In this document: piece after piece, positions 1 through 53,624 of the stretch | Layout: each line of letters opens with the position of its first letter | Numbering within the stretch: the first letter of the stretch is position 1 | Assembly: GCA_003555025.1 (NCBI GenBank) | Contig: PWHV01000031.1 | Span: forward strand, 1-53,624 | Direction: 5' to 3' | DNA length: 53,624 bases | Origin: Methanomassiliicoccaceae archaeon | GTDB taxonomy: Archaea; Thermoplasmatota; Thermoplasmata; Methanomassiliicoccales; Methanomethylophilaceae | Made by a program: the position numbers and the translations under genes | The notes under the pieces: generated by a model | Databases searched by the model: none | What the model was told of the DNA's origin: nothing | What the model saw: only the letters and a program-made list of their open reading frames with translations

Positions 1-1391
1 AGGAGGCCAGCATCACGGGCGCGGTTCAGGAGCGCGGTGCGCAGCACAAGCGCGATGAACTCCACGCACAGCATACCTTTCACCGACTCGGTCGATGAAA
101 GGTATCTCACGCCTCCCTCCAGGGCCGTTTTGAGTGTGCGGAAGTCCATCTCGGCGTCGTTCCTCTGGCGATAGCGTTGCAGCACCACATCCCATTCGTC
201 GTCCGAAGTGGTCAGCAGTATCATCTTGCCGCATTTGTTCTCCGCCGCGGCGATGGAGTTCCTTCGTCTCACAGTACGTACGACGCCTTCATCGTTGATG
301 ATGGACAGCATCTTCAACAGCGGTTTGTCGTACCTTGAGATTGAATCAGCTATATTGGGGTGCCATTTCTTTCCGTTCAGTGCGTTCTCCAACCCGTCCA
401 GGCGGGAGTAGAGGGTGGTCACTTCGTCTTTACGTCTGGTCTCGTCCAGATATGTTACCGCGCGAACCGCGTTCTCTCCAACGCAAGTCTCGGATTCAAA
501 TACTCGAATCACTGAACCTTTGAAGACGCGGGTGGTCTCCGGATTGTCGATCTCACGGTTGCTCTCAGACATCAGCGTTTTCGCTATCTTGCGCGAGAAT
601 GGTACTGGTATCGTAAATCCCAGACATTCGGACAACATCATATCCAGGTTCGATTCGGAGAAGAACCCGCGGTCGAGAAGGAGATGGGCGTCAGCGACGC
701 CCATATCCTTCAGTTCACTGACGAGGTTACGCAGAGTGACCACGTCGTTTATGCTGCCGGGGAACAGCTTGTAGTACACCGGTAAGTCACTGTCCAGTGA
801 GTGGACCAGGCCGAAGTTGGCTTGCGGTAGACCAGTCGTGCGATACTCGGAGCCATACTCCAGATGCCCGTTTCCGCGAGAAGATGATTTGAATGATGTC
901 AGATCGTATAAGAGAACGTCGTCATTATCTATCATCGAGCCGAACAGAACATGTATGGAACGGTCATCCTTGCCTAGGTCGGCAAGGAAGCGGGATAGGA
1001 ATTGAGAGGTGAGCTCCCCTTCCATTCCGAGGAGTTCGGATAGGAATGATTCCTCCAACTGGTCCGAGATATTTCGCAACGCTTCCGGACGTACGATACG
1101 CATAACCGCGAGCGCGGTGATGATGTCAGCGCGCTCCCCGAACGCGCTGACCAGTTTATCGTACAAACCGGTCTGTCCGGCGATCTCCAGTAACATGTAC
1201 GCCGGACCGAATGTCTTGCTCACAGAAACTTCGCGCTGCGACAGCTTCTTCTCGATGAGGTTTCCGTCCTCGTCGCAGCGTCCGATGTAACGACGTTTTT
1301 GCCTGGCCTGTTTCTTCTCCTTGTCCCAGTACCCATCGACCTCGTAGAGGTAGTGCTTGCCGCGGATCTTCTGGACGACGGTGTATGACAT
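1..1391 (-). CDS. IS4/IS1634-type transposase, C-terminus cut by window edge
   Basis: A long frame open to the left edge, starting at the ATG at 1391, encodes a DDE transposase that cuts and pastes an insertion sequence. Visible motifs are YDLTSF (first catalytic Asp region), LPQANFGLVHSLD, DRGFFSESN (second Asp) and, near the edge, YRQRNDAEMDFRTLK, which matches the Y-(2)-R-(3)-E-(6)-K signature of the IS4 superfamily. About 463 residues are visible and the end lies outside. Base composition is more AT-rich than neighbouring genes, as expected for a mobile element. A very AT-rich stretch (about 1395-1440) upstream of the start probably carries its promoter. No frameshift was seen in the visible part. 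The IS1634-like subgroup is my best guess; the IS4-superfamily assignment is firmer. Confidence 0.85.
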   Translation of the reverse strand, partial: MSYTVVQKIRGKHYLYEVDGYWDKEKKQARQKRRYIGRCDEDGNLIEKKLSQREVSVSKTFGPAYMLLEIAGQTGLYDKLVSAFGERADIITALAVMRIVRPEALRNISDQLEESFLSELLGMEGELTSQFLSRFLADLGKDDRSIHVLFGSMIDNDDVLLYDLTSFKSSSRGNGHLEYGSEYRTTGLPQANFGLVHSLDSDLPVYYKLFPGSINDVVTLRNLVSELKDMGVADAHLLLDRGFFSESNLDMMLSECLGFTIPVPFSRKIAKTLMSESNREIDNPETTRVFKGSVIRVFESETCVGENAVRAVTYLDETRRKDEVTTLYSRLDGLENALNGKKWHPNIADSISRYDKPLLKMLSIINDEGVVRTVRRRNSIAAAENKCGKMILLTTSDDEWDVVLQRYRQRNDAEMDFRTLKTALEGGVRYLSSTESVKGMLCVEFIALVLRTALLNRARDAGL

Positions 1392-1462
1392 TGTAATTGT
1401 AATAACTATATATGTATAAATAAATATCGTATATTTACCTAATAGCCAGTGTCTAAAAAATC

Positions 1463-1498
1463 AATCCCTTGTTACTAACTTATGCGGAGTTAGGGATT
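1463..1498. repeat. Imperfect inverted repeat between transposase and tRNA-Pro
   Basis: AATCCC (1463-1468) and TAACT (1476-1480) pair with AGTTAGGGATT (1488-1498), with a 7-nt loop and a 7-nt insertion on the left arm. It lies between the transposase promoter and the T-rich end of the tRNA-Pro transcript. It could be part of the IS end or a remnant of a transcription stop. The other IS end is outside the window, so the terminal repeat cannot be confirmed. Confidence 0.4.
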
Positions 1499-1508
1499 AA
1501 AGAAAAAT
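1496..1508 (-). terminator. T-rich stop after tRNA-Pro
   Basis: On the minus strand a run of five T, then CTTT, follows the CCA end of tRNA-Pro within about 10 nt. Archaeal RNA polymerase terminates on such oligo-T tracts, so this is the likely end of the eL18-to-tRNA transcript. Confidence 0.45.
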
Positions 1509-1515
1509 GGGGATT

Positions 1516-1591
1516 TGGTGGGACCGCCCAGATTTGAACTGGAGTTACCGCCACCCCAAGGCGGAAGGATGCCAAGCTACCCCACGGTCCC
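1516..1591 (-). tRNA. tRNA-Pro (GGG)
   Basis: Cloverleaf on the minus strand: acceptor GGGACCG/CGGTCCC, anticodon stem CCGCC/GGCGG, 7-nt loop TTGGGGT giving anticodon GGG, T arm TCCAG-TTCAAAT-CTGGG, discriminator A and an encoded CCA. No intron. It lies 14 nt after rpoN and is probably processed from the ribosomal-protein transcript: the TATA-like sequence just before it (about 1594-1602) is too close to be its own promoter. Confidence 0.95.
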
Positions 1592-1605
1592 GTTTTATAA
1601 ATGGT

Positions 1606-1797
1606 TTAGCCCAGAGGTATGATGTCCTCGGACAGGTCGGCATGGGAGACGATCATGCGGCGGCAGCAGTAGCGCTCGATGCCGAGGCTGTCGAGGACAG
1701 CCTCGGGATTCTCGCCCATGCGCACCCGGTTCAGGAAGCCGTTGTAGGAGCTCCCTATGACCTTTCCGCAAGTGTAGCATCTCACTGGTATCATCAT
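1606..1797 (-). CDS. rpoN: RNA polymerase subunit N (Rpo10)
   Basis: A 63-residue protein with the zinc-binding CYTCG near the N-terminus and the later CC pair (ERYCCRRM) that define the archaeal Rpo10/eukaryotic RPB10 family; length is normal. It binds zinc and helps assemble the Rpo3/Rpo11 platform of RNA polymerase. It follows uS9 by 6 nt, in the conserved archaeal order eL18-uL13-uS9-rpoN. A GGTGAT ribosome-binding sequence precedes the start. The usual next gene, rpoK, is not seen here; tRNA-Pro and a transposase follow. Confidence 0.97.
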
Positions 1798-1803
1798 GCT
1801 CGA

Positions 1804-2205
1804 TCACCTGTAGGACTTCTGCCTCATCTTCCGTGCACCACGGCCCAGGGGCTTCTTGGGGAGCTTACGGCGGCTGTCGTTGATGAGCAGCGACCGGTCG
1901 TACTGCCGGAACACGTTCTCCAGCTCCTCGTCCCCGAAGAAATCCACCATGCCGCGGGCGATGGCGGTCCGGGCGGCCTCGGCCTGCCCCATCACCCCTC
2001 CGCCCTTGACGTTGACGGAGATGTTCACCTTCCCCGCTTGCACGGGGGCGACGTTCAAGGGCTCGGCTATCTTGAGCTTCGCCAGTTCCGGGCTGTATAT
2101 GTTGAGGGGGATCTTGTTGACGGTGATCCTGCCCTCGCCATCCTTGACCACGGCGCGGGCGATCGCCGTCTTCCTCTTGCCGCTTGTGTTGACTATGTCT
2201 GCCAT
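1804..2205 (-). CDS. rpsI: Small-subunit ribosomal protein uS9
   Basis: A 133-residue protein opening with NTSGKRKTAIARAVV and ending in GARKMRQKSYR, both hallmarks of uS9. The basic C-terminal tail reaches the tRNA sites of the 30S decoding centre. It begins 4 nt after uL13 and is followed closely by rpoN, so the genes are co-transcribed and translationally coupled. Length and sequence are ordinary for an archaeal uS9. Confidence 0.98.
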   Translation of the reverse strand: MADIVNTSGKRKTAIARAVVKDGEGRITVNKIPLNIYSPELAKLKIAEPLNVAPVQAGKVNISVNVKGGGVMGQAEAARTAIARGMVDFFGDEELENVFRQYDRSLLINDSRRKLPKKPLGRGARKMRQKSYR

Positions 2206-2209
2206 TCCA

Positions 2210-2629
2210 TCACCTCACGTTAGAACCCAGGAACTTCGCCACCTCTCCGAGGGTCGTGTACCTTGAAGTGTTCAGTGTCATAGCGTCCTCGATGCGCTCC
2301 GGCTTGATGCCCTCCATCTCCTTGGGCACGCCCACGTAGACCTTTAGCCTGCGGTAGGCCTCGCGCCCCTTGGGCTTCTTGAACGGTATCATTCCCCGCA
2401 CGGTCCTCTTCATCAGGAGGTCGGCGCGGCGCGGGGTGTAGGGGCCCTTGCGCGTCTTGCCGAGGTCGTCTATCTGCTTGTAGTCGGCGAAGGTGCGGTA
2501 CTTGTAGCCGGTGACGAGCACGTCACGGGCGTTGAGAACGATGACGTCCTCGCCGGCCATGATCTTGGTGGCCACCACGCTGGAGAGCCTACCGAGGATG
2601 TGATCCCTTCCATCGATAACAACTGACAT
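2210..2629 (-). CDS. rplM: Large-subunit ribosomal protein uL13
   Basis: About 139 residues with the uL13 opening SVVIDGRDHILGRLSSVVA, the RGMIPFKKPKGREAYRRLKVYVGVP core and the C-terminal LGEVAKFLGSNV. It is part of the 50S subunit. I chose the ATG at 2629 because it fits family starts and has GGGGTGA just upstream. A GTG at 2638 in the same frame overlaps the eL18 stop and would add three residues. The gene is inside the eL18-uL13-uS9-rpoN operon. Confidence 0.95.
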   Translation of the reverse strand: MSVVIDGRDHILGRLSSVVATKIMAGEDVIVLNARDVLVTGYKYRTFADYKQIDDLGKTRKGPYTPRRADLLMKRTVRGMIPFKKPKGREAYRRLKVYVGVPKEMEGIKPERIEDAMTLNTSRYTTLGEVAKFLGSNVR

Positions 2630-2634
2630 CAGAA

Positions 2635-2997
2635 TCACCCCATTATCCTTATCTCGGAGCCCTTGGGGTTGTCTTCCAGGAGCTCCCTTATGGTCATTCC
2701 CTTGCCCCCCGCTCCCTCGATGGCGGCCAAGGCGCGCTGCGAGAAGCTGTAGGCGGCTACGGTTATCTTCTTGTCTATGGAGCCTGCCGCCAGCACCTTT
2801 CCGGGGACGAGAATAACGTCCCCCTCATCGGTGTTCCGCTCGAGATTGCCGAGGTTGACCTCCGCCCAATTCCTTTTGGGTTTCTCCAGCCTCTTAGCAA
2901 TGTCTCGCCAGATGGCGGCCCCGTTCTCCCTTTCAGTGGCCTTCAGGTCGTATATGAGGTCCACCAGGTTCGGATCCGTCTTGAAGTTTTTCTTCAT
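2635..2997 (-). CDS. rpl18e: Large-subunit ribosomal protein eL18
   Basis: First gene of the operon. From the chosen ATG at 2997 it begins MKKNFKTDPNLVDLIYDLK and continues GAAIWRDIAKRLEKPKRNWAEVNL, the conserved eL18 (L18e) sequence; total 120 residues. An in-frame ATG at 3069 would add 24 residues, but the TATA box at 3044-3052 lies inside that extension, so the mRNA should begin downstream of it. GGGAGA sits a few bases before the chosen ATG as a ribosome-binding site. The 3' end overlaps the possible GTG start of uL13. Confidence 0.95.
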   Translation of the reverse strand: MKKNFKTDPNLVDLIYDLKATERENGAAIWRDIAKRLEKPKRNWAEVNLGNLERNTDEGDVILVPGKVLAAGSIDKKITVAAYSFSQRALAAIEGAGGKGMTIRELLEDNPKGSEIRIMG

Positions 2998-3043
2998 ATG
3001 TCTGACTCTCCCGACATTGGGTAACGCACCAATAAGAATGTCG

Positions 3044-3052
3044 TTTATAAAT
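3044..3052 (-). promoter_or_regulatory. TATA box of the eL18-uL13-uS9-rpoN operon
   Basis: ATTTATAAA on the minus strand with a purine-rich BRE-like GGAAAG directly upstream. Transcription should start about 25 nt downstream (near 3023), leaving a leader of about 25 nt before the eL18 start. Confidence 0.65.
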
Positions 3053-3209
3053 CTTTCCGAACGCGCCATCCCGTTCGCCCTACGGCGAAGGTCCTGTCAT
3101 CGTTTTAATAAATGCCGGAATCCTTTTTGTGATGCGTTGCAGGACGCGCCCGCTGCAAGAACAGGTAAATAGGATAGATTGATAACCTTTAGGCGCTACG
3201 GGTGAGCAA

Positions 3210-4289
3210 ATGATTAGGTTCGGTCCGGCTGGTATTCCACTTTCTTGCAAAGGTCGCACATTGAAGGACGGCATCGAGGACGTCCATAACCTGGGCCTCA
3301 GCGCTCTGGAGGTCCAGATGGTGAGGACCAACATCATCGAGCGTTATCCTGAAGAAGAGGAGATAGGCCTCACGATGTCCCAGCTCGAAGGGGGGCTGGT
3401 GGTGGAGCTCATCAGGGATGACGGCGGCGAGGATGTGAGCGTAAACGACCCCGAGGCCGAGGTGGACGAGGACGATATCCTCATATGCATGGGCTCGGGC
3501 GTCACCAACAGCTATGACGAGCTGCTGAGCATCGGCCGCCTGGCCAAGCAGCTGGACGTGTCCTTGTCCATGCACACACCCTACTACATGGACCTGGCGG
3601 CCCGCAACGAGCTCAGCGCCAAGTGCATCGACTCCATCCGCTGGTCGGGCTTCATGACCCATGCTCTGCAAGGGGATATCGTGGTGACCCACATGGGCCT
3701 CTACGGGGGCCGCGGCCAACGCGAGACCGCGGAGCTGGTCACCGAGAGCCTCACCGATGTGATGGCATGGTGGGAGGACAACAACATATCCCCCCGCCTC
3801 GGCCTGGAGGTCTCGGGGAGGCAGGAGGTCTTCGGCTCCTTGGACGAGATAATGGAGATCTGCGATTCGCTCGACAAAGTGGTGCCGGTTATAAACTTCC
3901 CCCACTATCACGCCCGCGAGGGGGGCGCCCTCATGGAGGCGGCGGACTTCGCCGAGCTCTTCGACCGGGTGCACGACCGCGTGGGCGGAAGGTTCCATGC
4001 CCATTTCGCCGGCGTGGAGCACGAGGGCTTCAACGAGAAGCGCCTCACACCCATCAAGAAGGGCGACCTGCGCTTCGAGCCGCTGGCGGAGGCGCTGGTG
4101 GACAAGAAGCCGGAGATGACGATCATCTCCAGCTCGCCGCTCCTGGAGCATGACGCCATGTACATGAAGGTCATCCACGAGAGGGTGCTCACCCGAAGGG
4201 TGGTCAAGGCCTTGCGCAAGAAGGGCAAGACGGTGGCGGACACGGCCGAGGGGGCCTACGAGAGCGAGTACGAGGACGAGGAGCAATGA
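3210..4289 (+). CDS. Endonuclease IV-like TIM-barrel protein
   Basis: A 359-residue protein resembling the AP endonuclease/xylose-isomerase-like TIM-barrel superfamily and archaeal proteins annotated as probable endonuclease IV. It has metal-ligand style motifs in barrel order: SMHTPYYMDLAA, VTHMGLYGG, RLGLEVSGRQEVFGSLDEI, VINFPHYHAREGG and FHAHFAGVEHE. True endonuclease IV cuts DNA 5' of abasic sites using three metal ions; whether this member does so cannot be told from sequence. The C-terminus is an acidic tail rich in Glu and Asp. The stop overlaps the start of hxlB (ATGATGA), so both are co-translated. A GGTGA ribosome-binding site precedes the ATG. Confidence 0.7.
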   Translation: MIRFGPAGIPLSCKGRTLKDGIEDVHNLGLSALEVQMVRTNIIERYPEEEEIGLTMSQLEGGLVVELIRDDGGEDVSVNDPEAEVDEDDILICMGSGVTNSYDELLSIGRLAKQLDVSLSMHTPYYMDLAARNELSAKCIDSIRWSGFMTHALQGDIVVTHMGLYGGRGQRETAELVTESLTDVMAWWEDNNISPRLGLEVSGRQEVFGSLDEIMEICDSLDKVVPVINFPHYHAREGGALMEAADFAELFDRVHDRVGGRFHAHFAGVEHEGFNEKRLTPIKKGDLRFEPLAEALVDKKPEMTIISSSPLLEHDAMYMKVIHERVLTRRVVKALRKKGKTVADTAEGAYESEYEDEEQ

Positions 4290-4828
4290 TGAGGACCACG
4301 GCCGATTACATCCTCAGGGAGATCGCCAATTCACTCGAAGAGATCCCTGACGGGGTCTCCGAACGATTCGTGGAGATGCTCGCCGCCGCCGGCAAGGTCT
4401 TCATCTACGGAGCGGGGAGGTCTGGCCTGGCGGGAAAGTTCTTCGCCGTCCGCCTGGTGCAGATGGGGCTCGACGTGCATTTCGTCGGCGACATGACCAC
4501 GCCCATAGTGCGCGAGGGCGACCTCACCGTCATCGTCTCCAACACCGGCGAGACCATGTCGGCGGTGCAGACCGCCAACATCTCCCGCCGCTTGGGATCG
4601 ATGGTGGTGGGCGTGACCGCCGACGACGACAGCAAGCTGGGCCAAGCGTCCAACCTGGTGGTCCCCATCATCCAGCCCTGCAACGGAGACAAGAAGAGGA
4701 TGGCCCCCCTGGGGACGCTCTTCGAGGACGCCGTTGCCATATTCTTCGACAGCCTGGTGCCGCCCCTTATGGAGCGCCTGCAGCAGGACGAGGCGGACAT
4801 GCGGCACCGCCACGCCATCTGGGTCTAG
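4286..4828 (+). CDS. hxlB: 6-phospho-3-hexuloisomerase (SIS domain)
   Basis: A 180-residue SIS-fold protein. FIYGAGRSGLAGKFFAVRL is the phosphosugar-binding start, IVSNTGETMSAV follows, and the C-terminus carries MRHRHAIWV, equivalent to the family's conserved RHANLE-like end. It interconverts fructose 6-phosphate and 3-hexulose 6-phosphate, the reverse ribulose monophosphate route that many archaea use to make pentoses. No hexulose-phosphate synthase gene is in the window. It overlaps the preceding gene by 4 nt, and its 3' end meets the convergent JAMM gene with a 4-nt overlap. Confidence 0.88.
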   Translation: MMRTTADYILREIANSLEEIPDGVSERFVEMLAAAGKVFIYGAGRSGLAGKFFAVRLVQMGLDVHFVGDMTTPIVREGDLTVIVSNTGETMSAVQTANISRRLGSMVVGVTADDDSKLGQASNLVVPIIQPCNGDKKRMAPLGTLFEDAVAIFFDSLVPPLMERLQQDEADMRHRHAIWV

Positions 4829-5424
4829 CCGCGGTAAGGGTCCTGGTGCAGGTCCCAGTACACGCCCATGGGCCGCAGCTCCACCTTCCCGTCCCGCAGG
4901 CGGTAGGCCTCCAGCTCACGCCGCACCGGGTCGAGCACGATGGCTGAGTGGTGCGGCAGCTTGAAGGCCGCATCCTGGGTGCGGACGTCGGTCTCGGACA
5001 TGAAGCAGCCGATGCCGGGATGGGAGTGGTACCAGCCCACTATCGAGTACTCGAAGTCGAGGTCGTCCAGGGACTCGAAGAGCCCCTCGAAGCCGTCCTG
5101 GTGGAAGCGGACCCGCGACAGGCTGGCCTCCAGGTCGGTGGTGACCACGTCGCGGACGACGGCGAAAGCCCTACCCTCCCATACGAAGCTGCCGCCCAGC
5201 ATCAGGCCCATCACCTCCTCGGAACGCGCCAGCCCCGCCATGGCGTGGTTGCGCATCTTCTCCTCGGCGGTCCGCTGCACGTAGAGCGGCAGGCAGGAGC
5301 GGTCCCGTTGATAGGCCTCCTTCATGCGCCCGGTGAACCAGCTGTGGTTCGATATCCTGTCCCCGGGCGGCGGAGGGCTCTCGCGGGGGGTGGAGTCCTT
5401 CCAGGAGGTTATCTTCGCTGGCAT
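4825..5424 (-). CDS. JAMM/MPN+ metalloprotease, probable deconjugase of the Ubl system
   Basis: A 199-residue protein with a complete JAMM zinc-protease motif: Glu near residue 70 (SEEVMGLMLGG), then His133-Ser-His135-Pro (YHSHPGIGCFMSETD), Ser143 and Asp146, fitting E-x(n)-H-x-H-x(7)-S-x(2)-D. Such enzymes (Rpn11, AMSH, archaeal JAMM1/HvJAMM1) cleave isopeptide or linear bonds after the C-terminal Gly of ubiquitin-like proteins. The first ~45 residues are Pro/Arg-rich and probably disordered. Its start overlaps the E2 gene by 16 nt, so it is the third gene of the Ubl-E2-JAMM unit. The partner Ubl already ends in Gly-Gly, so removal from targets is the likelier job than maturation; that is inference. 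Confidence 0.9.
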   Translation of the reverse strand: MPAKITSWKDSTPRESPPPPGDRISNHSWFTGRMKEAYQRDRSCLPLYVQRTAEEKMRNHAMAGLARSEEVMGLMLGGSFVWEGRAFAVVRDVVTTDLEASLSRVRFHQDGFEGLFESLDDLDFEYSIVGWYHSHPGIGCFMSETDVRTQDAAFKLPHHSAIVLDPVRRELEAYRLRDGKVELRPMGVYWDLHQDPYRG

Positions 5425-5924
5425 CTCTCCACGATCCTCGGCCGGGGGCGCACTATACTGGGCCCCGCGTCGACACGGTTGCGGTTAAAGTATTCCGCCG
5501 CGGCGGTGCAGCTCTCGGTGCCGAAGGGGTTGGCGGGGTTGGGGTTGGTGAGCAGGGACTCGACCGACTTGATGAAGGAGAGCAAGGTGGAGTTGAAGGT
5601 CCAACCGTCCAACTGCTTGATGCAGACGAACCCCCCGTCCTCGGGCATCATGATGTTGGGATGGAAAACCGGCGTCTTCCAGCGCACGCGGGGCTTCTCG
5701 AACGGATAGTCCTTGCCGACGATCATGGTGAAGCGGTGGTGCCGCCTTTTCACCACCCTGCCCCCCAGCAGGGCGGGGCCTACCACGTTGTTCATCACCA
5801 CCTCCACCGCCACCGGCAGCCTTTCGAGGCCCTCCTCGGCGCATATGTCGACGCCCAGGTAGCGGGAGCAGGCCTCCAGCTCGTTGCGGAGGCGGGCCGC
5901 CATTATCTCCGGCGGCAGCGGCAT
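5409..5924 (-). CDS. Ubiquitin-conjugating enzyme (E2, UBC fold)
   Basis: A 171-residue protein with the full UBC core. DYPFEKPRVRWKTP (residues ~72-85) is followed by HPN (88-90), then the catalytic Cys101 in GGFVCIKQLDGWTF with the following Trp108, then TLLSFIKSVESLL and NPNPANPFGTES, the usual LLxxPNPxxPL segment. E2 enzymes take the activated modifier from E1 as a Cys thioester and pass it to lysines. HPN-to-Cys spacing is two residues longer than the usual 'HPNIYPTGTVCLS' pattern. A short Arg/Pro-rich tail follows the core. The ATG lies 2 nt after the Ubl stop, and the 3' end overlaps the JAMM gene. A catalytic E2 is unusual for Euryarchaeota, whose known SAMP system works without one. 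Confidence 0.92.
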   Translation of the reverse strand: MPLPPEIMAARLRNELEACSRYLGVDICAEEGLERLPVAVEVVMNNVVGPALLGGRVVKRRHHRFTMIVGKDYPFEKPRVRWKTPVFHPNIMMPEDGGFVCIKQLDGWTFNSTLLSFIKSVESLLTNPNPANPFGTESCTAAAEYFNRNRVDAGPSIVRPRPRIVERCQRR

Positions 5925-5926
5925 CC

Positions 5927-6166
5927 TCAGCCGCCCTCGGGGTCCGGTATCAGCTCCAGGACGTCCTCGCCCCTCAGCCCCGCGTCCTGGACGGTGGACT
6001 GCCCCTTGAGCAGCTTCTTACCCCGGCGGAGCACGTAGGCGCCTGCCTCTTTCTGCCAGAACTCGGCGGCCCCTTCAATGATGTCCTCGATCGTGGTGTG
6101 GGCCTCCAGCTCCATGTTCAGAGTGGAGCCGTTCTCGGCGTTCCTTATGGTCACTTCTATGGTCAC
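5927..6166 (-). CDS. Ubiquitin-like modifier ending in Gly-Gly
   Basis: A 79-residue beta-grasp protein. TIEVTIRNAENGSTLNMEL would be strands 1-2, TTIEDIIEGAAEFW the helix, AYVLRRGKKLL the strand aligned with IFAGKQL of ubiquitin, and GEDVLELIPDPEGG the last strand with the C-terminal Gly-Gly. There is no extension after the Gly-Gly, so no processing is needed before activation. The tail is acidic (PDPEGG), unlike RLRGG of ubiquitin. The start is GTG with GGTGA upstream. It heads the Ubl-E2-JAMM unit, with a TATA box at 6212-6220. It could instead be a sulfur carrier, but the adjacent E2 argues for protein conjugation. Confidence 0.9.
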   Translation of the reverse strand: MTIEVTIRNAENGSTLNMELEAHTTIEDIIEGAAEFWQKEAGAYVLRRGKKLLKGQSTVQDAGLRGEDVLELIPDPEGG

Positions 6167-6211
6167 CTTTCGTCACCTTCCCTTTTACTGACAATGCCAT
6201 TCATGGATGGG

Positions 6212-6220
6212 GCATAAAAC
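6212..6220 (-). promoter_or_regulatory. TATA box of the Ubl-E2-JAMM operon
   Basis: GTTTTATGC on the minus strand, in the gap between the E1 stop and the Ubl start. The predicted start near 6191 leaves a leader of about 25 nt with GGTGA before the GTG. This suggests the Ubl operon can be transcribed separately from E1. Confidence 0.55.
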
Positions 6221-6228
6221 ATGGTTGC

Positions 6229-6246
6229 TACATTTACACTACATCC
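6229..6246. promoter_or_regulatory. Putative operator, copy 1 (upstream of Ubl operon)
   Basis: TACATTTACACTACATCC lies 8 nt upstream of the Ubl TATA box and overlaps the 3' end of the E1 gene. A copy with one mismatch sits at the same 8-nt distance from the TATA box of the wHTH-TPR gene (11080-11097). Inside the motif TACAT is repeated with an 11-nt period, about one helical turn, as expected for a protein binding one DNA face. Confidence 0.5.
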
Positions 6247-7004
6247 CCATGGTTGGGGCAGTCGCGGTCGACATCCAGCTCCAGCATCATGGAGGCGCCC
6301 ATGCCGTCGTAGAACAGCATGTGCCGCACGCAGGCGTCCTCGCGCGAGCTCAGTATCTTCAGCCCCTCCCGCGCCTGCAGCGCCGCCATGGCCGCGGTGG
6401 TGCTGATCTCCGCCGCCATCGGCGGCTCGTAGTAGGAGTGGTCGCCGCCGGTGCAGCTGAACCTCCTCTCCATCACCCGATAGTGGCTGCTGTTCATCGA
6501 GCATTGCAGGCAGGGGCCGTCGGCGAGGACCACCTGCAGCTTGCCGCGGCTGCCATCGGTGCCCGCGTCCACGTAAGGCAGGCGGTGCCGGCGGCAGTGG
6601 GCGTTGAGATGCAGCCGCGCCTTGACGTTGTCGAGGCAGCCGAGGGCGAGGTCGAAACCGCCCCAATCCAGGTCGGCGTCCTCCAGCGCCGACACCATCG
6701 GCTCGACGCGGCATCCCGGTGACAGCTCCGCGGCGCGCTGTGCCAGCACCTCGGACTTGGCCAGGCCGGCGGCGGCGTCGCCGTCGCGGAAGAAGAGGCA
6801 GCGGTTGAGGTTGCTGAGCTCCACATGGTCCATGTCCACCACGGTGACGCTCCCCGCCCCGGAGAGGACAAGGTTCTTCACCGCCTCGTTGCCTAGGGCG
6901 CCCGCCCCCACCACCAGGCAGCGCGACCGACGCAGAGCTGGCAGGTCGATCCATCCCACCCGCTGGGAGCGGTCCCATCTGTCCTCCCCCCTGGACAGAG
7001 ACAT
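6234..7004 (-). CDS. E1-like ubiquitin-activating enzyme (ThiF/MoeB/UBA family)
   Basis: A 256-residue adenylating enzyme. Motifs counted from the chosen start: GAGALGNE (33-40, nucleotide binding), VTVVDMDHVELSNLNR (Asp57, Arg68), GLAKSEV (Lys83), GCLDNVKAR (Asp125), CLQC (165-168) and a C-terminal CPNH (249-252) as probable zinc ligands, plus FSCTG (Cys184) in the crossover loop as candidate thioester Cys. It would adenylate the Gly-Gly end of the neighbouring Ubl and load it for the E2. I chose the ATG at 7004: it fits family starts (EDRWDRSQRV) and lies about 26 nt after a GATATATC box, predicting a leaderless mRNA. An in-frame start at 7091 would cross that promoter. Length matches prokaryotic MoeB/UbaA rather than eukaryotic UBA1. 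Confidence 0.9.
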   Translation of the reverse strand: MSLSRGEDRWDRSQRVGWIDLPALRRSRCLVVGAGALGNEAVKNLVLSGAGSVTVVDMDHVELSNLNRCLFFRDGDAAAGLAKSEVLAQRAAELSPGCRVEPMVSALEDADLDWGGFDLALGCLDNVKARLHLNAHCRRHRLPYVDAGTDGSRGKLQVVLADGPCLQCSMNSSHYRVMERRFSCTGGDHSYYEPPMAAEISTTAAMAALQAREGLKILSSREDACVRHMLFYDGMGASMMLELDVDRDCPNHGDVV

Positions 7005-7026
7005 CGGGTTTTGATGCACTTCCTCG

Positions 7027-7034
7027 GATATATC
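7027..7034 (-). promoter_or_regulatory. TATA box of the E1-like gene
   Basis: GATATATC centred about 26 nt upstream of the ATG at 7004, as expected for a leaderless transcript. It lies inside the longer in-frame ORF and so decides the start. Confidence 0.55.
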
Positions 7035-7070
7035 TGTATCCGATGCATGGAGGCTCAGCGCGCCATAGGA

Positions 7071-7080
7071 GATTAAATAC
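7071..7080 (+). promoter_or_regulatory. TATA box of trpS
   Basis: GATTAAATAC with a predicted start near 7102, shortly before the ATG at 7111; GGTGAT lies between as a ribosome-binding site. It is divergent from the E1 promoter. Confidence 0.5.
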
Positions 7081-7110
7081 GAAATCATCAATCATCACGG
7101 TGATATCCAC

Positions 7111-8235
7111 ATGAGCCCGGAATTCAAGGTAACCCCCTGGGAGGTCAGCGGTGAAGTGGACTACGACGTCCTGGTGGAGCGTTTCGGGACCAACCGCATC
7201 GACGACCCCCTCAAGGAGAGGATCGCCTCCTACGGCGCGAACCACACCCTGCTGAGGCGGAACGTGTTCTATTCGCACCGCGACATGAACTGGCTCCTGG
7301 ACCTCTATGACAAAGGGAAGCCGTTCTTCCTCTACACCGGCCGCGGGCCGTCGGGGGACACCCACCTCGGCCATCTCATGCCCTGGATATTCGCCAAGCA
7401 CCTGCAGGACGCCTTCGGAGCCACCATCTACTTCCAGCTCACCGACGACGAGAAGTACCTGTTCCGCTCCGACCTGGAGATGGAGGACACCCGCTCCATG
7501 GCCTACCACAACGCCCTGGACTTCCTCGCTCTGGGCTTCGACCCGGAGAGGACGAGGATAATATTGGACACCGAGAACATCCACCGCCTCTATCCCCTGG
7601 CGCTCAAAGTCGCCAAGAGGGTGACCTTCTCCACCGCGCGGGCGGTGTTCGGCTTCGACAACAGCAACAACATCGGCTCCATCTTCTACACGTCCATACA
7701 GGCGGCGCCATGCTTCATCGAGTCGGAGATGAAGGGGGAGAACATCCCCTGCCTCATACCCTGCGGCATCGACCAAGACCCCCATTTCCGCGTCGCCCGC
7801 GACGTCGCGCCCGTCCTCGGATACTACAAGCCGGCGCTGATCCACAACAAGATGTTCCCCGGCCTGGAGGGCGGGGACAAGATGTCCTCCTCCAGCCCGG
7901 AGACCACCATCTACACCACCGATTCGCCCAAGGCGGTGAAGCGCAAGGTGGGCAAGGCCTTCACCGGCGGGCGCGTCTCCGCCGAGGAGCAGCGTGTGGA
8001 GGGAGGGAACCCCGAGGTCTGCGCCGTGTTCAAGTACAAGTTCTTCCTCTTCGAGGAGGACGACGGCAAGCTGGACGAGCTGGTGGGACGTTGCCGCAGC
8101 GGTGACATCCTCTGCGGGGAGTGCAAGGCCGCCCTCAGCGCCAAGATCATCGATTTCCTCGGTGAGCACCAGCGCCGCCGCGAGGAGGCCAAGGGGTTCA
8201 TCGGCGACGTCACACTGGATGGCTTCGAATGGTGA
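7111..8235 (+). CDS. trpS: Tryptophanyl-tRNA synthetase
   Basis: A 374-residue class I synthetase of the archaeal/eukaryotic TrpRS type. GPSGDTHLGH (about 79-88) is the HIGH-type motif, GLEGGDKMSSS is the KMSKS motif, and CGIDQDPHFRVARDVA is the family's tryptophan-pocket and helix segment. It charges tRNA-Trp, whose gene is also in this window (52528-52697). It is divergent from the E1 gene and is followed by pheS on the same strand, which has its own promoter. Length is typical. Confidence 0.96.
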   Translation: MSPEFKVTPWEVSGEVDYDVLVERFGTNRIDDPLKERIASYGANHTLLRRNVFYSHRDMNWLLDLYDKGKPFFLYTGRGPSGDTHLGHLMPWIFAKHLQDAFGATIYFQLTDDEKYLFRSDLEMEDTRSMAYHNALDFLALGFDPERTRIILDTENIHRLYPLALKVAKRVTFSTARAVFGFDNSNNIGSIFYTSIQAAPCFIESEMKGENIPCLIPCGIDQDPHFRVARDVAPVLGYYKPALIHNKMFPGLEGGDKMSSSSPETTIYTTDSPKAVKRKVGKAFTGGRVSAEEQRVEGGNPEVCAVFKYKFFLFEEDDGKLDELVGRCRSGDILCGECKAALSAKIIDFLGEHQRRREEAKGFIGDVTLDGFEW

Positions 8236-8248
8236 GGCCTGAAAAAAC

Positions 8249-8256
8249 CTTATAAC
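8249..8256 (+). promoter_or_regulatory. TATA box of pheS
   Basis: CTTATAAC, with a run of A just upstream, centred 25 nt before the ATG at 8278. It predicts a leaderless mRNA and rules out the in-frame ATG at 8263. Confidence 0.6.
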
Positions 8257-8277
8257 CGTTACATGTTACCAAGTGCC

Positions 8278-9798
8278 ATGAGCCCCCCGAGCGTCCTGGA
8301 CGGCCTGAGCCACAACGAGAAGAGGCTCCTCTTGGAACTGGACAAGGAGGACGGTCGCGCCAGCCCCGCCCGCATCCTGGAGGCCTCCGATTTCGGGCTC
8401 GAGGTGGAGATCATGAACTCCGCCTCCTGGCTGCAGACCAAGGGGCTGCTGAGCATCGAGGAGAGCAGCGAGCGGATATTCACCCTGGGCGATCGCTCCG
8501 CCGTCGACGAGGGGCTGCCCGAGCGCCGCGCCTTGAAGGTCATCGACGAGGCGGGCGGGGAGATGGAGATGTCCCGCCTCTCCCAGGAGCTGGGCGCGGA
8601 GGAGGTCAAACTGGCCGTAGGCTGGCTGAAGCGCAAGGGCCTGGCGGACATCGTCCGCGACGGCGACGCCAAGAACCTCAGTCTCACCGCGGAGGGAAGG
8701 GAAACGCTCGAGCGGACGATGGAGGACGAGGAGCTCCTGGAGCGCATCGCCGAGGGCCCGCTGTCGGAGAGGGACGCCCCCGCCGAGCTGCTGAAGGCCC
8801 TCAGCGGCCGCGGCGGCCTGGTGCGGGAGGAGCTGAGGACCAGCCGCGTGCTGCAGCTCACCGCCGCGGGCGAGGATGCCGTGCGGGCCGGGATAGAGCT
8901 GAAGGAGGAGCTGGTGCAGCTCACCCCCGAGTTGCTGCAGACCGGTCGCTGGAGGGACAAGGAGTTCCGCCGCTACGACGTCAGCACTTTCGCGCCCGCG
9001 GCACATCCCGCCAAGAGGCACCCGCTCACCCGCCTGGGTGAGCGCATCAGGTCGATATTCGTGCAGATGGGCTTCGCTGAGATCGAGGAGGAGTACGTCC
9101 AGTCGGCGTTCTGGAACATGGACGTGCTGTTCACCCCCCAGGACCATCCCGCCCGCGACCTCCACGACACCTTCTTCCTCGAGGACCCGGCATCGGTGGA
9201 ACTCGAGGACGAGGAGCTGGTGGAGAGGGTCCGCCGCATCCACGTCGACGGCGGGGACACCGGGTCGGCGGGATGGGGGGGCGAATGGTCGAAGGAGGCC
9301 GCCGCCAAGGCGCTGCTGCGCACCCACACCACCGTGAACACCATCAAGTACCTGGCCAATAACCCCGACGCCCCCTCCAAGGTCTTCTCACTGGCGAGGC
9401 TGCACCGCAACGAGGCGATCGACGCCACCCATCTGCCGGAGTTCACGCAGATCGAGGGCATAGTGGTGGACGAGAACGGCAGCTTCGACATGTTGGTGTC
9501 CATCCTGCAGGAGTTCTACCGCCGCATGGGCTTCGAGGAGATGCGCATCCGGCCCGCCTACTTCCCCTACACCGAGCCCTCCCTGGAGGTGGAGGTGTTC
9601 TTCAACGGCAAGTGGATGGAGCTCGGCGGCGCCGGCATCTTCCGCCCCGAGGTGGTGGCGCCGTTCGGCGTTAAGCAGCCGGTCCTCGCCTGGGGGCTGG
9701 GCTTCGAGCGGTTGGCGATGCTCACATGGGACATCAAGGACATCCGCGACCTCTACGTGAGCGACATCGACATGCTGCGCCGCAGCACGGTCTTCTGA
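8278..9798 (+). CDS. pheS: Phenylalanyl-tRNA synthetase alpha subunit
   Basis: About 506 residues. The first ~230 form winged-helix-like DNA/RNA-binding domains typical of archaeal/eukaryotic PheS. The class II catalytic domain follows, with HPLTRLGERIRSIFVQMGF, VQSAFWNMDVLFTPQDHPARD, HTTVNTIKYLAN, FTQIEGIVVD and motif 3 GLGFERLAMLTWDIKDIRDLY. It forms a heterotetramer with PheT, whose gene is not in the window. The stop abuts the stop of the convergent wHTH-TPR gene (9799). Confidence 0.96.
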   Translation: MSPPSVLDGLSHNEKRLLLELDKEDGRASPARILEASDFGLEVEIMNSASWLQTKGLLSIEESSERIFTLGDRSAVDEGLPERRALKVIDEAGGEMEMSRLSQELGAEEVKLAVGWLKRKGLADIVRDGDAKNLSLTAEGRETLERTMEDEELLERIAEGPLSERDAPAELLKALSGRGGLVREELRTSRVLQLTAAGEDAVRAGIELKEELVQLTPELLQTGRWRDKEFRRYDVSTFAPAAHPAKRHPLTRLGERIRSIFVQMGFAEIEEEYVQSAFWNMDVLFTPQDHPARDLHDTFFLEDPASVELEDEELVERVRRIHVDGGDTGSAGWGGEWSKEAAAKALLRTHTTVNTIKYLANNPDAPSKVFSLARLHRNEAIDATHLPEFTQIEGIVVDENGSFDMLVSILQEFYRRMGFEEMRIRPAYFPYTEPSLEVEVFFNGKWMELGGAGIFRPEVVAPFGVKQPVLAWGLGFERLAMLTWDIKDIRDLYVSDIDMLRRSTVF

Positions 9799-11034
9799 TC
9801 AGCGCGCCAGGCGGAAGTGTTCGGCGGCGCGTTCTTGCACCCCCGCCGCCTGGTAGGCCTCGCCGAGGAGGAGGTGCCAGCGCCTGCGGTCCCCTTCCGG
9901 CGCCATGCCCATGCCCTTGCTGAGGGTCTTCACCGCCTCATCGCAGCGGCCGCCCCGCAGCAGGGATCTGCCCAGCTGCAGCAGCACCAGGTCGGTGCGG
10001 TCGTAGCTGCCGTCCTCGGCGCTGCGGGCCAACAGCGTTTCCAGGGCGTCCACGGACTCCTGGTGCCGGCCCTGCTCGCAGAGCAGGCCGGCGATGCGGC
10101 ACTCCAGCTCGGTGTCGCTGTCCGACCCGCGGGCGGAGATGAGCGAGGCGAGCGCGCCGTCCAGGTCACCCTCCTGGGTGAGCAGCTCCCCCTCGAGCAT
10201 GAGGCCGCGGCGGAGCTCGGTGCCGTGGAGCATCCCCTCGATTATGGAGCGGGACCTCTCGGCGTCGCCGGCGGCCATGGCGGCCTTGGCCTTGAGTGTC
10301 TCCACCTCGCCGCGGAACCTCTCCGGGGCCTCCCCTAGGAGGGCGAGTGTCTCGTTGAGACCGTCGCCGTCCTCCAGCAGCGAGGCGCCGCGGGAGGATA
10401 TCAGCATCGCCGCCTCCCGGTTCCGACCGGCGCGGACGAGGTGGTGCAATCGCTGACCGTAGTCCTTGACCCGTAGGCAGTGGTCCGCCGCCTGGCTGTG
10501 GCAGCGCCGCCGCGCGTCCTCGTCCATGAGCCCGGGGATGCGCGAGCGCATGTTCACGGGCACGTCAGCAAGGCCGTCGTCGTTCAGCGGCACCATCCTG
10601 GCGGCCTCGCCGAGCACGGCGGGGTCGAACGGCGAGCGGAAGACGCAGGCGAGGCCGAATGCCTCTTTCTCATCCTCCTCCAAGGACTCCCACATGCCCT
10701 CGGGGTCGCAGCGGGCGAGGTCCAGGAGGCTGCTGACGTCGATGCCCGCCTCGGCGGCGTAATGCTCGATCATCTTGGCGCGCTCCCTGCCCGCGGGGGT
10801 GAGCTGGTAGACCTTGCGGCGGGAGCGGCTCCCCTTGATGTGAGCCAACCCCTCATTTATCAGGTCGGTCTCCTTGAGCTTCTTCAGCTCGATGGCGGCA
10901 TGGGCCCGCGATATCCTAACTGCCGATGAGATGCCGTTCTGGCTCACATCGACGGGGGCGCTGTACTCGTCGCAATGGCCGACGAAGCGGCTGAGGTGGA
11001 CGAGGATCCTTTCGGCAACGGTCAATCCGGTCAT
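9799..11034 (-). CDS. Winged-helix and TPR-repeat regulator
   Basis: About 411 residues. The first ~90 form a winged helix (LTVAERILVHLSRF, NGISSAVRISRAHAAIELKKL, then a basic wing GSRSRRKVYQLTPAGRERA) like MarR/ArsR-type archaeal regulators. The rest is helical repeats with TPR-like periodicity (MAAGDAERSRSIIEGML, LTQEGDLDGALASLISA, LLCEQGRHQESVDALETLL, AYQAAGVQERAAEHFRLA). This architecture is frequent in Thermoplasmata-related archaea, and its ligands are unknown. The start could be the ATG at 11034 or a leaderless GTG at 11043. Its promoter shares an upstream 18-nt motif with the Ubl operon, so autoregulation and control of that operon are plausible but unproven. Confidence 0.75.
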   Translation of the reverse strand: MTGLTVAERILVHLSRFVGHCDEYSAPVDVSQNGISSAVRISRAHAAIELKKLKETDLINEGLAHIKGSRSRRKVYQLTPAGRERAKMIEHYAAEAGIDVSSLLDLARCDPEGMWESLEEDEKEAFGLACVFRSPFDPAVLGEAARMVPLNDDGLADVPVNMRSRIPGLMDEDARRRCHSQAADHCLRVKDYGQRLHHLVRAGRNREAAMLISSRGASLLEDGDGLNETLALLGEAPERFRGEVETLKAKAAMAAGDAERSRSIIEGMLHGTELRRGLMLEGELLTQEGDLDGALASLISARGSDSDTELECRIAGLLCEQGRHQESVDALETLLARSAEDGSYDRTDLVLLQLGRSLLRGGRCDEAVKTLSKGMGMAPEGDRRRWHLLLGEAYQAAGVQERAAEHFRLAR

Positions 11035-11062
11035 CGCTCTCACCGTTCATTCGCTGTCGCAA

Positions 11063-11071
11063 GTATATAAC
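11063..11071 (-). promoter_or_regulatory. TATA box of the wHTH-TPR gene
   Basis: GTTATATAC on the minus strand, with a predicted transcript start near 11042, next to the GTG at 11043. Together with the motif 8 nt upstream it matches the arrangement at the Ubl operon promoter. Confidence 0.6.
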
Positions 11072-11079
11072 CCGCTCCC

Positions 11080-11097
11080 TACATTGACACTACATCC
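11080..11097. promoter_or_regulatory. Putative operator, copy 2 (upstream of wHTH-TPR gene)
   Basis: TACATTGACACTACATCC differs from the copy at 6229-6246 at one of 18 positions and has the same 8-nt spacing to its TATA box. It lies in the divergent gap between the wHTH-TPR gene and dtdA. Confidence 0.5.
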
Positions 11098-11138
11098 GCA
11101 CCGGAAAGCGTTATGTCCTGCGACCCTTTTCCCGGAGC

Positions 11139-11975
11139 ATGCGTCTTTTGGTGAGCAGCGAGGAGGATGTCGCCTCCCGCAACATGAGGGACCTGCTGCG
11201 GGAGAAAAGGGAATGGGAGGAGCTCGACGGCGGGGAGTTCGGCGAGGGCCGCCTGCTGCGCAGCGGCGGGCTGCTCATGGCCACCATCGACGGCATACAC
11301 ATCCACGAGGACAACCTCGACCGCAGGGCCGCCGCGGCCAGCGGCCTTCCCGTGGACGAGGTGGTCTTCCTGTCCAGGCACAAGGCGGCCTCCGCCATCC
11401 CCACCTTGACGGTGCACCCCATCGGCAACTTCGGCAAAGCGGAGTTCGGCGGCAGGGACGGCAGGCTGGTGCCCCCCGCGCCATCGTTGATGAACGCGAT
11501 GCTGCGGCGCATCGCCGAGCTGGGGTCGGACCTTCCTTTCCAGATATCGTTCGAGGTCACCCACCACGGCCCTTGGCTGGAGACCCCCACGGTTTATGTG
11601 GAGATCGGCAGCGATGAGGGCCAATGGGGGGACATGGACGCTGCCCGCTGCCTCACCGACGCGCTGCTCAGCGCCGATGAGAAGAGGCACCCAGTGCTCA
11701 TCGGGCTCGGCGGGGGCCACTACGGGCCGCGCTTCACCGACATCGCCCTCGGCCGCAAGGCGGATTTCGGCCACATGCTGCCCTCGCATGTGCTCGACCG
11801 CCTCTCCATCGATGAGATAAGGGAGTTCGTGGCATACGCGATGGAGCTGAGCGGCGCCGAGGCCGCGTACATGCATCGCAAATCGATGAAACGGTCGCGA
11901 GCCTCGGCGATAAAGGGGATGCTGGAGGGGATGGGCGTCCCGCTGCTGCGCTCCGAGGACCTCGAGCCCTTATGA
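11139..11975 (+). CDS. dtdA: D-aminoacyl-tRNA deacylase (archaeal type)
   Basis: A 278-residue member of the archaeal/plant DtdA (GEK1) family. It has FLSRHKAASAIPTLTVHPIGNFG, FEVTHHGPWLETPTVYVEIGS and LIGLGGGHYGPRF, with the conserved His clusters of this zinc-dependent enzyme. It frees tRNA from wrongly attached D-amino acids. A TATA-like GTTATGTCC is centred about 25 nt before the ATG, predicting a leaderless mRNA. Its 3' end overlaps the convergent pyrH by 6 nt. Confidence 0.93.
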   Translation: MRLLVSSEEDVASRNMRDLLREKREWEELDGGEFGEGRLLRSGGLLMATIDGIHIHEDNLDRRAAAASGLPVDEVVFLSRHKAASAIPTLTVHPIGNFGKAEFGGRDGRLVPPAPSLMNAMLRRIAELGSDLPFQISFEVTHHGPWLETPTVYVEIGSDEGQWGDMDAARCLTDALLSADEKRHPVLIGLGGGHYGPRFTDIALGRKADFGHMLPSHVLDRLSIDEIREFVAYAMELSGAEAAYMHRKSMKRSRASAIKGMLEGMGVPLLRSEDLEPL

Positions 11976-12650
11976 GCTGACCACCGTGCCCCTCACCGGG
12001 CGGCCGCGGACGGCGGCCTCCAGATCCTCGAGGTCGCGGCCGGACACTATGATGATGTCGATGCCCTCCTCGCGGGCGATCCTCACCCCCTTGGGGTCGA
12101 AAACCGACGAGCGGCCAGCATCGTGCTGCGAGTAGACCAGCCGGTCGAGCTCGTCGATGCTGAGCGAGGAATAACGCTCCGCCTCCGGATTGGCCGCCGG
12201 GTCCTCCGAGTAGACCGCGTCCACCGCGGTGGCGTTGACCACGGTCTTGGCGCCGAGCTCGCGGGCGAGCATGGCGGCGACGGCGTCGGTGGTGTGGCCC
12301 GGCGCGGTGCCTCCCATGACCACGACCTTGCCCTCCTCGCGCAGGGCCGCCGCCTGCTCCACGTCGTCGGGGGCTCCTGGAGAGGCGCGGCCCCCTAGGG
12401 CGATGCGCAGCAGGGCGGCGTTGACCCGGGTCACCATGATGCCCATGGCGTCCAACTGCTCCACGCTTCCGCCGAGGGCGCGCCCGGTGTCCGAGTAGTA
12501 GCGGGATATCCGCCCTCCTCCGCAGACCACGAACAGGCACCTCCCCTCCGCGGCCTTCTTCAGCATTCCTGCAAGATCCTCGATGTAGGAGGAGTCCCCG
12601 TCGCCGGGGATGAGGATCGACCCTCCGATGGACACCACGACCGTTTCCAA
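11970..12650 (-). CDS. pyrH: Uridylate kinase (archaeal PyrH)
   Basis: A 226-residue amino-acid-kinase-fold enzyme: VVSIGGSILIPGDGD at the start, FVVCGGGRISRYY, VVMGGTAPGHTTDAVAAMLARELGAKTVVNATAVDAVYSEDP, and FDPKGVRIAREEGIDIIIVSG at the end. It phosphorylates UMP to UDP in pyrimidine synthesis. The start is TTG at 12650, placed about 20-25 nt after the TATA-like box at 12664-12673, so the mRNA is probably leaderless. pyrC of the same pathway is elsewhere in the window (42186-43445). Confidence 0.93.
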   Translation of the reverse strand: METVVVSIGGSILIPGDGDSSYIEDLAGMLKKAAEGRCLFVVCGGGRISRYYSDTGRALGGSVEQLDAMGIMVTRVNAALLRIALGGRASPGAPDDVEQAAALREEGKVVVMGGTAPGHTTDAVAAMLARELGAKTVVNATAVDAVYSEDPAANPEAERYSSLSIDELDRLVYSQHDAGRSSVFDPKGVRIAREEGIDIIIVSGRDLEDLEAAVRGRPVRGTVVSS

Positions 12651-12663
12651 GAAATCACCAATA

Positions 12664-12673
12664 GCTTTATACG
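12664..12673 (-). promoter_or_regulatory. TATA box of pyrH
   Basis: CGTATAAAGC on the minus strand, about 20 nt upstream of the TTG start. It supports TTG as the true start. Confidence 0.5.
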
Positions 12674-12686
12674 GGATTCCCTTTCT

Positions 12687-12697
12687 CTAAAAAAAAT
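12687..12697 (+). promoter_or_regulatory. Probable TATA region of the prf1-argS-GNAT operon
   Basis: An A-rich CTAAAAAAAATAG stretch centred about 25 nt before the ATG at 12717. It favours that ATG over the in-frame ATG at 12699. Confidence 0.4.
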
Positions 12698-12716
12698 AGT
12701 GGGTTGGTTTTTTAAT

Positions 12717-13949
12717 ATGGGTGACAACAAATCGGTGGACCGCGCAAGATATGAGTTCAAGAAGGCCATGCAGGAGATAGTGGACCTGCGTGGCCGGGGC
12801 ACCGAGCTCATATCGGTCTACATACCGCCGCACAAGCACATATCCGACGTCACCGCCTACCTGCGCAACGAATTCTCCCAGTCATCGAACATCAAGAGCA
12901 AGAGCACCAAGAAGAACGTCAGCAGCGCCATCGAGTCCATCATGTCGAGGCTGAAGACGTTCAACACCGTCCCGGAGAACGGCCTGGTGGTGTTCTGCGG
13001 CGAGGTGGCCGCCGGCGGCGACCAGACCCGCATGGTGCAGTACGTGCTGGAGCCGCCCGAGCCGATGACCGCCTTCCTCTACCGCTGCGACTCAACGTTC
13101 TTCGTGGAGCCCCTAGCGGACATGCTCAAGGAGAAGAAGTCCTACGGCCTCATAGTGATGGACCGCTCCGAGGCCACCATCGGACTTCTGGTGGGGAAGA
13201 AGGTCGTGACCATAAAGAACTTCGACTCCCAGGTTCCGCGCAAGCACCGCCAGGGCGGACAGTCGGCTCAGCGTTTCGAGAGGCTGATCGAGCTCGCCGC
13301 CCACGAGTTCTTCAAGAAGATAGGCCACAACGCCGATGAGGCCTTCCTGGAGAGGGACGACCTCCAGGGCATAATCGTCGGCGGCCCGGGGGCCACCAAG
13401 GATTTCTTCGTCAAGGAGGGCTACCTGCACCACGAGCTGCAGAAGAAGGTGGTGGACACCTTCGACGCCGGTTACACCGACGAGTACGGCCTCAAGGAGC
13501 TGGTGAACAACGCCTCCGCCTCGTTGCAGGACATGGACCTGATGCGGGAGAAAGAGCTCATCCAGAAGCTGCTGTCGGAGATCAGGAAGGAGAACGGGGG
13601 ACTCTCCGCCTACGGTGAGGATCATGTCCGCGACCTCATCATCGCCGGGGCTGTGGACACCATACTGCTCTCCGAGGGGCTGGACCATAAGAGGGTCAAG
13701 ATGCGCTGCGCCAACGGCCACGAGCAGGAGTTCACCGCCCGCGCCGCCCCGGAGAAGCCGCGGTGCGATCAGTGCGACGCCCCGGTGGAGGAGGTGGAAA
13801 AGATGGACCTGGTGGACCATTTCTTCGAGCTGTCCGAGACCGTGGGTTCGGATATGGAGCTGATCTCCCCCGACTCCGAGGAAGGGGAGATGCTGATGCG
13901 CGCCTTCGGCGGCGTCGCCGCCCTGCTACGTTTCCAGGTGATGATGTGA
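12717..13949 (+). CDS. prf1: Peptide chain release factor aRF1
   Basis: A 410-residue aRF1/eRF1 protein. The stop-codon-reading NIKS motif is at residues 58-61 and the catalytic GGQ at about 180-182 (HRQGGQSAQRF). The C-terminal domain carries a CxxC zinc pair (RCDQCDAP) and ends in AFGGVAALLRF. It reads all three stop codons and triggers peptide release. The TGA stop overlaps the ATG of argS (ATGA), giving translational coupling. Confidence 0.97.
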   Translation: MGDNKSVDRARYEFKKAMQEIVDLRGRGTELISVYIPPHKHISDVTAYLRNEFSQSSNIKSKSTKKNVSSAIESIMSRLKTFNTVPENGLVVFCGEVAAGGDQTRMVQYVLEPPEPMTAFLYRCDSTFFVEPLADMLKEKKSYGLIVMDRSEATIGLLVGKKVVTIKNFDSQVPRKHRQGGQSAQRFERLIELAAHEFFKKIGHNADEAFLERDDLQGIIVGGPGATKDFFVKEGYLHHELQKKVVDTFDAGYTDEYGLKELVNNASASLQDMDLMREKELIQKLLSEIRKENGGLSAYGEDHVRDLIIAGAVDTILLSEGLDHKRVKMRCANGHEQEFTARAAPEKPRCDQCDAPVEEVEKMDLVDHFFELSETVGSDMELISPDSEEGEMLMRAFGGVAALLRFQVMM

Positions 13950-15664
13950 TGACGGTGAGGGACGATTTCCGCCAAGAGGTGGAGCGACGGGTGAAGGAGG
14001 CACTCAACTCCCTGGGCTGCGATTCCGCCTTCGAGGTGGAGGCCCCCTCCAGCGGCGTCGCCGACCTGGCGGTGCCCTGCTTCCCGCTGGCGAAGGAGCT
14101 GCGCAAGGCGCCGCAGGCCATCGCCGACGAGCTGCGGGAAATGGTCCCCTGCGAAGGGCCGATATGCGCGGTGGAGAGCGTGAACGGCTATCTCAACTTC
14201 TTCATCGACCAGGACGTCCTGCTGCGCGAGACCCTCAAGGAGATAACCGAGCGGGGCGAGGACTACGGACGCCTTCCCGCCAAGGGCGTGAAGGTCAACG
14301 TGGAGCACACCTCCATAAACCCCACCGGGCCGATACATGTGGGCCGCGCCCGCAACCCCATCATCGGCGACACCCTCGCCCGCTGCCTCTCCTATCGCGG
14401 CTATGACGTGGAGACCGAGTACTACGTCAACGACGTGGGCAAACAGGTCGTCCTGCTGACCTGGGGCATGAGGAACGTCCCCGCCTCCGCCGTCGAGGCG
14501 GCGGAGGCGGACAAGGCGGACCACCGCCTCGTCCATTACTACCGCGTTGCCAACAGCATGATGGAGGACGACGAGGCCGTGCGCGGGGAGATCACCGCGA
14601 TGCTGCAACGCTTCGAGGAGGGCGACGAGGACGTCATATCAACCGTCCGGGAGGCGGTGGAGGTGATGCTCGGGGGGCTGCGGCAGACCCTCGACCGCAT
14701 CAACGTGACCCTCGACCGCTACACCTGGGAGTCGCAGTTCATCGCCGACGGCTCCGCCAAGGACGTCGTTGCGCGACTCAAGCGCTCCCCCTACTGCGGC
14801 GAGGAAGGCGGCGCCCACCACCTCGAGCTGAAGGAGTTCGGCATCCACGGCAAGAACACCCGCTTCACATTCACCCGCCGCGACGGCACCACCCTTTACA
14901 CCACCCGCGACCTCGCCTACCATCTGGAAAAGTTCCGCCGTGCCGACCGCGCCGTGGACGTCCTCGGCGAGGACCAGAAACTGGGAAGCCAGCAGCTCAT
15001 CGCTGCGCTGGAGATACTCGGCTGCGAGTCCAAGCCGGAGCCGATGTTCTACTCCTTCGTCTCCTTGCCCGAGGGCAAGATGTCCACCCGCCGCGGCACC
15101 GTAGTCCACCTCGATGAACTGGTGGAGGAGGCGGTGTCCCGCGCTTACCAGGAGGTGCGCAAGCGCCGTGAGGACCTCAGCGAGGAGAGGATGAGGGAGA
15201 TCGCCGAGGTCGTCGGCGTGGGCGCGGTGCGCTACAACATCGTCCGGGTGCAGCCGGAGAAGAGGATGGTCTTCCGCTGGGAGGACGCCATGAACTTCGA
15301 CGGCAACAGCGCCCCCTTCCTGCAGTACTCCCACGCCCGCGCCTGCTCCATACTGCGCAAGGCCGGCGATTTCTCGCTAACGGTGGACGAGACGCTGCTC
15401 AGCGACGAGTACGAGCGCCGGCTGGTGGCGGCGCTCTCCCTTTTCCCCGAGGTGCTGCGCGACTGCGGGGAGAACAAGAGGATACACATGCTGCCGTCCT
15501 ACGGGCACGAGCTGGCATCGGCGTTCAACCAGTTCTACGCCGCCGTGCCGGTGTTGAGCTCGGGCGAGAGGCGGGACGCCCGCCTTACGCTGGTGGAATG
15601 CTGCCGCATCGTGCTGCGCAATACCATAGAGACATTGGGACTGGTGGCGCTGGAGGAGATGTGA
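13949..15664 (+). CDS. argS: Arginyl-tRNA synthetase
   Basis: A 571-residue class I synthetase. The N-terminal additional domain (to ~110) is followed by HTSINPTGPIHVGRARNPIIGD as the HIGH region, LYTTRDLAYHLEKFRRADRAVDVLGEDQ, the EGKMSTRRG (KMSK) loop, and the DALR anticodon-binding domain with FLQYSHARACSILRKAG. The HIGH motif reads HVGR, so the second His is replaced by Arg. It starts on the prf1 stop (ATGA) and its own stop overlaps the start of the GNAT gene in the same way. The longer in-frame ORF upstream is a shadow of prf1. Confidence 0.95.
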   Translation: MTVRDDFRQEVERRVKEALNSLGCDSAFEVEAPSSGVADLAVPCFPLAKELRKAPQAIADELREMVPCEGPICAVESVNGYLNFFIDQDVLLRETLKEITERGEDYGRLPAKGVKVNVEHTSINPTGPIHVGRARNPIIGDTLARCLSYRGYDVETEYYVNDVGKQVVLLTWGMRNVPASAVEAAEADKADHRLVHYYRVANSMMEDDEAVRGEITAMLQRFEEGDEDVISTVREAVEVMLGGLRQTLDRINVTLDRYTWESQFIADGSAKDVVARLKRSPYCGEEGGAHHLELKEFGIHGKNTRFTFTRRDGTTLYTTRDLAYHLEKFRRADRAVDVLGEDQKLGSQQLIAALEILGCESKPEPMFYSFVSLPEGKMSTRRGTVVHLDELVEEAVSRAYQEVRKRREDLSEERMREIAEVVGVGAVRYNIVRVQPEKRMVFRWEDAMNFDGNSAPFLQYSHARACSILRKAGDFSLTVDETLLSDEYERRLVAALSLFPEVLRDCGENKRIHMLPSYGHELASAFNQFYAAVPVLSSGERRDARLTLVECCRIVLRNTIETLGLVALEEM

Positions 15665-16167
15665 TGGATATCAGGCCGATGGGAATGAAGGACCTGGTCG
15701 CGGTGCGCGACCTGGAGCTGCTCTGCATCCGCGAGTATTTCGAGAAGATCATGGAGAACCGCTGGGAGGAACTCCCCACGGACTGGGTTGACAATTTGGG
15801 AGCGAGCAACTCCCGATCCTACCGCTATTACGTGGAGGGGGGCCTGAGCCTGGTGGCGGAGGAGGAAGGGATGGTGACAGGGTTCATCTTCGCCCAGATG
15901 GTGAACCACGTATACAACGTGGAGAACATGCTGTGGGTGGAGAACATGGGCGTCCATCCCTACTACCGCCGCACCGGCATCGGCTACCGCCTGCTGCAAC
16001 GCTGCATCGACCTGGGCAGGGAGAAGGGCGCCGGCGCTGTGCACAGCGCCATCCAGCCCGACAACCTGCCGTCGCTGATGATGCATCGCAAGCTGGGCTT
16101 CTTCACTGACAGCCGCGAGGTGGCCCTGCTTGACCTCCAGGACAAGAAGGTCAGCGGCCCCAGATGA
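15664..16167 (+). CDS. GNAT-family N-acetyltransferase (RimI-like)
   Basis: A 167-residue acetyltransferase. GLSLVAEEEGMVTGFIF is the central sheet, and VENMGVHPYYRRTGIGYRLLQRCIDLGREKGA carries the R/Q-x-x-G-x-G/A acetyl-CoA loop (RRTGIG). NLPSLMMHRKLGFFTDSREV is the C-terminal part. Archaeal relatives act on protein N-termini or other small amines, but the substrate here is unknown. The ATG overlaps the argS stop, completing the prf1-argS-GNAT operon. Its 3' end overlaps the convergent lipoate ligase gene by 17 nt. Confidence 0.85.
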   Translation: MDIRPMGMKDLVAVRDLELLCIREYFEKIMENRWEELPTDWVDNLGASNSRSYRYYVEGGLSLVAEEEGMVTGFIFAQMVNHVYNVENMLWVENMGVHPYYRRTGIGYRLLQRCIDLGREKGAGAVHSAIQPDNLPSLMMHRKLGFFTDSREVALLDLQDKKVSGPR

Positions 16168-16843
16168 AAACCTCGTCGTCATAGCGCTCACGCAGCAGCT
16201 CGTCGGCGCGGTCCCGCTCTCGGCGGCTGAACCCCCCGGGGCGTAGCTCCTCACCGAGTAGCTGCGAGAAGGAGGCCGCCAGTGCGGCCTCCGCCTTCTC
16301 CACGGGCAGCGGTCCTAGGGATTCCCGCAGCGAACCTACCTTGTGGCCGAGTATGTCGGCGCACCCTTTCTTCTCGATGATCAGCGTTCCCTGCAACGCC
16401 ACCGAGCCCCCGCCGCGTATCTGGGCGTTGCCGGAGACCTTTTTCCCGTGCAGGAGGACGTCATTGGGCTCCTTCACCTCGGCCTCGCCTCCCAGCGAGC
16501 GCAACGCATCCGCCACCGCCCCGCAGGCCCACAGCAGCGCGTCGCCGCGGCCTTGAGGAACCATGGCCGCCGGGAGGGCCAGGGTGTATATCAGCTGACC
16601 GTGGTCGTTGCAGATGGTGCCGCCGCCGCTCATGCGCCGCAGCACGGTAACGCCCGCCGAATCCAACGCGTCGCGGTCCAAGGAGGCCGAGCGCTGGAAG
16701 TAGCCCATCGACACCGTGGGAGGGCGGCGGTAGATGTGCATGCTGGGAGGCGAGCCGCGGCGTAGTCCCTCCAGCAGCGCATGGTCCAAGGCGGCGGAGA
16801 GGCGCGGCGCAACGAGGCCGGAGCTGATGAGGCGCACGGTCAT
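16151..16843 (-). CDS. lplA: Lipoate-protein ligase A, catalytic domain only
   Basis: About 230 residues of the biotin/lipoate ligase fold: VLRRMSGGGTICNDHGQLIYTLALP (lipoate pocket, RRxSGGG) and EVKEPNDVLLHGKKVSGNAQIR (catalytic Lys region). It attaches lipoate to carrier proteins such as GcvH. The length corresponds to the catalytic half only; archaeal enzymes of this type often need a separate C-terminal domain protein (LplB), not seen here. I chose the ATG at 16843: a TTTAAC box near 16868-16876 lies upstream, and the longer ORF to 16966 only adds a low-complexity shadow of the neighbouring gene. Confidence 0.88.
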   Translation of the reverse strand: MTVRLISSGLVAPRLSAALDHALLEGLRRGSPPSMHIYRRPPTVSMGYFQRSASLDRDALDSAGVTVLRRMSGGGTICNDHGQLIYTLALPAAMVPQGRGDALLWACGAVADALRSLGGEAEVKEPNDVLLHGKKVSGNAQIRGGGSVALQGTLIIEKKGCADILGHKVGSLRESLGPLPVEKAEAALAASFSQLLGEELRPGGFSRRERDRADELLRERYDDEVFIWGR

Positions 16844-16886
16844 CAAAAGAAAGGAAAGGGGTTGGGTGTTAAAGTGTTTCGACCGC

Positions 16887-19628
16887 TCAGCGGCGCCTCT
16901 TCCCGCCCTTGCCGGAAGAGGGCCTGCTCGGGCCCTGGCTCTTCCTCCGGGTCTCCTCGAAGTCATCGAAGTCGTCCGAAGGGCGCTCGACCTTTGAGGG
17001 GGCCATGTGGTCCTTGCCTCCCTTGAGGTCGAGCTTCTTGGCTCCCGGCAGGCGGTTGCGGAAGTAGACCAGCGCTATCACCAGTATGATGACGCCGATC
17101 ACCGCGGCGAAGACGGCGATGGTCCTCCAGGCCGCCTCCTCCACATCGACGGTGCGGTAGTTCTCGCCGGTCACGTCAGTGCCCTCATAGAATGTGGAGG
17201 ACTCGACCTTCAGGCGGAAGCTGCCGGGGTCGCTGGGGGTCCAGGTCATGTTCACGGTCGTCTCCTCGCCCTCTGCGAGGTCGCCGAGCTCCGTCTCGCT
17301 GCCGCTCACCATCCTCCATTCGTCGTCTTCTCTGACGTAGAGGTTGAGCATGACATCGCTGGCGTCCCAGTCGCCGGTGTTCTTCACCGTCACCTCGAAG
17401 CTGCTGTCGGAACCCTCGGTGAACAGGGGCATCTCGTCAGGCAGGTCCACGCTGAACGTCGGGGCCTCGGCGCGTATCACCGTGACATCCTCGGTCGTCT
17501 CGTGGCTGTTGCCCGCCACATCGTACGCGGTCATGGTCACGGTGTAGGTGTCGTCGGCCTCGTAGGTGTGGGTCACGTTCCCGTTGTCGGTGGTCTTGTT
17601 GACGCTGTTACCGTCGCCGAAGTCCCAGGCCCACTTGGCGATGACCCCGAGGCCGTCGCCGGTCTGCAGAAGGTCATCGCTGCTGTTGTGCCCTGTGAAC
17701 GAGACGCTGATGCCGGCCTTGGGCGCGGAGGTGGCCACGCCTATCTCCGCCTCCGGCGCTATGCCGTCCACCATCACTTCGAACTCGATGCTGGAGCTCT
17801 CGTTGTAGTGGTTGGACACCGTCAGGGTGACGGTGTTCTCGCCGCTGTCGGCGTAGGTGTGGTTCACGGTCTCGCCGCTGTCGCTGTTGCCGTCACCGAA
17901 GTCCCACTCGTAGGTCTCTAGCGGGTTGCCGTTGGCGTCCACCGACTCGGAGGCGTCGAACTCCACTTCCTTGCCCTCGCCCACGATGTAATGCTGCAGC
18001 ACGCCGTCCTCTTCCTCCGCGTAGGCCACGTCGCTAGGGGCGATGGAGCCCACGGCGCTGGGCTTGGCGGAGGTGGTGACCTCGAAGTTCTTGGTCATGG
18101 GTGCGGAGTCATCCTGCTCGGGGTCGAAGGTGAAAACACCCGCGTCATCGCGCTCGATGCTAAGGTAGGCGCTCTCCAGCTCCTTGAAGCGGTCTATCTC
18201 GTAGTTCTGCGGGAAGGCGAAGGTGTAGCTGTAGTCGAACTCCACCGTGTCGTAGCTCAGCTTCGCCGCCGCATCATACTCCACCGCCGCTATCTGGTCC
18301 GTGGCCACGTAGTCATCGGTGATGTTCATGTAGAAGGAAGCGTTGGAATCCACATCCCCTACAAGGCCATCGGCGCTAATGCTGAGATTGTCCTGGCTCT
18401 CGTAGGTCACGCCCTCGATCGCGATGAGGTTGTCAGTAACAGAGGGGAAAGCCTTGGTCTTGTTCATCAGGTCGCTGATGAAGAGCCCGGCCTCGGCCTC
18501 GCTCACGTTACCGTCACCGTCACCGTATATGAGGTCGACCTGCATTCTCAGGGGCAGGTGGTCATAGTCGATCACTCCCATGGAGAAACCGCGGTCCAGG
18601 TCTTTGGTCACCGTGTAATTGACGGTGGACATATCCTCGCCGAAGTCAATCATGTAGTTGACGCCCTGCTTGTCCTTGGCGACCAAGGAAACGTCGAGAA
18701 GGCCTTCGAACTCGCTCACATGGCCGTCATCGCCATCTACGATGGCGAGGTCGTTGGTGACGTTTATCTTGCCGACGACTGAGCGGTAGCCTTCGGCGAC
18801 TACTATCAGCTGGTACTCGTCATCGGCGAGGTTGGCGGTGAACTTGCGGTTCTCTACGGTGGCGCGCACGATACGCTCATCAGCCTCCATGCTGGTGTTG
18901 GTGCTGACGTAGGTGACTTCCATGGCGGCGGTCTTGTCAGCATAACCAGTGACCTTGTTGCCGGTCTCCACGTTGACATCCATCTCTTTGACGTCGTTTT
19001 GGTCAACCTTGCTCATGTCAACCGTGGTGACGTTCTTCACATAGTTGACGCCGGATTCCTCGGCGCTGACCTCCAAGGTGTAGACCTCGTCCTGGTGCAG
19101 GGTGAGGTTCACCGTGACGTTCACGTCGGTGCTTACCGCGGTCTCGGTAACGCTCACACCAGTGCGGTCGTCGTCCTCACTGTAATGGGCGTTGACCGCG
19201 ACGTTCGCGCCATCAGTGACGCCGGTGACGTTGACCTTGAGCACAGACTCGGTGAACGGGGTCATGCCGAGGAGGATGTTGGTCCTGCCGTCGACCTCGA
19301 AGGAGCCGTCCTTGTACTCCACCAGGACATTGCGGTATTTGTAGCCGTCCTTCTCGAGGTTGAGTATGTAGTTGCCATGGTCGAGAGCCGAGGTGAAGCC
19401 CTCGCCGTTCTCGTCCGTCTCACCGCTGTCCTTCAATTCTCCTGTGAATACCGATGCCACCGACCATGCGACACCCTCAATTTCCTCTTTGTCGCTCCTG
19501 TCGAAGGCTGTGAACGTGAGATCGCTCGACGGGTCCTCCCAGCTCGCCATGGCGCCGAACGGTATGGCGAAGACTGAGAGGAGCAGCGCCAGCATCACGA
19601 AGCCGGAGATAAATCCTTTCATTTTCAT
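16887..19628 (-). CDS. Membrane-anchored PKD-domain cell-surface protein
   Basis: A 913-residue secreted protein. Residues 1-29 form a signal peptide (basic start, hydrophobic core, AMA-S cleavage). The N-terminal half has Thr/Val/Asn-rich beta domains with many N-x-S/T glycosylation sites, and an EF-hand-like calcium loop (DGDGNVSEAEAGL). Two PKD domains follow, each with WDFGDGNS and HTYADSG or HTYEADD. After a CARDB-like domain there is one membrane segment near 837-856 and a basic cytoplasmic tail ending KGGKRRR. It is probably an S-layer-associated or adhesion protein. An unusually strong AAGGAGG ribosome-binding site and a 55-nt leader with a hairpin precede the start. Confidence 0.85.
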   Translation of the reverse strand: MKMKGFISGFVMLALLLSVFAIPFGAMASWEDPSSDLTFTAFDRSDKEEIEGVAWSVASVFTGELKDSGETDENGEGFTSALDHGNYILNLEKDGYKYRNVLVEYKDGSFEVDGRTNILLGMTPFTESVLKVNVTGVTDGANVAVNAHYSEDDDRTGVSVTETAVSTDVNVTVNLTLHQDEVYTLEVSAEESGVNYVKNVTTVDMSKVDQNDVKEMDVNVETGNKVTGYADKTAAMEVTYVSTNTSMEADERIVRATVENRKFTANLADDEYQLIVVAEGYRSVVGKINVTNDLAIVDGDDGHVSEFEGLLDVSLVAKDKQGVNYMIDFGEDMSTVNYTVTKDLDRGFSMGVIDYDHLPLRMQVDLIYGDGDGNVSEAEAGLFISDLMNKTKAFPSVTDNLIAIEGVTYESQDNLSISADGLVGDVDSNASFYMNITDDYVATDQIAAVEYDAAAKLSYDTVEFDYSYTFAFPQNYEIDRFKELESAYLSIERDDAGVFTFDPEQDDSAPMTKNFEVTTSAKPSAVGSIAPSDVAYAEEEDGVLQHYIVGEGKEVEFDASESVDANGNPLETYEWDFGDGNSDSGETVNHTYADSGENTVTLTVSNHYNESSSIEFEVMVDGIAPEAEIGVATSAPKAGISVSFTGHNSSDDLLQTGDGLGVIAKWAWDFGDGNSVNKTTDNGNVTHTYEADDTYTVTMTAYDVAGNSHETTEDVTVIRAEAPTFSVDLPDEMPLFTEGSDSSFEVTVKNTGDWDASDVMLNLYVREDDEWRMVSGSETELGDLAEGEETTVNMTWTPSDPGSFRLKVESSTFYEGTDVTGENYRTVDVEEAAWRTIAVFAAVIGVIILVIALVYFRNRLPGAKKLDLKGGKDHMAPSKVERPSDDFDDFEETRRKSQGPSRPSSGKGGKRRR

Positions 19629-19646
19629 CTGATCAATTCCCTCCTT

Positions 19647-19666
19647 CTACCGATACCCTGCGGTAG
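19647..19666 (-). other. Hairpin in the leader of the PKD surface-protein gene
   Basis: CTACCG (19647-19652) and CGGTAG (19661-19666) pair perfectly across an 8-nt loop, immediately upstream of the AAGGAGG ribosome-binding site. It could protect the mRNA or modulate ribosome access. Most other genes here are leaderless, so a structured leader stands out. Confidence 0.45.
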
Positions 19667-19703
19667 CGGCGGACGGGCCGATTGACTGCCCTATTGTTTC
19701 TCC

Positions 19704-19713
19704 ATTAATAAAG
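19704..19713 (-). promoter_or_regulatory. TATA box of the PKD surface-protein gene
   Basis: CTTTATTAAT on the minus strand. The predicted start is near 19683, leaving a leader of about 55 nt. Confidence 0.5.
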
Positions 19714-19752
19714 ATTATCTTGCCCTGGATGGCACCCAGTCTTTCAAGGGCC

Positions 19753-20910
19753 TCAGGTGACTATCTCCTCGACGCGCTCCTGCTCGATGGCGCGGCGCAC
19801 CTCCATGGCCAGGCGGCGACCGGTGCTCATCTCCGTGCGCCACAGGGCGTTGCCGTAGGGATGGCCCACTGCCATGTGCACGTTGGTGCCGCCGCCGATG
19901 CGCGGTGCCACATCGTAGATGTAGAAGTTGAGGTCCTTGTCGACGCAGGTCTGCAGGCAGAACGGCCCTATCACTCCCGGGGCGTAGTGCTTCTCCGCCG
20001 CCTTGACGTAGAGCTCGGCGAGCTCGAAGGCCTTCTCCAGTAGGGACTCGCGCAGGGTGGCGGAGTTGTGGCCGCAGACGGTGTACTCGGGGAGGACGCC
20101 GTCCTTCTCCAGGGAACTCTGCTGCCCCGCGGGCAGCCGTACGTAACCGTCGAGTGAGCTCTCGAAGCGCCAGTCCACGCCCAGGAGCTCTATCTTCTCC
20201 CCCTTCTCCTCCAGCGGGGAGTGGAAGAAGTCGAGGTTGAACACCGGGCCGATGATGTACCGCTCCATGCGGGCGTCCTTGAGGAAGTCCTCGCCGATGA
20301 CGCCCTGGGCGATGAGCTCTCGGCTCTTGTGGTGGAACTGCTCCGGGCTGGAGGCGGTGAAGAACCCTCTCTCCAATGTCTTCACCTTGTGGTGCACCTT
20401 GACGATGGTGAGGGCGTCGATGTCCTCGGGGTCGTCCACCTTCTCAGGGTAGGGCAGGCCGGCCTTCTCCAGTATCCAGTAGTAGTCCCTCTCGTCGCCG
20501 CGCTCCTCGGAGCGCAGCATGTTCCTGCTGCCGACGATGGGGAGGGCGAAGTCCTCCTCCACCGCGTCGATGCCGCAGTAGGAAACGAAGGACCGGTTGG
20601 GGACGAAGAGGACGTTCCTGCGTGCGAGTGATGACTGCAGGGCGGGCTCCATGAGGCGGCCGAAGCGGTCCACCGTCTCCACCTCGTCCACCACGCCGCG
20701 CAACAGGCGGCCGGAGGCGTCCCGCTGGCTGCGGAAGTAGTTGGCGAAGGTGCGGTCCCTTCCCTCCTGGCAGACCGCCAGGGTTCGGAAGCCCTCCGAA
20801 ACCGCCCCGTCGCAGGTGTCGAGGGCGGAGTGGGAGGCCGCCATCCCTATCCTGGCGTCGGAGAGGTCATAGCCCTCCAGGGCGGCAAGTACCTTTTCCC
20901 GGTCTATCAT
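19753..20910 (-). CDS. purP: Formate-dependent AICAR transformylase-type ligase (PurP)
   Basis: A 385-residue ATP-grasp enzyme of the archaeal PurP family: LFVPNRSFVSYCGIDAVEEDFALPIVGSRNMLRSEERGDERDYYWILEKAGLPYPEK, then IVKVHHKVKTLERGFFTASS, YIIGPVFNLDFFHSPL, ELLGVDWRFES and GVIGPFCLQTCV. PurP adds formate to AICAR in archaeal purine synthesis. Some archaea carry several PurP-like paralogs whose roles are not all proven. A CTTATAATATCC box (20940-20951) gives a leader of about 12 nt. purF of the same pathway is at 45016-46422. Confidence 0.88.
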   Translation of the reverse strand: MIDREKVLAALEGYDLSDARIGMAASHSALDTCDGAVSEGFRTLAVCQEGRDRTFANYFRSQRDASGRLLRGVVDEVETVDRFGRLMEPALQSSLARRNVLFVPNRSFVSYCGIDAVEEDFALPIVGSRNMLRSEERGDERDYYWILEKAGLPYPEKVDDPEDIDALTIVKVHHKVKTLERGFFTASSPEQFHHKSRELIAQGVIGEDFLKDARMERYIIGPVFNLDFFHSPLEEKGEKIELLGVDWRFESSLDGYVRLPAGQQSSLEKDGVLPEYTVCGHNSATLRESLLEKAFELAELYVKAAEKHYAPGVIGPFCLQTCVDKDLNFYIYDVAPRIGGGTNVHMAVGHPYGNALWRTEMSTGRRLAMEVRRAIEQERVEEIVT

Positions 20911-20956
20911 GTGAACATCACTGCGGCGTAATCAGGATGGATATTATAAGTTTGTT

Positions 20957-22192
20957 TCAAAGGCCGACGAGCACCACCACCATGACGAAGAACACCGTGC
21001 CGATGAGGTCCACGCCCGAGGCGGTCAGCGGTATGCTGTGGTCGTCGGGGTTGAGGCCGTAGCGGTAGGTCATCACCGCTATGTAATAGGAGAAGAGGTT
21101 CAGCACCGTGACGGTGAGGAATCCGGCGACCATGGAGATGGCCACCATCATGTCCAGGCCGGGGGAGCTCATCCCCAGCACCATAGACAGGGCGTGGGCC
21201 AGCACCGCGATGAGCAGGAAGATCCCCATGTAGAACACGTAGGTGACGAGGAAGTTCTCGCGGGCGATCCTCCCCGGGACGCGCTCCGCCCGCACCACGC
21301 CGAGGTGGAGCATGGAGGAGAGGCGCGATGTCAGTATGCCGCCGAGGCCGTTCGCCTCGTTGAGGAAGGTGGGCAGCAGTATCAGCAGCGCCATGGAGGC
21401 GATCAGAGACTCCAGCCTCATCTCCAGTATGAGGCCGGCGAAGATGTTCAGCGTGATGCAGACCAGCAGCACCGGCGTGGACTGGGTGAGAATGCGCTGC
21501 GCCTCGCCCTTGTCGGTCCTCCTTTTCTTGTAATAGTGGGCCATCATGTAGAGGCTTGCCACGGTGAAGACCACGAAGAGGAGGTCGATGGCCAGCTTCG
21601 GCCAGCCGATCACCAGCCAAGCGGCCAGGAACAGCATGGGCAGGGTGACGATGTCGCCGGCGGCGGCGATGAGGGGGGCGGTGATGTTGTCAACGTCCCA
21701 GTCGCGCCTGTGCCCCTGCTGGGCGATGAGCAGGTTGAGGAGCAGGAGGAAGAACCCCGCCAGTATGCCGCCGAACACCGATATGAAGACGTACTGGGTC
21801 AGGCTGATGGCCTTGAGGCCGAAAACGAAGGTCGCCCCCCAGGCCAGCACACCCATAACGAAGGACAGTCCCAGTGTGAGGGCGAGGGCGGCCTCCACAT
21901 TGCTGCGCAGCACCGTACCCTTCCGCAGCGACATCTCGAAGGTGCCCAGGTGCATCGCCGTCCCCAGGCGGCTGCCCATGGCGCCGAAGATGTTGCCGCG
22001 CATGGCCATCGCCGCCGGTATCAGGACGATCAGGCCCGGCAGGGTCTCCAAGAACTCGGCGAGGCTGCTGAGGGTTACGCCGGCGATGAGGGCGGCGAGG
22101 GCGGAGACGGTGAGGGCGCTGTAGCCCATGGAGAGCACGCACCGGTACTCGCCATGGAAACACGCCCTCTTCCTCCACAACAACAGGATCAC
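20957..22192 (-). CDS. MgtE/SLC41-like divalent cation transporter
   Basis: A 411-residue membrane protein with two MgtE-type membrane domains in tandem, as in SLC41 carriers. The first has IVLIPAAMAMRGNIFGAMGSRLGTAMHLG, then RRDWDVDNITAPLIAAAGDIVTLP. The second has LPTFLNEANGLGGILTSRLSSMLHLG and LNPDDHSIPLTASGVDLIGTVFF. The acidic Asp residues within DNITAP...D and NPDDHSIP are the expected ion ligands. There is no cytoplasmic CBS or N domain, so regulation may come from partner proteins. The start is GTG at 22192; an ATG at 22129 is possible. It is divergent from two PhoU/RCK-C genes, a common archaeal pairing. Confidence 0.85.
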   Translation of the reverse strand: MILLLWRKRACFHGEYRCVLSMGYSALTVSALAALIAGVTLSSLAEFLETLPGLIVLIPAAMAMRGNIFGAMGSRLGTAMHLGTFEMSLRKGTVLRSNVEAALALTLGLSFVMGVLAWGATFVFGLKAISLTQYVFISVFGGILAGFFLLLLNLLIAQQGHRRDWDVDNITAPLIAAAGDIVTLPMLFLAAWLVIGWPKLAIDLLFVVFTVASLYMMAHYYKKRRTDKGEAQRILTQSTPVLLVCITLNIFAGLILEMRLESLIASMALLILLPTFLNEANGLGGILTSRLSSMLHLGVVRAERVPGRIARENFLVTYVFYMGIFLLIAVLAHALSMVLGMSSPGLDMMVAISMVAGFLTVTVLNLFSYYIAVMTYRYGLNPDDHSIPLTASGVDLIGTVFFVMVVVLVGL

Positions 22193-22412
22193 CTCATACG
22201 CTTCCTGCCTGATATCGTCTATCCTATTTATTTATCTTTGACTATCCGGCCCCGCGGCGGAAATCGCAAAACGATATATAGCGAGATGACCATGGAACTG
22301 GTCGGACCCACAAGGTCGGGTGCGGTGAGCAAGGGTTGACCAGCGACAAGGACGACGAATCACACCGTACAGGCGCCCGCCAGGGCATCATCCTGTTCTC
22401 CGAGAGGTGCGT

Positions 22413-23030
22413 ATGATGGAAGGCGAAGCGCCGGAGTTCCTAGACCTAAGCGTGCGGGAGATCCTCACCGAGATGAAGGACATCTCCGAGGTCATAGTGG
22501 ACCTCGCCTACGCCGCCCTGATGTTCGACAGCGAGGACATAGCCCAAAAGGTATCCGAGCTGGAGTCGGAGATGGACAACCTCAACTACGCCATCAAGAT
22601 CAAGACGCTGATGGCCGCCCGCACCCGCGAGGACGCCATCCAGCTCTCGGGCATGCTGCAGGTGGCCGCCGCCGCGGAATCGATATCCAACGCCGCCGGG
22701 GACCTGGTCAAGCTGCAGAGCGTGGACATCGAGCGCCGCCCATTCCTGTCATTCATGCTCCGCGAGTCGGAGGAGAAGATAAGGATGATCACCGTATCCG
22801 AGAAATCGGACATGATCAACCGCACCATCGGCGACCTGGGGGTCGAGGCGGAGACCGGCATGCGCGTCATCGCCATCAAGAGGCGCCAGCGCTGGATATA
22901 CGACCCCGAGCCGGAGACCAAGCTCAAGGCGCGCGACACCCTCATAGTGAGGGGCACCAAGGACGGCTACGAGAGGCTGGCGGAGTTCAGCAGCGGACGC
23001 AGCCCTTGGCCGGAGTACGAGGAGGAATGA
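22413..23030 (+). CDS. PhoU-like and RCK-C (TrkA-C) domain protein 1
   Basis: About 205 residues. The helical N-terminus (VREILTEMKDISEVIVDLAYAALMFDSEDIAQKVSELESEMDNL) resembles a single PhoU helical bundle. The C-terminus (ITVSEKSDMINRTIGDLGVEAETGMRVIAIKRRQRWIYDPEPETKLKARDTLIVRGTKDG) is an RCK-C domain, which binds ligands that gate ion transport. It is probably a regulatory subunit for the divergent MgtE-like carrier or a K+ transporter. The start is ATG 22413 or 22416, after GAGAGGTG; GTG 22407 is also in frame. A TATA-like GATATATAGC at 22272-22280 predicts a leader of about 110 nt. The next gene follows after 1 nt. Confidence 0.8.
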   Translation: MMEGEAPEFLDLSVREILTEMKDISEVIVDLAYAALMFDSEDIAQKVSELESEMDNLNYAIKIKTLMAARTREDAIQLSGMLQVAAAAESISNAAGDLVKLQSVDIERRPFLSFMLRESEEKIRMITVSEKSDMINRTIGDLGVEAETGMRVIAIKRRQRWIYDPEPETKLKARDTLIVRGTKDGYERLAEFSSGRSPWPEYEEE

Positions 23031-23031
23031 G

Positions 23032-23610
23032 ATGCAGGACCTGGAGAGGAAGCTGTTGGAGCTCAAGGACAACTCCGAGCTGATGATGGACCTCGCCTAC
23101 TCATCGCTGCTCTACAACAACCAAGACATCGCCGAGGAGGTCGTCTTCCTCGAGGGGATGATGGACGAGCTCGGCGACGAGATACAGGAGATGGTCATCG
23201 ACCAGTCCTCCCAGGGGGGAGAGGTCATGAAGTCCTTGGTGGTGCTGCGGCTGCAGATGGCGATGGAGGAGATCGCCGATGCCGCCGCCTCCATCGCCGA
23301 CGTGGTGCTGCGGGGCGTTCCGCAGCATCCGGTGGTGCAGATGTCCCTGCGGGACGCGGACGTGGTGATATCGAGGGCGGCGGTGGCCGAAGGCTCGGAC
23401 CTCGCCGGCCGCACCCTGGGCGATGTGAAGCTGAGCTCCATATCGGGGATGTTCGCCATCGCCATCAAGAGGGGCAGGAAGTACATCTTCGGCCCCAGCC
23501 ACGCCACCCGAGTGGAGACCGGGGACATCATCATCGCCCGCGGACCCGAGGACGGGGAGGAGTACTTCGCCAAGCTCGCCAGCGGCGAGGAGCGGGCCCC
23601 CTCGGACTGA
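23032..23610 (+). CDS. PhoU-like and RCK-C (TrkA-C) domain protein 2
   Basis: A 192-residue paralog of the preceding gene: ELMMDLAYSSLLYNNQDIAEEVVFLEGMMDELGDEIQEMV is the helical PhoU-like part, and AEGSDLAGRTLGDVKLSSISGMFAIAIKRGRKYIFGPSHATRVETGDIIIARG is the RCK-C domain. The two probably form a hetero-oligomeric gate on a membrane carrier. An oligo-T tract directly after the stop (23613-23618) is a likely terminator for the pair. The gene is convergent with tRNA-Gln. Confidence 0.8.
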   Translation: MQDLERKLLELKDNSELMMDLAYSSLLYNNQDIAEEVVFLEGMMDELGDEIQEMVIDQSSQGGEVMKSLVVLRLQMAMEEIADAAASIADVVLRGVPQHPVVQMSLRDADVVISRAAVAEGSDLAGRTLGDVKLSSISGMFAIAIKRGRKYIFGPSHATRVETGDIIIARGPEDGEEYFAKLASGEERAPSD

Positions 23611-23612
23611 TG

Positions 23613-23618
23613 CTTTTT
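23613..23618 (+). terminator. Oligo-T stop after the PhoU/RCK-C pair
   Basis: Six T immediately after the second PhoU/RCK-C stop codon, just before the convergent tRNA-Gln. This is consistent with archaeal T-tract termination. Confidence 0.45.
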
Positions 23619-23626
23619 TAGAAGGA

Positions 23627-23702
23627 TGGTAGCCCCGGGCAGATTCGAACTGCCGTCGCAAGATCCAGAGTCTCGCATGATTGACCGCTACACTACGGGG
23701 CT
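23627..23702 (-). tRNA. tRNA-Gln (CTG)
   Basis: Minus-strand cloverleaf: acceptor AGCCCCG with CGGGGCT, anticodon stem CGAGA/TCTTG, loop CTCTGGA giving anticodon CTG, T loop TTCGAAT, encoded CCA. No intron. A TTTAAAATG box at about 23727-23738 is a plausible promoter. Confidence 0.93.
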
Positions 23703-23767
23703 GTCAGGGACCCCGTAAGCGATAATCATTTTAAAGATTTCTCTCCCCCTGAGATGGGGAAGGGGTT

Positions 23768-24391
23768 TCAGATCAGGGCCTTGATGGCCTCGAATATCTC
23801 GCCGATGTCGCCCTTGCCGTCGATGTTGTGCAGCACTCCCCTCTCCTCGTAGAACTTGATGAGGGGGAAGGTGCTCTCGCGGTACACCTTGAGGCGGTTG
23901 CGCACCGTCTCTTCGCTGTCATCGCTGCGCTGGTAGAGCTCTCCGCCGCAGCGGTCGCAGACGCCCTCCTCGGCGGGGGGCTTGTAGATGAGATGGAACA
24001 CGGCGTTGCAGTCCGGGCAGCTACGCCTCTTGGTCAGGCGGTCCACCAGCTCCTCGTCGTCGACGTCAAGGTTGATGGCGGCGTCGAGGCCGGTGATGCT
24101 CTCCAGTACCTCGGCCTGCTCCATGGTGCGGGGGAAGCCGTCCAGTATGTAGCATCCTTCGAGCTTGTCGATCCTCTCCTTCATCAGGCCGATGACCAGC
24201 TCGTTCGGAACCAGCAGGCCCTGGTCCATGTACTCCTTGGCGCGCTTGCCCAGCTCGGTCTCGTTGCGCACCGCCTCGCGCAGCAGGTCGCCGGTGGAGA
24301 GCCTAACGAAACCGAGCTCGTCCTCCATGCGCTCCGCCTGGGTCCCCTTCCCCGACCCGGGGGGGCCGAGGAGCACGATCCTTGCGTCCAT
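23768..24391 (-). CDS. adk: Adenylate kinase, zinc-LID bacterial type
   Basis: A 207-residue kinase making ADP from AMP and ATP. VLLGPPGSGKGTQAE is the P-loop, RLSTGDLLREAV and LDGFPRTMEQAE bind AMP, and the LID has CPDC...CDRC zinc ligands. This long-LID bacterial type differs from the short archaeal AdkA, pointing to ancient transfer or shared ancestry in this lineage. A CATTAATAAA box at 24411-24420 is centred about 25 nt before the ATG, so the mRNA should be leaderless. Confidence 0.96.
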   Translation of the reverse strand: MDARIVLLGPPGSGKGTQAERMEDELGFVRLSTGDLLREAVRNETELGKRAKEYMDQGLLVPNELVIGLMKERIDKLEGCYILDGFPRTMEQAEVLESITGLDAAINLDVDDEELVDRLTKRRSCPDCNAVFHLIYKPPAEEGVCDRCGGELYQRSDDSEETVRNRLKVYRESTFPLIKFYEERGVLHNIDGKGDIGEIFEAIKALI

Positions 24392-24485
24392 GCGCCGTGG
24401 ATAAGCCTTCCATTAATAAACCATTTGCCGCCGGGGGTGGCTCGGATATGTTTTTATGCGCTAGCATTAATCGTGGCACGGCTTT

Positions 24486-25925
24486 ATGATGGACCAGGAC
24501 ACCGTGGAGAGGATAAGGGCGATAACCGGGGACGAGCGCTGCAGCACCGGCAGGGCGCGCACCTACGCCTACGGTTTCGACGCCTCCATATACCGCGGTC
24601 ACGCCGACATGGTGGTGCAGCCGCTGAGCACCGAGGAGGTCTCGGCCATCCTGGCCATCGCCAACGAGCGCCGCGTGCCGGTGGTGCCCCGCGGCGGCGG
24701 CACCGGCCTCTGCGGCTCCGCCGTGCCCGTCAAGGGCGGCATAGTCATGGACATGGGGCGCATGGACCGCATCGAGCGCATCAGCGTCAACGACCTGCTC
24801 TGCGTGGTGCAGCCGGGGGCGGTCTACGACGACCTCAACCGCGCCCTGGCGCCCCACGGCTTCTTCTTCCCGCCGAGCCCGGGCAGCGGCGAGGCCTGTC
24901 AGATCGGCGGGATGGTGGCCCTCAACGCCAGCGGCATGCGGGCGGTGAAGTACGGCGCCACCCGCGACTACGTGCTGGGGATGACCTTCGTCAAGGCCGA
25001 CGGCGAGGTGGTCCAGGCGGGCACGGGGACGCTCAAGGACTCCTCCGGCTACCAGCTGGCGAGGCTGATGGTGGCCAGCGAGGGCACGTTGGGGGTCATA
25101 ACCGAGGTGACGCTGAAGGTCTCGCCGCGGCCGAAGGCGTCGGCGATGGCCCTGGCGGCCTTCGACGGCCCTGAGCGGGCGGGCGAGTTCGTGGCGGCGC
25201 TCATCGCCGAGCCGCTGATACCCTCATCGCTGGAGCTGATGGACAGCGTCAGCATCGACGCGGTCAACCGGGCGCTCGGCGGGCCGTTGCCGGACTGCCG
25301 CGCCCTGTGCATGGTGGAGGTGGACGGCGAGCCGGAGATCGTCGACAAGGAGCTTCTCACCGTGGAAGGGGTCGCCAGGCGGACCGGCGCCCTCAGCGTC
25401 GACCTGACCCGCGACCGAGAGCGGATGGCGTCATGGAGCTCCAGCCGCCAGGCGGTGATGACCTCGCTGTCGTCCTTGCGCCCCGGGTCGTCCTCGGTGT
25501 CGCTGGCGGACGACATGGTGCTCCCCATCAGCCGCATACCGGACGCGGTCAAGGCCTACCAAGAGGTAGCGGGGCGCCACGGCGTCACCGTGGCGACCTA
25601 CGGGCACGCCGCCGACGGCAACCTGCACACCAAGATGCTGATAGACCCCCGCGACGAGGAGCAATGGAAGGCCGCCGAGAGGACGGTGCGGGAGATATTC
25701 CAGGCCACTCTGGCCCTGGGAGGGTCGGTGAGCGGCGAGCACGGCGTGGGCATGTCCAAGGCCCCCGACTTCATCATCGAGCGCTCCTCCGCCTTGAACA
25801 CCATGGCGGCCATCAAGAAGGCCATGGACCCCAACAACATCCTCAACCCCGGCAAGATGCAGCAATGGGAGTCTCCGGGCATAATCGGCGACCTCCGCTA
25901 TCCCTGTCGGCCGCCTCGGGGCTGA
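24486..25925 (+). CDS. FAD-linked oxidase, glycolate/D-lactate dehydrogenase type
   Basis: A 479-residue GlcD/Dld-family flavoenzyme. VVPRGGGTGLCGSAVPVKGGIV is the FAD PP-loop of the PCMH fold, PSPGSGEACQIGGMVALNASG and ASEGTLGVITEVTLKV follow, and TYGHAADGNLHTKM plus SGEHGVGMSKAPDF lie in the C-terminal cap. It oxidises 2-hydroxy acids. No adjacent Fe-S subunit (GlcF) is visible, so the electron acceptor is unknown. The start is ATG 24486 or 24489, 30 nt after a TTTTTATGCG box. Confidence 0.88.
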   Translation: MMDQDTVERIRAITGDERCSTGRARTYAYGFDASIYRGHADMVVQPLSTEEVSAILAIANERRVPVVPRGGGTGLCGSAVPVKGGIVMDMGRMDRIERISVNDLLCVVQPGAVYDDLNRALAPHGFFFPPSPGSGEACQIGGMVALNASGMRAVKYGATRDYVLGMTFVKADGEVVQAGTGTLKDSSGYQLARLMVASEGTLGVITEVTLKVSPRPKASAMALAAFDGPERAGEFVAALIAEPLIPSSLELMDSVSIDAVNRALGGPLPDCRALCMVEVDGEPEIVDKELLTVEGVARRTGALSVDLTRDRERMASWSSSRQAVMTSLSSLRPGSSSVSLADDMVLPISRIPDAVKAYQEVAGRHGVTVATYGHAADGNLHTKMLIDPRDEEQWKAAERTVREIFQATLALGGSVSGEHGVGMSKAPDFIIERSSALNTMAAIKKAMDPNNILNPGKMQQWESPGIIGDLRYPCRPPRG

Positions 25926-25967
25926 GGCGGCTCATTGCGCCCTCCTCCGCATCGGATGCCGGGACGC

Positions 25968-26609
25968 CTAAAGGCTCCCTATGAACAGGAAGAGGCCGGC
26001 GCCCGCCGCCAAGGCGTAGATTATCGGATTCCAGGCCAGGACCTTGGAGCCGTCCAGCGGCGGGAACGGAATGAGGTTGAACAGCGCCAGTATCAGGTTG
26101 ACGCGGGCGAGCATCAGCAGTATGAACGCCCCGATGCCCTCGCCGGCCACCGACGCGAGCACCAGACAGAGGGACCCCACCAGCAGGTTGACCGCCGGCC
26201 CGGCGATGCTGATGATGCCGTTCTGCCTCTTGCCGATCATCCCCTGGATGTACACGGCGCCCGGAGCGGCGAAGATGAAGCCCAGCAAGGCGACCACCAG
26301 CGCGAGGATGAGGCCGCGGGGGTACATGCGGTACTCCGCCCAGGCGCCGAAGGCCTGGGCGGCGAACTTGTGCCCCAGCTCATGGAGGACGAACCCGGTG
26401 ACCACCAACAGGGCGCTGACCGCCAGCCAGGCCACGAAGTTGTCCAGCGTCCCGTCCGCCAGCGCTTGGAACCATTGCGAGAAGACGATGGCGAACGCCA
26501 AGGTCAGCACGACCACCGATATGGCGATCTCCCTGATCTCACGGCGGCTGAAACGCATGTACATCATGCCGCCGCTGCGCTTGTAGGGCAGCTCATCGGG
26601 GTCGAACAT
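25968..26609 (-). CDS. M50 (site-2) membrane metalloprotease
   Basis: About 213 residues, mostly hydrophobic. FVLHELGHKFAAQAFG carries the HExxH zinc motif in a membrane helix, and NLIPFPPLDGSKV the conserved NxxPxPxLDG third ligand. It has about six membrane segments and no PDZ or CBS domain. Site-2 proteases cut substrates within the membrane. I chose the ATG at 26609 because GATTAATAAAG at about 26631-26640 lies about 25 nt upstream; the TTG-started ORF at 26624 adds five residues. Confidence 0.88.
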   Translation of the reverse strand: MFDPDELPYKRSGGMMYMRFSRREIREIAISVVVLTLAFAIVFSQWFQALADGTLDNFVAWLAVSALLVVTGFVLHELGHKFAAQAFGAWAEYRMYPRGLILALVVALLGFIFAAPGAVYIQGMIGKRQNGIISIAGPAVNLLVGSLCLVLASVAGEGIGAFILLMLARVNLILALFNLIPFPPLDGSKVLAWNPIIYALAAGAGLFLFIGSL

Positions 26610-26696
26610 GCTCACGGCGACCAATCTACGCTTTATTAATCATAACGGTCCCACCCGCTTCGAAACCCTAAATAAGGAGAAGGGTATCGAATCCCG

Positions 26697-28577
26697 ATGG
26701 CGGAGCTCAGGTCACATGGCAAAGTGAGGATGGCTTGGTGCGACAGCTGCGGCACCCTCCTCCTTGGCCAGGACTGCTCGGCATGCGGCGGCGAGGGCCG
26801 TGTCTTCCAGGTGAACAGCCCCGGCGAGATCCGGCCGGCGATGGAGGACGGGACCGCCCTGGTGCTCTCCCTGTTCGAGGAGGCCTTCGGCGACTCCTCG
26901 CCCCTGCGCGGGAGGCAACTGTTCTTCAACAAGGTCGCCGGCGAGGACCGTTCCGACGAGATAGTCGCCGGCGGGGCGGTGATGGCCACCCTGCGCTGGG
27001 AGCTCCGGGAGCGCCGCTACCGCCTGGAGCTCAGGGCGGAGGGGGCATCGCTGATGGCTCCTCACGCCAGCTCCAACGTCCTCCGCTGCGGGCGCCTCGG
27101 CGGCCATGTGAAAGGAAGGAACCTCGCCGGGGACGTCATAAGGGAGGCGGCGGGCGATTTCCGGGAGGACGATCCGCTCATCGTCATCAGCGGCGGCACG
27201 GTGGCCGCCGCCGCGGCCCGGGCGCCGGCCGACCGTATCATGGAAGAGAGGAAAGCGTTCAAAGTCAAGGACGTGGCCTCCTCGGAGTTCAACGCCGGCC
27301 CCCCGTCGGGGCGGGAGGCATTCGTGGCGGCGAACCGCGAGCATCTCCGAAAACTGGAGATGGCCGCCGTCAGCGACCTGCGCTCCATCGTCAAGGGCAA
27401 GAAGAGGGCGGTGACCGCCTCCTTCTCGGGAGGTAAGGACTCCCTGGCAGCCTATCTGCTGGCGGAGAAGGCCTTGGGCCCGATGGAGCTGATATTCGTG
27501 AACACCGGCCTGGAGTTCCCTGAGACGGTGGATTTCGTCCGCGGATTCGCGGCCGACCGTGGCCTGCGGCTGCACGAGCTCGATGCCGGTGATGCGTTCT
27601 GGAGGAGCGTGGATTCTTTCGGCCCCCCTGCCAAGGACTTCCGCTGGTGCTGCAAGAGCTGCAAGCTCGGGCCTCTGACGGAGGGCATCTCCCGCCTCTA
27701 CCCGCAGGGGACGATGACCGTGGAGGGCAACCGCGCCCTCGAATCGTTCTCCCGGGCGGAGACCCGCTTCGTGGCGCGCAACCCCTTCGTACCCAACCAG
27801 ACCGTCCTCAACCCCTTACGCGGCTGGAGCGCCGCTGAGGTATGGGCTTACATATGGTGGAAGGGGGCGGATCACAACACGCTCTACGAGAGGGACTACT
27901 CCCGCATCGGCTGCTATCTCTGCCCCTCATCGCTGGCCAGCGACTGGGAGCGGACCCGCCAGCTGCATCCCGGACTCTACCGCGGCTGGGACGAGCACCT
28001 GCGGTCCTACGCCGAGGCCAAGGGGCTTCCCCCCGAGTACGTGGACCACGGCTTCTGGCGCTGGAAGTCACTGCCGCCGAAGATGCTCCGCATGGCGGAG
28101 GACATGGACCTGAGGCTCAGGCCGCAGGACTCTGACTCCGTGTCCCTGAAGGTGCTCAAGGGCGCCTCGCCCTGCGCCGCCGGCGGCCACTCCGCGGAGG
28201 CGGTGCTGGAGATGCCGTTGCGCCGCGAGCTGCCGATGATGCGGCATTCGATGCGCACCATCGGCGACATCCGTTACTCCGAGGACTTCGACATCGCCCT
28301 GCTCCGCTACAAGGGCGGAACCGCCAAGGTCTTCGCAGGGGGGCAGATATCGGTGGTGGCGCCCAGCAAAGAGCTGGCAGAGGAGCTTTTCGACCTCACC
28401 GTAAAAGCGCTCATCAGATATCAGATGTGCAACGAGTGCGGCATCTGCGCCAAGGGCTGCCCCCGCGGCGCCATTAGCATCGAGGGCGGACTGCGGGTGA
28501 GCGAGGACTGCGACCGCTGCGGCAAGTGCCTGCGCTCTTGTGTGGCGGTGCACTACCACGACCGCATCCTCTCCTGA
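26697..28577 (+). CDS. PAPS reductase-like PP-loop protein with ferredoxin domain
   Basis: A 626-residue multi-domain protein. It has an N-terminal zinc ribbon (WCDSCGTLLLGQDCSACG), then a PUA-like domain ending near 180 (FREDDPLIVISGGTVAAAAAR), then a PP-loop ATPase/PAPS-reductase domain with TASFSGGKDSLAAYLL and CCKSCKLGPL. RIGCYLCPSSLASDWERTRQ follows, and the C-terminus holds two 4Fe-4S motifs (CNECGICAKGCPRG and CDRCGKCLRSC). The fusion is known in methanogens. Because PUA binds RNA and the PP-loop can activate sulfur transfer, a role in RNA thiolation is as plausible as sulfate assimilation. CCTAAATAAGG at about 26667-26676 predicts a leaderless mRNA. Confidence 0.85.
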   Translation: MAELRSHGKVRMAWCDSCGTLLLGQDCSACGGEGRVFQVNSPGEIRPAMEDGTALVLSLFEEAFGDSSPLRGRQLFFNKVAGEDRSDEIVAGGAVMATLRWELRERRYRLELRAEGASLMAPHASSNVLRCGRLGGHVKGRNLAGDVIREAAGDFREDDPLIVISGGTVAAAAARAPADRIMEERKAFKVKDVASSEFNAGPPSGREAFVAANREHLRKLEMAAVSDLRSIVKGKKRAVTASFSGGKDSLAAYLLAEKALGPMELIFVNTGLEFPETVDFVRGFAADRGLRLHELDAGDAFWRSVDSFGPPAKDFRWCCKSCKLGPLTEGISRLYPQGTMTVEGNRALESFSRAETRFVARNPFVPNQTVLNPLRGWSAAEVWAYIWWKGADHNTLYERDYSRIGCYLCPSSLASDWERTRQLHPGLYRGWDEHLRSYAEAKGLPPEYVDHGFWRWKSLPPKMLRMAEDMDLRLRPQDSDSVSLKVLKGASPCAAGGHSAEAVLEMPLRRELPMMRHSMRTIGDIRYSEDFDIALLRYKGGTAKVFAGGQISVVAPSKELAEELFDLTVKALIRYQMCNECGICAKGCPRGAISIEGGLRVSEDCDRCGKCLRSCVAVHYHDRILS

Positions 28578-28615
28578 GCATCAAGGTTATAAACGGTCTT
28601 CCCCTTGCCTCGGCC

Positions 28616-29299
28616 ATGGACCCGGCGATGGCCGCCGCGGCGGCCCTGGGCATAGGGCCGGCGTTGCTGCTGATGTATGTGGCCATAAGCCCCTACACCT
28701 ATCCGAGCACGGACAAGGCCTTCTTCGAGGACCGCAAGCTCTTCCTGCTCTTCGCGGTGGGTATGGTGGCAGGCGTCGTGCTGTTCTCATCGTACACCTG
28801 GTTCCCCTGGTCCTCCATATTGGTCGCCGCCGGCTACGCCATCGTCCTGGAGCTGGTCAAGCTGATCATCATGAACCTGCCCCGTTTCCAGCGCCGGCTC
28901 GACTCGGTGTTCTATGGCACCTCGCTCGGCATCGGCATGGGGGCGACCTTCGGCTTCGGCCTGGCGTTCTACACCCTGACTCTCGCGGTGGAGCCGGGCA
29001 TCACCGATTACGCGATAATCTCAATCTTCACCCTGCAGCAGGTGCTGCTGCACTGCGGCACCGGGGCCACCATCGGCGAGGGGGTTGTCAGGGGGTACCC
29101 GTTCGAGTTCCTCGCCCAGGCCATCGTCGTGAACCTCGCCTTCCAGCTGCTCATGCTGCCGGTCTACAGCGCCGATTACCCCTTGGGATACGCCACGCTG
29201 GCGGCGGCCACGGCGCTGGTCGCCTTCTATTGCTGGTCCATGATCAGGCGCAGGATGCCGGCGTTGGTCGCTCAGGCGGTGAAGCAGTACCGCCTCTGA
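28616..29299 (+). CDS. Polytopic membrane protein, function unknown
   Basis: About 227 residues with six or more hydrophobic segments (MAAAAALGIGPALLLMYVAI, LFLLFAVGMVAGVVLF, SSILVAAGYAIVLELVKLIIM, GIGMGATFGFGLAFYTLTL, FEFLAQAIVVNLAFQLLML, TLAAATALVAFYCW). The charged LELVK and the HCGTGATIGEGV segment inside membrane regions faintly resemble PrsW-type proteases, but the signature EExxK is not there, so I do not assign it. The ATG at 28616 is set by a GGTTATAAAC box centred about 26 nt upstream, predicting a leaderless mRNA. The longer ORF from 28526 is a shadow of the preceding gene. Confidence 0.7.
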   Translation: MDPAMAAAAALGIGPALLLMYVAISPYTYPSTDKAFFEDRKLFLLFAVGMVAGVVLFSSYTWFPWSSILVAAGYAIVLELVKLIIMNLPRFQRRLDSVFYGTSLGIGMGATFGFGLAFYTLTLAVEPGITDYAIISIFTLQQVLLHCGTGATIGEGVVRGYPFEFLAQAIVVNLAFQLLMLPVYSADYPLGYATLAAATALVAFYCWSMIRRRMPALVAQAVKQYRL

Positions 29300-29339
29300 G
29301 GAAAAGGGTTAATTATCCGTTAACGGGATGATTCCCCCC

Positions 29340-29579
29340 ATGGGCGTGGGCACTTGGATCAAGGTCGCGGTGGTGGCTCTGTTGATCATCGGACTACTGG
29401 GATTCGCCACCTCACCGACGATGCATGAGGCCGCCTGGGACGGCATAAGTGAAGCGCTGGATTTCGAGGCGCAGCTCGGCGAACTCCCGGCGGGCGGCGA
29501 GCCCCTGCCGGCGGAAACCCCCGGACAGCATCTCGAGCCCGCGTTCGTTGCCTTGGTGCAGCCGCCCCTCATTACCTGA
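29340..29579 (+). CDS. Truncated paralog of the downstream transglutaminase-like protein
   Basis: A 79-residue protein whose first ~40 residues closely match the start of the gene at 29664: both read MG(V/L)GTW(I/L)KVAVVAL, then LLGFATSP and AAWDGI. After the membrane anchor it diverges into a short Pro/Glu-rich tail and stops. A GTTAATTAT box (29308-29316) sits at the same distance as GTTAATAAT before the downstream gene, so promoter and anchor were duplicated together. It may be a degenerate copy or a small membrane partner. Confidence 0.6.
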   Translation: MGVGTWIKVAVVALLIIGLLGFATSPTMHEAAWDGISEALDFEAQLGELPAGGEPLPAETPGQHLEPAFVALVQPPLIT

Positions 29580-29600
29580 GCCTTGAAACCGCGTAATGGG

Positions 29601-29606
29601 TTTTTT
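29601..29606 (+). terminator. T6 stop after the truncated paralog
   Basis: GGGTTTTTTACC about 20 nt after the stop codon and before the promoter of the next gene. A likely T-tract terminator. Confidence 0.45.
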
Positions 29607-29663
29607 ACCAAGGCGTCAATGGATGGGAAGTGTTAATAATCCCTATTCCGAATCAATTCCATC

Positions 29664-30845
29664 ATGGGCTTGGGCACTTGGTTAAAGGTGGCTGTGGTGG
29701 CATTGATAAGCGTGGCGTTGCTGGGATTCGCCACCTCACCGGTTGTGCACCAAGCGGCCTGGGATGGCATCAAGGATATCACCGACCTCGAGGTCTTCAT
29801 CGGCGATATACCCGGCATAGACATCGATGATGACGTCAACGGCGATGTGGAAGAACCAGATTTCCTGTATTCACAAAACGCTGTTCTCAATGCAACACAC
29901 ACGATAACAATCGATGCCGAGAATTCTACCATTAAAGATTTCATCATCAGAGTGGTTAATCCGGAGGACGTCCATGATGGACAGGGCGGTTGGCTGCAGG
30001 AAGCCTCCAGTATCAACTACACCTTGGACCCTCAAAAGGCATTCTCTAACGAATCAGGAGTAAACGCATCGAGAGGCGGAGGGGCTTGGATGGAAGGCTT
30101 CATGAACGAGACTTATGATTTCCAAGCCGAAGGGCCAGTGACAGTCGCATTCGGCTACAATGTCACCTCATATTTCGCATATTGGCCTGACGCCGGTCAA
30201 CAAAGCGGGAATCTGAATGACATTGACCAGTGGTTACTGGACACTCATCTTGGAGAAATGCTTTGGGACCGGTCTGGAGTTGAAGAGGTAGGTTACGAAC
30301 CCGACAACGTTGAGATACAAAACTTGGCGCAGCAGATCGTCGGGGATGAAGAGAACGTCTATGAGATCCTGAGGCTTATATTCCAGTGGATATATGAAGA
30401 GATTGAATACAGCGCGGGGCATCCTCAATTGAAAACGGTTGAGGAGACCTTGGCCGATAGGAGTGGAGATTGCGATGACCAATCCACTCTCTTCATTTCA
30501 TTGGCACGGGCGGTCGGTGTTCCAGCATGGATGCAGATGGGCATGCTCTACGATTCCGCTGTGGATCAATGGGAGCACCATGCATGGGTCCGGACGAATA
30601 TTCCCGGGGTGGGAAACGTCACTATAGACCAATCGAACGACGAGTTCTTACTGAACGCGCCAAATCGGATAATAACTTATACGGACACAGGCGAACCCCA
30701 TCTGATGAACGATTTCTACAATTATGTGGGGATTGTCACTGATGAGGCAGATCCAGACTGGAGGGTAGAAGACACGTTGACGCCTGAATACCATCAAGCA
30801 TCATCTGAGGATGTGACGGTCCCATACTCTCATATGCGCTGGTAA
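29664..30845 (+). CDS. Membrane-anchored transglutaminase-like protein
   Basis: A 393-residue protein: N-terminal hydrophobic anchor (WLKVAVVALISVALLGFAT), extracellular beta region with several N-x-S/T sites, then a transglutaminase/papain-like core. ADRSGDCDDQSTLFISLARAVGVPAWM holds the Cys, DQWEHHAWVRTNIPG the His and NVTIDQSND the Asp. Such domains act as proteases, amidases or cross-linkers on cell-surface proteins. From about 29860 codon use is much more AT-rich than neighbouring genes, suggesting recent acquisition. GTTAATAAT at 29632-29640 predicts a leaderless mRNA. The 3' end overlaps the convergent zinc-ribbon gene by 16 nt. Confidence 0.85.
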   Translation: MGLGTWLKVAVVALISVALLGFATSPVVHQAAWDGIKDITDLEVFIGDIPGIDIDDDVNGDVEEPDFLYSQNAVLNATHTITIDAENSTIKDFIIRVVNPEDVHDGQGGWLQEASSINYTLDPQKAFSNESGVNASRGGGAWMEGFMNETYDFQAEGPVTVAFGYNVTSYFAYWPDAGQQSGNLNDIDQWLLDTHLGEMLWDRSGVEEVGYEPDNVEIQNLAQQIVGDEENVYEILRLIFQWIYEEIEYSAGHPQLKTVEETLADRSGDCDDQSTLFISLARAVGVPAWMQMGMLYDSAVDQWEHHAWVRTNIPGVGNVTIDQSNDEFLLNAPNRIITYTDTGEPHLMNDFYNYVGIVTDEADPDWRVEDTLTPEYHQASSEDVTVPYSHMRW

Positions 30846-31264
30846 CGCCCAGGCCGGGGCTCGTACACGATGCCCTGCTCCACCATGGCCTTGAGCATGG
30901 CCTCCGCCTCCTCAGGCAATAGCTCCTCCAGCTCCTCGCGGAGGAAATGCCCCTTCTCCCCGCTGAGGACGCGGGCGGCGTGGGCCAGCCTCTCCTCCGG
31001 GTCGCTTATGGACTCCAGCCTGCGGACGAGAGCCTGGCGCGGGTCCGTCTCCTTCGGCGCCGGCGGCTCCTCGTCGAAGAACCCCTTGGGTGAATGCAGG
31101 GACCACATCGCATCCCGCAGCTCCCCCTGGTCCGGGGAGCGCATGTGCACCTTGGCCCTGTGGTGGTCCGCCGCCTTGGCGCAACGGGGGCACTTCGATC
31201 GCGCGGAGGACAGGTCGATGACCCGCGGGCTGCCGCAGCCGGAGCAGAGTATGATCCCGTACAT
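30830..31264 (-). CDS. Zinc-ribbon protein (DUF5817-like)
   Basis: A 144-residue protein with a zinc ribbon at its start (ILCSGCGSPRVID...SKCPRCAKA), a short basic linker (HHRAKVHMRS) and a helical C-terminus with a winged-helix look (LREELEELLPEEAEAMLKAMVEQGIVYEPRPGRYQRI). It resembles archaeal DUF5817 proteins, seen in methanogens and haloarchaea, with no proven function; nucleic-acid binding is a guess. It starts 3 nt after the PdaD stop and ends the PAC2-PdaD operon. Confidence 0.65.
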   Translation of the reverse strand: MYGIILCSGCGSPRVIDLSSARSKCPRCAKAADHHRAKVHMRSPDQGELRDAMWSLHSPKGFFDEEPPAPKETDPRQALVRRLESISDPEERLAHAARVLSGEKGHFLREELEELLPEEAEAMLKAMVEQGIVYEPRPGRYQRI

Positions 31265-31267
31265 CTA

Positions 31268-31738
31268 TCAGTAGTCTACGAAGATGAGCGACGCGATGCA
31301 GGCGCCGTAGTTGTCCATCGGTATCTTCATCTCCCTCAATTCGTACTGGATCTCATCAAGCTCGATCTCGCGGTGCTTGGCCATCTCCTCCATCTTCCAC
31401 TCCAGCACCTCCTGCAGCGAGTCCTTGGAGCCATGGAGATGACCCTCGGCCACGTAGCCTCCTTTGCCGTCCTTGCGGAACGCGTAGGCGATGCCGGCGG
31501 AGATCATCTCCCCTTCGCTGCCCCGCATCTGCGCCAGCACGCTATGTGTGATGCCGCCCATGGGCAAGGCGTGAGGCTCGATCTGCTCGGCGCCCTCTGG
31601 TATCACCGAGGACACCGAGAGCATGTTCTGCTCGCCGATGCCGGCCCGTATCAGGGCGATGTCGAAGGCGTTGAGGTCGGAGATTTCGCTGGTCGCGGCT
31701 CCAGAGCATACGAAGAACTTCTTGGGGACCAGGTGCAT
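31268..31738 (-). CDS. pdaD: Pyruvoyl-dependent arginine decarboxylase
   Basis: A 156-residue proenzyme: MHLVPKKFFVCSGAATSEISDLNAFDIALIRAGIGEQNMLSVSSVIPEGAEQI. Self-cleavage at the Ser of VSSVIPEG would give the alpha chain a pyruvoyl cofactor. The rest (GGITHSVLAQMRGSEGEMISAGIAYAF) is typical PdaD. It makes agmatine from arginine, needed for polyamines and, in archaea, for agmatidine in tRNA-Ile. The true start is ATG 31738; a longer in-frame ORF upstream is not homologous. It is in the same strand run as PAC2 and the zinc-ribbon gene. Confidence 0.93.
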   Translation of the reverse strand: MHLVPKKFFVCSGAATSEISDLNAFDIALIRAGIGEQNMLSVSSVIPEGAEQIEPHALPMGGITHSVLAQMRGSEGEMISAGIAYAFRKDGKGGYVAEGHLHGSKDSLQEVLEWKMEEMAKHREIELDEIQYELREMKIPMDNYGACIASLIFVDY

Positions 31739-32017
31739 GTTCGAGCTATCCGCATCAACTTTTTCAATGTTTCCCCTGAGACCTGGTCGCCGCCGTCCGA
31801 GCGCAGGAGCCGCCGCCCGGTCAGCGGCACGACGCCGCCCACTAGGAAGGCCAGCGTCCGCCCCGTTCCTGCGCCACCGGCCTGGGGGACAGACCACGGC
31901 CTTTCGGGCGCGGTATCCGTACAGGCCATGCGCGGAGTATCGCCACAACAGCGCCCATGGGGCCATCGCCAGCGGCGGGGACAGGACCCCCGCTAAGGAA
32001 GAGCAGGCCCGACACAT
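31739..32017 (-). pseudogene. Probable frameshifted small ORF between PAC2 and pdaD
   Basis: An ATG at 32017 overlaps the PAC2 stop (TGATG), the coupling used throughout this genome. The first ~42 codons have high GC at third positions, and the frame encodes a weakly hydrophobic stretch (LAMAPWALLWRYSAHGLYGY). After about 31890 that frame's codon use turns poor, while another frame becomes good (RTLAFLVGGVVPLTGRRLL). The switch lies at a run of five G/C (31893-31897), where a one-base error or real frameshift would join the halves. I do not recognise the protein. Confidence 0.35.
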
Positions 32018-32766
32018 CAGCGATAGAGTTGAGAGTTGTCGCTGGAGAGGTTGGTGCTCTCCATGGCGCTCTTCATACGCTTCTCCAGCTCGTCGGCCTC
32101 CTTTATCAGCGGCCCGGGGTCGAGGTCGAGCTCGGGCAGCATCTTGGCCACCTTCTCCATGAGGCGGGCGGCGCCGCGGGCGTCCGGCATGTCCATGCGC
32201 GCCGGGCCCATCAGGGTCAGCACGTTCATCCCCCGCGAGGCCGCCTCGTACAGCATTATGCCGGAGAGGCCTCGCACCATCCCCTCGTCAAGGGGTTGGA
32301 TGTCGTACTTATCCATCTTCCCCCGCATCTCCTCGGTGCTGCCCACCCCGTAGATGGTGCCAGACTCCACGTCGTTGCTGGCTATGCCCTCCATGGTGAC
32401 GATGGTCTCCACCTCGTTCTCCTTGCACCACTCCAATATCAGGCGGCTCATGGGGTGGTGCATCTCCATCTTGGGCATGAACTCGGCGGTTATCACGATG
32501 AGGTGCTCGCAGTTCTCGCCGTTCTCGTCGCAGAGCCGGTCGCCGCCGTAGATGCGCACCGGGGGCATGGGGAATCCATCTTGCACCATGGCGTAGGGCG
32601 GGAAGTCAGGAGAGCTGACACCCGCCACCCTCTTCAGTTCCAGGGTGCGGACGATGAAGTTGGTCGCTATGGAGCTGACCAGACCTATGCTGGGGAATCC
32701 CACGATCACCAAGGCCTGCTTGCAGTCCACTTTCTCGTATTCCGTGACCACTAGATCTTCCACCAT
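32017..32766 (-). CDS. PAC2-family protein (proteasome assembly chaperone type)
   Basis: About 249 residues of the archaeal PAC2/COG2047 family: ALVIVGFPSIGLVSSIATNFIVRTLELKRVAGVSSPDFPPYAMVQDGFPMPPVRIYGG, then LIVITAEFMPK, VETIVTMEGIAS, YGVGSTEEM and GLSGIMLYEAASRGMNVLTLMGPA. Eukaryotic PAC2 helps assemble the 20S proteasome, and archaeal members are often assumed to do likewise. A long C-terminal helix follows. I chose ATG 32766; the longer ORF to 32823 crosses the shared TATA box at 32800-32809. Its stop overlaps the ATG of a frameshifted ORF. Confidence 0.85.
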   Translation of the reverse strand: MVEDLVVTEYEKVDCKQALVIVGFPSIGLVSSIATNFIVRTLELKRVAGVSSPDFPPYAMVQDGFPMPPVRIYGGDRLCDENGENCEHLIVITAEFMPKMEMHHPMSRLILEWCKENEVETIVTMEGIASNDVESGTIYGVGSTEEMRGKMDKYDIQPLDEGMVRGLSGIMLYEAASRGMNVLTLMGPARMDMPDARGAARLMEKVAKMLPELDLDPGPLIKEADELEKRMKSAMESTNLSSDNSQLYR

Positions 32767-32799
32767 CGGTTCAACCTCGCTATTGTAGTGTCGGTCAAG

Positions 32800-32809
32800 C
32801 TTATTTATC
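32800..32809. promoter_or_regulatory. Shared bidirectional TATA region, PAC2 and M16 peptidase
   Basis: CTTATTTATC can be read as a TATA box on both strands (GATAAATAAG on the minus). It is 25 nt from the GTG of the M16 gene at 32830, predicting a leaderless transcript. On the minus strand it gives a start near 32780, about 14 nt before PAC2. No other TATA-like sequence is in the gap. Confidence 0.55.
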
Positions 32810-32829
32810 AATTGCCTCATCACCGCAAT

Positions 32830-34104
32830 GTGAACGAATACGAGCTGAGTCTGAGCAGCACCGCCGCCGGCGTCCCGGTGGCGGTGGAAAGCATCCCCGG
32901 CGCGCAGGTGAGCGGTTATCTGCTGGCGGTGCGCACCGGCTCCCGGGACGAGCCGGAGGCCCTGATGGGCATATCACATTTGCTGGAGCACGTGATGTTC
33001 CGCGGCACGAAGAACCGCGACAACGTGCGCATCATGAGGGAGATGGAGGCCGCCGGCGGGCAGCTGAACGCCTTCACCTCGGCGGAGGCGACCGCCTATT
33101 TCGGCGTCACCCTGGACCGCACCGCGGAGGTGGCCAAGGACCTGGTGTCGGACATCGCCGTCAACCCATTGATCCGCCAAGAGGACATCGATCTGGAGAG
33201 GATGATCGTCCTGCAGGAGATCAGCATGTGGGAGAACGACCCCGAGTCCTACATCCACAGCCTCTTCGCCCGCACCCTCTGGGACGGACACGGCCTCGGC
33301 CGGAGGGAGGCCGGCGAGGTGGACACGGTGAATGCGCTCGGCGAGGAGGACCTGCGCTCCTATTTCGAGGAGAGCTACCGCGTGCCCGAGATGGCGGTCA
33401 TCGCCTGCGGCAACGTGGACAGCGATGACGTCCTCGGATGGGCGGAGGAGAGCTTCGACCCCCGCGCCGGGCCGCCAGGGACTAGGCGCGAGCCGCCGCG
33501 GCAACACGGAAGCGGACTGCACGTCTTCCCCCGCGAGGGGGACCACAGCTACGTGGCCATGGGATTCCCCTCCTACCACGCCTCCCACCCCGACCGCCCG
33601 GCGCTGCGGGCGCTCAACACCCTGCTCGGCGGCGGCGGCAGCTCGCGGCTGTTCCAGAGCGTGCGCGAGGAGAAGGGCCTGGTATATTCGATATTCAGCA
33701 CCGTCGACCAGCATTCCGACGATGGCTCCCTGGCCGCCTTCTTCTCCTCCACCGAGGACAACGTGGAGGAGACGGTCGGGACGGTGATGGCCGAGCTCCG
33801 CCGCCTCCTCCGCGAAGGGGTAGAGGAGAACGAGCTCGAGAAGGTGAAGAACATGGTCCGCGGCGGCCTGGTGCGCAGCATGGAGTCCACCACCGCCCGC
33901 CTCTACCGCCTGGCGCGCAACTACCTGCTCAGCGGGGAGGCCGTCCCGTTCGTCAAGGACCTGGAGCGCATCGAAGCCGTCACCGAGGACGACGTCATGC
34001 GCGTGGCCGGTGACCTGCTGCGCCCGGAGAGGCTCAACGTGACCGTCTACGGCAAGGACACGCCAGAGCTTAGGTCACTCGATGTAGGCGCCTTCGACCT
34101 CTAG
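32830..34104 (+). CDS. M16-family zinc peptidase
   Basis: About 424 residues. ISHLLEHVMFRGTKNR holds the inverted HxxEH zinc motif, with the third ligand Glu downstream in the helix around VLQEISMWENDPESY. The C-terminal half has the non-catalytic M16 domain with LGGGGSSRLFQSVREEKGLVYSIFS (the R/Y pair). The size matches single-unit bacterial M16 enzymes similar to mitochondrial processing peptidase beta; most archaea lack it. The start is a leaderless GTG at 32830, set by the TATA box 25 nt upstream. Its 3' end overlaps the M52 gene by 30 nt. Confidence 0.9.
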   Translation: MNEYELSLSSTAAGVPVAVESIPGAQVSGYLLAVRTGSRDEPEALMGISHLLEHVMFRGTKNRDNVRIMREMEAAGGQLNAFTSAEATAYFGVTLDRTAEVAKDLVSDIAVNPLIRQEDIDLERMIVLQEISMWENDPESYIHSLFARTLWDGHGLGRREAGEVDTVNALGEEDLRSYFEESYRVPEMAVIACGNVDSDDVLGWAEESFDPRAGPPGTRREPPRQHGSGLHVFPREGDHSYVAMGFPSYHASHPDRPALRALNTLLGGGGSSRLFQSVREEKGLVYSIFSTVDQHSDDGSLAAFFSSTEDNVEETVGTVMAELRRLLREGVEENELEKVKNMVRGGLVRSMESTTARLYRLARNYLLSGEAVPFVKDLERIEAVTEDDVMRVAGDLLRPERLNVTVYGKDTPELRSLDVGAFDL

Positions 34105-34578
34105 GTCCAGAAGCTCAAGCACCTTGGCGACCGCATCGGGCACCGCCGCCTCCACTGCGGGGGTCATCTCCTCGCTGACGGTGAGGAGCTCCTCCACCTC
34201 CACGGCGACGAAGCGCACCTGGTCGGGCATGCTATCCGGCTCCAGCCGCCTGCCTAGGTGCATGGCGGTTGCGAGGTTGACGTCATGCGCCGACGAGTCG
34301 GTGACGGTGGGGGCGAAGTCCTCGGGGTCGAAGACCATCACCGTTCCCGGCGGGCGGGCCTCGCTCTTGATGGAGTCGACGATTATCACCCGGCGGTAGC
34401 CCATGATCATCGGTATTATGTCCAGGCCGCCGATGGCCTCCTGCCTGGTCTCCACTCCGTCCAGCCGCATCTCCTCGATGCGGCGCGCCACCTCCAGGCC
34501 GACGCGGTCGTCGGAGACTATGGGGCTGCCAAGGCCTATGACCAGGATGATGTCCTTCAGGCCCTCACCCATCAGCAT
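34075..34578 (-). CDS. Hydrogenase maturation protease (M52, HycI/HyaD type)
   Basis: A 167-residue protein: ILVIGLGSPIVSDDRVGLEVARRIEE holds the first Ni-binding acid (Asp), RRVIIVDSIKSEARPPGTVMVF the second, and SSAHDVNLATAMHLGRR the His. These proteases clip the C-terminal tail of [NiFe]-hydrogenase large subunits after nickel insertion. No hydrogenase gene is in the window, but hdrC/hdrB lie 3 kb away. The start overlaps the end of the PII-like gene by 7 nt, so it is in the DUF1538-PII operon. That link is unexpected and may be incidental. Confidence 0.88.
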   Translation of the reverse strand: MLMGEGLKDIILVIGLGSPIVSDDRVGLEVARRIEEMRLDGVETRQEAIGGLDIIPMIMGYRRVIIVDSIKSEARPPGTVMVFDPEDFAPTVTDSSAHDVNLATAMHLGRRLEPDSMPDQVRFVAVEVEELLTVSEEMTPAVEAAVPDAVAKVLELLDLEVEGAYIE

Positions 34579-35000
34579 ACCTTCTTATCAGGGTCCTCGG
34601 CGGCGTCCTCGCGGGCGGCGTCCTCCTCCTCCTTGTCCACCTGCATGGGGCTGAGGGGGAAGTAGGTCTCGTCCTCGGGTATCATGTGCACGCGGCCGAT
34701 GACCTTGTCCAAGGGGAGGACCATGGCGATCCCCTGGCCCGGCTTGTCCAGCCGGGCGGCGGTGCTGATGGCCACCAGGACCTGGTCGCTGAGGCTCCGC
34801 TTGACCGCGGTGATGAGGATCTCCTTCTCAGGCTCGATCCTCATGCCCAGTATGGTCTTCCTCTCATGCATGCCGATCCCGCGACCGTACATCACGGTGC
34901 CGCCTTGCGCTCCAGCGTCCACGGACGCCTTGAGCGCCGCTTCCGCCCATCCTTTCTTCACCACGGTGATTATCAGGGACACGTCAGTCTCACAGTTCAT
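34572..35000 (-). CDS. PII-like signalling protein linked to DUF1538
   Basis: A 142-residue protein of the PII superfamily: VSLIITVVKKGWAEAALKASVDAGAQGGTVMYGRG is the first ferredoxin-like half, and EKEILITAVKRSLSDQVLVAISTAARLDKPGQGIAMVLPLDKVIGR the second. It resembles PII-type proteins seen next to DUF1538 genes. The last ~30 residues are acidic and probably disordered. It most likely senses a nucleotide or metabolite and gates the two DUF1538 membrane proteins encoded just upstream. Confidence 0.78.
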   Translation of the reverse strand: MNCETDVSLIITVVKKGWAEAALKASVDAGAQGGTVMYGRGIGMHERKTILGMRIEPEKEILITAVKRSLSDQVLVAISTAARLDKPGQGIAMVLPLDKVIGRVHMIPEDETYFPLSPMQVDKEEEDAAREDAAEDPDKKVC

Positions 35001-35718
35001 CGTTATCCTCCTTTCTGCTGAGCAATACGCCCAGCCCCGACACGAACAGTATGGGGGCCAAGGCTATAAGAGCGATTATGCCGAAACCGTCGACGATGGG
35101 GTTGCCCCCCTCCACTCCGGAGGCGATGCCCACCGCCATGGTCATTATTATCGAGACGGCCATCGGACCGGTGGCCACGCCGCCGGAGTCGAAGGCGATG
35201 GCCACGAACTGCCCGTCCGACTTCCACATCAGCAGCAGCGCCAGCACGTAGCCGATGATTATGATCTCCCGGAAGTCGAACTGGTAGACGATCCTCGCCA
35301 TCCCCAGGGCCACGAACGCGGCCACGCCTATTGACAGGGTCCACAGTATCATGGTGGCGGAGATGTAGCCGCCGGAGCTCTTCTCCACCTGTCCGCAGAG
35401 CACCCTCACCGCCGGTTCGGCGTAGGTCGCCAGGAAACCCATCAGGAAACCGAAGGAGATGATGACCCAGTTGTCGAAGTTCTCCGCCAGGAACTCGCCC
35501 ATGTCCCGGGCGATGGGCATGAAGCCGATGAACACCCCGCCGAGGAAGAGCACCATCCCCCCGCCGGTTATGGCCACGCCGATGAGTATGCGCTTCAAGG
35601 TCACCCATGGGTACTTTATGAAGAGGAATTGGAATATCAGGAAAAAGACGATGATCGGCAGCAGCGCCTGCAGCACGTCGATGACCACTTCCAGCATGGA
35701 CATGTCAGTGTGCGTCAT
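34990..35718 (-). CDS. DUF1538 membrane protein B
   Basis: A 242-residue protein with about seven membrane segments. It has the DUF1538 hallmarks ATYAEPAVRVLCGQVEKSSGG and FVAIAFDSGGVATGPMAVSIIMTMAVGIASGV (the D-S/A-GGV-x-TGPM motif). DUF1538 pairs have been reported as a two-component Na+(Li+,K+)/H+ antiporter (UmpAB) in Halomonas; I recall this from the literature and have not checked it. It starts on the stop of protein A (ATGA) and its 3' end overlaps the PII-like gene by 11 nt. Confidence 0.82.
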   Translation of the reverse strand: MTHTDMSMLEVVIDVLQALLPIIVFFLIFQFLFIKYPWVTLKRILIGVAITGGGMVLFLGGVFIGFMPIARDMGEFLAENFDNWVIISFGFLMGFLATYAEPAVRVLCGQVEKSSGGYISATMILWTLSIGVAAFVALGMARIVYQFDFREIIIIGYVLALLLMWKSDGQFVAIAFDSGGVATGPMAVSIIMTMAVGIASGVEGGNPIVDGFGIIALIALAPILFVSGLGVLLSRKEDNDEL

Positions 35719-36407
35719 ATCAGGAACACCCCCATGAGCATCACGCCGATGATGGGCCCTATGGAGGCCAGGCCGATGAAGCCGAAGGTGTTGGACAGGT
35801 CCCTGCGGTCGGACAGGACGGCGCTGATGCCCACTCCGAGGGAGAGGATGATCGGCACCGTCATCGGCCCGGTGGTGACGCCACCGGCATCGAAGGATAT
35901 CGCCAGGAACTCTTCGGGGGTGAAGAACGAAAGGCCGATCACGACAGAATAGCCCACGGCGAGGAGCTTCTTGATGGACACCCCGAACAGGGTGCGCAGC
36001 GCCGACACCACCATGAAGAAGCCCACCCCCACGCCGATGACGAACATCAGCTGGTTGCGGTCGAGCATGCCCGCGGACACCGACTCCACCAGCGAGGCCA
36101 GGACGCGTACGTCGGGCTCGGCGATGGTCACCAGGAAGCTGAGTATGAACATCACCACTATGACGAAGACCAGGGACCCGCGCTGCGGCATCTCCGCGCC
36201 CACGGCCTCGCCGATGGGCAGCATGCCCCAGCGCACACCGATGAGGAACATGGTGAAGCCCGCCATCACCATCAGCGCCGTGCCGATGAAGAGCAATATC
36301 TCATCCAAGGGACTGCCTAGCACGAAGACCTGCATCAGCAGGACGACAAGTATGATGGGTCCGGTGGCGGTGACCACTTCCCTTGTGTCCTCTCTCAAAG
36401 TCTCCAT
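35715..36407 (-). CDS. DUF1538 membrane protein A
   Basis: A 230-residue paralog of protein B, with GFTMFLIGVRWGMLPIGEAVGAEMP, VTIAEPDVRVLASLVESVSAG and FLAISFDAGGVTTGPMTVPIILSLGVGISAVL. The two probably form a heteromeric ion transporter. First gene of the DUF1538A-DUF1538B-PII-M52 operon. An AT-rich AAAAAAATAATAACC at about 36434-36448 is its likely promoter region. It is divergent from a LysR/ModE-like regulator. Confidence 0.82.
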   Translation of the reverse strand: METLREDTREVVTATGPIILVVLLMQVFVLGSPLDEILLFIGTALMVMAGFTMFLIGVRWGMLPIGEAVGAEMPQRGSLVFVIVVMFILSFLVTIAEPDVRVLASLVESVSAGMLDRNQLMFVIGVGVGFFMVVSALRTLFGVSIKKLLAVGYSVVIGLSFFTPEEFLAISFDAGGVTTGPMTVPIILSLGVGISAVLSDRRDLSNTFGFIGLASIGPIIGVMLMGVFLI

Positions 36408-36462
36408 CCGCTCAGTTTTCAGATGTCCGCATGGTTATTATTTTTTTCTCAGAGCGGGAAAG

Positions 36463-36471
36463 GATATATCA
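36463..36471 (+). promoter_or_regulatory. TATA box of the LysR/ModE-like regulator
   Basis: GGATATATC centred about 27 nt before the ATG at 36494. It predicts a leaderless mRNA and excludes the longer ORF from 36383. Confidence 0.55.
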
Positions 36472-36493
36472 TCCCCGGGGGCGATGGGAATCC

Positions 36494-37294
36494 ATGCGCC
36501 TGGAACCGGTTCTTCATCTCAGGTCCGAGGAGGGCATGGTGACCGCCCGCCAGCTGGAGGTGCTGCGGGCGGTGGAGGATGCAGGCAGCATCAACGCCGC
36601 CGCCGCCCTGCTCTCGGTCCGCGCTCCGGTGCTGTTCCGGCACGTCCGCGCCGCCGAGGAGGCGGTGGGGGAGAGGTTGCTGAGGCGCGGCGGCCGGGGG
36701 AGCGTGCTCACCCCCGCGGCCCGCGGGCTGCTGCGAAAAGGGTCCGAGCTGGCGAGGAGGCTGGAGGACCGTCAGGGGCTGATGGTGGCCTGTAGCCCGG
36801 TGAGCGAGGAGCTCCTCATGGCCTGCATACCCCAGGTCGACGACTCCATCGGACTGGTGGTCAGCGATGACTCCCGCAACGTCGGCTCACTGCTCGAAGG
36901 AAGGGTGGACATAGTCATACTGGACGACCCTCTGCAGCTCCTCGAGCTCGAGGAGCACCGCGCCGTGGAGCTGGGGCACATGGACATGGTGCACGTGGAC
37001 CGAGGCCCCCGCTACGTCCGTTACCGCTTCGGGGCGCAGCGCATCGCCTACCGCCACCTCGACCTCGCCGGCGAGGATTATGAGGTGGACGGGGAGCTGC
37101 TCTCGGTCAATGAGCTGTTGGAGTCCGGCAGGAGCTTCTTCATCGACGAGGTGCTGCTGCTGCGTCGCGGAGTGAGGATGCAGAGCTCCACCGACCCCCG
37201 CTTGCTGCGCCACGCGGTGATGGCGGTGCACGACAGCGATGACCCTCGGACGGAGGCGCTGCTGCGGGAGCTCCGTCAGAAGATGCGGGGTTAG
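36494..37294 (+). CDS. LysR/ModE-like transcription regulator
   Basis: About 266 residues. An N-terminal winged helix resembles ModE/LysR (TARQLEVLRAVEDAGSINAAAALLSVRAPVLFRHVRAAEEAVGERLLRRGGRGSVLTPAARGLL). It is followed by a periplasmic-binding-protein-like sensor domain (GLMVACSPVSEELLMACIPQ, GLVVSDDSRNVGSLLEGRVDIVILDDPLQLLEL). Such archaeal regulators sense small molecules such as oxyanions. It is divergent from the DUF1538-PII operon and upstream of hdrC, so either is a possible target. Confidence 0.78.
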   Translation: MRLEPVLHLRSEEGMVTARQLEVLRAVEDAGSINAAAALLSVRAPVLFRHVRAAEEAVGERLLRRGGRGSVLTPAARGLLRKGSELARRLEDRQGLMVACSPVSEELLMACIPQVDDSIGLVVSDDSRNVGSLLEGRVDIVILDDPLQLLELEEHRAVELGHMDMVHVDRGPRYVRYRFGAQRIAYRHLDLAGEDYEVDGELLSVNELLESGRSFFIDEVLLLRRGVRMQSSTDPRLLRHAVMAVHDSDDPRTEALLRELRQKMRG

Positions 37295-37336
37295 TATTAC
37301 CTTATTGGGTAATAATAACGCCGTTATCCTCACACC

Positions 37337-37346
37337 ATTATATATG
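37337..37346 (+). promoter_or_regulatory. TATA box of hdrC-hdrB
   Basis: ATTATATATG with a predicted start near 37366, a few bases before the ATG at 37373. This rules out the in-frame GTG at 37361. Confidence 0.6.
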
Positions 37347-37372
37347 TCGAGGCTGTTCCCGTGTCGATAAGC

Positions 37373-37873
37373 ATGACCGCTACACCCGATAAGGAATTCG
37401 TGAACGAGATCATCGCCAACGGCGGTGAGACCGTGAACATGTGCTTCCAGTGCGGCACCTGCACCGCCAGCTGCCCCTCGGGGAGGCAGACCTCCTTCCG
37501 CACCAGGCAGCTGGTGCGCATGGCCCAACTGGGCATGAAGGACCAGGTCCTGTCGTCCGAGGAGCTGTGGTACTGCACCACCTGCTACACCTGCACCGAG
37601 CGCTGCCCGCGCAAAGTCGCCATCGTGGACATCCTCATCGCCATGAGGAACCTCGCCGTCGCCTCCGGCAACATGTTCGAGGGCCACAAGAAGACCGCCA
37701 CATCACTGATAAAGAGCGGCCACACCGTGCCCATAAACGACGATGTGAAAGCCCAGAGGGCCGCACTCGGCCTCGCCGAGGTGCCCCCGACCGTATTGGC
37801 CAGCGACAAGGCGAAGAAGGACTTCGACAAGATCCTCGAGGCCACTGGATTCAACAAGATCGTAGGTGAGTGA
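37373..37873 (+). CDS. hdrC: Heterodisulfide reductase subunit C
   Basis: About 166 residues with two 4Fe-4S cluster motifs, MCFQCGTCTASCPSG and CTTCYTCTERCPRK, in the HdrC arrangement. HdrC carries electrons between HdrA and HdrB in the complex that reduces the CoM-S-S-CoB heterodisulfide in methanogenesis. Length fits the family. hdrB begins 1 nt after its stop. No hdrA is in the window, matching methanogens where hdrBC is unlinked from hdrA. Confidence 0.93.
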   Translation: MTATPDKEFVNEIIANGGETVNMCFQCGTCTASCPSGRQTSFRTRQLVRMAQLGMKDQVLSSEELWYCTTCYTCTERCPRKVAIVDILIAMRNLAVASGNMFEGHKKTATSLIKSGHTVPINDDVKAQRAALGLAEVPPTVLASDKAKKDFDKILEATGFNKIVGE

Positions 37874-37874
37874 A

Positions 37875-38771
37875 ATGGCAGAGACAAAGAGCAAGTCAAA
37901 ATCCAAGGCCAAGTCCAAGGCCAAGGCGAAGTACGCCTTCTTCCTCGGCTGCATCGCGCCGCTGAGGTACCCCGGGATAGAGAAGTCCACCCGCGACGTC
38001 TGCAACGCCCTGGGCATAGAGCTCGTAGACTTCGAGGACGCCAGCTGCTGCCCCGCGCCCGGTGTCATAAAGTCTTTCGACCGCAAGACCTGGCTGGCGG
38101 CCGCCGCCCGCAACCTCGCTCTCGCCGAGAAGCAGGGAGTGAACATCCTGACCATCTGCAACGGCTGCTACGGCTCTCTCGCCGACGCCGCCCACGAGCT
38201 CAACCATGACGAAGAGCTCCGCAAGGACGTCAATGCCATCCTCGCCGAGATCGGCATGGAGTATAAGGGCGGGACCACCGTGAGGCACTTCGCCGACGTG
38301 CTGTTCAACGACATCGGCATGAACGCCATCAAGAAGGCGGTCACCAACCCATTGGAGCTGAAGGTGGCCACCTTCTACGGCTGCCACTTCCTCAAGCCCA
38401 CCGACGTCAAGTACCTGGACGACCCCGAGAACCCCCGGATGCTGGACGACATGGTCGAGGCCACCGGGGCCAGCAGCATGTTCCGCAAGGACAAGATGAT
38501 GTGCTGCGGCGCCGGCGGCGGCCTGCGCTCGGAGTTCAGCGACTTCGCCATGAAGTTCACCGAGGAGAACCTCAAGAACATGAAGGACGGCGGGGCCGAG
38601 GCCATCGTTGACATCTGCCCATTCTGCCACCTGCAGTTCGACAGGGGTCAGCAGGAGCTCAAGGGCTATGACATGCCGGTCCTCCACCTCTCCCAGCTCT
38701 ACGCGCTGGCGATGGGGATGGACCAGAATGATCTCGGCCTGGACGCCCACAAGACTCCCGTGAAGCTCTGA
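37875..38771 (+). CDS. hdrB: Heterodisulfide reductase subunit B
   Basis: About 298 residues with two cysteine-rich CCG domains: ASCCPAPGVIKSF, CNGCYGSLADA, FYGCHFLKP, MMCCGAGGGLRSEF and CPFCHLQFD. These bind the noncubane 4Fe-4S clusters that split CoM-S-S-CoB. A Lys/Ser-repeat extension (about 16 residues, KSKSKAKSKAKAK) before AFFLGCIAPLRYPGIE is unusual for HdrB and looks like a flexible basic tag. I chose ATG 37875; GTG 37866 is in frame but overlaps hdrC. Confidence 0.93.
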   Translation: MAETKSKSKSKAKSKAKAKYAFFLGCIAPLRYPGIEKSTRDVCNALGIELVDFEDASCCPAPGVIKSFDRKTWLAAAARNLALAEKQGVNILTICNGCYGSLADAAHELNHDEELRKDVNAILAEIGMEYKGGTTVRHFADVLFNDIGMNAIKKAVTNPLELKVATFYGCHFLKPTDVKYLDDPENPRMLDDMVEATGASSMFRKDKMMCCGAGGGLRSEFSDFAMKFTEENLKNMKDGGAEAIVDICPFCHLQFDRGQQELKGYDMPVLHLSQLYALAMGMDQNDLGLDAHKTPVKL

Positions 38772-38776
38772 AGCGT

Positions 38777-39061
38777 ATGCGAAGGCACTATGCCCGCCTG
38801 GTGGGGGTCTTCGCGGCCGACAAGGTCCCGGGACCCTACCAGGGCTTCGTCCGCCACCGGGCGTTCATCGAGGGCAGGGAGCTGCAGGGCGGCGAGGAGG
38901 TGGCGGTGCTGGCCATCGGCGGCACCAGCAGCTTCTTCGCGGTCTTCGGCGACACCCTGGACCTCGAAAGGCTACGCCAGGAGCTGGACGGGCAGAGGGC
39001 CCAGCTCCCCCCGGAAGAGGAGGGGGCCCTGCTGCGGGCGCTGGAAGCGCAAACCACTTAA
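38777..39061 (+). CDS. Small conserved-looking protein downstream of hdrB
   Basis: A 94-residue protein (RHYARLVGVFAADKVPGPYQGFVRHRAFIEG, then EEVAVLAIGGTSSFFAVFGDTLDLERL) that I do not recognise. It starts 5 nt after the hdrB stop and its codon use matches the genome, so it is probably part of the hdrCB operon. The rival frame (38790-39131) is Ser/Arg-rich with poor codon use and is rejected. Confidence 0.6.
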   Translation: MRRHYARLVGVFAADKVPGPYQGFVRHRAFIEGRELQGGEEVAVLAIGGTSSFFAVFGDTLDLERLRQELDGQRAQLPPEEEGALLRALEAQTT

Positions 39062-39171
39062 CATCCTCAATTTTTCCTACCCTGGACTTACCGGGGCGGG
39101 GTCTGGACACATTGAAAACCTTTTAATATGAACACATAATCACCAAAACTTGCTTGAGACGGAGGATCTCG

Positions 39172-39894
39172 ATGGCTGTCAAGAAAGGTAAAGGTGCATC
39201 CCGGAAGATAAGGGACAAGTGGAAGTCGAAGGAATGGTATACGCTGCATGCCCCCCGCATGTTCAACGAGGTTGATATCGGGAACACGCCCAGCGCCGAC
39301 CCCGCCTATCTGATGGGTCGCAACGCCGAGGTGACCGTCCACGACCTCACCGGCGACTTCTCCAAGATGCACATCAAGCTGCGCTTCAAGGTGAACGACG
39401 TGCAGGGCAAGGACGCCCACACCGTATTCGTGGGCCACGACCTCACCAGCGATTACGTGAGGAGGCTCACCCGCCGCAAGCGCACCAAGACGGACCACAT
39501 TGTGGACGTCACCACCAGGGACGGCTTCGTCATGCGCGTCAAGACCCTGAGTGTCGCCGACCGCCGCATACAGTCCTCCCAGGAATCAGCCATCAGGGTC
39601 GTCATGGAGGAGACGGTGAAGGCCGCCGCTGAAGGTCTCACCGTGTCCGAGGTGGTGAAGAACGTCATATCCGGGGACATGGCCCGGGACGTCGCCAAGG
39701 CCTGCCGTCATATCGTCCCCATAAAAAGGGTGGAGATAAGCAAGACGGAGATCCTCCAGGCCGGCGAGGGGATACCCGAGTCCATCGAGCCTCCCGCTGA
39801 GGAGGAACCGGAGGAGCCCTCCGAAGCAGAGTCCGAGGCGGAAGCCGCCCCCGAGCCGGAGAAGCCCGCCGAGGGCGAGTCCGCTAAGGACTGA
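39172..39894 (+). CDS. rps3ae: Small-subunit ribosomal protein eS1
   Basis: About 240 residues: KIRDKWKSKEWYTLHAPRMFNEVDIGNTPSADP is the eS1 (S3Ae) start, followed by FKVNDVQGKDAHTVFVGHDLTSDYVRRLTRRKRTKTDHIVDVTTRDG. The C-terminal ~50 residues are an acidic Glu/Pro/Ala tail, longer than in many archaea. ATG 39172 is preceded by GGAGG, and a CTTTTAATATG box at 39118-39128 gives a leader of about 24 nt. The ATG at 39154 is less likely. tRNA-Met follows 16 nt after the stop. Confidence 0.95.
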   Translation: MAVKKGKGASRKIRDKWKSKEWYTLHAPRMFNEVDIGNTPSADPAYLMGRNAEVTVHDLTGDFSKMHIKLRFKVNDVQGKDAHTVFVGHDLTSDYVRRLTRRKRTKTDHIVDVTTRDGFVMRVKTLSVADRRIQSSQESAIRVVMEETVKAAAEGLTVSEVVKNVISGDMARDVAKACRHIVPIKRVEISKTEILQAGEGIPESIEPPAEEEPEEPSEAESEAEAAPEPEKPAEGESAKD

Positions 39895-39910
39895 AACCCC
39901 AAAACCCCAT

Positions 39911-40015
39911 GCCGGGGTGGCTCAGCCTGGTGGAGCGTCGGACTCATAGGGTTCAGGTTCTTGGACCTCTTCCAGGGAAATCCGAAGGTCACGGGTTCGA
40001 ACCCCGTCCCCGGCA
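39911..40015 (+). tRNA. tRNA-Met (CAT), elongator, with 31-nt intron
   Basis: Acceptor GCCGGGG/CCCCGGC, anticodon stem TCGGA/TCCGA, loop CTCATA-A giving CAT, T arm ACGGG-TTCGAAC-CCCGT, discriminator A, no encoded CCA. The intron is 39949-39979, at the canonical site after position 37. Removing it leaves a 74-nt cloverleaf. The bulge-helix-bulge is imperfect: only about three pairs form in the central helix, so splicing needs an endonuclease tolerant of relaxed motifs. Confidence 0.9.
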
Positions 40016-40080
40016 CTCACATCTCACCATGAACAATGGTTGCTTTTTAATATTCAGGTTTTGATGGCTCGAACGATTGA

Positions 40081-41262
40081 ATGAGGGTAATCATATACAC
40101 CGGCAAGGGCGGAGTGGGGAAGACATCCGCGGCCGCAGCCACCGCGAGGATGGCGGCCCGGATGGGGTACCGCACCATGGTGATGAGCACCGATGCGGCG
40201 CACTCCCTCTCTGATTCTCTGGAGACCAATCTGTCCGGGCACATCCAGACCGTGGACGAGAACCTCGACGCCATCGAGATAGACGTCATCGAGGAGATGG
40301 AGACCCGCTGGAAGGAGATCGAGATGTACGTGACCGACCTGCTGCGGGCCCAAGGCCAGGAATCGCTGTCGGCGAAGGAGCTGGCGGTCCTGCCGGGCAT
40401 GGAGCTGATGTCGGCGCTGTTCTATCTCTGGGACTTCGAGCAGAACGAAAGGTATGACGTGGTGATCATGGACACCGCCCCCACCGCCGAGACCCTGCGG
40501 CTGCTCAGCTTCCCTGACGTCTCCCGCTGGTACATCGACAAGCTCTACACACTTGTACGTCGGATGATGTCCATGGCCAGGAACACCGTCGGCCGCATGG
40601 TGGACGTCCCCATGCCCACTGATGGTTTCCTGACGAGCATGCAGAACATCAGCGAACGGATGATCTCCGTCCGCACTCTCATACAGGACCCTGATAGGAC
40701 GACCATCAGGCTGGTGGTCAACCCAGAGCGCATGGTCATCAACGAGACCAAGCGCGCTTACACCTACATGTGCCTCTACGGCATGACCGTCGAGTGCCTG
40801 GTCCTGAACCGCCTCATCCCCGAGGAGGAGTGCAGCGGATACTTCAAGACGAAGATCGAGGAGCAGGAGCGCTACGTGAAGATGATCCACGAGGCCTTCG
40901 ACCCCATGACCATACTGAACTCTTACCAGATGCCCACCGAGCTGGTGGGGCCGGAGAGGCTGGACGACCTGGCGGACATGCTCTTCGACGGGGACGACCC
41001 CACGCAAATATACTCCCGGGAGAGTCCGATGAAGTTCTGGGCCGAGGAGGGGGCCAACGTGATGTCCCTGGTCCTGCCGTTCTCCGAGAAGGGGGAAGTG
41101 GAATTATATAATAAAGAAGGAGATAGTCTAATCGTGCAGGTGGGCAACCATCGGCGGAACATCACTCTGCCGCTTTCCTTGGCCCGGGCAGACATGCTCG
41201 GGGCGGAACTGAAGGACGGCCGCCTGCAGATAAGGTTCGAGAAAGGTGATACCGATGTCTAA
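40081..41262 (+). CDS. Get3/ArsA-family ATPase
   Basis: A 393-residue single-unit ATPase: MRVIIYTGKGGVGKTSAAAATA is the deviant Walker A, MSTDAAHSLSDSL switch I, VVIMDTAPTAETLRLL switch II, and LVVNPERMVINETKRA the A-loop region. Homologs are TRC40/Get3, which insert tail-anchored proteins, or ArsA, the arsenite pump ATPase. No ArsB is near, so a Get3-like targeting role is likelier. The C-terminal ~90 residues form a small beta domain. First gene of a tightly overlapping five-gene run; a CTTTTTAATA box lies about 33 nt upstream. Confidence 0.88.
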   Translation: MRVIIYTGKGGVGKTSAAAATARMAARMGYRTMVMSTDAAHSLSDSLETNLSGHIQTVDENLDAIEIDVIEEMETRWKEIEMYVTDLLRAQGQESLSAKELAVLPGMELMSALFYLWDFEQNERYDVVIMDTAPTAETLRLLSFPDVSRWYIDKLYTLVRRMMSMARNTVGRMVDVPMPTDGFLTSMQNISERMISVRTLIQDPDRTTIRLVVNPERMVINETKRAYTYMCLYGMTVECLVLNRLIPEEECSGYFKTKIEEQERYVKMIHEAFDPMTILNSYQMPTELVGPERLDDLADMLFDGDDPTQIYSRESPMKFWAEEGANVMSLVLPFSEKGEVELYNKEGDSLIVQVGNHRRNITLPLSLARADMLGAELKDGRLQIRFEKGDTDV

Positions 41263-41596
41263 TGATAAGATCGACGAGGAGCAGCAGGCCGAGGAGCAGC
41301 AGGCCGAGGAGCAGCCCTGCGGGGACGGCAGGCACGACCCCGCCATGGCGGCGAAGCAGGTGATACATGCACTCACCAGCCGCGATGCCCAGAGGCACTT
41401 CATCCATGCCGGCGTGGAGTTGGCCATGGGCATAGAGGCCATCATGCGCAGCCTCCCCGTGCCCGAACCGGTAGAGAAGATGAAGGACGCATCATCGGAC
41501 TACATGAAATTCGTGATCGAGGAGGCCTTCTGCGCCAACAACCCCTATTGCAAGCACCGCGACGAGGGCGGTGTGAAAAAGGTGGAGCTGGATTGA
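41255..41596 (+). CDS. Small protein, function unknown, in the Get3/ArsA operon
   Basis: About 113 residues. The N-terminus is a Glu/Gln repeat (EEQQAEEQQAEEQ), followed by a helical region (AAKQVIHALTSRDAQRHFIHAGVELAMGIEAIMRSLP) and a C-terminal CANNPYCKH that could bind metal. It starts inside the 3' end of the ATPase gene (8-nt overlap) and its stop overlaps the next start (TTGA). I do not recognise a family. Its position suggests a partner of the Get3/ArsA ATPase. Confidence 0.65.
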   Translation: MSNDKIDEEQQAEEQQAEEQPCGDGRHDPAMAAKQVIHALTSRDAQRHFIHAGVELAMGIEAIMRSLPVPEPVEKMKDASSDYMKFVIEEAFCANNPYCKHRDEGGVKKVELD

Positions 41597-42186
41597 GCCA
41601 AGGGATCACCGACGAGGAGGGCGCCCTGGCGGTGAAGGCGGCGCGGGAGGCCATGGAGGCCCACGTCGAGCGCCGCGACCCCGAGGTCGAGCTGCCCGGA
41701 GGGTTCCAACGCAAGGGAGGGGCGTTCGTCACCCTCCACGAGCATCCGCGGAACACCCTGCGCGGATGCATCGGTTTCCCGGAGCCGGTTTTCAGCCTCG
41801 GAGAGTCGATAATGCGCGCCGCCGCCGCGGTGTGCGAGGACCCCCGCTTCCCGCCGCTTTCCCCTGAGGAGACGGACAAGGTCATCGTCGAGGTGAGCGT
41901 TCTCACCGTGCCGCAGCCCATCGAGGCAACGGCCGAGGAGATTCCAGGGACGATAGAGATAGGCAGGGACGGCCTCATCCTGGAGAAGGGCCATGCCCGC
42001 GGGCTGCTGCTGCCCCAGGTCCCGGCGGAATGGGGATGGGATGCTGAGGAGTTCCTGCGCAACCTGTCCCGCAAGGCCGGCCTCGGCTCTGAGGATTGGA
42101 GGGACGCCGCCATCCTCCGTTTCGAGAGCGCGGTGTTCACCGAGGTGGAGCCCCGAGGGGGCATAGTCCGCCGCGGGGGGCCCTGA
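41593..42186 (+). CDS. AMMECR1-domain protein
   Basis: About 197 residues: the AMMECR1 core includes FVTLHEHPRNTLRGCIGFPEP (the invariant LRGCIG), AAAAVCEDPRFPPLSPEETDKVIVEVSVLT and GLLLPQVPAEWGWDAEEFLRNLSRKAGL. The fold is known, but its biochemical role is still debated; in archaea it often neighbours AmmeMemoRadiSam genes, which are absent here. The start is a TTG overlapping the previous stop (TTGA); upstream in-frame codons belong to a shadow. Confidence 0.88.
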   Translation: MSQGITDEEGALAVKAAREAMEAHVERRDPEVELPGGFQRKGGAFVTLHEHPRNTLRGCIGFPEPVFSLGESIMRAAAAVCEDPRFPPLSPEETDKVIVEVSVLTVPQPIEATAEEIPGTIEIGRDGLILEKGHARGLLLPQVPAEWGWDAEEFLRNLSRKAGLGSEDWRDAAILRFESAVFTEVEPRGGIVRRGGP

Positions 42187-43445
42187 TGGACCTGGTGCTC
42201 GAGGGGAGGCTCTTAATCAACGGGGAGCTTACCCAAGGCTGCGTGGGCATCGACAACGGCCGCATCTCGGCGGTGAAGAAGGTGCTACGCGGCGACCGCC
42301 GCATAGACGTCGGATACCGCATAGTGATGCCGGCGGCCATGGACCCCCACGTCCACTTCCGCCAGCCGGGCATGACGCACAAGGAGGATTTCCACACCGG
42401 CTCACTGGCCGCTCTCCACGGCGGGGTCACCACCGTGCTGGACATGCCCAACACCAACCCTCCTACCGACCGTCCACGCAACCTCATGGACAAGAGGAGG
42501 ATGGTCAAAGGCTCCTCCTTCGTGGACTACGGCCTCTTCGTGGCCACCTCGATGCCGCGACGGCTGGAGGGCATGGCCCCCTACGCCGCCGGCCTGAAGA
42601 TATTCATGGGATCCACCACCGGCTCGCTGCTGGACAACGACGACGGCAGCATCCGCCAGATGATCAACAAGGCCATGGAGCTCGATCTCCCGGTCTCGGT
42701 GCACGCCGAGGACGACTCCTTGATAACGGAAGGAGAGGCCTCTTCGCTCAAGGAGCACCTGCAGCAGCGCCCGGCGGAGGCGGAGTTCAACGCCGTGCGC
42801 CGACTCGCCGCTCTGAGGGCGGCCGGTGTGAACGTCTGCCATGTGACCAGGTCCGAGGTCCTGGACATGACGGCGGCCGCCGGCATGTCCAGCGAGGTCA
42901 GCCCTCACCACCTGCTCCTCGACACCGGCTGCGGCCTTGGAAGCGGGGGGAAGGTAAACCCTCCGCTGCGCCAGCCTCAGGCCCGCGAGGCCCTGTTCCG
43001 GGCGGCGGCGGTGGGCAAGGCGACGATGCTGGGGAGCGACCACGCCCCTCATCATGTGGACGAGAAGGCGGAGGAGTTCGCCCTCGCGCCGTCGGGCGTT
43101 CCCGGAGTGGAGACGATGATGCCGCTGATGATGTCGGCCGTGAAGAGAGGCGAGTTGCCGCTGGGCACGCTGGCGGAGATGGCCTGCGCCGCCCCGGCGA
43201 GGCGTTTCGGTGTCCCCAAGGGCGCCATCGAGGAGGGGATGCTGGCCGACCTCGCGGTCTACGACCCCCGCGAGACGGAGACCATCGACGCGTCGCGACT
43301 GCATTCGAAGTGCGGCTGGTCGCCTTATGAGGGGCGGGAGGCCATGTTCCCCCGCCTGGTGCTGATGGGGGGCGAGCTGCAGCTGTCCCGCGGCGAGGTC
43401 TGCGGGGAGAGGATAGGGAGGGACATAAAGGATGCCACGTTTTGA
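42186..43445 (+). CDS. pyrC: Dihydroorotase
   Basis: A 419-residue amidohydrolase: MDPHVHFRQPGMTHKEDF carries HxH, KIFMGSTTGSL includes the Lys to be carboxylated, VSHAED-like SVHAEDDSL and VCHVTRSE hold further His ligands, and LGSDHAPHHVDEKAEEF the catalytic Asp. It closes carbamoyl aspartate to dihydroorotate in pyrimidine synthesis. The ATG overlaps the AMMECR1 stop (TGATG), and its 3' end overlaps the next gene by 14 nt. Confidence 0.94.
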   Translation: MDLVLEGRLLINGELTQGCVGIDNGRISAVKKVLRGDRRIDVGYRIVMPAAMDPHVHFRQPGMTHKEDFHTGSLAALHGGVTTVLDMPNTNPPTDRPRNLMDKRRMVKGSSFVDYGLFVATSMPRRLEGMAPYAAGLKIFMGSTTGSLLDNDDGSIRQMINKAMELDLPVSVHAEDDSLITEGEASSLKEHLQQRPAEAEFNAVRRLAALRAAGVNVCHVTRSEVLDMTAAAGMSSEVSPHHLLLDTGCGLGSGGKVNPPLRQPQAREALFRAAAVGKATMLGSDHAPHHVDEKAEEFALAPSGVPGVETMMPLMMSAVKRGELPLGTLAEMACAAPARRFGVPKGAIEEGMLADLAVYDPRETETIDASRLHSKCGWSPYEGREAMFPRLVLMGGELQLSRGEVCGERIGRDIKDATF

Positions 43446-44550
43446 GACCGAGATGCGAACGCTCAAGGGATGGAGCAGCGACTGCGACGAGCGCTGCGGC
43501 CTATGCTGCCTGTGCCAGCCTGAGCTGCTGCCCGAGGAGGAGACCTACTTCCAACGCCACCACTCCAAGGCCCTGGCGCGCAAGACCCGCCCCCACAAGC
43601 ACACCGCCCTGGCGTTGAAGAAGGGCCGCGGGTCCTGCGTGCTGTTGCAGGACCGCCGTTGCTCGGACTACGCCAACCGGCCTCATTTCTGCCGGATGTT
43701 CCCACTCCATTTCCACGTGGGCGAGAGACTCTCGGTGGAGCTGGACCTCTCCTGCCGAGTAGCCTGGCAAGAGGGCGGAGTCCCCGCCGAAGAGGAGGCG
43801 GCCCGTTTGCTGCGGAGTAACGAGGATCGCGTCGAGGAGACGCTGCGCCGCTCCAGCAGCGTCTACCAGGAGTTCCGCTCCAACTGCGAGGCCGCGGGGG
43901 TGTGGGCGGAGCCCGAGGGGCTGCGGGAACAGGTGAGGAGCCATCTGCGCTCCTTCAAGGACTTCAGGTTCCTGGGGGAGCTGATGCTCATGGCCAATGA
44001 CGACCTCGACTTCTCATTGGAGGATGTAAACACCCACCAGGCCGATTTCGAGTTGGAAGAGCTGGAGGAGGCCGCCCGCGAGGCCGCCCTCAATTCCATG
44101 GACTCCTCCGACCCGGTGGGCGTCCCGGTGTACTGCGCTCCGGACTGGTCCTGGAACCTGTACATGGCGTCCCCCGAGGGGGTGGAGTGGAAGGTCCTCG
44201 ACGACGACGGCGACCTCCAGCACCGCGGTTTCGCCAGCGCCGAGCAGGTGGGGCTGCTGCCCCTCACTCCTGAAGGGGAGGAGGAGCTGCTGCGATACGT
44301 CGCCATACTGAACGAGAGGGACAGCGTCATGGGCAACGCCTGCCACCTGGTGGACCTCTACGGTTACGCGGACCATCTCTCCAACGCCTACTTCGGCGTG
44401 CTCGCGGTGGCGGTGATGGACCTGCTGTGGCGGGCGGCCATGCTCTCGCACTTCCACGGCTACGAGATGGACCGCGAAGGGGTGCGCGAGGCCGTAATCT
44501 TCTTTGACATGGATCGCCTGGACGCTCCCACCATCGGCGCTTTCATTTGA
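43432..44550 (+). CDS. CxxCxxCC-family metal-cluster protein
   Basis: A 372-residue protein whose first 110 residues hold the YkgJ-type pattern [19 protein letters not shown], then [24 protein letters not shown] and later SCRV. These cysteines may bind zinc or an Fe-S cluster. The rest is a helical region rich in Glu, not recognised. The function of the family is uncertain; roles in metal handling are proposed for some members. Last gene of the Get3/ArsA-to-pyrC run, overlapping pyrC by 14 nt. Confidence 0.75.
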
Positions 44551-44597
44551 GGCTGGCCCGACCAATAACTACAAATACTCAACTGGATATCGGCAGA

Positions 44598-44825
44598 ATG
44601 GTGACCCAAATGAGGAAACCTTTGTCGGTACTCAACCAGTCCATAAACAGCCATGTGATCGTGGAGTTGAAGGCAAGAAGGGAGTACCGCGGGGTCCTGG
44701 ACGGGTACGACCCCCATATGAACCTCGTGCTCAAGAACGCCGAGGAACTGGTGAACGGGGAGTCCGTCAGGAAGATGGACGTCGCCCTCGTCCGTGGGGA
44801 CAACGTCATATACATATCGCCGTGA
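44598..44825 (+). CDS. Sm-like archaeal protein (LSm/SmAP)
   Basis: About 75 residues: [44 protein letters not shown] is the Sm1 motif and [15 protein letters not shown] the Sm2 motif with the R-G-D-N. It forms a ring that binds U-rich RNA. ATG 44598 is chosen because ACTACAAATACTC at about 44568-44580 is centred about 25 nt upstream; the ORF from 44547 overlaps the previous gene without homology. The LSm-eL37-purF order is common in archaea. Confidence 0.93.
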
Positions 44826-44835
44826 GGAGAGCAAG

Positions 44836-45003
44836 ATGAGCAAAGGTACTCCTTCCCAGGGAAAACACAACAAGCACAAGGTACACATCCCCTGCCGCCG
44901 CTGCGGCAAGCATTCATACCACGCCCGCAAAAGCGAGTGCGCATCCTGCGGGTACGGCCGGACCGCCAAGATGAGGGACTACACCTGGGCCAAGACCCAT
45001 TGA
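44836..45003 (+). CDS. rpl37e: Large-subunit ribosomal protein eL37
   Basis: A 55-residue zinc-ribbon protein: [53 protein letters not shown], with CxxC...CxxC ligands and the typical GTPSQGK start. It sits in the 50S subunit next to the exit tunnel. It is 10 nt after LSm with GAGGAGAG as ribosome-binding site. purF starts 12 nt downstream. Confidence 0.96.
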
Positions 45004-45015
45004 TCCGGTTTTCCC

Positions 45016-46422
45016 ATGAGCGGGCCCAAGCATAGCTGCGGGGTAGTCGGTTTCGCTCTCAATTCTAACATAACGCCTCATATATTCAAGGCGCTCCGTG
45101 TCATCCAGCACCGTGGTCAGGAGAGCGCGGGCATATCCTACTACAACGGGGAGGCCATCGAGACCGTCAAGGGCAGTGGCCTGGTGCACGAAGTGTTCAC
45201 CACCGAGACGCTTATGTCCATGACCGGCAAGGCCGGCATCGGCCACGTGCGATACTCCACCGCAGGGTCGAAAGGGAACCTCAACTCCCAGCCCATAACC
45301 GTGGAGACCCTCCACGGCAAGATAGCGCTGGCGCACAACGGCGACATCACCAACGCCGACGAGCTGCGCAACACCTACCTGAAGAAGGGATGGGCCTTCC
45401 TAACCGACTCTGACTCGGAGATAATCCTGCGGCTGCTGTCCAAGGACTCCAGCTGCTACGATGACCCCGTGAAGGCGATCAAGAACGTGATGTCGGTCAT
45501 CGACGGCGCCTACTCGCTGACGATAATAATCGGCGACCGGGTCTTCGGCGTCCGCGACCCCTACGGCTTCCGGCCGCTCTGTGTGGGGAAACTTCCGGAG
45601 GGATACTTCCTCGCCTCGGAGAGCGCTGCCGTCGACATCCTCCAGGGGGAGTTAGTCTGCGATGTCGCCCCCGGGGAGATAGTGGAAGTAAGCGAGGATT
45701 CCATTAAGACGACTCCCGCCCGCAGCAGCGGTAACAAGGCCCATTGCATGTTCGAGTGGGTGTACTTCGCCCGCCCTGACTCGGTCCTCGACGGAAAGGA
45801 GACCTACCAGGTGCGCCGCAACATCGGCGCCATCCTCGCCAAGGAGTGCCCGGTGGATGCCGACGTGGTCGTCCCCGTGCCCGACTCCGGCCGCGCCCAT
45901 GGACTGGGTTACGCTGAGGCCTCGGGGATAAGCTACGAGGAGGGTTTCATGAAGAACCGCCACGTGGAGAGGACCTTCATACTCCCAGACCAGCGGCAGC
46001 GTGAGGCCGGCGTGTCCCTCAAACTCAATCCCATACGCTCCACCATCGAAGGCCGCCGCATGGTGATAGTCGACGACAGCATCGTGCGCGGCACCACGCT
46101 GCGCAAGCTGGTGCAGATGCTACGCAAGGCGGGGGCCAAGGAGGTGCATGTGCGCATCGGCTGCCCGCCGATCATATCCCCCTGCTACTACGGCGTGGAC
46201 ATGAAGTCCCGCGAGCAGTTCGTGGCCACCAACCGCAGCGTGGAGGAGATCGCCGAGCTCATCACCGCCGACAGCCTCGGATACATCAGCATCGACGGTC
46301 TGGTGGAGGCGTTGGGGATGCCCGAGAAGGACCTCTGCTTCGCCTGCGTCAACGGCAAGTACCCCACCAGCATACCCGGGGAGGCGCATCGTTTCCAGAG
46401 CCGTTTGGACACCGGGGTTTGA
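45016..46422 (+). CDS. purF: Amidophosphoribosyltransferase
   Basis: A 468-residue enzyme making phosphoribosylamine, the first step of purine synthesis. CGVVGFALNSN after a 7-residue propeptide gives the N-terminal Cys nucleophile of the glutaminase domain. HRGQESAGISYYNG, GIGHVRYSTAGS and GYGFRPL-like DPYGFRPLCVG follow, and the PRPP loop is MVIVDDSIVRGTTLRKLVQMLRKAGA. C-terminal CFACVNGKYPT and upstream Cys residues could hold an Fe-S cluster as in Bacillus PurF. Co-transcribed with LSm and eL37. Confidence 0.96.
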   Translation: MSGPKHSCGVVGFALNSNITPHIFKALRVIQHRGQESAGISYYNGEAIETVKGSGLVHEVFTTETLMSMTGKAGIGHVRYSTAGSKGNLNSQPITVETLHGKIALAHNGDITNADELRNTYLKKGWAFLTDSDSEIILRLLSKDSSCYDDPVKAIKNVMSVIDGAYSLTIIIGDRVFGVRDPYGFRPLCVGKLPEGYFLASESAAVDILQGELVCDVAPGEIVEVSEDSIKTTPARSSGNKAHCMFEWVYFARPDSVLDGKETYQVRRNIGAILAKECPVDADVVVPVPDSGRAHGLGYAEASGISYEEGFMKNRHVERTFILPDQRQREAGVSLKLNPIRSTIEGRRMVIVDDSIVRGTTLRKLVQMLRKAGAKEVHVRIGCPPIISPCYYGVDMKSREQFVATNRSVEEIAELITADSLGYISIDGLVEALGMPEKDLCFACVNGKYPTSIPGEAHRFQSRLDTGV

Positions 46423-46463
46423 ACAGAACCTTTAATTAGAACGACTTGTTTCACCGAAACAAT

Positions 46464-46539
46464 GGGCTGGTAGATCAGTTGGAAGATCGCTACCTTGGCA
46501 TGGTAGAGGCCGCGAGTTCAAATCTCGCCCAGTCCACCA
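46464..46539 (+). tRNA. tRNA-Ala (GGC)
   Basis: Acceptor GGGCTGG/CCAGTCC, anticodon stem CTACC/GGTAG, loop TTGGCAT giving GGC, T arm GCGAG-TTCAAAT-CTCGC, discriminator A and encoded CCA. No intron. A CCTTTAATTAG box about 30 nt upstream fits as promoter. Confidence 0.94.
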
Positions 46540-46551
46540 CACTCCCCATTT

Positions 46552-46908
46552 TCACTCCCCCTCGGGAGGACACGTCTCTGAACGCTTACGCATGCAACCC
46601 TCGACGCGTATGGTCTTGCCGTTGACCAATGCGTCGGCCACCTTACTCCTGGCCTCGTGCAGGTCCTTCCAAAGCGTCCGACGCGATATGCCTATGGCTA
46701 TGGCGGCCTCCTCTTGCCCCCTCCCCTCGAGGTCGACGAGCCGCAGGACCTCCATCTCTTCGGCCTGGAGAATGACCGCCTCTTGATCCGTGTAAAGGGT
46801 ACGGCATAGGGGGGCGTAACAGCGGTATCGGCCCTCGTTCTCCAGCACCATGGTGGAACGCGGCCTTCCACGGCGTCTGCGGCAGCAGCTCTTTTCAGCG
46901 GGGTTCAT
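46552..46908 (-). CDS. DUF134 DNA-binding protein
   Basis: A 118-residue protein: RGRPRSTMVLENEGRYRCYAPLC, then AVILQAEEMEVLRLVDLEGRGQEEAAIAIGISRRTLWKDLHEARSKVADALVNGKTIRVEG, the sigma-70 region-4-like helix-turn-helix of DUF134. The N-terminus is basic, and the C-terminus has a Cys pair. DUF134 genes usually sit beside NifX and MinD/Mrp genes, as here, so it is probably the local regulator. Its ATG overlaps the stop of the MinD gene upstream. Confidence 0.88.
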   Translation of the reverse strand: MNPAEKSCCRRRRGRPRSTMVLENEGRYRCYAPLCRTLYTDQEAVILQAEEMEVLRLVDLEGRGQEEAAIAIGISRRTLWKDLHEARSKVADALVNGKTIRVEGCMRKRSETCPPEGE

Positions 46909-47768
46909 CTCTCCAGCTCGGCCTCTATCAGAGGCCAGAGCGTTGAAAAGGGTTTCGCCGCATCACATTCGGTACGCGTTATGGGGACGCCGTTCCTGAC
47001 CGCCGCGACGACCCCTGGGTCGAACGGCAGCTTCGCCAGCACCCTTATTCCTGCCGAGGCGGCGTACTCCTCTATCTCCAAGCAAATCCCCTCTTCGAGG
47101 TCGTGCCTGTTTATGATAAGCATCGGCTTCGGCCCCAGACGCCGGCACACCGCCACCAGCCTCCTCAGGTCGTGAAGGGCCGAGAGGCTGGGCTCAGTGA
47201 CCGCCAGCACTGCATCGGTTCCGCTGATGCTTGACATGAGGGCGCATCCGATGCCGGGAGGGCCATCGATCAGCAGGGTATCCGCCGCGGGGTCCAGCAG
47301 CAGCGCCCTTTTCCGCACCTCGTGGACCAGCAGGCCCGAGGTCCCCGATCCGGGTCTCAGCCTCCCATGGGCCATCGCCCCCAGCTCCGACCGCGATCGG
47401 AATATGCTGCCGCTGACCCTCGGCTCCATGCTGACGGCGCCATGCGGGCAGACGAACTCGCAGACGCCGCAGCCCTCGCATCCCATCTCATCAACATGGA
47501 TGACGCCGTTCTCGGTTATGGCCCCGAAGGCGCAGCTCTCCGCGCACAATCCGCACTCCTGGCAGAGGCCAGGGTCGATGAAGGCCATGTCCAGGCTGTA
47601 GAAGGGCTCTTCAGAGTACTTCTCAGCGGGGATGAGGTATTCGAGATTGGAGGCCTCGACGTCGCAGTCGGCGAGTATCTGCGCCCGGGGATTGGTGTCG
47701 GCCAAGGCGGCGGCGACCATGGTCTTGCCCGCTCCGCCCTTGCCGCTGACGACCGCTATCTGCCTCAT
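46905..47768 (-). CDS. MinD/Mrp-type ATPase with ferredoxin insert, 1
   Basis: About 287 residues: QIAVVSGKGGAGKTMVAAALA is the deviant Walker A. An inserted 2x[4Fe-4S] ferredoxin domain follows (LCQECGLCAESCAFGAI and CEGCGVCEFVCPHGAVSM), and then LLIDGPPGIGCALMSSISGTDAVLAVTEPS. Such ATPases may load or move metal clusters. ATG 47768 overlaps the previous stop (ATGA); the longer ORF upstream is a shadow. Confidence 0.87.
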   Translation of the reverse strand: MRQIAVVSGKGGAGKTMVAAALADTNPRAQILADCDVEASNLEYLIPAEKYSEEPFYSLDMAFIDPGLCQECGLCAESCAFGAITENGVIHVDEMGCEGCGVCEFVCPHGAVSMEPRVSGSIFRSRSELGAMAHGRLRPGSGTSGLLVHEVRKRALLLDPAADTLLIDGPPGIGCALMSSISGTDAVLAVTEPSLSALHDLRRLVAVCRRLGPKPMLIINRHDLEEGICLEIEEYAASAGIRVLAKLPFDPGVVAAVRNGVPITRTECDAAKPFSTLWPLIEAELER

Positions 47769-48616
47769 ACGCCCGCCTCCATGGAATCGAGGATTTTGCG
47801 GAACAGCCCCAGGAATCTGTTGTCCCACCCGGGGATCTCCAAGGATATGAGGCCGCCGATGTTCTGCACCGACGCTATGCGCCGGTCGAAGGGGATGGTC
47901 ATGAGCACCGGCAGGCCCTTGGACGCGCAGAAGTCGTTGATCTCGTCATCGCTGCCGTCGCTGCGGTTTATGACCACTCCGGCGGGTATGCCCATCTCCT
48001 GCGCCACGCCCGCGGCGAGCTCCAGGTCATGGAGGCCGAAGGGCGTAGATTCCGTGACCAGCATACAGTAGTCCGCGCCTTTCATGGTCTCGATCACCGG
48101 GCAGGCTATTCCGGGGGGAGCATCGTATATTGCCAAGGCGTTGCCGTCCGCCATCCCCTTGGCCTTATGGATGACGGGCGGGGCCTGGACCTCGCCCTCG
48201 TTCAGCACGCCGCTTATCAGCCTCAGAGTGGGGGAGTGCTCATGCGACCGCACCACGCCCACCTTGCGGGGGATCATCGATATGGCGCCCTGAGGGCATA
48301 CGATGGCGCAACCGTTGCAGGAATGGCAGAGCTCGGGGAAAAAGGTGTGATCCCCCTTCACGACGGTCAGGGCGCCGTAGCGGCAGAATCTGCCGCAGTC
48401 GCCGCATCCTTTGCAAAGACTCTTGTCCACCTTGGGGTTTCCCACGGTCACCCCCGTCTCATCGCAATCGGAGGGAAAGAAGAGGTGGAGGTTGGGCTCC
48501 TCCACGTCGCAGTCGACCACCACCACGGGCTGGGTCTCCGAGAGGGATTGGGCGAGGTTGGCGCAGACAGTGCTCTTGCCGGTGCCGCCCTTGCCGCTGG
48601 CAATGGCCAATCGCAT
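47765..48616 (-). CDS. MinD/Mrp-type ATPase with ferredoxin insert, 2
   Basis: About 283 residues, a paralog of the next gene: LAIASGKGGTGKSTVCANLA, ferredoxin motifs LCKGCGDCGRFCRYGAL and LCHSCNGCAIVCPQGAISMIP, then IYDAPPGIACPVIETMKGADYCMLVTESTPFGLHDLELAAGVA. The two probably work as a heterodimer. ATG 48616 is preceded by GAGGTG; GTG 48625 is in frame but overlaps that site. Confidence 0.87.
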   Translation of the reverse strand: MRLAIASGKGGTGKSTVCANLAQSLSETQPVVVVDCDVEEPNLHLFFPSDCDETGVTVGNPKVDKSLCKGCGDCGRFCRYGALTVVKGDHTFFPELCHSCNGCAIVCPQGAISMIPRKVGVVRSHEHSPTLRLISGVLNEGEVQAPPVIHKAKGMADGNALAIYDAPPGIACPVIETMKGADYCMLVTESTPFGLHDLELAAGVAQEMGIPAGVVINRSDGSDDEINDFCASKGLPVLMTIPFDRRIASVQNIGGLISLEIPGWDNRFLGLFRKILDSMEAGV

Positions 48617-48626
48617 GATGGGCACC

Positions 48627-49319
48627 TCAGTTCAGCGGCGACAGTTCGCCTTCCAGGAACAGCCTGACGGCATCGGAGACCTTGCCTCCGCCCTTATAGC
48701 TGTAGGCCTTGATCCCGCTGGAGGCCATGGCGTCGGCGGCCTTGTCCCCCAGCTGTCCTGTTATGACCACCTCGGCGCCCTGGTCAGCGACGAACTGCAC
48801 CGCCCGCGGCCCCGCCCCTCCTGCGGCATCGGCCACGGGATTCTCGAAGGTGCTCGCCTCGCCGGTCTCCAGGTCCAAGATGACGAAGTACGGCGATCTG
48901 CCGAAACGGTCCTCGGCATCGCCTTTCAACCCTTCGCCCTGGGAGGTGACACATATCAACCGCGTTCCTTCCTTGGGTTTGACCTCCTCGTTGTGATGGC
49001 AGGTGCTATCTCCCGTCCGCAGCTCGCCGGCCGAATGGCGTTCAACGGCGCCGTCGGCGTCACCGCTCACGCCCAGCAGCACCTCGATGCCGTTCTGACG
49101 GAACAGCTCCACCGCCCGCGGTCCCATGCCGCCGGCCATCACCAGGTCCACATCGTGGGATGCGAGGAACAACGGGAGCTTCCCCGGCTCGTGCGGCGGG
49201 CTCTCGAGGAAGCCCTCTGACCTCACATCGCCTCCCTCATCCTGATAGAGAGCATAGCCCTGGCAGTGACCGAAGTGCTCGGACACCTGGCCATCGTTGA
49301 CGGCCACCGCTATCTTCAC
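48627..49319 (-). CDS. Double-domain NifX/NifB-like cofactor-binding protein
   Basis: A 230-residue protein with two tandem dinitrogenase FeMo-cofactor-binding domains. Domain 1 is MKIAVAVNDGQVSEHFGHCQGYALY...DVDLVMAGGMGPRAVELFRQNGIEVLLG, and domain 2 is EDRFGRSPYFVILDLETG...GAGPRAVQFVADQGAEVVITGQLGDKAADAMASSGIKAYSY, joined by a His/Cys-containing linker (DSTCHHNEE). Single-domain forms are usual. They bind Fe-S or Mo-Fe cluster precursors. It overlaps the DUF5320 gene by 4 nt. Confidence 0.87.
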   Translation of the reverse strand: MKIAVAVNDGQVSEHFGHCQGYALYQDEGGDVRSEGFLESPPHEPGKLPLFLASHDVDLVMAGGMGPRAVELFRQNGIEVLLGVSGDADGAVERHSAGELRTGDSTCHHNEEVKPKEGTRLICVTSQGEGLKGDAEDRFGRSPYFVILDLETGEASTFENPVADAAGGAGPRAVQFVADQGAEVVITGQLGDKAADAMASSGIKAYSYKGGGKVSDAVRLFLEGELSPLN

Positions 49320-49537
49320 TCGTCCACCTCAGACCGGTCGCGGAATAATCTGGCCCTTCGCCTTCCTCCGCCGAAGCCTCTGCCGCCCCCGCGGGGGCGT
49401 CCGCCTCTGCCCAGTCCGAGGACGGGGCGATCGGCGTCCGCCGTCCTCTCTCCGCTCTGGTCCGGGGCGCAGCGTCCCAGCCTACGGCCGGTCAGAGGGC
49501 CCTTTCCTTCTGGTCCTGTACCATCTAATCCTGGCAT
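49316..49537 (-). CDS. DUF5320-type Gly/Arg-rich small protein
   Basis: A 73-residue protein starting MPGLDGTGPEGKGPLTGRRLGRCA, typical of DUF5320 (MPGGDGTGPMGMGPMTGR-like), followed by an Arg/Gly-rich stretch. The function is unknown; these proteins usually sit with NifX, MinD and DUF134 genes. First gene of this operon. AGAGGTG (49544-49550) lies 6 nt before its ATG, and the first codons are AT-rich. Confidence 0.78.
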   Translation of the reverse strand: MPGLDGTGPEGKGPLTGRRLGRCAPDQSGERTADADRPVLGLGRGGRPRGGGRGFGGGRRRARLFRDRSEVDE

Positions 49538-49580
49538 TTTTTACACCTCTTTAGTATGTTAATTTGCTCATAGATGCATT

Positions 49581-49592
49581 ATTACATAAAAG
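49581..49592 (-). promoter_or_regulatory. Promoter of the DUF5320-NifX-MinD-MinD-DUF134 operon
   Basis: CTTTTATGTAAT on the minus strand in an AT-rich gap, with a predicted start near 49562. The leader of about 25 nt carries a clear ribosome-binding site, unlike the leaderless genes around it. Confidence 0.5.
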
Positions 49593-49649
49593 TATGCTCT
49601 GCTCTCCGGAAGTGAAAATCCGCCGACCGGAAGTGGGAGGCGAGGAGCA

Positions 49650-50543
49650 TCAGGAGGGAACGTCGTTCCTGGTATCCAACCAGACGTTGTCAGCGCTGTC
49701 CTTGGACATGGCGTTGCCGTATATGCGCCAGTCGAACACCGACCCGTCGAGGTTCGACCACGTCTGTCCCAAGCCTTGGGCGAGGACCATGACGGGCTGC
49801 CCTGGGCTTGAGCGGGGAACGAAGCTGTCGCCCGCGGCGGCGAGGGTGTCCTTCGCCTCTTGGACCCCGGAGCCGCTGACGGCGCTCTCCTGCACCTCCG
49901 CTGGCGTCACCGATGCCGTGCCCAGGTGCTGCGTCTCCGAGTAGACGTTTATCTCGATCTTGTTGGCGGAGAAAGATGCCGCCACCATGTGCCACTCGCC
50001 GGTCTGCAGCTCCACCGGCGAGCGCGCGCCGTAGAAGACGATGTTGCCCTCGCTGCCGTCCATGGCGATGAAGGCCACCGGGTGCAGGCCGGTGGATCCG
50101 CTGAGGTCGTTGTTCGGCCCTTCGCACCAGCCCATGCTGCCCACCGCGCCCGAGGAAAGGTCTCCGGAAGCCATCCTTATGCCGTAGGACTGGTCGAACT
50201 CCGTCTGGGACTGCGCCACGCCCTTTATCACCACCCCTCCGTTCGCTGAACTGGAATCGACCTTGACCCAGCTTATCACCGTTCCTCTGCTGAGCTCGAG
50301 GTCCTCGCCGGTGGAGACCTCCTCAGGCTCTTCGGTGAGGCCAGCGCTGCGGTATATGGGCGAGAACGATGGAGGCTGGTCGGGGTCGGGGAAGCCAGTA
50401 TCCTCCTCTTCCCATCCCTCGAGCTCGATTATCCCGGTCACCATCGAGAACAGAGTCCCCGCCAGCAACACGGTTATCGCCACCATCAATATGACGCCTA
50501 TGACCGGAGACACGGCTCCGCGGTCGGAATCCAGATTGCGCAC
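49650..50543 (-). CDS. Type IV pilin-like protein with LamG/concanavalin-like domain
   Basis: A 297-residue protein. DSDRGAVSPVIGVILMVAITVLLAGTLFSMVTG is an archaeal type IV pilin N-terminus with a class III signal (cut before AVSPVIG). The rest resembles a LamG-like beta sandwich (TVISWVKVDSSSANGGVVIKG, WHMVAASFSANKIEINVYSETQHLG, NLDGSVFDWRIYGNAMS), a sugar-binding or adhesion fold. It would be an adhesive minor pilin. The start is GTG at 50543, about 25 nt after a GTTTTAAGAG box, so it is leaderless. Confidence 0.82.
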   Translation of the reverse strand: MRNLDSDRGAVSPVIGVILMVAITVLLAGTLFSMVTGIIELEGWEEEDTGFPDPDQPPSFSPIYRSAGLTEEPEEVSTGEDLELSRGTVISWVKVDSSSANGGVVIKGVAQSQTEFDQSYGIRMASGDLSSGAVGSMGWCEGPNNDLSGSTGLHPVAFIAMDGSEGNIVFYGARSPVELQTGEWHMVAASFSANKIEINVYSETQHLGTASVTPAEVQESAVSGSGVQEAKDTLAAAGDSFVPRSSPGQPVMVLAQGLGQTWSNLDGSVFDWRIYGNAMSKDSADNVWLDTRNDVPS

Positions 50544-50648
50544 GGTTGACTAAGGCGTCTGCATCTCTTAAAACATCATGCTCCGGCGGTCAACCACCGA
50601 AAAGGGTGGAAGAAATCAGTTTAATAGAAAAATCTCGATTCCTGGACA

Positions 50649-51548
50649 ATGATCGTCGACGCCCATGTCCACCTTTGGAACCGGAGGATGCTGCCCAACG
50701 AGGCGGTGAAGAGGTACCTGGAGCCGCTACGGGAGATGGAGGAGGCCCTGAAGCCGTTCTTTGATTTCAACCTGGACGGTGATTACGCCTTCGACGACTT
50801 CTCCATCAGCGCCGAGGAGCTCATCAAGGAGATGAAGGGCAGCGGCGTGGACAAGGCGGTGATCCTCTCCACTGACTTCGAGCTGCTCAACGATAGCGAG
50901 CTCGGCAACGAGGAGTACACCACGATGCTGTTCGAGGAATGCTCGGCCTTCGATGAGCTGATTCCCTTCATCTCCGTGGACCCCAACCGCGGCGAGGACG
51001 GCCTGAGGATGGTGGAGGACATGGTCAAGCGCTACGCGCCCCTGGGCATCAAGGTCTATCCCGCCACCGGCTTCTACCCTGACGCGGAGAGGTACCGGGA
51101 CTATTGGGAGCTCATCGACGACCTCGGCCTGGTGGTGCTCTCCCACGCGGGGATGGCCATGGAGCCGCTCGACGAGAAGTATTGCCGCCCCTGTTTCTTC
51201 CGAGATGTGGCCGAGAGGCACCCGGACATGAGGATAATCATCGCCCACATGGGGGGCAAGTTCCACGATGAGCTGCCGCCGCTGATGAGGGAGATGCCCA
51301 ACATATACACCGACTGCTCCGCCCTCCAGGGGTGGCTGCCGAAGAGGCCGGACATGGCGCACTCCCGGCTGGAGGCGATGTGCGGGGAGTTCCCCGACAG
51401 GGGGCTGTTCGGCTCCGACTTCCCCAACTACGAGATTCGATTCAGCACGTTGCAGTTCATCAATCTGATACGCGAAGGAGAGTGGGGCGACGCTGGCACC
51501 AAGGAGAAGCTTTTGGGAAAGAACATATCGAGGATCCTCGGCCTCTAG
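50649..51548 (+). CDS. Amidohydrolase-family (ACMSD-like) metal hydrolase
   Basis: A 299-residue TIM-barrel enzyme: MIVDAHVHLW gives the HxH pair, GIKVYPATGFYPD follows, LVVLSHAGMAMEP and IIIAHMGGKFHDELPPLM carry further His residues, and GLFGSDFPNYE the catalytic Asp. It is close to amidohydrolase_2/ACMSD proteins that decarboxylate or hydrolyse small acids; the substrate is unknown. A GTTTAATAG box about 27 nt upstream predicts a leaderless mRNA starting at ATG 50649. Confidence 0.83.
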   Translation: MIVDAHVHLWNRRMLPNEAVKRYLEPLREMEEALKPFFDFNLDGDYAFDDFSISAEELIKEMKGSGVDKAVILSTDFELLNDSELGNEEYTTMLFEECSAFDELIPFISVDPNRGEDGLRMVEDMVKRYAPLGIKVYPATGFYPDAERYRDYWELIDDLGLVVLSHAGMAMEPLDEKYCRPCFFRDVAERHPDMRIIIAHMGGKFHDELPPLMREMPNIYTDCSALQGWLPKRPDMAHSRLEAMCGEFPDRGLFGSDFPNYEIRFSTLQFINLIREGEWGDAGTKEKLLGKNISRILGL

Positions 51549-51601
51549 CATATTCATTCCGGGGCAATGTTTTTATAACCATAGATGATAATTATACGAG
51601 C

Positions 51602-52225
51602 ATGGATATCAGTCTAAACTCGATTCAATCATACATCCAAGACTTCCATCTCAGCGAGCTGACGGCTTCCCCGGTACCGGAGGTCATCCTCGGCCTCGGA
51701 GGTCTTCTCGCCTTCCTCATGGCCTTCCGGTACATGAGGGCCGGTGGCGGTCTGGCCTACCGCCTGAAAACCCTCCTCGGCGTCATAGGCGGTCTGGTGA
51801 TGATGGTGACCGTTTATGCGTTGCAGGCGCATGCGACCGGCGAATGGTCGGTGATCTCCATGGCGCTTTTGGGCGTGACGGGCTTCGCCCTGTTCTTCCG
51901 CCCGTTCAGGACCATGAACCTGGCGGTCATATTGGCGATCGTCGCCGCGGTGGGACTGTACCTGTTCCTCGGCACGCTGACCGACCCGGCATGGGAGTTT
52001 CTCACCGATGACGTCATCAGGGCGGTCATCGCCCTCGCTGCAGCGGTGATAATATTCACCGCCATGCGCTTCGTTCAGGAGCTGATAACGTTCGTCAGCA
52101 AGATAGTCAATGCCTGGCCTATTCTGCTGTTACTCGGACTGCTCTGCATGGGAGAGGCCGCCGCGCTGTACATGGACACCACTCTGTTGGAGCTTGTGGA
52201 AAAGCACGTGTTGGCCAATCTTTAA
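51602..52225 (+). CDS. Small multi-pass membrane protein, function unknown
   Basis: About 207 residues with six or so membrane segments (VILGLGGLLAFLMAFRYM, TLLGVIGGLVMMVTVYAL, VISMALLGVTGFALFF, LAVILAIVAAVGLYLFLGTL, VIRAVIALAAAVIIFTAM, AWPILLLLGLLCMGEAAALYM). No catalytic motif is seen, and I do not recognise the family. ATG 51602 is chosen from a TTTTTATAACC box at about 51567-51577; the longer ORF back to 51332 is a shadow of the amidohydrolase. Confidence 0.7.
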   Translation: MDISLNSIQSYIQDFHLSELTASPVPEVILGLGGLLAFLMAFRYMRAGGGLAYRLKTLLGVIGGLVMMVTVYALQAHATGEWSVISMALLGVTGFALFFRPFRTMNLAVILAIVAAVGLYLFLGTLTDPAWEFLTDDVIRAVIALAAAVIIFTAMRFVQELITFVSKIVNAWPILLLLGLLCMGEAAALYMDTTLLELVEKHVLANL

Positions 52226-52253
52226 ATCAAATGGACGTAATCGGGACATCTGC

Positions 52254-52351
52254 GGGCCCGTGGCTTAGCCAGGACATAGCGCTGGCCTTCTAAGCCAGAC
52301 GCCTCGGGTTCGAAAGTCATAGAAGGGCCGAAAATCCCGACGGGCCCGCCA
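52254..52351 (+). tRNA. tRNA-Arg (TCT) with a 20-nt intron in the T loop
   Basis: Acceptor GGGCCCG/CGGGCCC, anticodon stem CTGGC/GCCAG, loop CTTCTAA giving TCT, T stem TCGGG/CCCGA, discriminator G and encoded CCA. The T loop is interrupted by 52315-52334; removing it gives the standard TTCGAAT. The boundaries form a textbook bulge-helix-bulge: outer helix CGGG/CCCG, central helix TTCG/CGAA, bulges AAA and AAT, and a short inner helix GTC/GGC. A CTTTAAATCAA box is about 30 nt upstream. Confidence 0.93.
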
Positions 52352-52409
52352 TTCGATGGGACAGCTCCATTATCAATGGCTCAATCATCGCGGAAACCGA
52401 GGAGTACAA

Positions 52410-52517
52410 ATGAAGAGAAGTTCACGAGCCTGGAAGAAGCCTGGGAACCAGAGATGGAAATGGCGCAAGAAGAAGATGCGCCGCAGGAAGAAGGCGCAGA
52501 AGATGCGTAAGAAGTGA
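52410..52517 (+). CDS. rpl41e: Large-subunit ribosomal protein eL41
   Basis: A 35-codon ORF whose C-terminal part, RWKWRKKKMRRRKKAQKMRKK, matches the tiny all-basic eL41, usually about 25-35 residues; the start adds KRSSRAWKKPGNQ. eL41 sits at the subunit interface of the ribosome. GAGGAG is 7 nt before the ATG. It lies between tRNA-Arg and tRNA-Trp. Genes this small are often missed in annotation. Confidence 0.85.
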   Translation: MKRSSRAWKKPGNQRWKWRKKKMRRRKKAQKMRKK

Positions 52518-52527
52518 TAGCTCTAAC

Positions 52528-52697
52528 GGGGGTATAGGGTAACACGGCATCCTGGCGGGCTCCAGTTATCGGGAATGATTGGAAACGGGTTTGCTGACAG
52601 TTGATGAGTAACTGGAGCGATGACCCGTTAATTCATGGAGGGTAGCTCCCCCCATGGTGGAAACCCGCTGATCGGGGTTCAAATCCCCGTGCCCCCA
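52528..52697 (+). tRNA. tRNA-Trp (CCA) with a 97-nt intron
   Basis: Acceptor GGGGGTA/TGCCCCC, anticodon stem GCGGG/CCCGC, loop CTCCAG-A giving CCA, T arm CGGGG-TTCAAAT-CCCCG, discriminator A, no full CCA (CCT follows). The intron 52566-52662 is at the canonical site after position 37 and contains a box C/D guide (separate entry). It is the substrate of the TrpRS encoded at 7111-8235. Confidence 0.95.
52566..52662 (+). ncRNA. Box C/D guide RNA in the tRNA-Trp intron
   Basis: Box C-like ATGATTG (52575-52581), D' CTGA (52594-52597), C' TTGATGA (52601-52607), D-like ATGA (52620-52623). Guide 1, CGGGTTT (52586-52592), pairs with AAACCCG of the 3' exon boundary; the base five before D' faces C39 (52664). 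Guide 2, TAACTGGAGC (52609-52618), pairs with GCTCCAGTTA (52559-52568); the base five before D faces C34 (52562). Positions 34 and 39 are those methylated by the intron guide in Haloferax tRNA-Trp. The D box is non-standard and box C is degenerate. Confidence 0.85.
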
Positions 52698-53252
52698 CCT
52701 TCCCTTCTTACAAACCCCAATCGGCGTAGCACCGCCATTGGGGCCTGCGCCCCCGACCTTCATCCGCCGTTCTCCGAACGGCCTTCGCCGCCCTCATATT
52801 CAAGCGGCAGTTCTCAGCTCGATCCGCTTCCTTGTGAAGTGACCGAATCAATCCTCAGCAGCTTGGACAGGACACGTCCTACCTTTCGAACGCCCTGTCA
52901 TCATGCTCCTGTATCCGAGTATTCCCGGTAGCATGAACATTCGCCGTGTCCGCCGGCCAGACGGTGCCCGTCATGGACTCCCTGGGACCTTGACGTGCTG
53001 CTCACGCCGCTTGGCATTCCTCCCCGCGGCCTTCCCTTCGGCGCAGGGGCCGGCCTTAAGGCCGATTCTTACGGTGGCCGCGCCCCGCTCCCTCCGCCCC
53101 CAATTCGGCCCTGGTGCGACGGCTATACCCATCCCCGCATATCGGAGCCGCCCATCCTGATGGCCGATCCCGCAGAGGTAGCACAGGAACGGGACGTTAT
53201 TCCATCCAGAGGGAGCCATTGCGGCGGGACGGCAGTAAGGCGCCCCCGTCGG
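52698..53252. other. Gap without recognised gene, with several hairpins
   Basis: About 555 bases between tRNA-Trp and the photolyase. Every ORF here (for example 52971-53219 minus or 52995-53258 plus) is Pro/Arg/Gly-rich and has no family resemblance or good start context. I compared it by eye with RNase P RNA, SRP RNA and 5S rRNA signatures on both strands and found no convincing match. Hairpins are abundant: 52715-52743, a CATGCT...AGCATG pair around 52902-52935, and GGCCTTAAGGCC near 53050. It could hold a structured RNA or a decayed gene. Confidence 0.5.
52715..52743 (+). other. Strong hairpin downstream of tRNA-Trp
   Basis: CCCCAAT (52715-52721) pairs with ATTGGGG (52737-52743) and GGCG (52723-52726) with CGCC (52733-52736), with one bulged C and a 6-nt loop. 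No T tract follows, so it is not a standard archaeal terminator. Confidence 0.6.
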
Positions 53253-53624
53253 TCATGAAGGCAACGGCCCCTTCTCGGAGAGAGAACCGTCCTCTGCTGT
53301 GTCCAGCATCCCGATTACGCGGTCCAGGTATCCTGGCATGTAGAATTTCCTCTCCAGGCCTTTGGCGTTCATGTAGCGCACCTTGCCGAAGACCTCCCTC
53401 TCCTTCCACGGCCGGTCGTGCTTCCCGAAGCACCAGGCGACGCCGGCGTAGCCGTTGGGGTCGCGGCCGTCGAGCTCGTAGCGGTCGTTCAACATCACCG
53501 CGGTGTTATAGCCCCTTTCCGGAATCTCTGACCACTCCAGAATCTTCTTGCCCCAGTACATGCGCATGTAGTTGTGCATCCTGCCGGTGGCGAGCATCTC
53601 GCTCTGGGCGGCGTTCCAGTAGAC
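53253..53624 (-). CDS. Class II DNA photolyase, C-terminal part
   Basis: A frame open to the right edge encodes [32 protein letters not shown], then [45 protein letters not shown], the FAD-binding end of class II cyclobutane pyrimidine dimer photolyases. The enzyme repairs UV damage using light. About 123 residues are visible; the N-terminal part is outside the window. Some methanogens, such as Methanosarcina, have this class. Confidence 0.93.

Follow-up and report, generated by a model that had tools for sequence, protein, structure and literature searches.

A predicted ubiquitin-like conjugation operon with an invariant acidic Gly-Gly tail in Thermoplasmatota

A predicted archaeal conjugation operon beside the described systems

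Most descriptions of bona fide archaeal E1-E2-RING-JAMM systems reportedly concern Aigarchaeota and Asgard archaea. The ubiquitin operons of Caldiarchaeum and Asgard archaea comprise a ubiquitin-like modifier (Ubl) ending in Gly-Gly, an E1, an E2, an Rpn11-like JAMM metalloprotease, these four of clearly eukaryote-like character, and a RING protein (PMC5654768, PMC6043591). Caldiarchaeum offers a working precedent for such conjugation (PMC5654768). In a survey from 2014, Euryarchaeota were credited with it only via one marine single-cell genome (PMC4327156), and among the searchable open-access papers we found none that links a system of this kind to Methanomassiliicoccales or Thermoplasmatota. 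Eukaryotic ubiquitin and NEDD8 (UBA1, UBA3, UBE2A, Rpn11) share the cascade logic and provide the best solved-structure matches to the E1, E2 and JAMM discussed here. The SAMP/UbaA/HvJAMM1 system of Haloferax, MoaD-MoeB and ThiS-ThiF have a Gly-Gly beta-grasp modifier, a ThiF-fold E1 and a JAMM desampylase in common with the present locus, but operate without E2 or RING.

The window, i.e., the whole stretch of 53,624 nucleotides that was analysed, carries on one strand the genes for an E1, a Ubl (gene 2), an E2 and a JAMM protein, with their catalytic residues intact. Its features are as follows.

6234..7004, minus strand: E1 of the ThiF fold (Pfam ThiF 1.6e-45), with a probable ATG at 7004 and an open frame from TTG 7091
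6453-6455, minus strand: E1 catalytic Cys213, assigned by conservation (residue numbers counted from the TTG)
within 6234..7004, minus strand: E1 zinc ligands C194/C197/C278/H281, invariant (numbering from the TTG)
5927..6166, minus strand: Ubl modifier gene, an open reading frame of 79 aa with a GTG start at 6166, ubiquitin-like beta-grasp, stopping at Gly-Gly
5409..5924, minus strand: E2 with UBC fold and HPN motif (Pfam UQ_con 7e-14; UBE2A/B as the closest PDB chains)
5622-5624, minus strand: E2 catalytic Cys101, assigned by conservation
4825..5424, minus strand: JAMM metalloprotease, Rpn11-like (Pfam JAB 5e-14)
4987-5028, minus strand: HxH...SxxD motif of the JAMM protein, intact in the window
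3210..4828, plus strand: flanking endonuclease-IV-like and SIS-domain genes, outside the system and a synteny anchor (both names rest on our reading of the sequences)
7111..9798, plus strand: flanking TrpS and PheS genes, outside the system and a synteny anchor

The genes are tightly packed, the E2 beginning 2 bases past the Ubl stop and the JAMM gene overlapping the E2. The order E1-Ubl-E2 is found in 50/50 loci, with the JAMM gene fourth (degenerate in loci L049 and L050), and across the operon loci the HPN motif and Cys101 of the E2 (50/50), as well as Cys213 and the zinc ligands of the E1, are invariant. The ThiF, UQ_con and JAB matches lie far over the Pfam cut-offs. For the Ubl, the Pfam matches stay under the threshold (Rad60-SLD 0.003, ubiquitin 0.018), and its family profile matches ubiquitin among the solved structures of the PDB. 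Strands and helices follow one another as in ubiquitin in the Ubl part of an AlphaFold model of ortholog L014, for which the in-frame stop was read through so that E1 and Ubl form one chain; both domains are modelled confidently (pTM 0.79; pLDDT 78 for the last ten residues), and a structure search with this chain recovers the E1 part only. The nearest PDB chain of the JAMM protein is Rpn11 (2e-24), followed by the Rpn11 of Caldiarchaeum (2.6e-19), with CSN5 also behind Rpn11, and its motif is intact in all genera except one (g13). Unlike eukaryotic UBA1 and UBA3, the E1 is a single chain of 256 aa that lacks both the UFD and the large Cys domain.

Judged from the predicted proteins, the system is built like the ubiquitin system of Caldiarchaeum (a Ubl fold with Gly-Gly, an E1 with its Cys, a UBC E2 with HPN and Cys, a JAMM of Rpn11 type), from which it differs in its lineage, the order of its genes, the charge of its tail and RING linkage. 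The lineage here is Thermoplasmatota, mostly Methanomassiliicoccales, the E1-Ubl-E2-JAMM order lies on a single strand, and the tail reads PDPEGG where the mass-spectrometry remnant of Caldiarchaeum is written TVGG. Instead of a small RING gene inside the operon, where none was found, there is an unlinked one that co-occurs with E2 and often has a putative N-terminal membrane segment. We propose, with a probability of about 80%, that the locus belongs to a tail-reading, E1-E2-RING-JAMM Ubl conjugation system of Thermoplasmatota that is mainly inherited vertically.

The E2 is present in 52/61 relatives. Relatives of the E2 occur on 133 genome contigs, and the best 80 of the 133 look like Thermoplasmatota by title, although some of these records are titled just Euryarchaeota or archaeon. 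By such titles the system is found mostly in Methanomassiliicoccales, plus other Thermoplasmatota, and the Ubl profile reaches 86/390 genomes of the phylum. The endonuclease-IV-like and SIS neighbours flank intact and decayed loci alike. As its distribution indicates, the system is chromosomal and mainly vertically inherited, with losses.

Both modifier and protease domains were also observed within longer proteins. In L103:3998-5062 (minus strand), L104:3173-4240 and L106:3107-4237 the Ubl forms the C-terminal domain of a protein of 355-377 residues, which contains a double zinc ribbon and DUF835 and ends in PDPEGG plus one residue. JAMM domains lie inside proteins of 347-884 residues at L103:835-3471 (minus strand), L106:4785-6671 and L117:4414-5454, with a weak zinc-ribbon/TackOD1-like match after the JAMM in L103.

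The acidic tail and its candidate reader in the E1

Two further features bear on how the modifier could be recognized.

5930..5947, minus strand: PDPEGG tail of the Ubl, defined by conservation and codons (registered by counting back from the terminal Gly-Gly)
6540-6542, minus strand: E1 K184, assigned by conservation (numbering from the TTG)

The Ubl ends in ...ELIPDPEGG, its tail being encoded 5' to 3' on the minus strand by CCG GAC CCC GAG GGC GGC TGA with the stop codon TGA at 5929-5927, so that the earlier note, which did not name the strand, was correct in stating that the window gene ends exactly in Gly-Gly. Counted back from this Gly-Gly, D75 corresponds to Arg72 of ubiquitin, E77 to Arg74 and G78-G79 to G75-G76. 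The RLRGG of ubiquitin, with Arg72, is absent and replaced by PDPEGG, in which the residue at the Arg72 position is Asp or Glu in 120/120 distinct orthologs (at position 75, 119 of them have Asp and one has Glu, hence always an acidic residue). Position 77 is more permissive, with Glu in 114, Gln in 4 and Val in 2 of the same 120. The last six columns are 100/99/100/95/100/100% identical, compared with a median of 64% in the other columns, and the acidic character of the tail, also claimed previously, thus extends nearly unchanged over the whole set. Within the genus and the family, the tail codons vary synonymously (CCG/CCT/CCA, GGC/GGT/GGA) and the amino acids are unchanged, meaning that selection acts at the protein level. 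The PDPEGG tail is under strong selection and not a product of chance.

It could still be argued that the acidic residues drift within a short linker and that Gly-Gly alone matters. Replacement of E77 by Gln or Val in 6/120 orthologs does show that charge is not essential at that position, but across the phylum Pro74, Asp75 and Pro76 show 99-100% invariance with synonymous changes in their codons, and in decayed Ubls the IPDP part outlasts Gly-Gly for a while, making drift an unlikely explanation.

A reader for the tail is suggested by the E1. In eukaryotic E1s, the gate residue Gln608 of UBA1 or Arg190 of UBA3 reads residue 72 of the modifier, which is Arg72 in ubiquitin and Ala72 in NEDD8; PDB entries among the structure matches name this subject in their titles. 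The window E1 aligns with human UBA1 free of gaps in this region, placing Gln186 on Gln608, at the gate of the eukaryotic E1s, and K184 on Asn606. Position 184 is basic in 105/105 E1s (80 Lys, 25 Arg). This charge-conserved position, two residues before the gate and on a strand, is expected to face the same side. Compared with the eukaryotic pair, Asp stands at the Arg72 position of the modifier and K184 where UBA1 has Asn606. From position and charge we infer that D75 of the Ubl contacts K184 of the E1, which would make the E1/Ubl pair specific. The proposal that the acidic tail is matched by the E1 has accordingly gained an invariant basic residue beside the gate, and the contact itself is predicted. 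The covariation between tail and E1 that the earlier note had suggested examining gives no information, since there is hardly any variation in either of them, D75 and K184 being conserved in kind.

In two species of genus g13 (loci L049 and L095), E77 has become Gln, and in the E1 of the same species R210 is replaced by Thr and position 43 by Glu; the sister locus L050, with PDPEGG, retains R210. Five E1s lose R210 without any change of the tail. The E77/R210 pair of g13 is possibly a compensatory change, amounting to one event.

Probable processing of the modifier and natural losses of E1 and E2

The window gene and its close relatives have their stop directly after Gly-Gly, which is no family-wide trait: 49/105 orthologs stop at Gly-Gly and 56/105 bear 1-9 residues beyond it, as does L016 with its tail YSGPPL. 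The extension state switched at least 8 times on the E1+E2 tree, compared with about 35 switches when shuffled. C-terminal Ubl extensions in part of the family are a feature shared with Caldiarchaeum and Asgard archaea, and in Caldiarchaeum Rpn11 removes a nine-residue extension before activation (PMC5654768, PMC6043591). Since more than half of the orthologs are extended, the JAMM protein is probably also a precursor maturase, so that in the family as a whole it would probably act as both maturase and deconjugase. The earlier note had reasoned that no protease is needed to expose Gly-Gly and that the JAMM gene serves deconjugation, naming long extensions as evidence against this. The first statement holds for the window genome, where the stop exposes Gly-Gly, and the second is the expectation there, but the 56 orthologs with extensions do not support them as a rule for the family. 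In the window genus there is no extension to remove and the HxH...SxxD motif is kept, and deconjugation is the expected remaining role of the JAMM protein.

Alternatively, the JAMM protein might mainly process precursors, with the exact Gly-Gly end a recent accident and deconjugation not its role. The extended orthologs agree with this, as does genus g13 (L049, L050, L095), in which the JAMM lacks its catalytic zinc ligands and no residue follows Gly-Gly in any of the three Ubls (3/3). The combination of a dead JAMM with an extension-free Ubl fits, but it represents a single lineage and is not significant, and roughly every second Ubl has an exact end in any case. On the other hand, some half of the orthologs, and the window genus too, have nothing to process and an intact JAMM motif, and we regard processing as the main function as improbable.

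The strongest test comes from natural losses, which support a functional Gly-Gly. Genome-wide searches identified as lacking an E2 13 genomes of g4 as well as G186, G036, G335, G006, G028, G402, G050, G053, G041 and G404. Several of the g4 genomes are single contigs, thus the absence of E2 is no assembly gap. Gly-Gly is kept in 124/124 distinct Ubls from E2-bearing genomes and lost in 14/15 Ubls from E2-less genomes (Fisher p about 3e-18, uncorrected for kinship), with at least 3 separate losses. The tails without Gly-Gly read PDPDSD, PDPVLS, PDPSML or PDPEGF, and ...LVHER in G050, the IPDP part persisting for a while even where Gly-Gly was lost. The G050 remnant (L094) sits between the genes for endonuclease IV, SIS, TrpS and PheS, as in the window, and the same neighbours identify it as a remnant in place; in g4, too, Gly-Gly was lost at the syntenic locus. 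Orthologs lacking Gly-Gly, which had been named beforehand as evidence against the note's reading, do exist, but they are confined to genomes that have lost E1 and E2, and this confinement strengthens the functional reading. The exception is G404, which retains Gly-Gly without E1 and E2. At its locus L102 (G404:C39:57521-65754) the Ubl is intact, E1 and E2 are gone and the JAMM gene is truncated with a stop, apparently a case of recent decay.

The remnant Ubl of g4 is followed at most loci by a protein of 114-128 residues, and of 275-276 residues in two, which hhalign identifies as a degenerate JAMM (probability 96.6, E 5e-10). Across g4 (L081-L092, e.g., L087:3998-4653) the Ubl without Gly-Gly, mostly accompanied by this motif-less JAMM, is conserved after the loss of E1 and E2. 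This suggests a second, non-covalent function for the pair.

A candidate E3 and the proposed cascade as a whole

In the window genome the sole zf-RING_2 match over the cut-off is L217 (G000:C7:66615-67154, minus strand), and 14 control genomes gave none. In this protein, zinc ribbons come after a RING-like C4HC3 finger. A match covering the RING was found in 51/53 E2-bearing versus 1/22 E2-less genomes (Fisher p about 3e-15), the two E2-bearing genomes without it being 73%-complete drafts. On the PheS tree, E2 and RING change 8 times each. Among independent pairs on supported branches 4/5 agree and 0 disagree, and 5/5 agree when the doubtful drafts G402 and G052 are set aside (p 0.06; the sign test ranges over p = 0.06-0.125). 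The best structural matches of the RING model are the RING domains of TRAF6, TRIM21, RNF125 and RNF13, all with E above 0.001. The unlinked RING/zinc-ribbon protein is likely the E3. A short second RING-like protein (CPICLEF...HHFHRAC) was observed in the window genome (L225, G000:C32:14090-14209) and its closest relative (L226).

A system of this composition is difficult to reconcile with a sulfur carrier, in which a Ubl thiocarboxylate would serve cofactor or tRNA thiolation (as in ThiS, MoaD and SAMP2) and conjugation would be secondary. The size of the E1, which is that of MoeB/ThiF, its zinc ligands, the presence of MoeB and ThiF among its structure matches and the lack of a PF02597 (ThiS/MoaD) protein in the window's genome speak for that function. 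Against it stand a dedicated E2 (HPN and Cys) in a conserved operon, where sulfur carriers of this kind have an E1 only, an Rpn11-like JAMM, a RING protein lost together with E2, and an operon without a sulfurtransferase gene. Besides, the nearest PDB chains place the E1 closer to UBA1 (1e-41) and UBA3 (3e-40) than to MoeB (4e-30). Its NCBIfam scores are far below the cut-offs (UbaA 81 versus 450, MoeB 98 versus 266, ThiF 110 versus 275), and the score for the curated desampylase model is likewise far below its cut-off. We consider the sulfur-carrier function quite improbable, more so than drift of the tail or a mainly processing JAMM. PF02597 proteins were present in 7/9 genomes searched and none in G000, where the operon Ubl may be the only such modifier.

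The least probable reading, to which we give hardly any weight, is anti-phage conjugation as in the bacterial Bil/Bub/6A systems: the compact sets of four functions (Ubl, E1, E2, JAB) are alike and the E1 weakly matches the PADLOC E1-E2 models and BubCD, but the operon has no family-level match to Bil/Bub, keeps E1 and E2 as separate genes, and occurs almost throughout the order at a syntenic position next to housekeeping genes, with a record of losses and no patchy, mobile gain, so that this reading was dropped on its distribution on the tree and on the PADLOC defence models, which gave no match for Ubl or E2, a partial one for E1 and 0.0015 for JAB.

Returning to the conjugation system, the E1 would adenylate Gly79 and take the Ubl onto Cys213, the E2 would carry it on Cys101, and the unlinked, membrane-anchored RING/zinc-ribbon protein would probably act as E3. 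The Rpn11-like JAMM would remove the tag and, in extended orthologs, mature the precursor. The invariant acidic tail would serve as the identity element, with D75 read by the E1 through K184 beside the gate of the Gln608/Arg190 type. Isopeptide conjugation in these archaea is what we infer from this set of proteins. A more far-reaching version is tentative and falls somewhat short of an even chance: Thermoplasmatota would run a complete cascade of their own, distinct from those of Aigarchaeota and Asgard archaea and with a membrane-bound RING protein as E3. Its code would be charge-inverted relative to ubiquitin, an acidic residue at position 72 being read by the Lys or Arg two residues before the gate, and where E1 and E2 were lost, the Ubl without Gly-Gly and the dead JAMM would have a second, non-covalent role.

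Within Thermoplasmatota the system occurs widely. Methanomassiliicoccus, some members of which are in culture, is among its carriers and offers a cultivable archaeon for a substrate search, and the system provides an explanation, open to testing, of how an E1 recognizes its own modifier among several. The repeated natural losses serve as knock-out controls. Cleavage by Glu-C after Glu77 should leave a Gly-Gly remnant that standard reagents detect.

Two Ubl copies per genome were observed in G065 (L108/L109), G076 (L110/L111) and G084 (L114/L115), with each copy having its own E2 in G065 and G076, and these doubled loci are possibly paralogous systems.

Follow-up and report, generated by a model that had tools for sequence, protein, structure and literature searches.

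A predicted T-loop intron in tRNA-Arg(UCU) of the Methanomassiliicoccales

Archaeal tRNA introns at non-canonical positions are placed, in passages from several papers, mainly in Crenarchaeota and a few other groups (PMC4090602, PMC4033280, PMC3218864, PMC8450103). The passages of reviews dealing with splicing read the position of an intron as a sign of the endonuclease type: broad, loop-bearing enzymes go with introns anywhere, and alpha-4 and alpha-prime-2 enzymes with introns of the anticodon loop. The window analysed here, a stretch of 53,624 nucleotides from a genome of the Methanomethylophilaceae, carries a tRNA-Arg(UCU) gene with 20 nt inserted in its T loop. Is this insert an intron that the cell can remove and, if so, with which enzyme? 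The parts of the gene, in window positions, are:

52254-52351, plus strand: complete tRNA-Arg(UCU) with encoded CCA, stems and loops assigned base by base
52254-52314, plus strand: 5' exon, from the acceptor 5' strand to T-loop position 59; its 7-bp acceptor and 5-bp T stem strands pair fully with the 3' exon
52254-52260 / 52341-52347, plus strand: acceptor stem, 7 bp
52289-52291, plus strand: anticodon TCT, in the loop CTTCTAA (52287-52293)
52304-52308 / 52336-52340, plus strand: T stem, 5 bp, TCGGG/CCCGA, the outer helix of the splice motif
52309-52312 / 52329-52332, plus strand: central 4-bp helix, TTCG (T-loop 54-57) / CGAA
52313-52315, plus strand: 5' bulge AAA, predicted cut after 52314 (anatomy and free fold)
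52315-52334, plus strand: predicted intron, 20 nt, at T-loop 59/60, exactly missing from sister genera g2, g4 and g6
52316-52328, plus strand: intron hairpin with the 3-bp helix GTC (52316-52318) / GGC (52326-52328), from the free fold, with compensatory changes among relatives
52333-52335, plus strand: 3' bulge AAT, predicted cut after 52334, middle base free among relatives
52335-52351, plus strand: 3' exon, with T-loop position 60, T stem, acceptor 3' strand, discriminator G and CCA
52348-52351, plus strand: discriminator and CCA

Before splicing, the T loop of this tRNA measures 27 nt, and the acceptor, anticodon and T stems are fully paired. Excision of 52315-52334 would restore a canonical tRNA, with the 7-nt T loop TTCGAAT, a perfect T arm and all stems paired. 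The initial annotation had drawn a 20-nt intron at these bounds, which our element-by-element anatomy and free fold found correct to the base; its TTCG/CGAA central helix with two 3-nt bulges, cut so as to restore TTCGAAT, was likewise borne out on the sequence. The motif has the strict hBHBh' form, that is, a 4-bp central helix, two 3-nt bulges, and outer and inner helices, the inner one (GTC/GGC) closing a 7-nt loop. An unconstrained fold of the unspliced gene gave exactly the same bulge-helix-bulge (z = -2.08 versus shuffles), and the pattern matched once in the window and never in 100 shuffles of it. Random 20-nt inserts at 59/60 gave a 4-bp central helix together with a 3-bp intron helix in about 0.2% of cases, and a chance origin is untenable because the motif is conserved across the order.

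To follow the intron through the order Methanomassiliicoccales, 61 genomes (the source and 60 relatives) were searched. The tRNA-Arg(UCU) gene was matched in 54; G003, G006, G014, G019, G034, G040 and G051 gave no match and hence were not parsed, and G396 was added, bringing the parsed genomes of the order to 55. Here f1 is taken as the Methanomethylophilaceae, the family of the source genome, and f2-f6 are five other families. The T-loop intron is present in 42 of the 55 (25/32 in f1 and 17/23 in f2-f6). The intron-free genera are g2 (1 genome), g4 (3) and g6 (3) in f1, g15 (5) in f2 and g19 (1) in f6, and the intron-free sister genes carry exactly TTCGAAT. A canonical 37/38 intron is frequent in the tRNA-Arg(UCU) genes of f2, f3, f5 and f6; both introns share one gene in 16/55 genomes, and the canonical intron stands alone in 5/55.

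Pooling of overlapping sets, drawn from genomes and named records, gave 190 parsed genes, with 8 loci unparsed, mostly cut by a contig or locus end, and covariation was assessed on the 53 distinct intron-bearing TTCG loops of at most 35 nt. The central helix is complete in 53/53. The intron helix opens with C-G in 18 loops and with G-C in 35, and over pairs 1-4 the partners match in 202 of 212 cells, with 10 failures. Redealing the 3' arms gave a mean of 141.2 paired cells (sd 5.4, maximum 164 in 10,000 shuffles), a comparison that ignores kinship and so is not a probability. When the partner was shifted by -2, -1, +1 and +2, 116/212, 141/212, 93/159 and 53/106 cells, respectively, were paired. 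At three loci (L046, L051 and L053) the intron helix begins with just one or two unbroken pairs. The same comparison fixed the register of the cut. In the source gene alone, cuts after the first or the second bulge base are indistinguishable, both yielding TTCGAAT. Among the 53 loops, however, the 3' bulge has T in the middle in 27, G in 14, C in 6 and A in 6, always with T as the next base; since this middle base varies while the mature loop stays TTCGAAT, it behaves as part of the intron, which puts the predicted cut after the second bulge base and the insertion at 59/60.

A strict T-loop intron pattern matched the source genome at this gene and nowhere else, and its tRNA-Lys(UUU), Lys(CUU), Arg(CCG) and Arg(UCG) genes are all uninterrupted; most genomes of f3-f6 gave two to six matches. 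Among 21 such sites in the sister families (20 newly fetched plus one), 59/60 introns were found in tRNA-Lys(CUU), tRNA-Lys(UUU) and tRNA-Arg(CCG), identities that were assigned by eye from anticodon loops and arms; ARAGORN misnamed several genes that still held another intron after removal of the T intron, calling them Pyl, Ala, Gln or Trp. The central helix is complete in 21/21, although the pattern itself requires most of it, and includes the compensated change UUCA/UGAA. In 11/21 the intron helix, read from its base, has only 0-3 pairs before its first break, and those inner stems therefore need internal loops. The tRNA-Lys(UUU) genes of the sister families also hold a D-loop intron framed by CTAG/CTAG, the removal of which gives AGCTAGGTAGAGC in 9/9 parsed genes, identical to the D arm of most relatives' uninterrupted tRNA-Lys(CUU). 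Its pattern occurs in 23 of 24 genomes of the order outside f1 and in 0/37 f1 genomes; G057, the sole genome outside f1 with no match, differs by one base and its gene was parsed. The 3' site of this intron sits within a 2x3 internal loop, a relaxed motif. On the simplest reading, the Methanomethylophilaceae lost most of an ancestral intron set.

Three observations belong beside these distributions. Genes for tRNA-Lys(UUU) with both D-loop and T-loop introns, amounting to as much as ~65 nt of intron per gene, were seen at L302, L307, L309, L311-L313, L315, L316 and L318. One genome, G041 (L081, L318), has a tRNA-Arg(UCU) gene with neither intron, though its family has both, and its tRNA-Lys(UUU) still has the D-loop and T-loop introns, a pattern that suggests gene replacement or intron loss via mature RNA. 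A record titled Atopobium sp. UBA1382 (L114) contains a Methanomassiliicoccales-type tRNA-Arg with the T-loop intron; its title looks wrong or its bin mixed.

Beyond the order, the family f14, another lineage of the class Thermoplasmata, has a T-loop intron in 35/35 parsed tRNA-Arg(UCU) genes, which were chosen by their 5' half only. Of these, 31 have a UUCA loop, in which three of the four central-helix pairs are standard and the remaining position almost always sets A against G (L214-L226, L278-L294, L297). This is a systematic relaxation of the motif, in a lineage whose EndA is fused. The gene is intron-free in families f11 (9), f17 (1) and f29 (2); the one f7 gene is interrupted, and no fit was obtained for its inner helix. 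For any tRNA, a stricter T-loop pattern matched 163/300 class genomes and its reversed control 1/300, the matches being counted mostly by pattern alone. By hand count they fall in 50/79 genomes of the order, 0/50 of f22, 0/11 of f33, 0/4 of f30, 1/11 of f18 and 112/145 others. Some can be false, because the reversed control does not mimic intact tRNA ends: candidates are G020 and G006, from f1 genera intron-free for Arg(UCU), and one G151 match that resembles an intact tRNA. The 0/65 in f22, f33 and f30 taken together bounds the level of such false matches. The initial annotation had considered a T-loop intron unusual here, and reviews do place non-canonical introns mainly in Crenarchaeota and a few other groups; within this order and this class, however, they occur commonly (42/55 and 163/300).

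Did the T-loop introns of the Methanomassiliicoccales and those of other Thermoplasmata descend from one ancestral intron? We give even odds to independent origins. The tRNA-Arg(UCU) intron is found in 0/12 parsed genes of f11, f17 and f29, and f14 mostly has the UUCA central helix with A opposite G and longer introns; the same tRNA and the same 59/60 site nevertheless speak for common descent. An EndA tree, rough and with several long branches, gave 6 state changes for the T-loop intron and 2 for the anticodon-loop intron, gain and loss being indistinguishable.

The initial annotation had also proposed examining the splicing endonuclease of this genome, which proved to be a single fused two-half EndA without the Crenarchaea-specific loop (CSL). 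EndA occupies one locus with two PF01974 matches and measures 348-349 aa from a conserved start, MPG. Residues 26-344 align with the A. fulgidus alpha-prime-2 EndA 1r0v (E 1.3e-21), the two fused alpha-like halves of a single gene being collinear with that enzyme; the M. kandleri fusion is a better sequence match (E 1.9e-39). The predicted monomer fold (mean pLDDT 89.9) has TM scores of 0.84 to 5x89, 0.75-0.77 to A. fulgidus full chains, 0.65-0.66 to T. acidophilum and 0.60-0.64 to ARMAN. The catalytic residues Tyr288, His296 and Lys327 of the C half are invariant in 29/29 aligned EndAs, and the alignment has the His and Lys of M. jannaschii replaced in the N half; the triad is complete in the C half only, as in alpha-prime-2 enzymes. 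EndA would presumably act as a homodimer. With the alpha-prime-2 enzymes of A. fulgidus (2gjw/1rlv) and T. acidophilum (2ohc) it shares one fused protein, a degenerate N half, a catalytic C half and the absence of a CSL, but those are 289-305 aa long, whereas EndA here has ~350 aa, an N half still recognised by Pfam and its best fold match in the M. kandleri subunit-fusion structure 5x89. The M. kandleri (alpha-beta)2 enzyme, described in a passage of one paper as of 'constrained' specificity (PMC6379350), is closest in both sequence and fold and equally has no CSL or ASL; it is made of two subunits, 5x89 being a subunit fusion according to its title, whereas here there is one natural gene. 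An epsilon-2 enzyme, suggested by a frame of ~390 aa, was rejected: the MPG start gives 349 aa, the unit order alphaN-alpha-betaC does not fit, 4fz2 aligns with residues 244-335 of the query only (fold rmsd 9.1 A), and the full-length collinear match is to alpha-prime-2 and the M. kandleri fusion. An RtcB ligase is also encoded in the genome (578 bits).

Could another activity remove the intron? Broad specificity is tied, in passages of two papers, to a CSL or ASL, and the published broad enzymes that have one go with non-canonical introns (PMC6379350, PMC12397907), which would favour a broad (alpha-beta)2 or epsilon-2 enzyme or a second, unrecognised nuclease. We regard this as improbable: the genome has a single PF01974 locus, the CSL site has no insertion in 51/51 aligned EndAs and the A. 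pernix K44 loop has no counterpart, and the fold is nearest to the M. kandleri fusion and the A. fulgidus enzymes and less near to epsilon-2.

The proposed excision by the fused EndA can be set beside the distribution of enzyme forms. PF01974 was tested in 78 genomes (51 + 27): 72 have two matches within one frame of at least 334 aa, and six have one good match in frames of 274-318 aa (G072 and G244 of f18, G081 and G119 of f22, G143 of f30, G233 of f33). The four families with the short form, sampled through these six genomes, are the families almost without T-loop matches. That the long form tracks T-loop introns is suggestive and confounded by ancestry, and the intron-free f1 genera keep the long EndA, so the enzyme does not force introns. 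The longer EndA frames of f14 (467-597 aa, one of 384 aa) are stop-to-stop lengths in GC-rich DNA.

The assembly (36 contigs) is 97.4% complete, and the tRNA inventory was built from Rfam matches and their flanking stretches, plus ARAGORN on the window. An archaeon normally needs 46 tRNAs; we found 45 of them, Rfam giving 43 matches and ARAGORN adding tRNA-Pro(GGG) and tRNA-Trp(CCA), with tRNA-Tyr found nowhere in the 97.4% complete assembly. Arginine is served by one gene each for UCU, CCU, CCG, UCG and GCG. A second, intact tRNA-Arg(TCT) gene, which the initial annotation had named as grounds for regarding this one as a relic, was looked for in the same 97.4% complete assembly and none was found; the UCU gene is therefore single-copy and presumably essential. 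The warning that a standard search could miss or misread the gene proved apt, because ARAGORN does not report it at 52254-52351 and Rfam gives it 30.9 bits, barely above the cut-off of 29, with a wrong alignment over 52254-52312. This silence of ARAGORN, together with the ~3% of the genome missing from the assembly, is what a relic or pseudogene, with AGA codons read by another tRNA, would have in its favour; we consider it very improbable, since all stems are perfect, searches of the genome gave no other UCU gene, and six families have conserved the interrupted form, with compensatory changes among them.

Contacts between the T loop and the D loop are near-universal in tRNA. Retention of the insert in a working tRNA with an enlarged T loop, to which its own hairpin might lend itself, is the least probable reading of all, given those contacts, the exact 7-nt loop of the sister genes and an intron length that ranges from 19 to 27 nt in relatives while the splice bulges and central helix stay constant.

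By sequence comparison, the intron is almost certainly spliced. Our preferred reading, which we put at a probability of about 0.93, is that of a functional single-copy tRNA-Arg(UCU) gene with a 20-nt 59/60 intron, probably ancestral in the order, that is excised by EndA and whose exons are joined by RtcB. The T loop is, like the anticodon loop, a 7-nt loop on a 5-bp stem, and 59/60 is the equivalent of 37/38. The T stem, TTCG/CGAA and GTC/GGC would stack into a strict bulge-helix-bulge at 59/60, the single fused two-half EndA, as a presumed homodimer, would cut each 3-nt bulge between its second and third bases, and RtcB would join the exons to give TTCGAAT. Probably the ancestor of the Methanomassiliicoccales already had the intron along with several others, of which the Methanomethylophilaceae may have kept only this one and three of their genera may have lost even that. 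Two points count against splicing: the intron helix of the source genome has just 3 bp, and fused alpha-prime-2 enzymes are described, in the passages found, as motif-strict, to which one review adds a canonical position (PMC4090602, PMC4033280, PMC6379350). Elsewhere, cleavage by homodimeric enzymes is stated to extend to both BHB and BHL-like motifs, and archaeal enzymes are said to cleave them whether or not a mature tRNA domain is present (PMC8707768); the proposed mechanism is therefore plausible.

Compared with the 59/60 archaeal introns covered by passages of Yoshihisa 2014 (PMC4090602), the present ones share position, bulge-helix-bulge boundary and short length; reviews assign non-canonical introns chiefly to Crenarchaeota, Nanoarchaeota, Thaumarchaeota, Korarchaeum and some few thermophilic methanogens, whereas these occur in Methanomassiliicoccales, with a strict motif in the order, and in many Thermoplasmata. 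With the canonical 37/38 introns of Euryarchaeota they have in common the 4-bp central helix, the two 3-nt bulges and the predicted cut after the second bulge base, but here the geometry is moved to the T loop, and in sister families both introns sit in one gene (the 16/55 genomes above). Statements in the literature consulted hold that Euryarchaeota enzymes cleave canonical motifs only and that, among archaea, Korarchaeum alone combines an alpha-2 enzyme with non-canonical introns (PMC4033280), mention three thermophilic euryarchaeal methanogens (PMC3218864), and describe the H. volcanii enzyme as requiring strict hBHBh' (PMC7714728). The passages found in two Methanomassiliicoccales genome papers mention no tRNA intron (PMC4153887, PMC5011839), and a literature search by title and abstract start gave no report of T-loop introns in this order. 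In its passages, the tRNAscan-SE 2.0 paper (PMC8450103) describes one intron model built from Crenarchaeota and Euryarchaeota and counts 673 non-canonical introns across 217 genomes, so that the present ones may be in its tables already, without remark; its supplements, or the archaeal EndA and intron survey of Kaneta 2018 (cited in a passage of PMC6379350), may list some of them. The intron itself is of a known kind; new are the lineage, the frequency and the pairing with a loopless fused enzyme.

We would wager evenly for and against a wider proposal, in which the Thermoplasmata hold a major, overlooked stock of introns located outside the anticodon loop (59/60 in several tRNAs, D-loop in tRNA-Lys(UUU)), and a long fused two-half EndA without CSL or ASL processes them. 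If it holds, positional freedom would rest on the longer enzyme form and not on a specificity loop, the introns would have been lost from, or never acquired by, the short-enzyme families, and the published rule that alpha-prime-2 means anticodon-loop introns would need revision. Strict T-loop motifs alongside a loopless fused enzyme, throughout an order and in much of a class, would separate strictness of motif from strictness of position, which are usually lumped, and the intron-plus and intron-minus sister genera provide a natural test set. In practical terms, ordinary gene finders can miss or misname the tRNA-Arg(UCU), tRNA-Lys and tRNA-Arg(CCG) genes of these organisms.

Several further features came to light with the inventory. 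A weak RF00005 match lies at G000:C5:2481-2549 in the source genome. In the window, tRNA-Pro(GGG) at 1516-1591 is reported by ARAGORN and falls below the Rfam gathering score, and tRNA-Met(CAU) at 39911-40016, with an anticodon-loop intron, is named Ser(CGA) by ARAGORN. Between tRNA-Arg and tRNA-Trp lies a 35-codon basic ORF (52410-52517) that resembles ribosomal protein eL41, and in several relatives, too, the tRNA-Arg gene is followed by the same ORF start. The tRNA-Trp(CCA) gene at 52528-52699, found only by ARAGORN with long introns permitted and missed by Rfam at its gathering score, has a 97-nt anticodon-loop intron with box C/D-like motifs, and a nested C/D sRNA is known from archaeal tRNA-Trp, as a passage of one review notes (PMC4090602).
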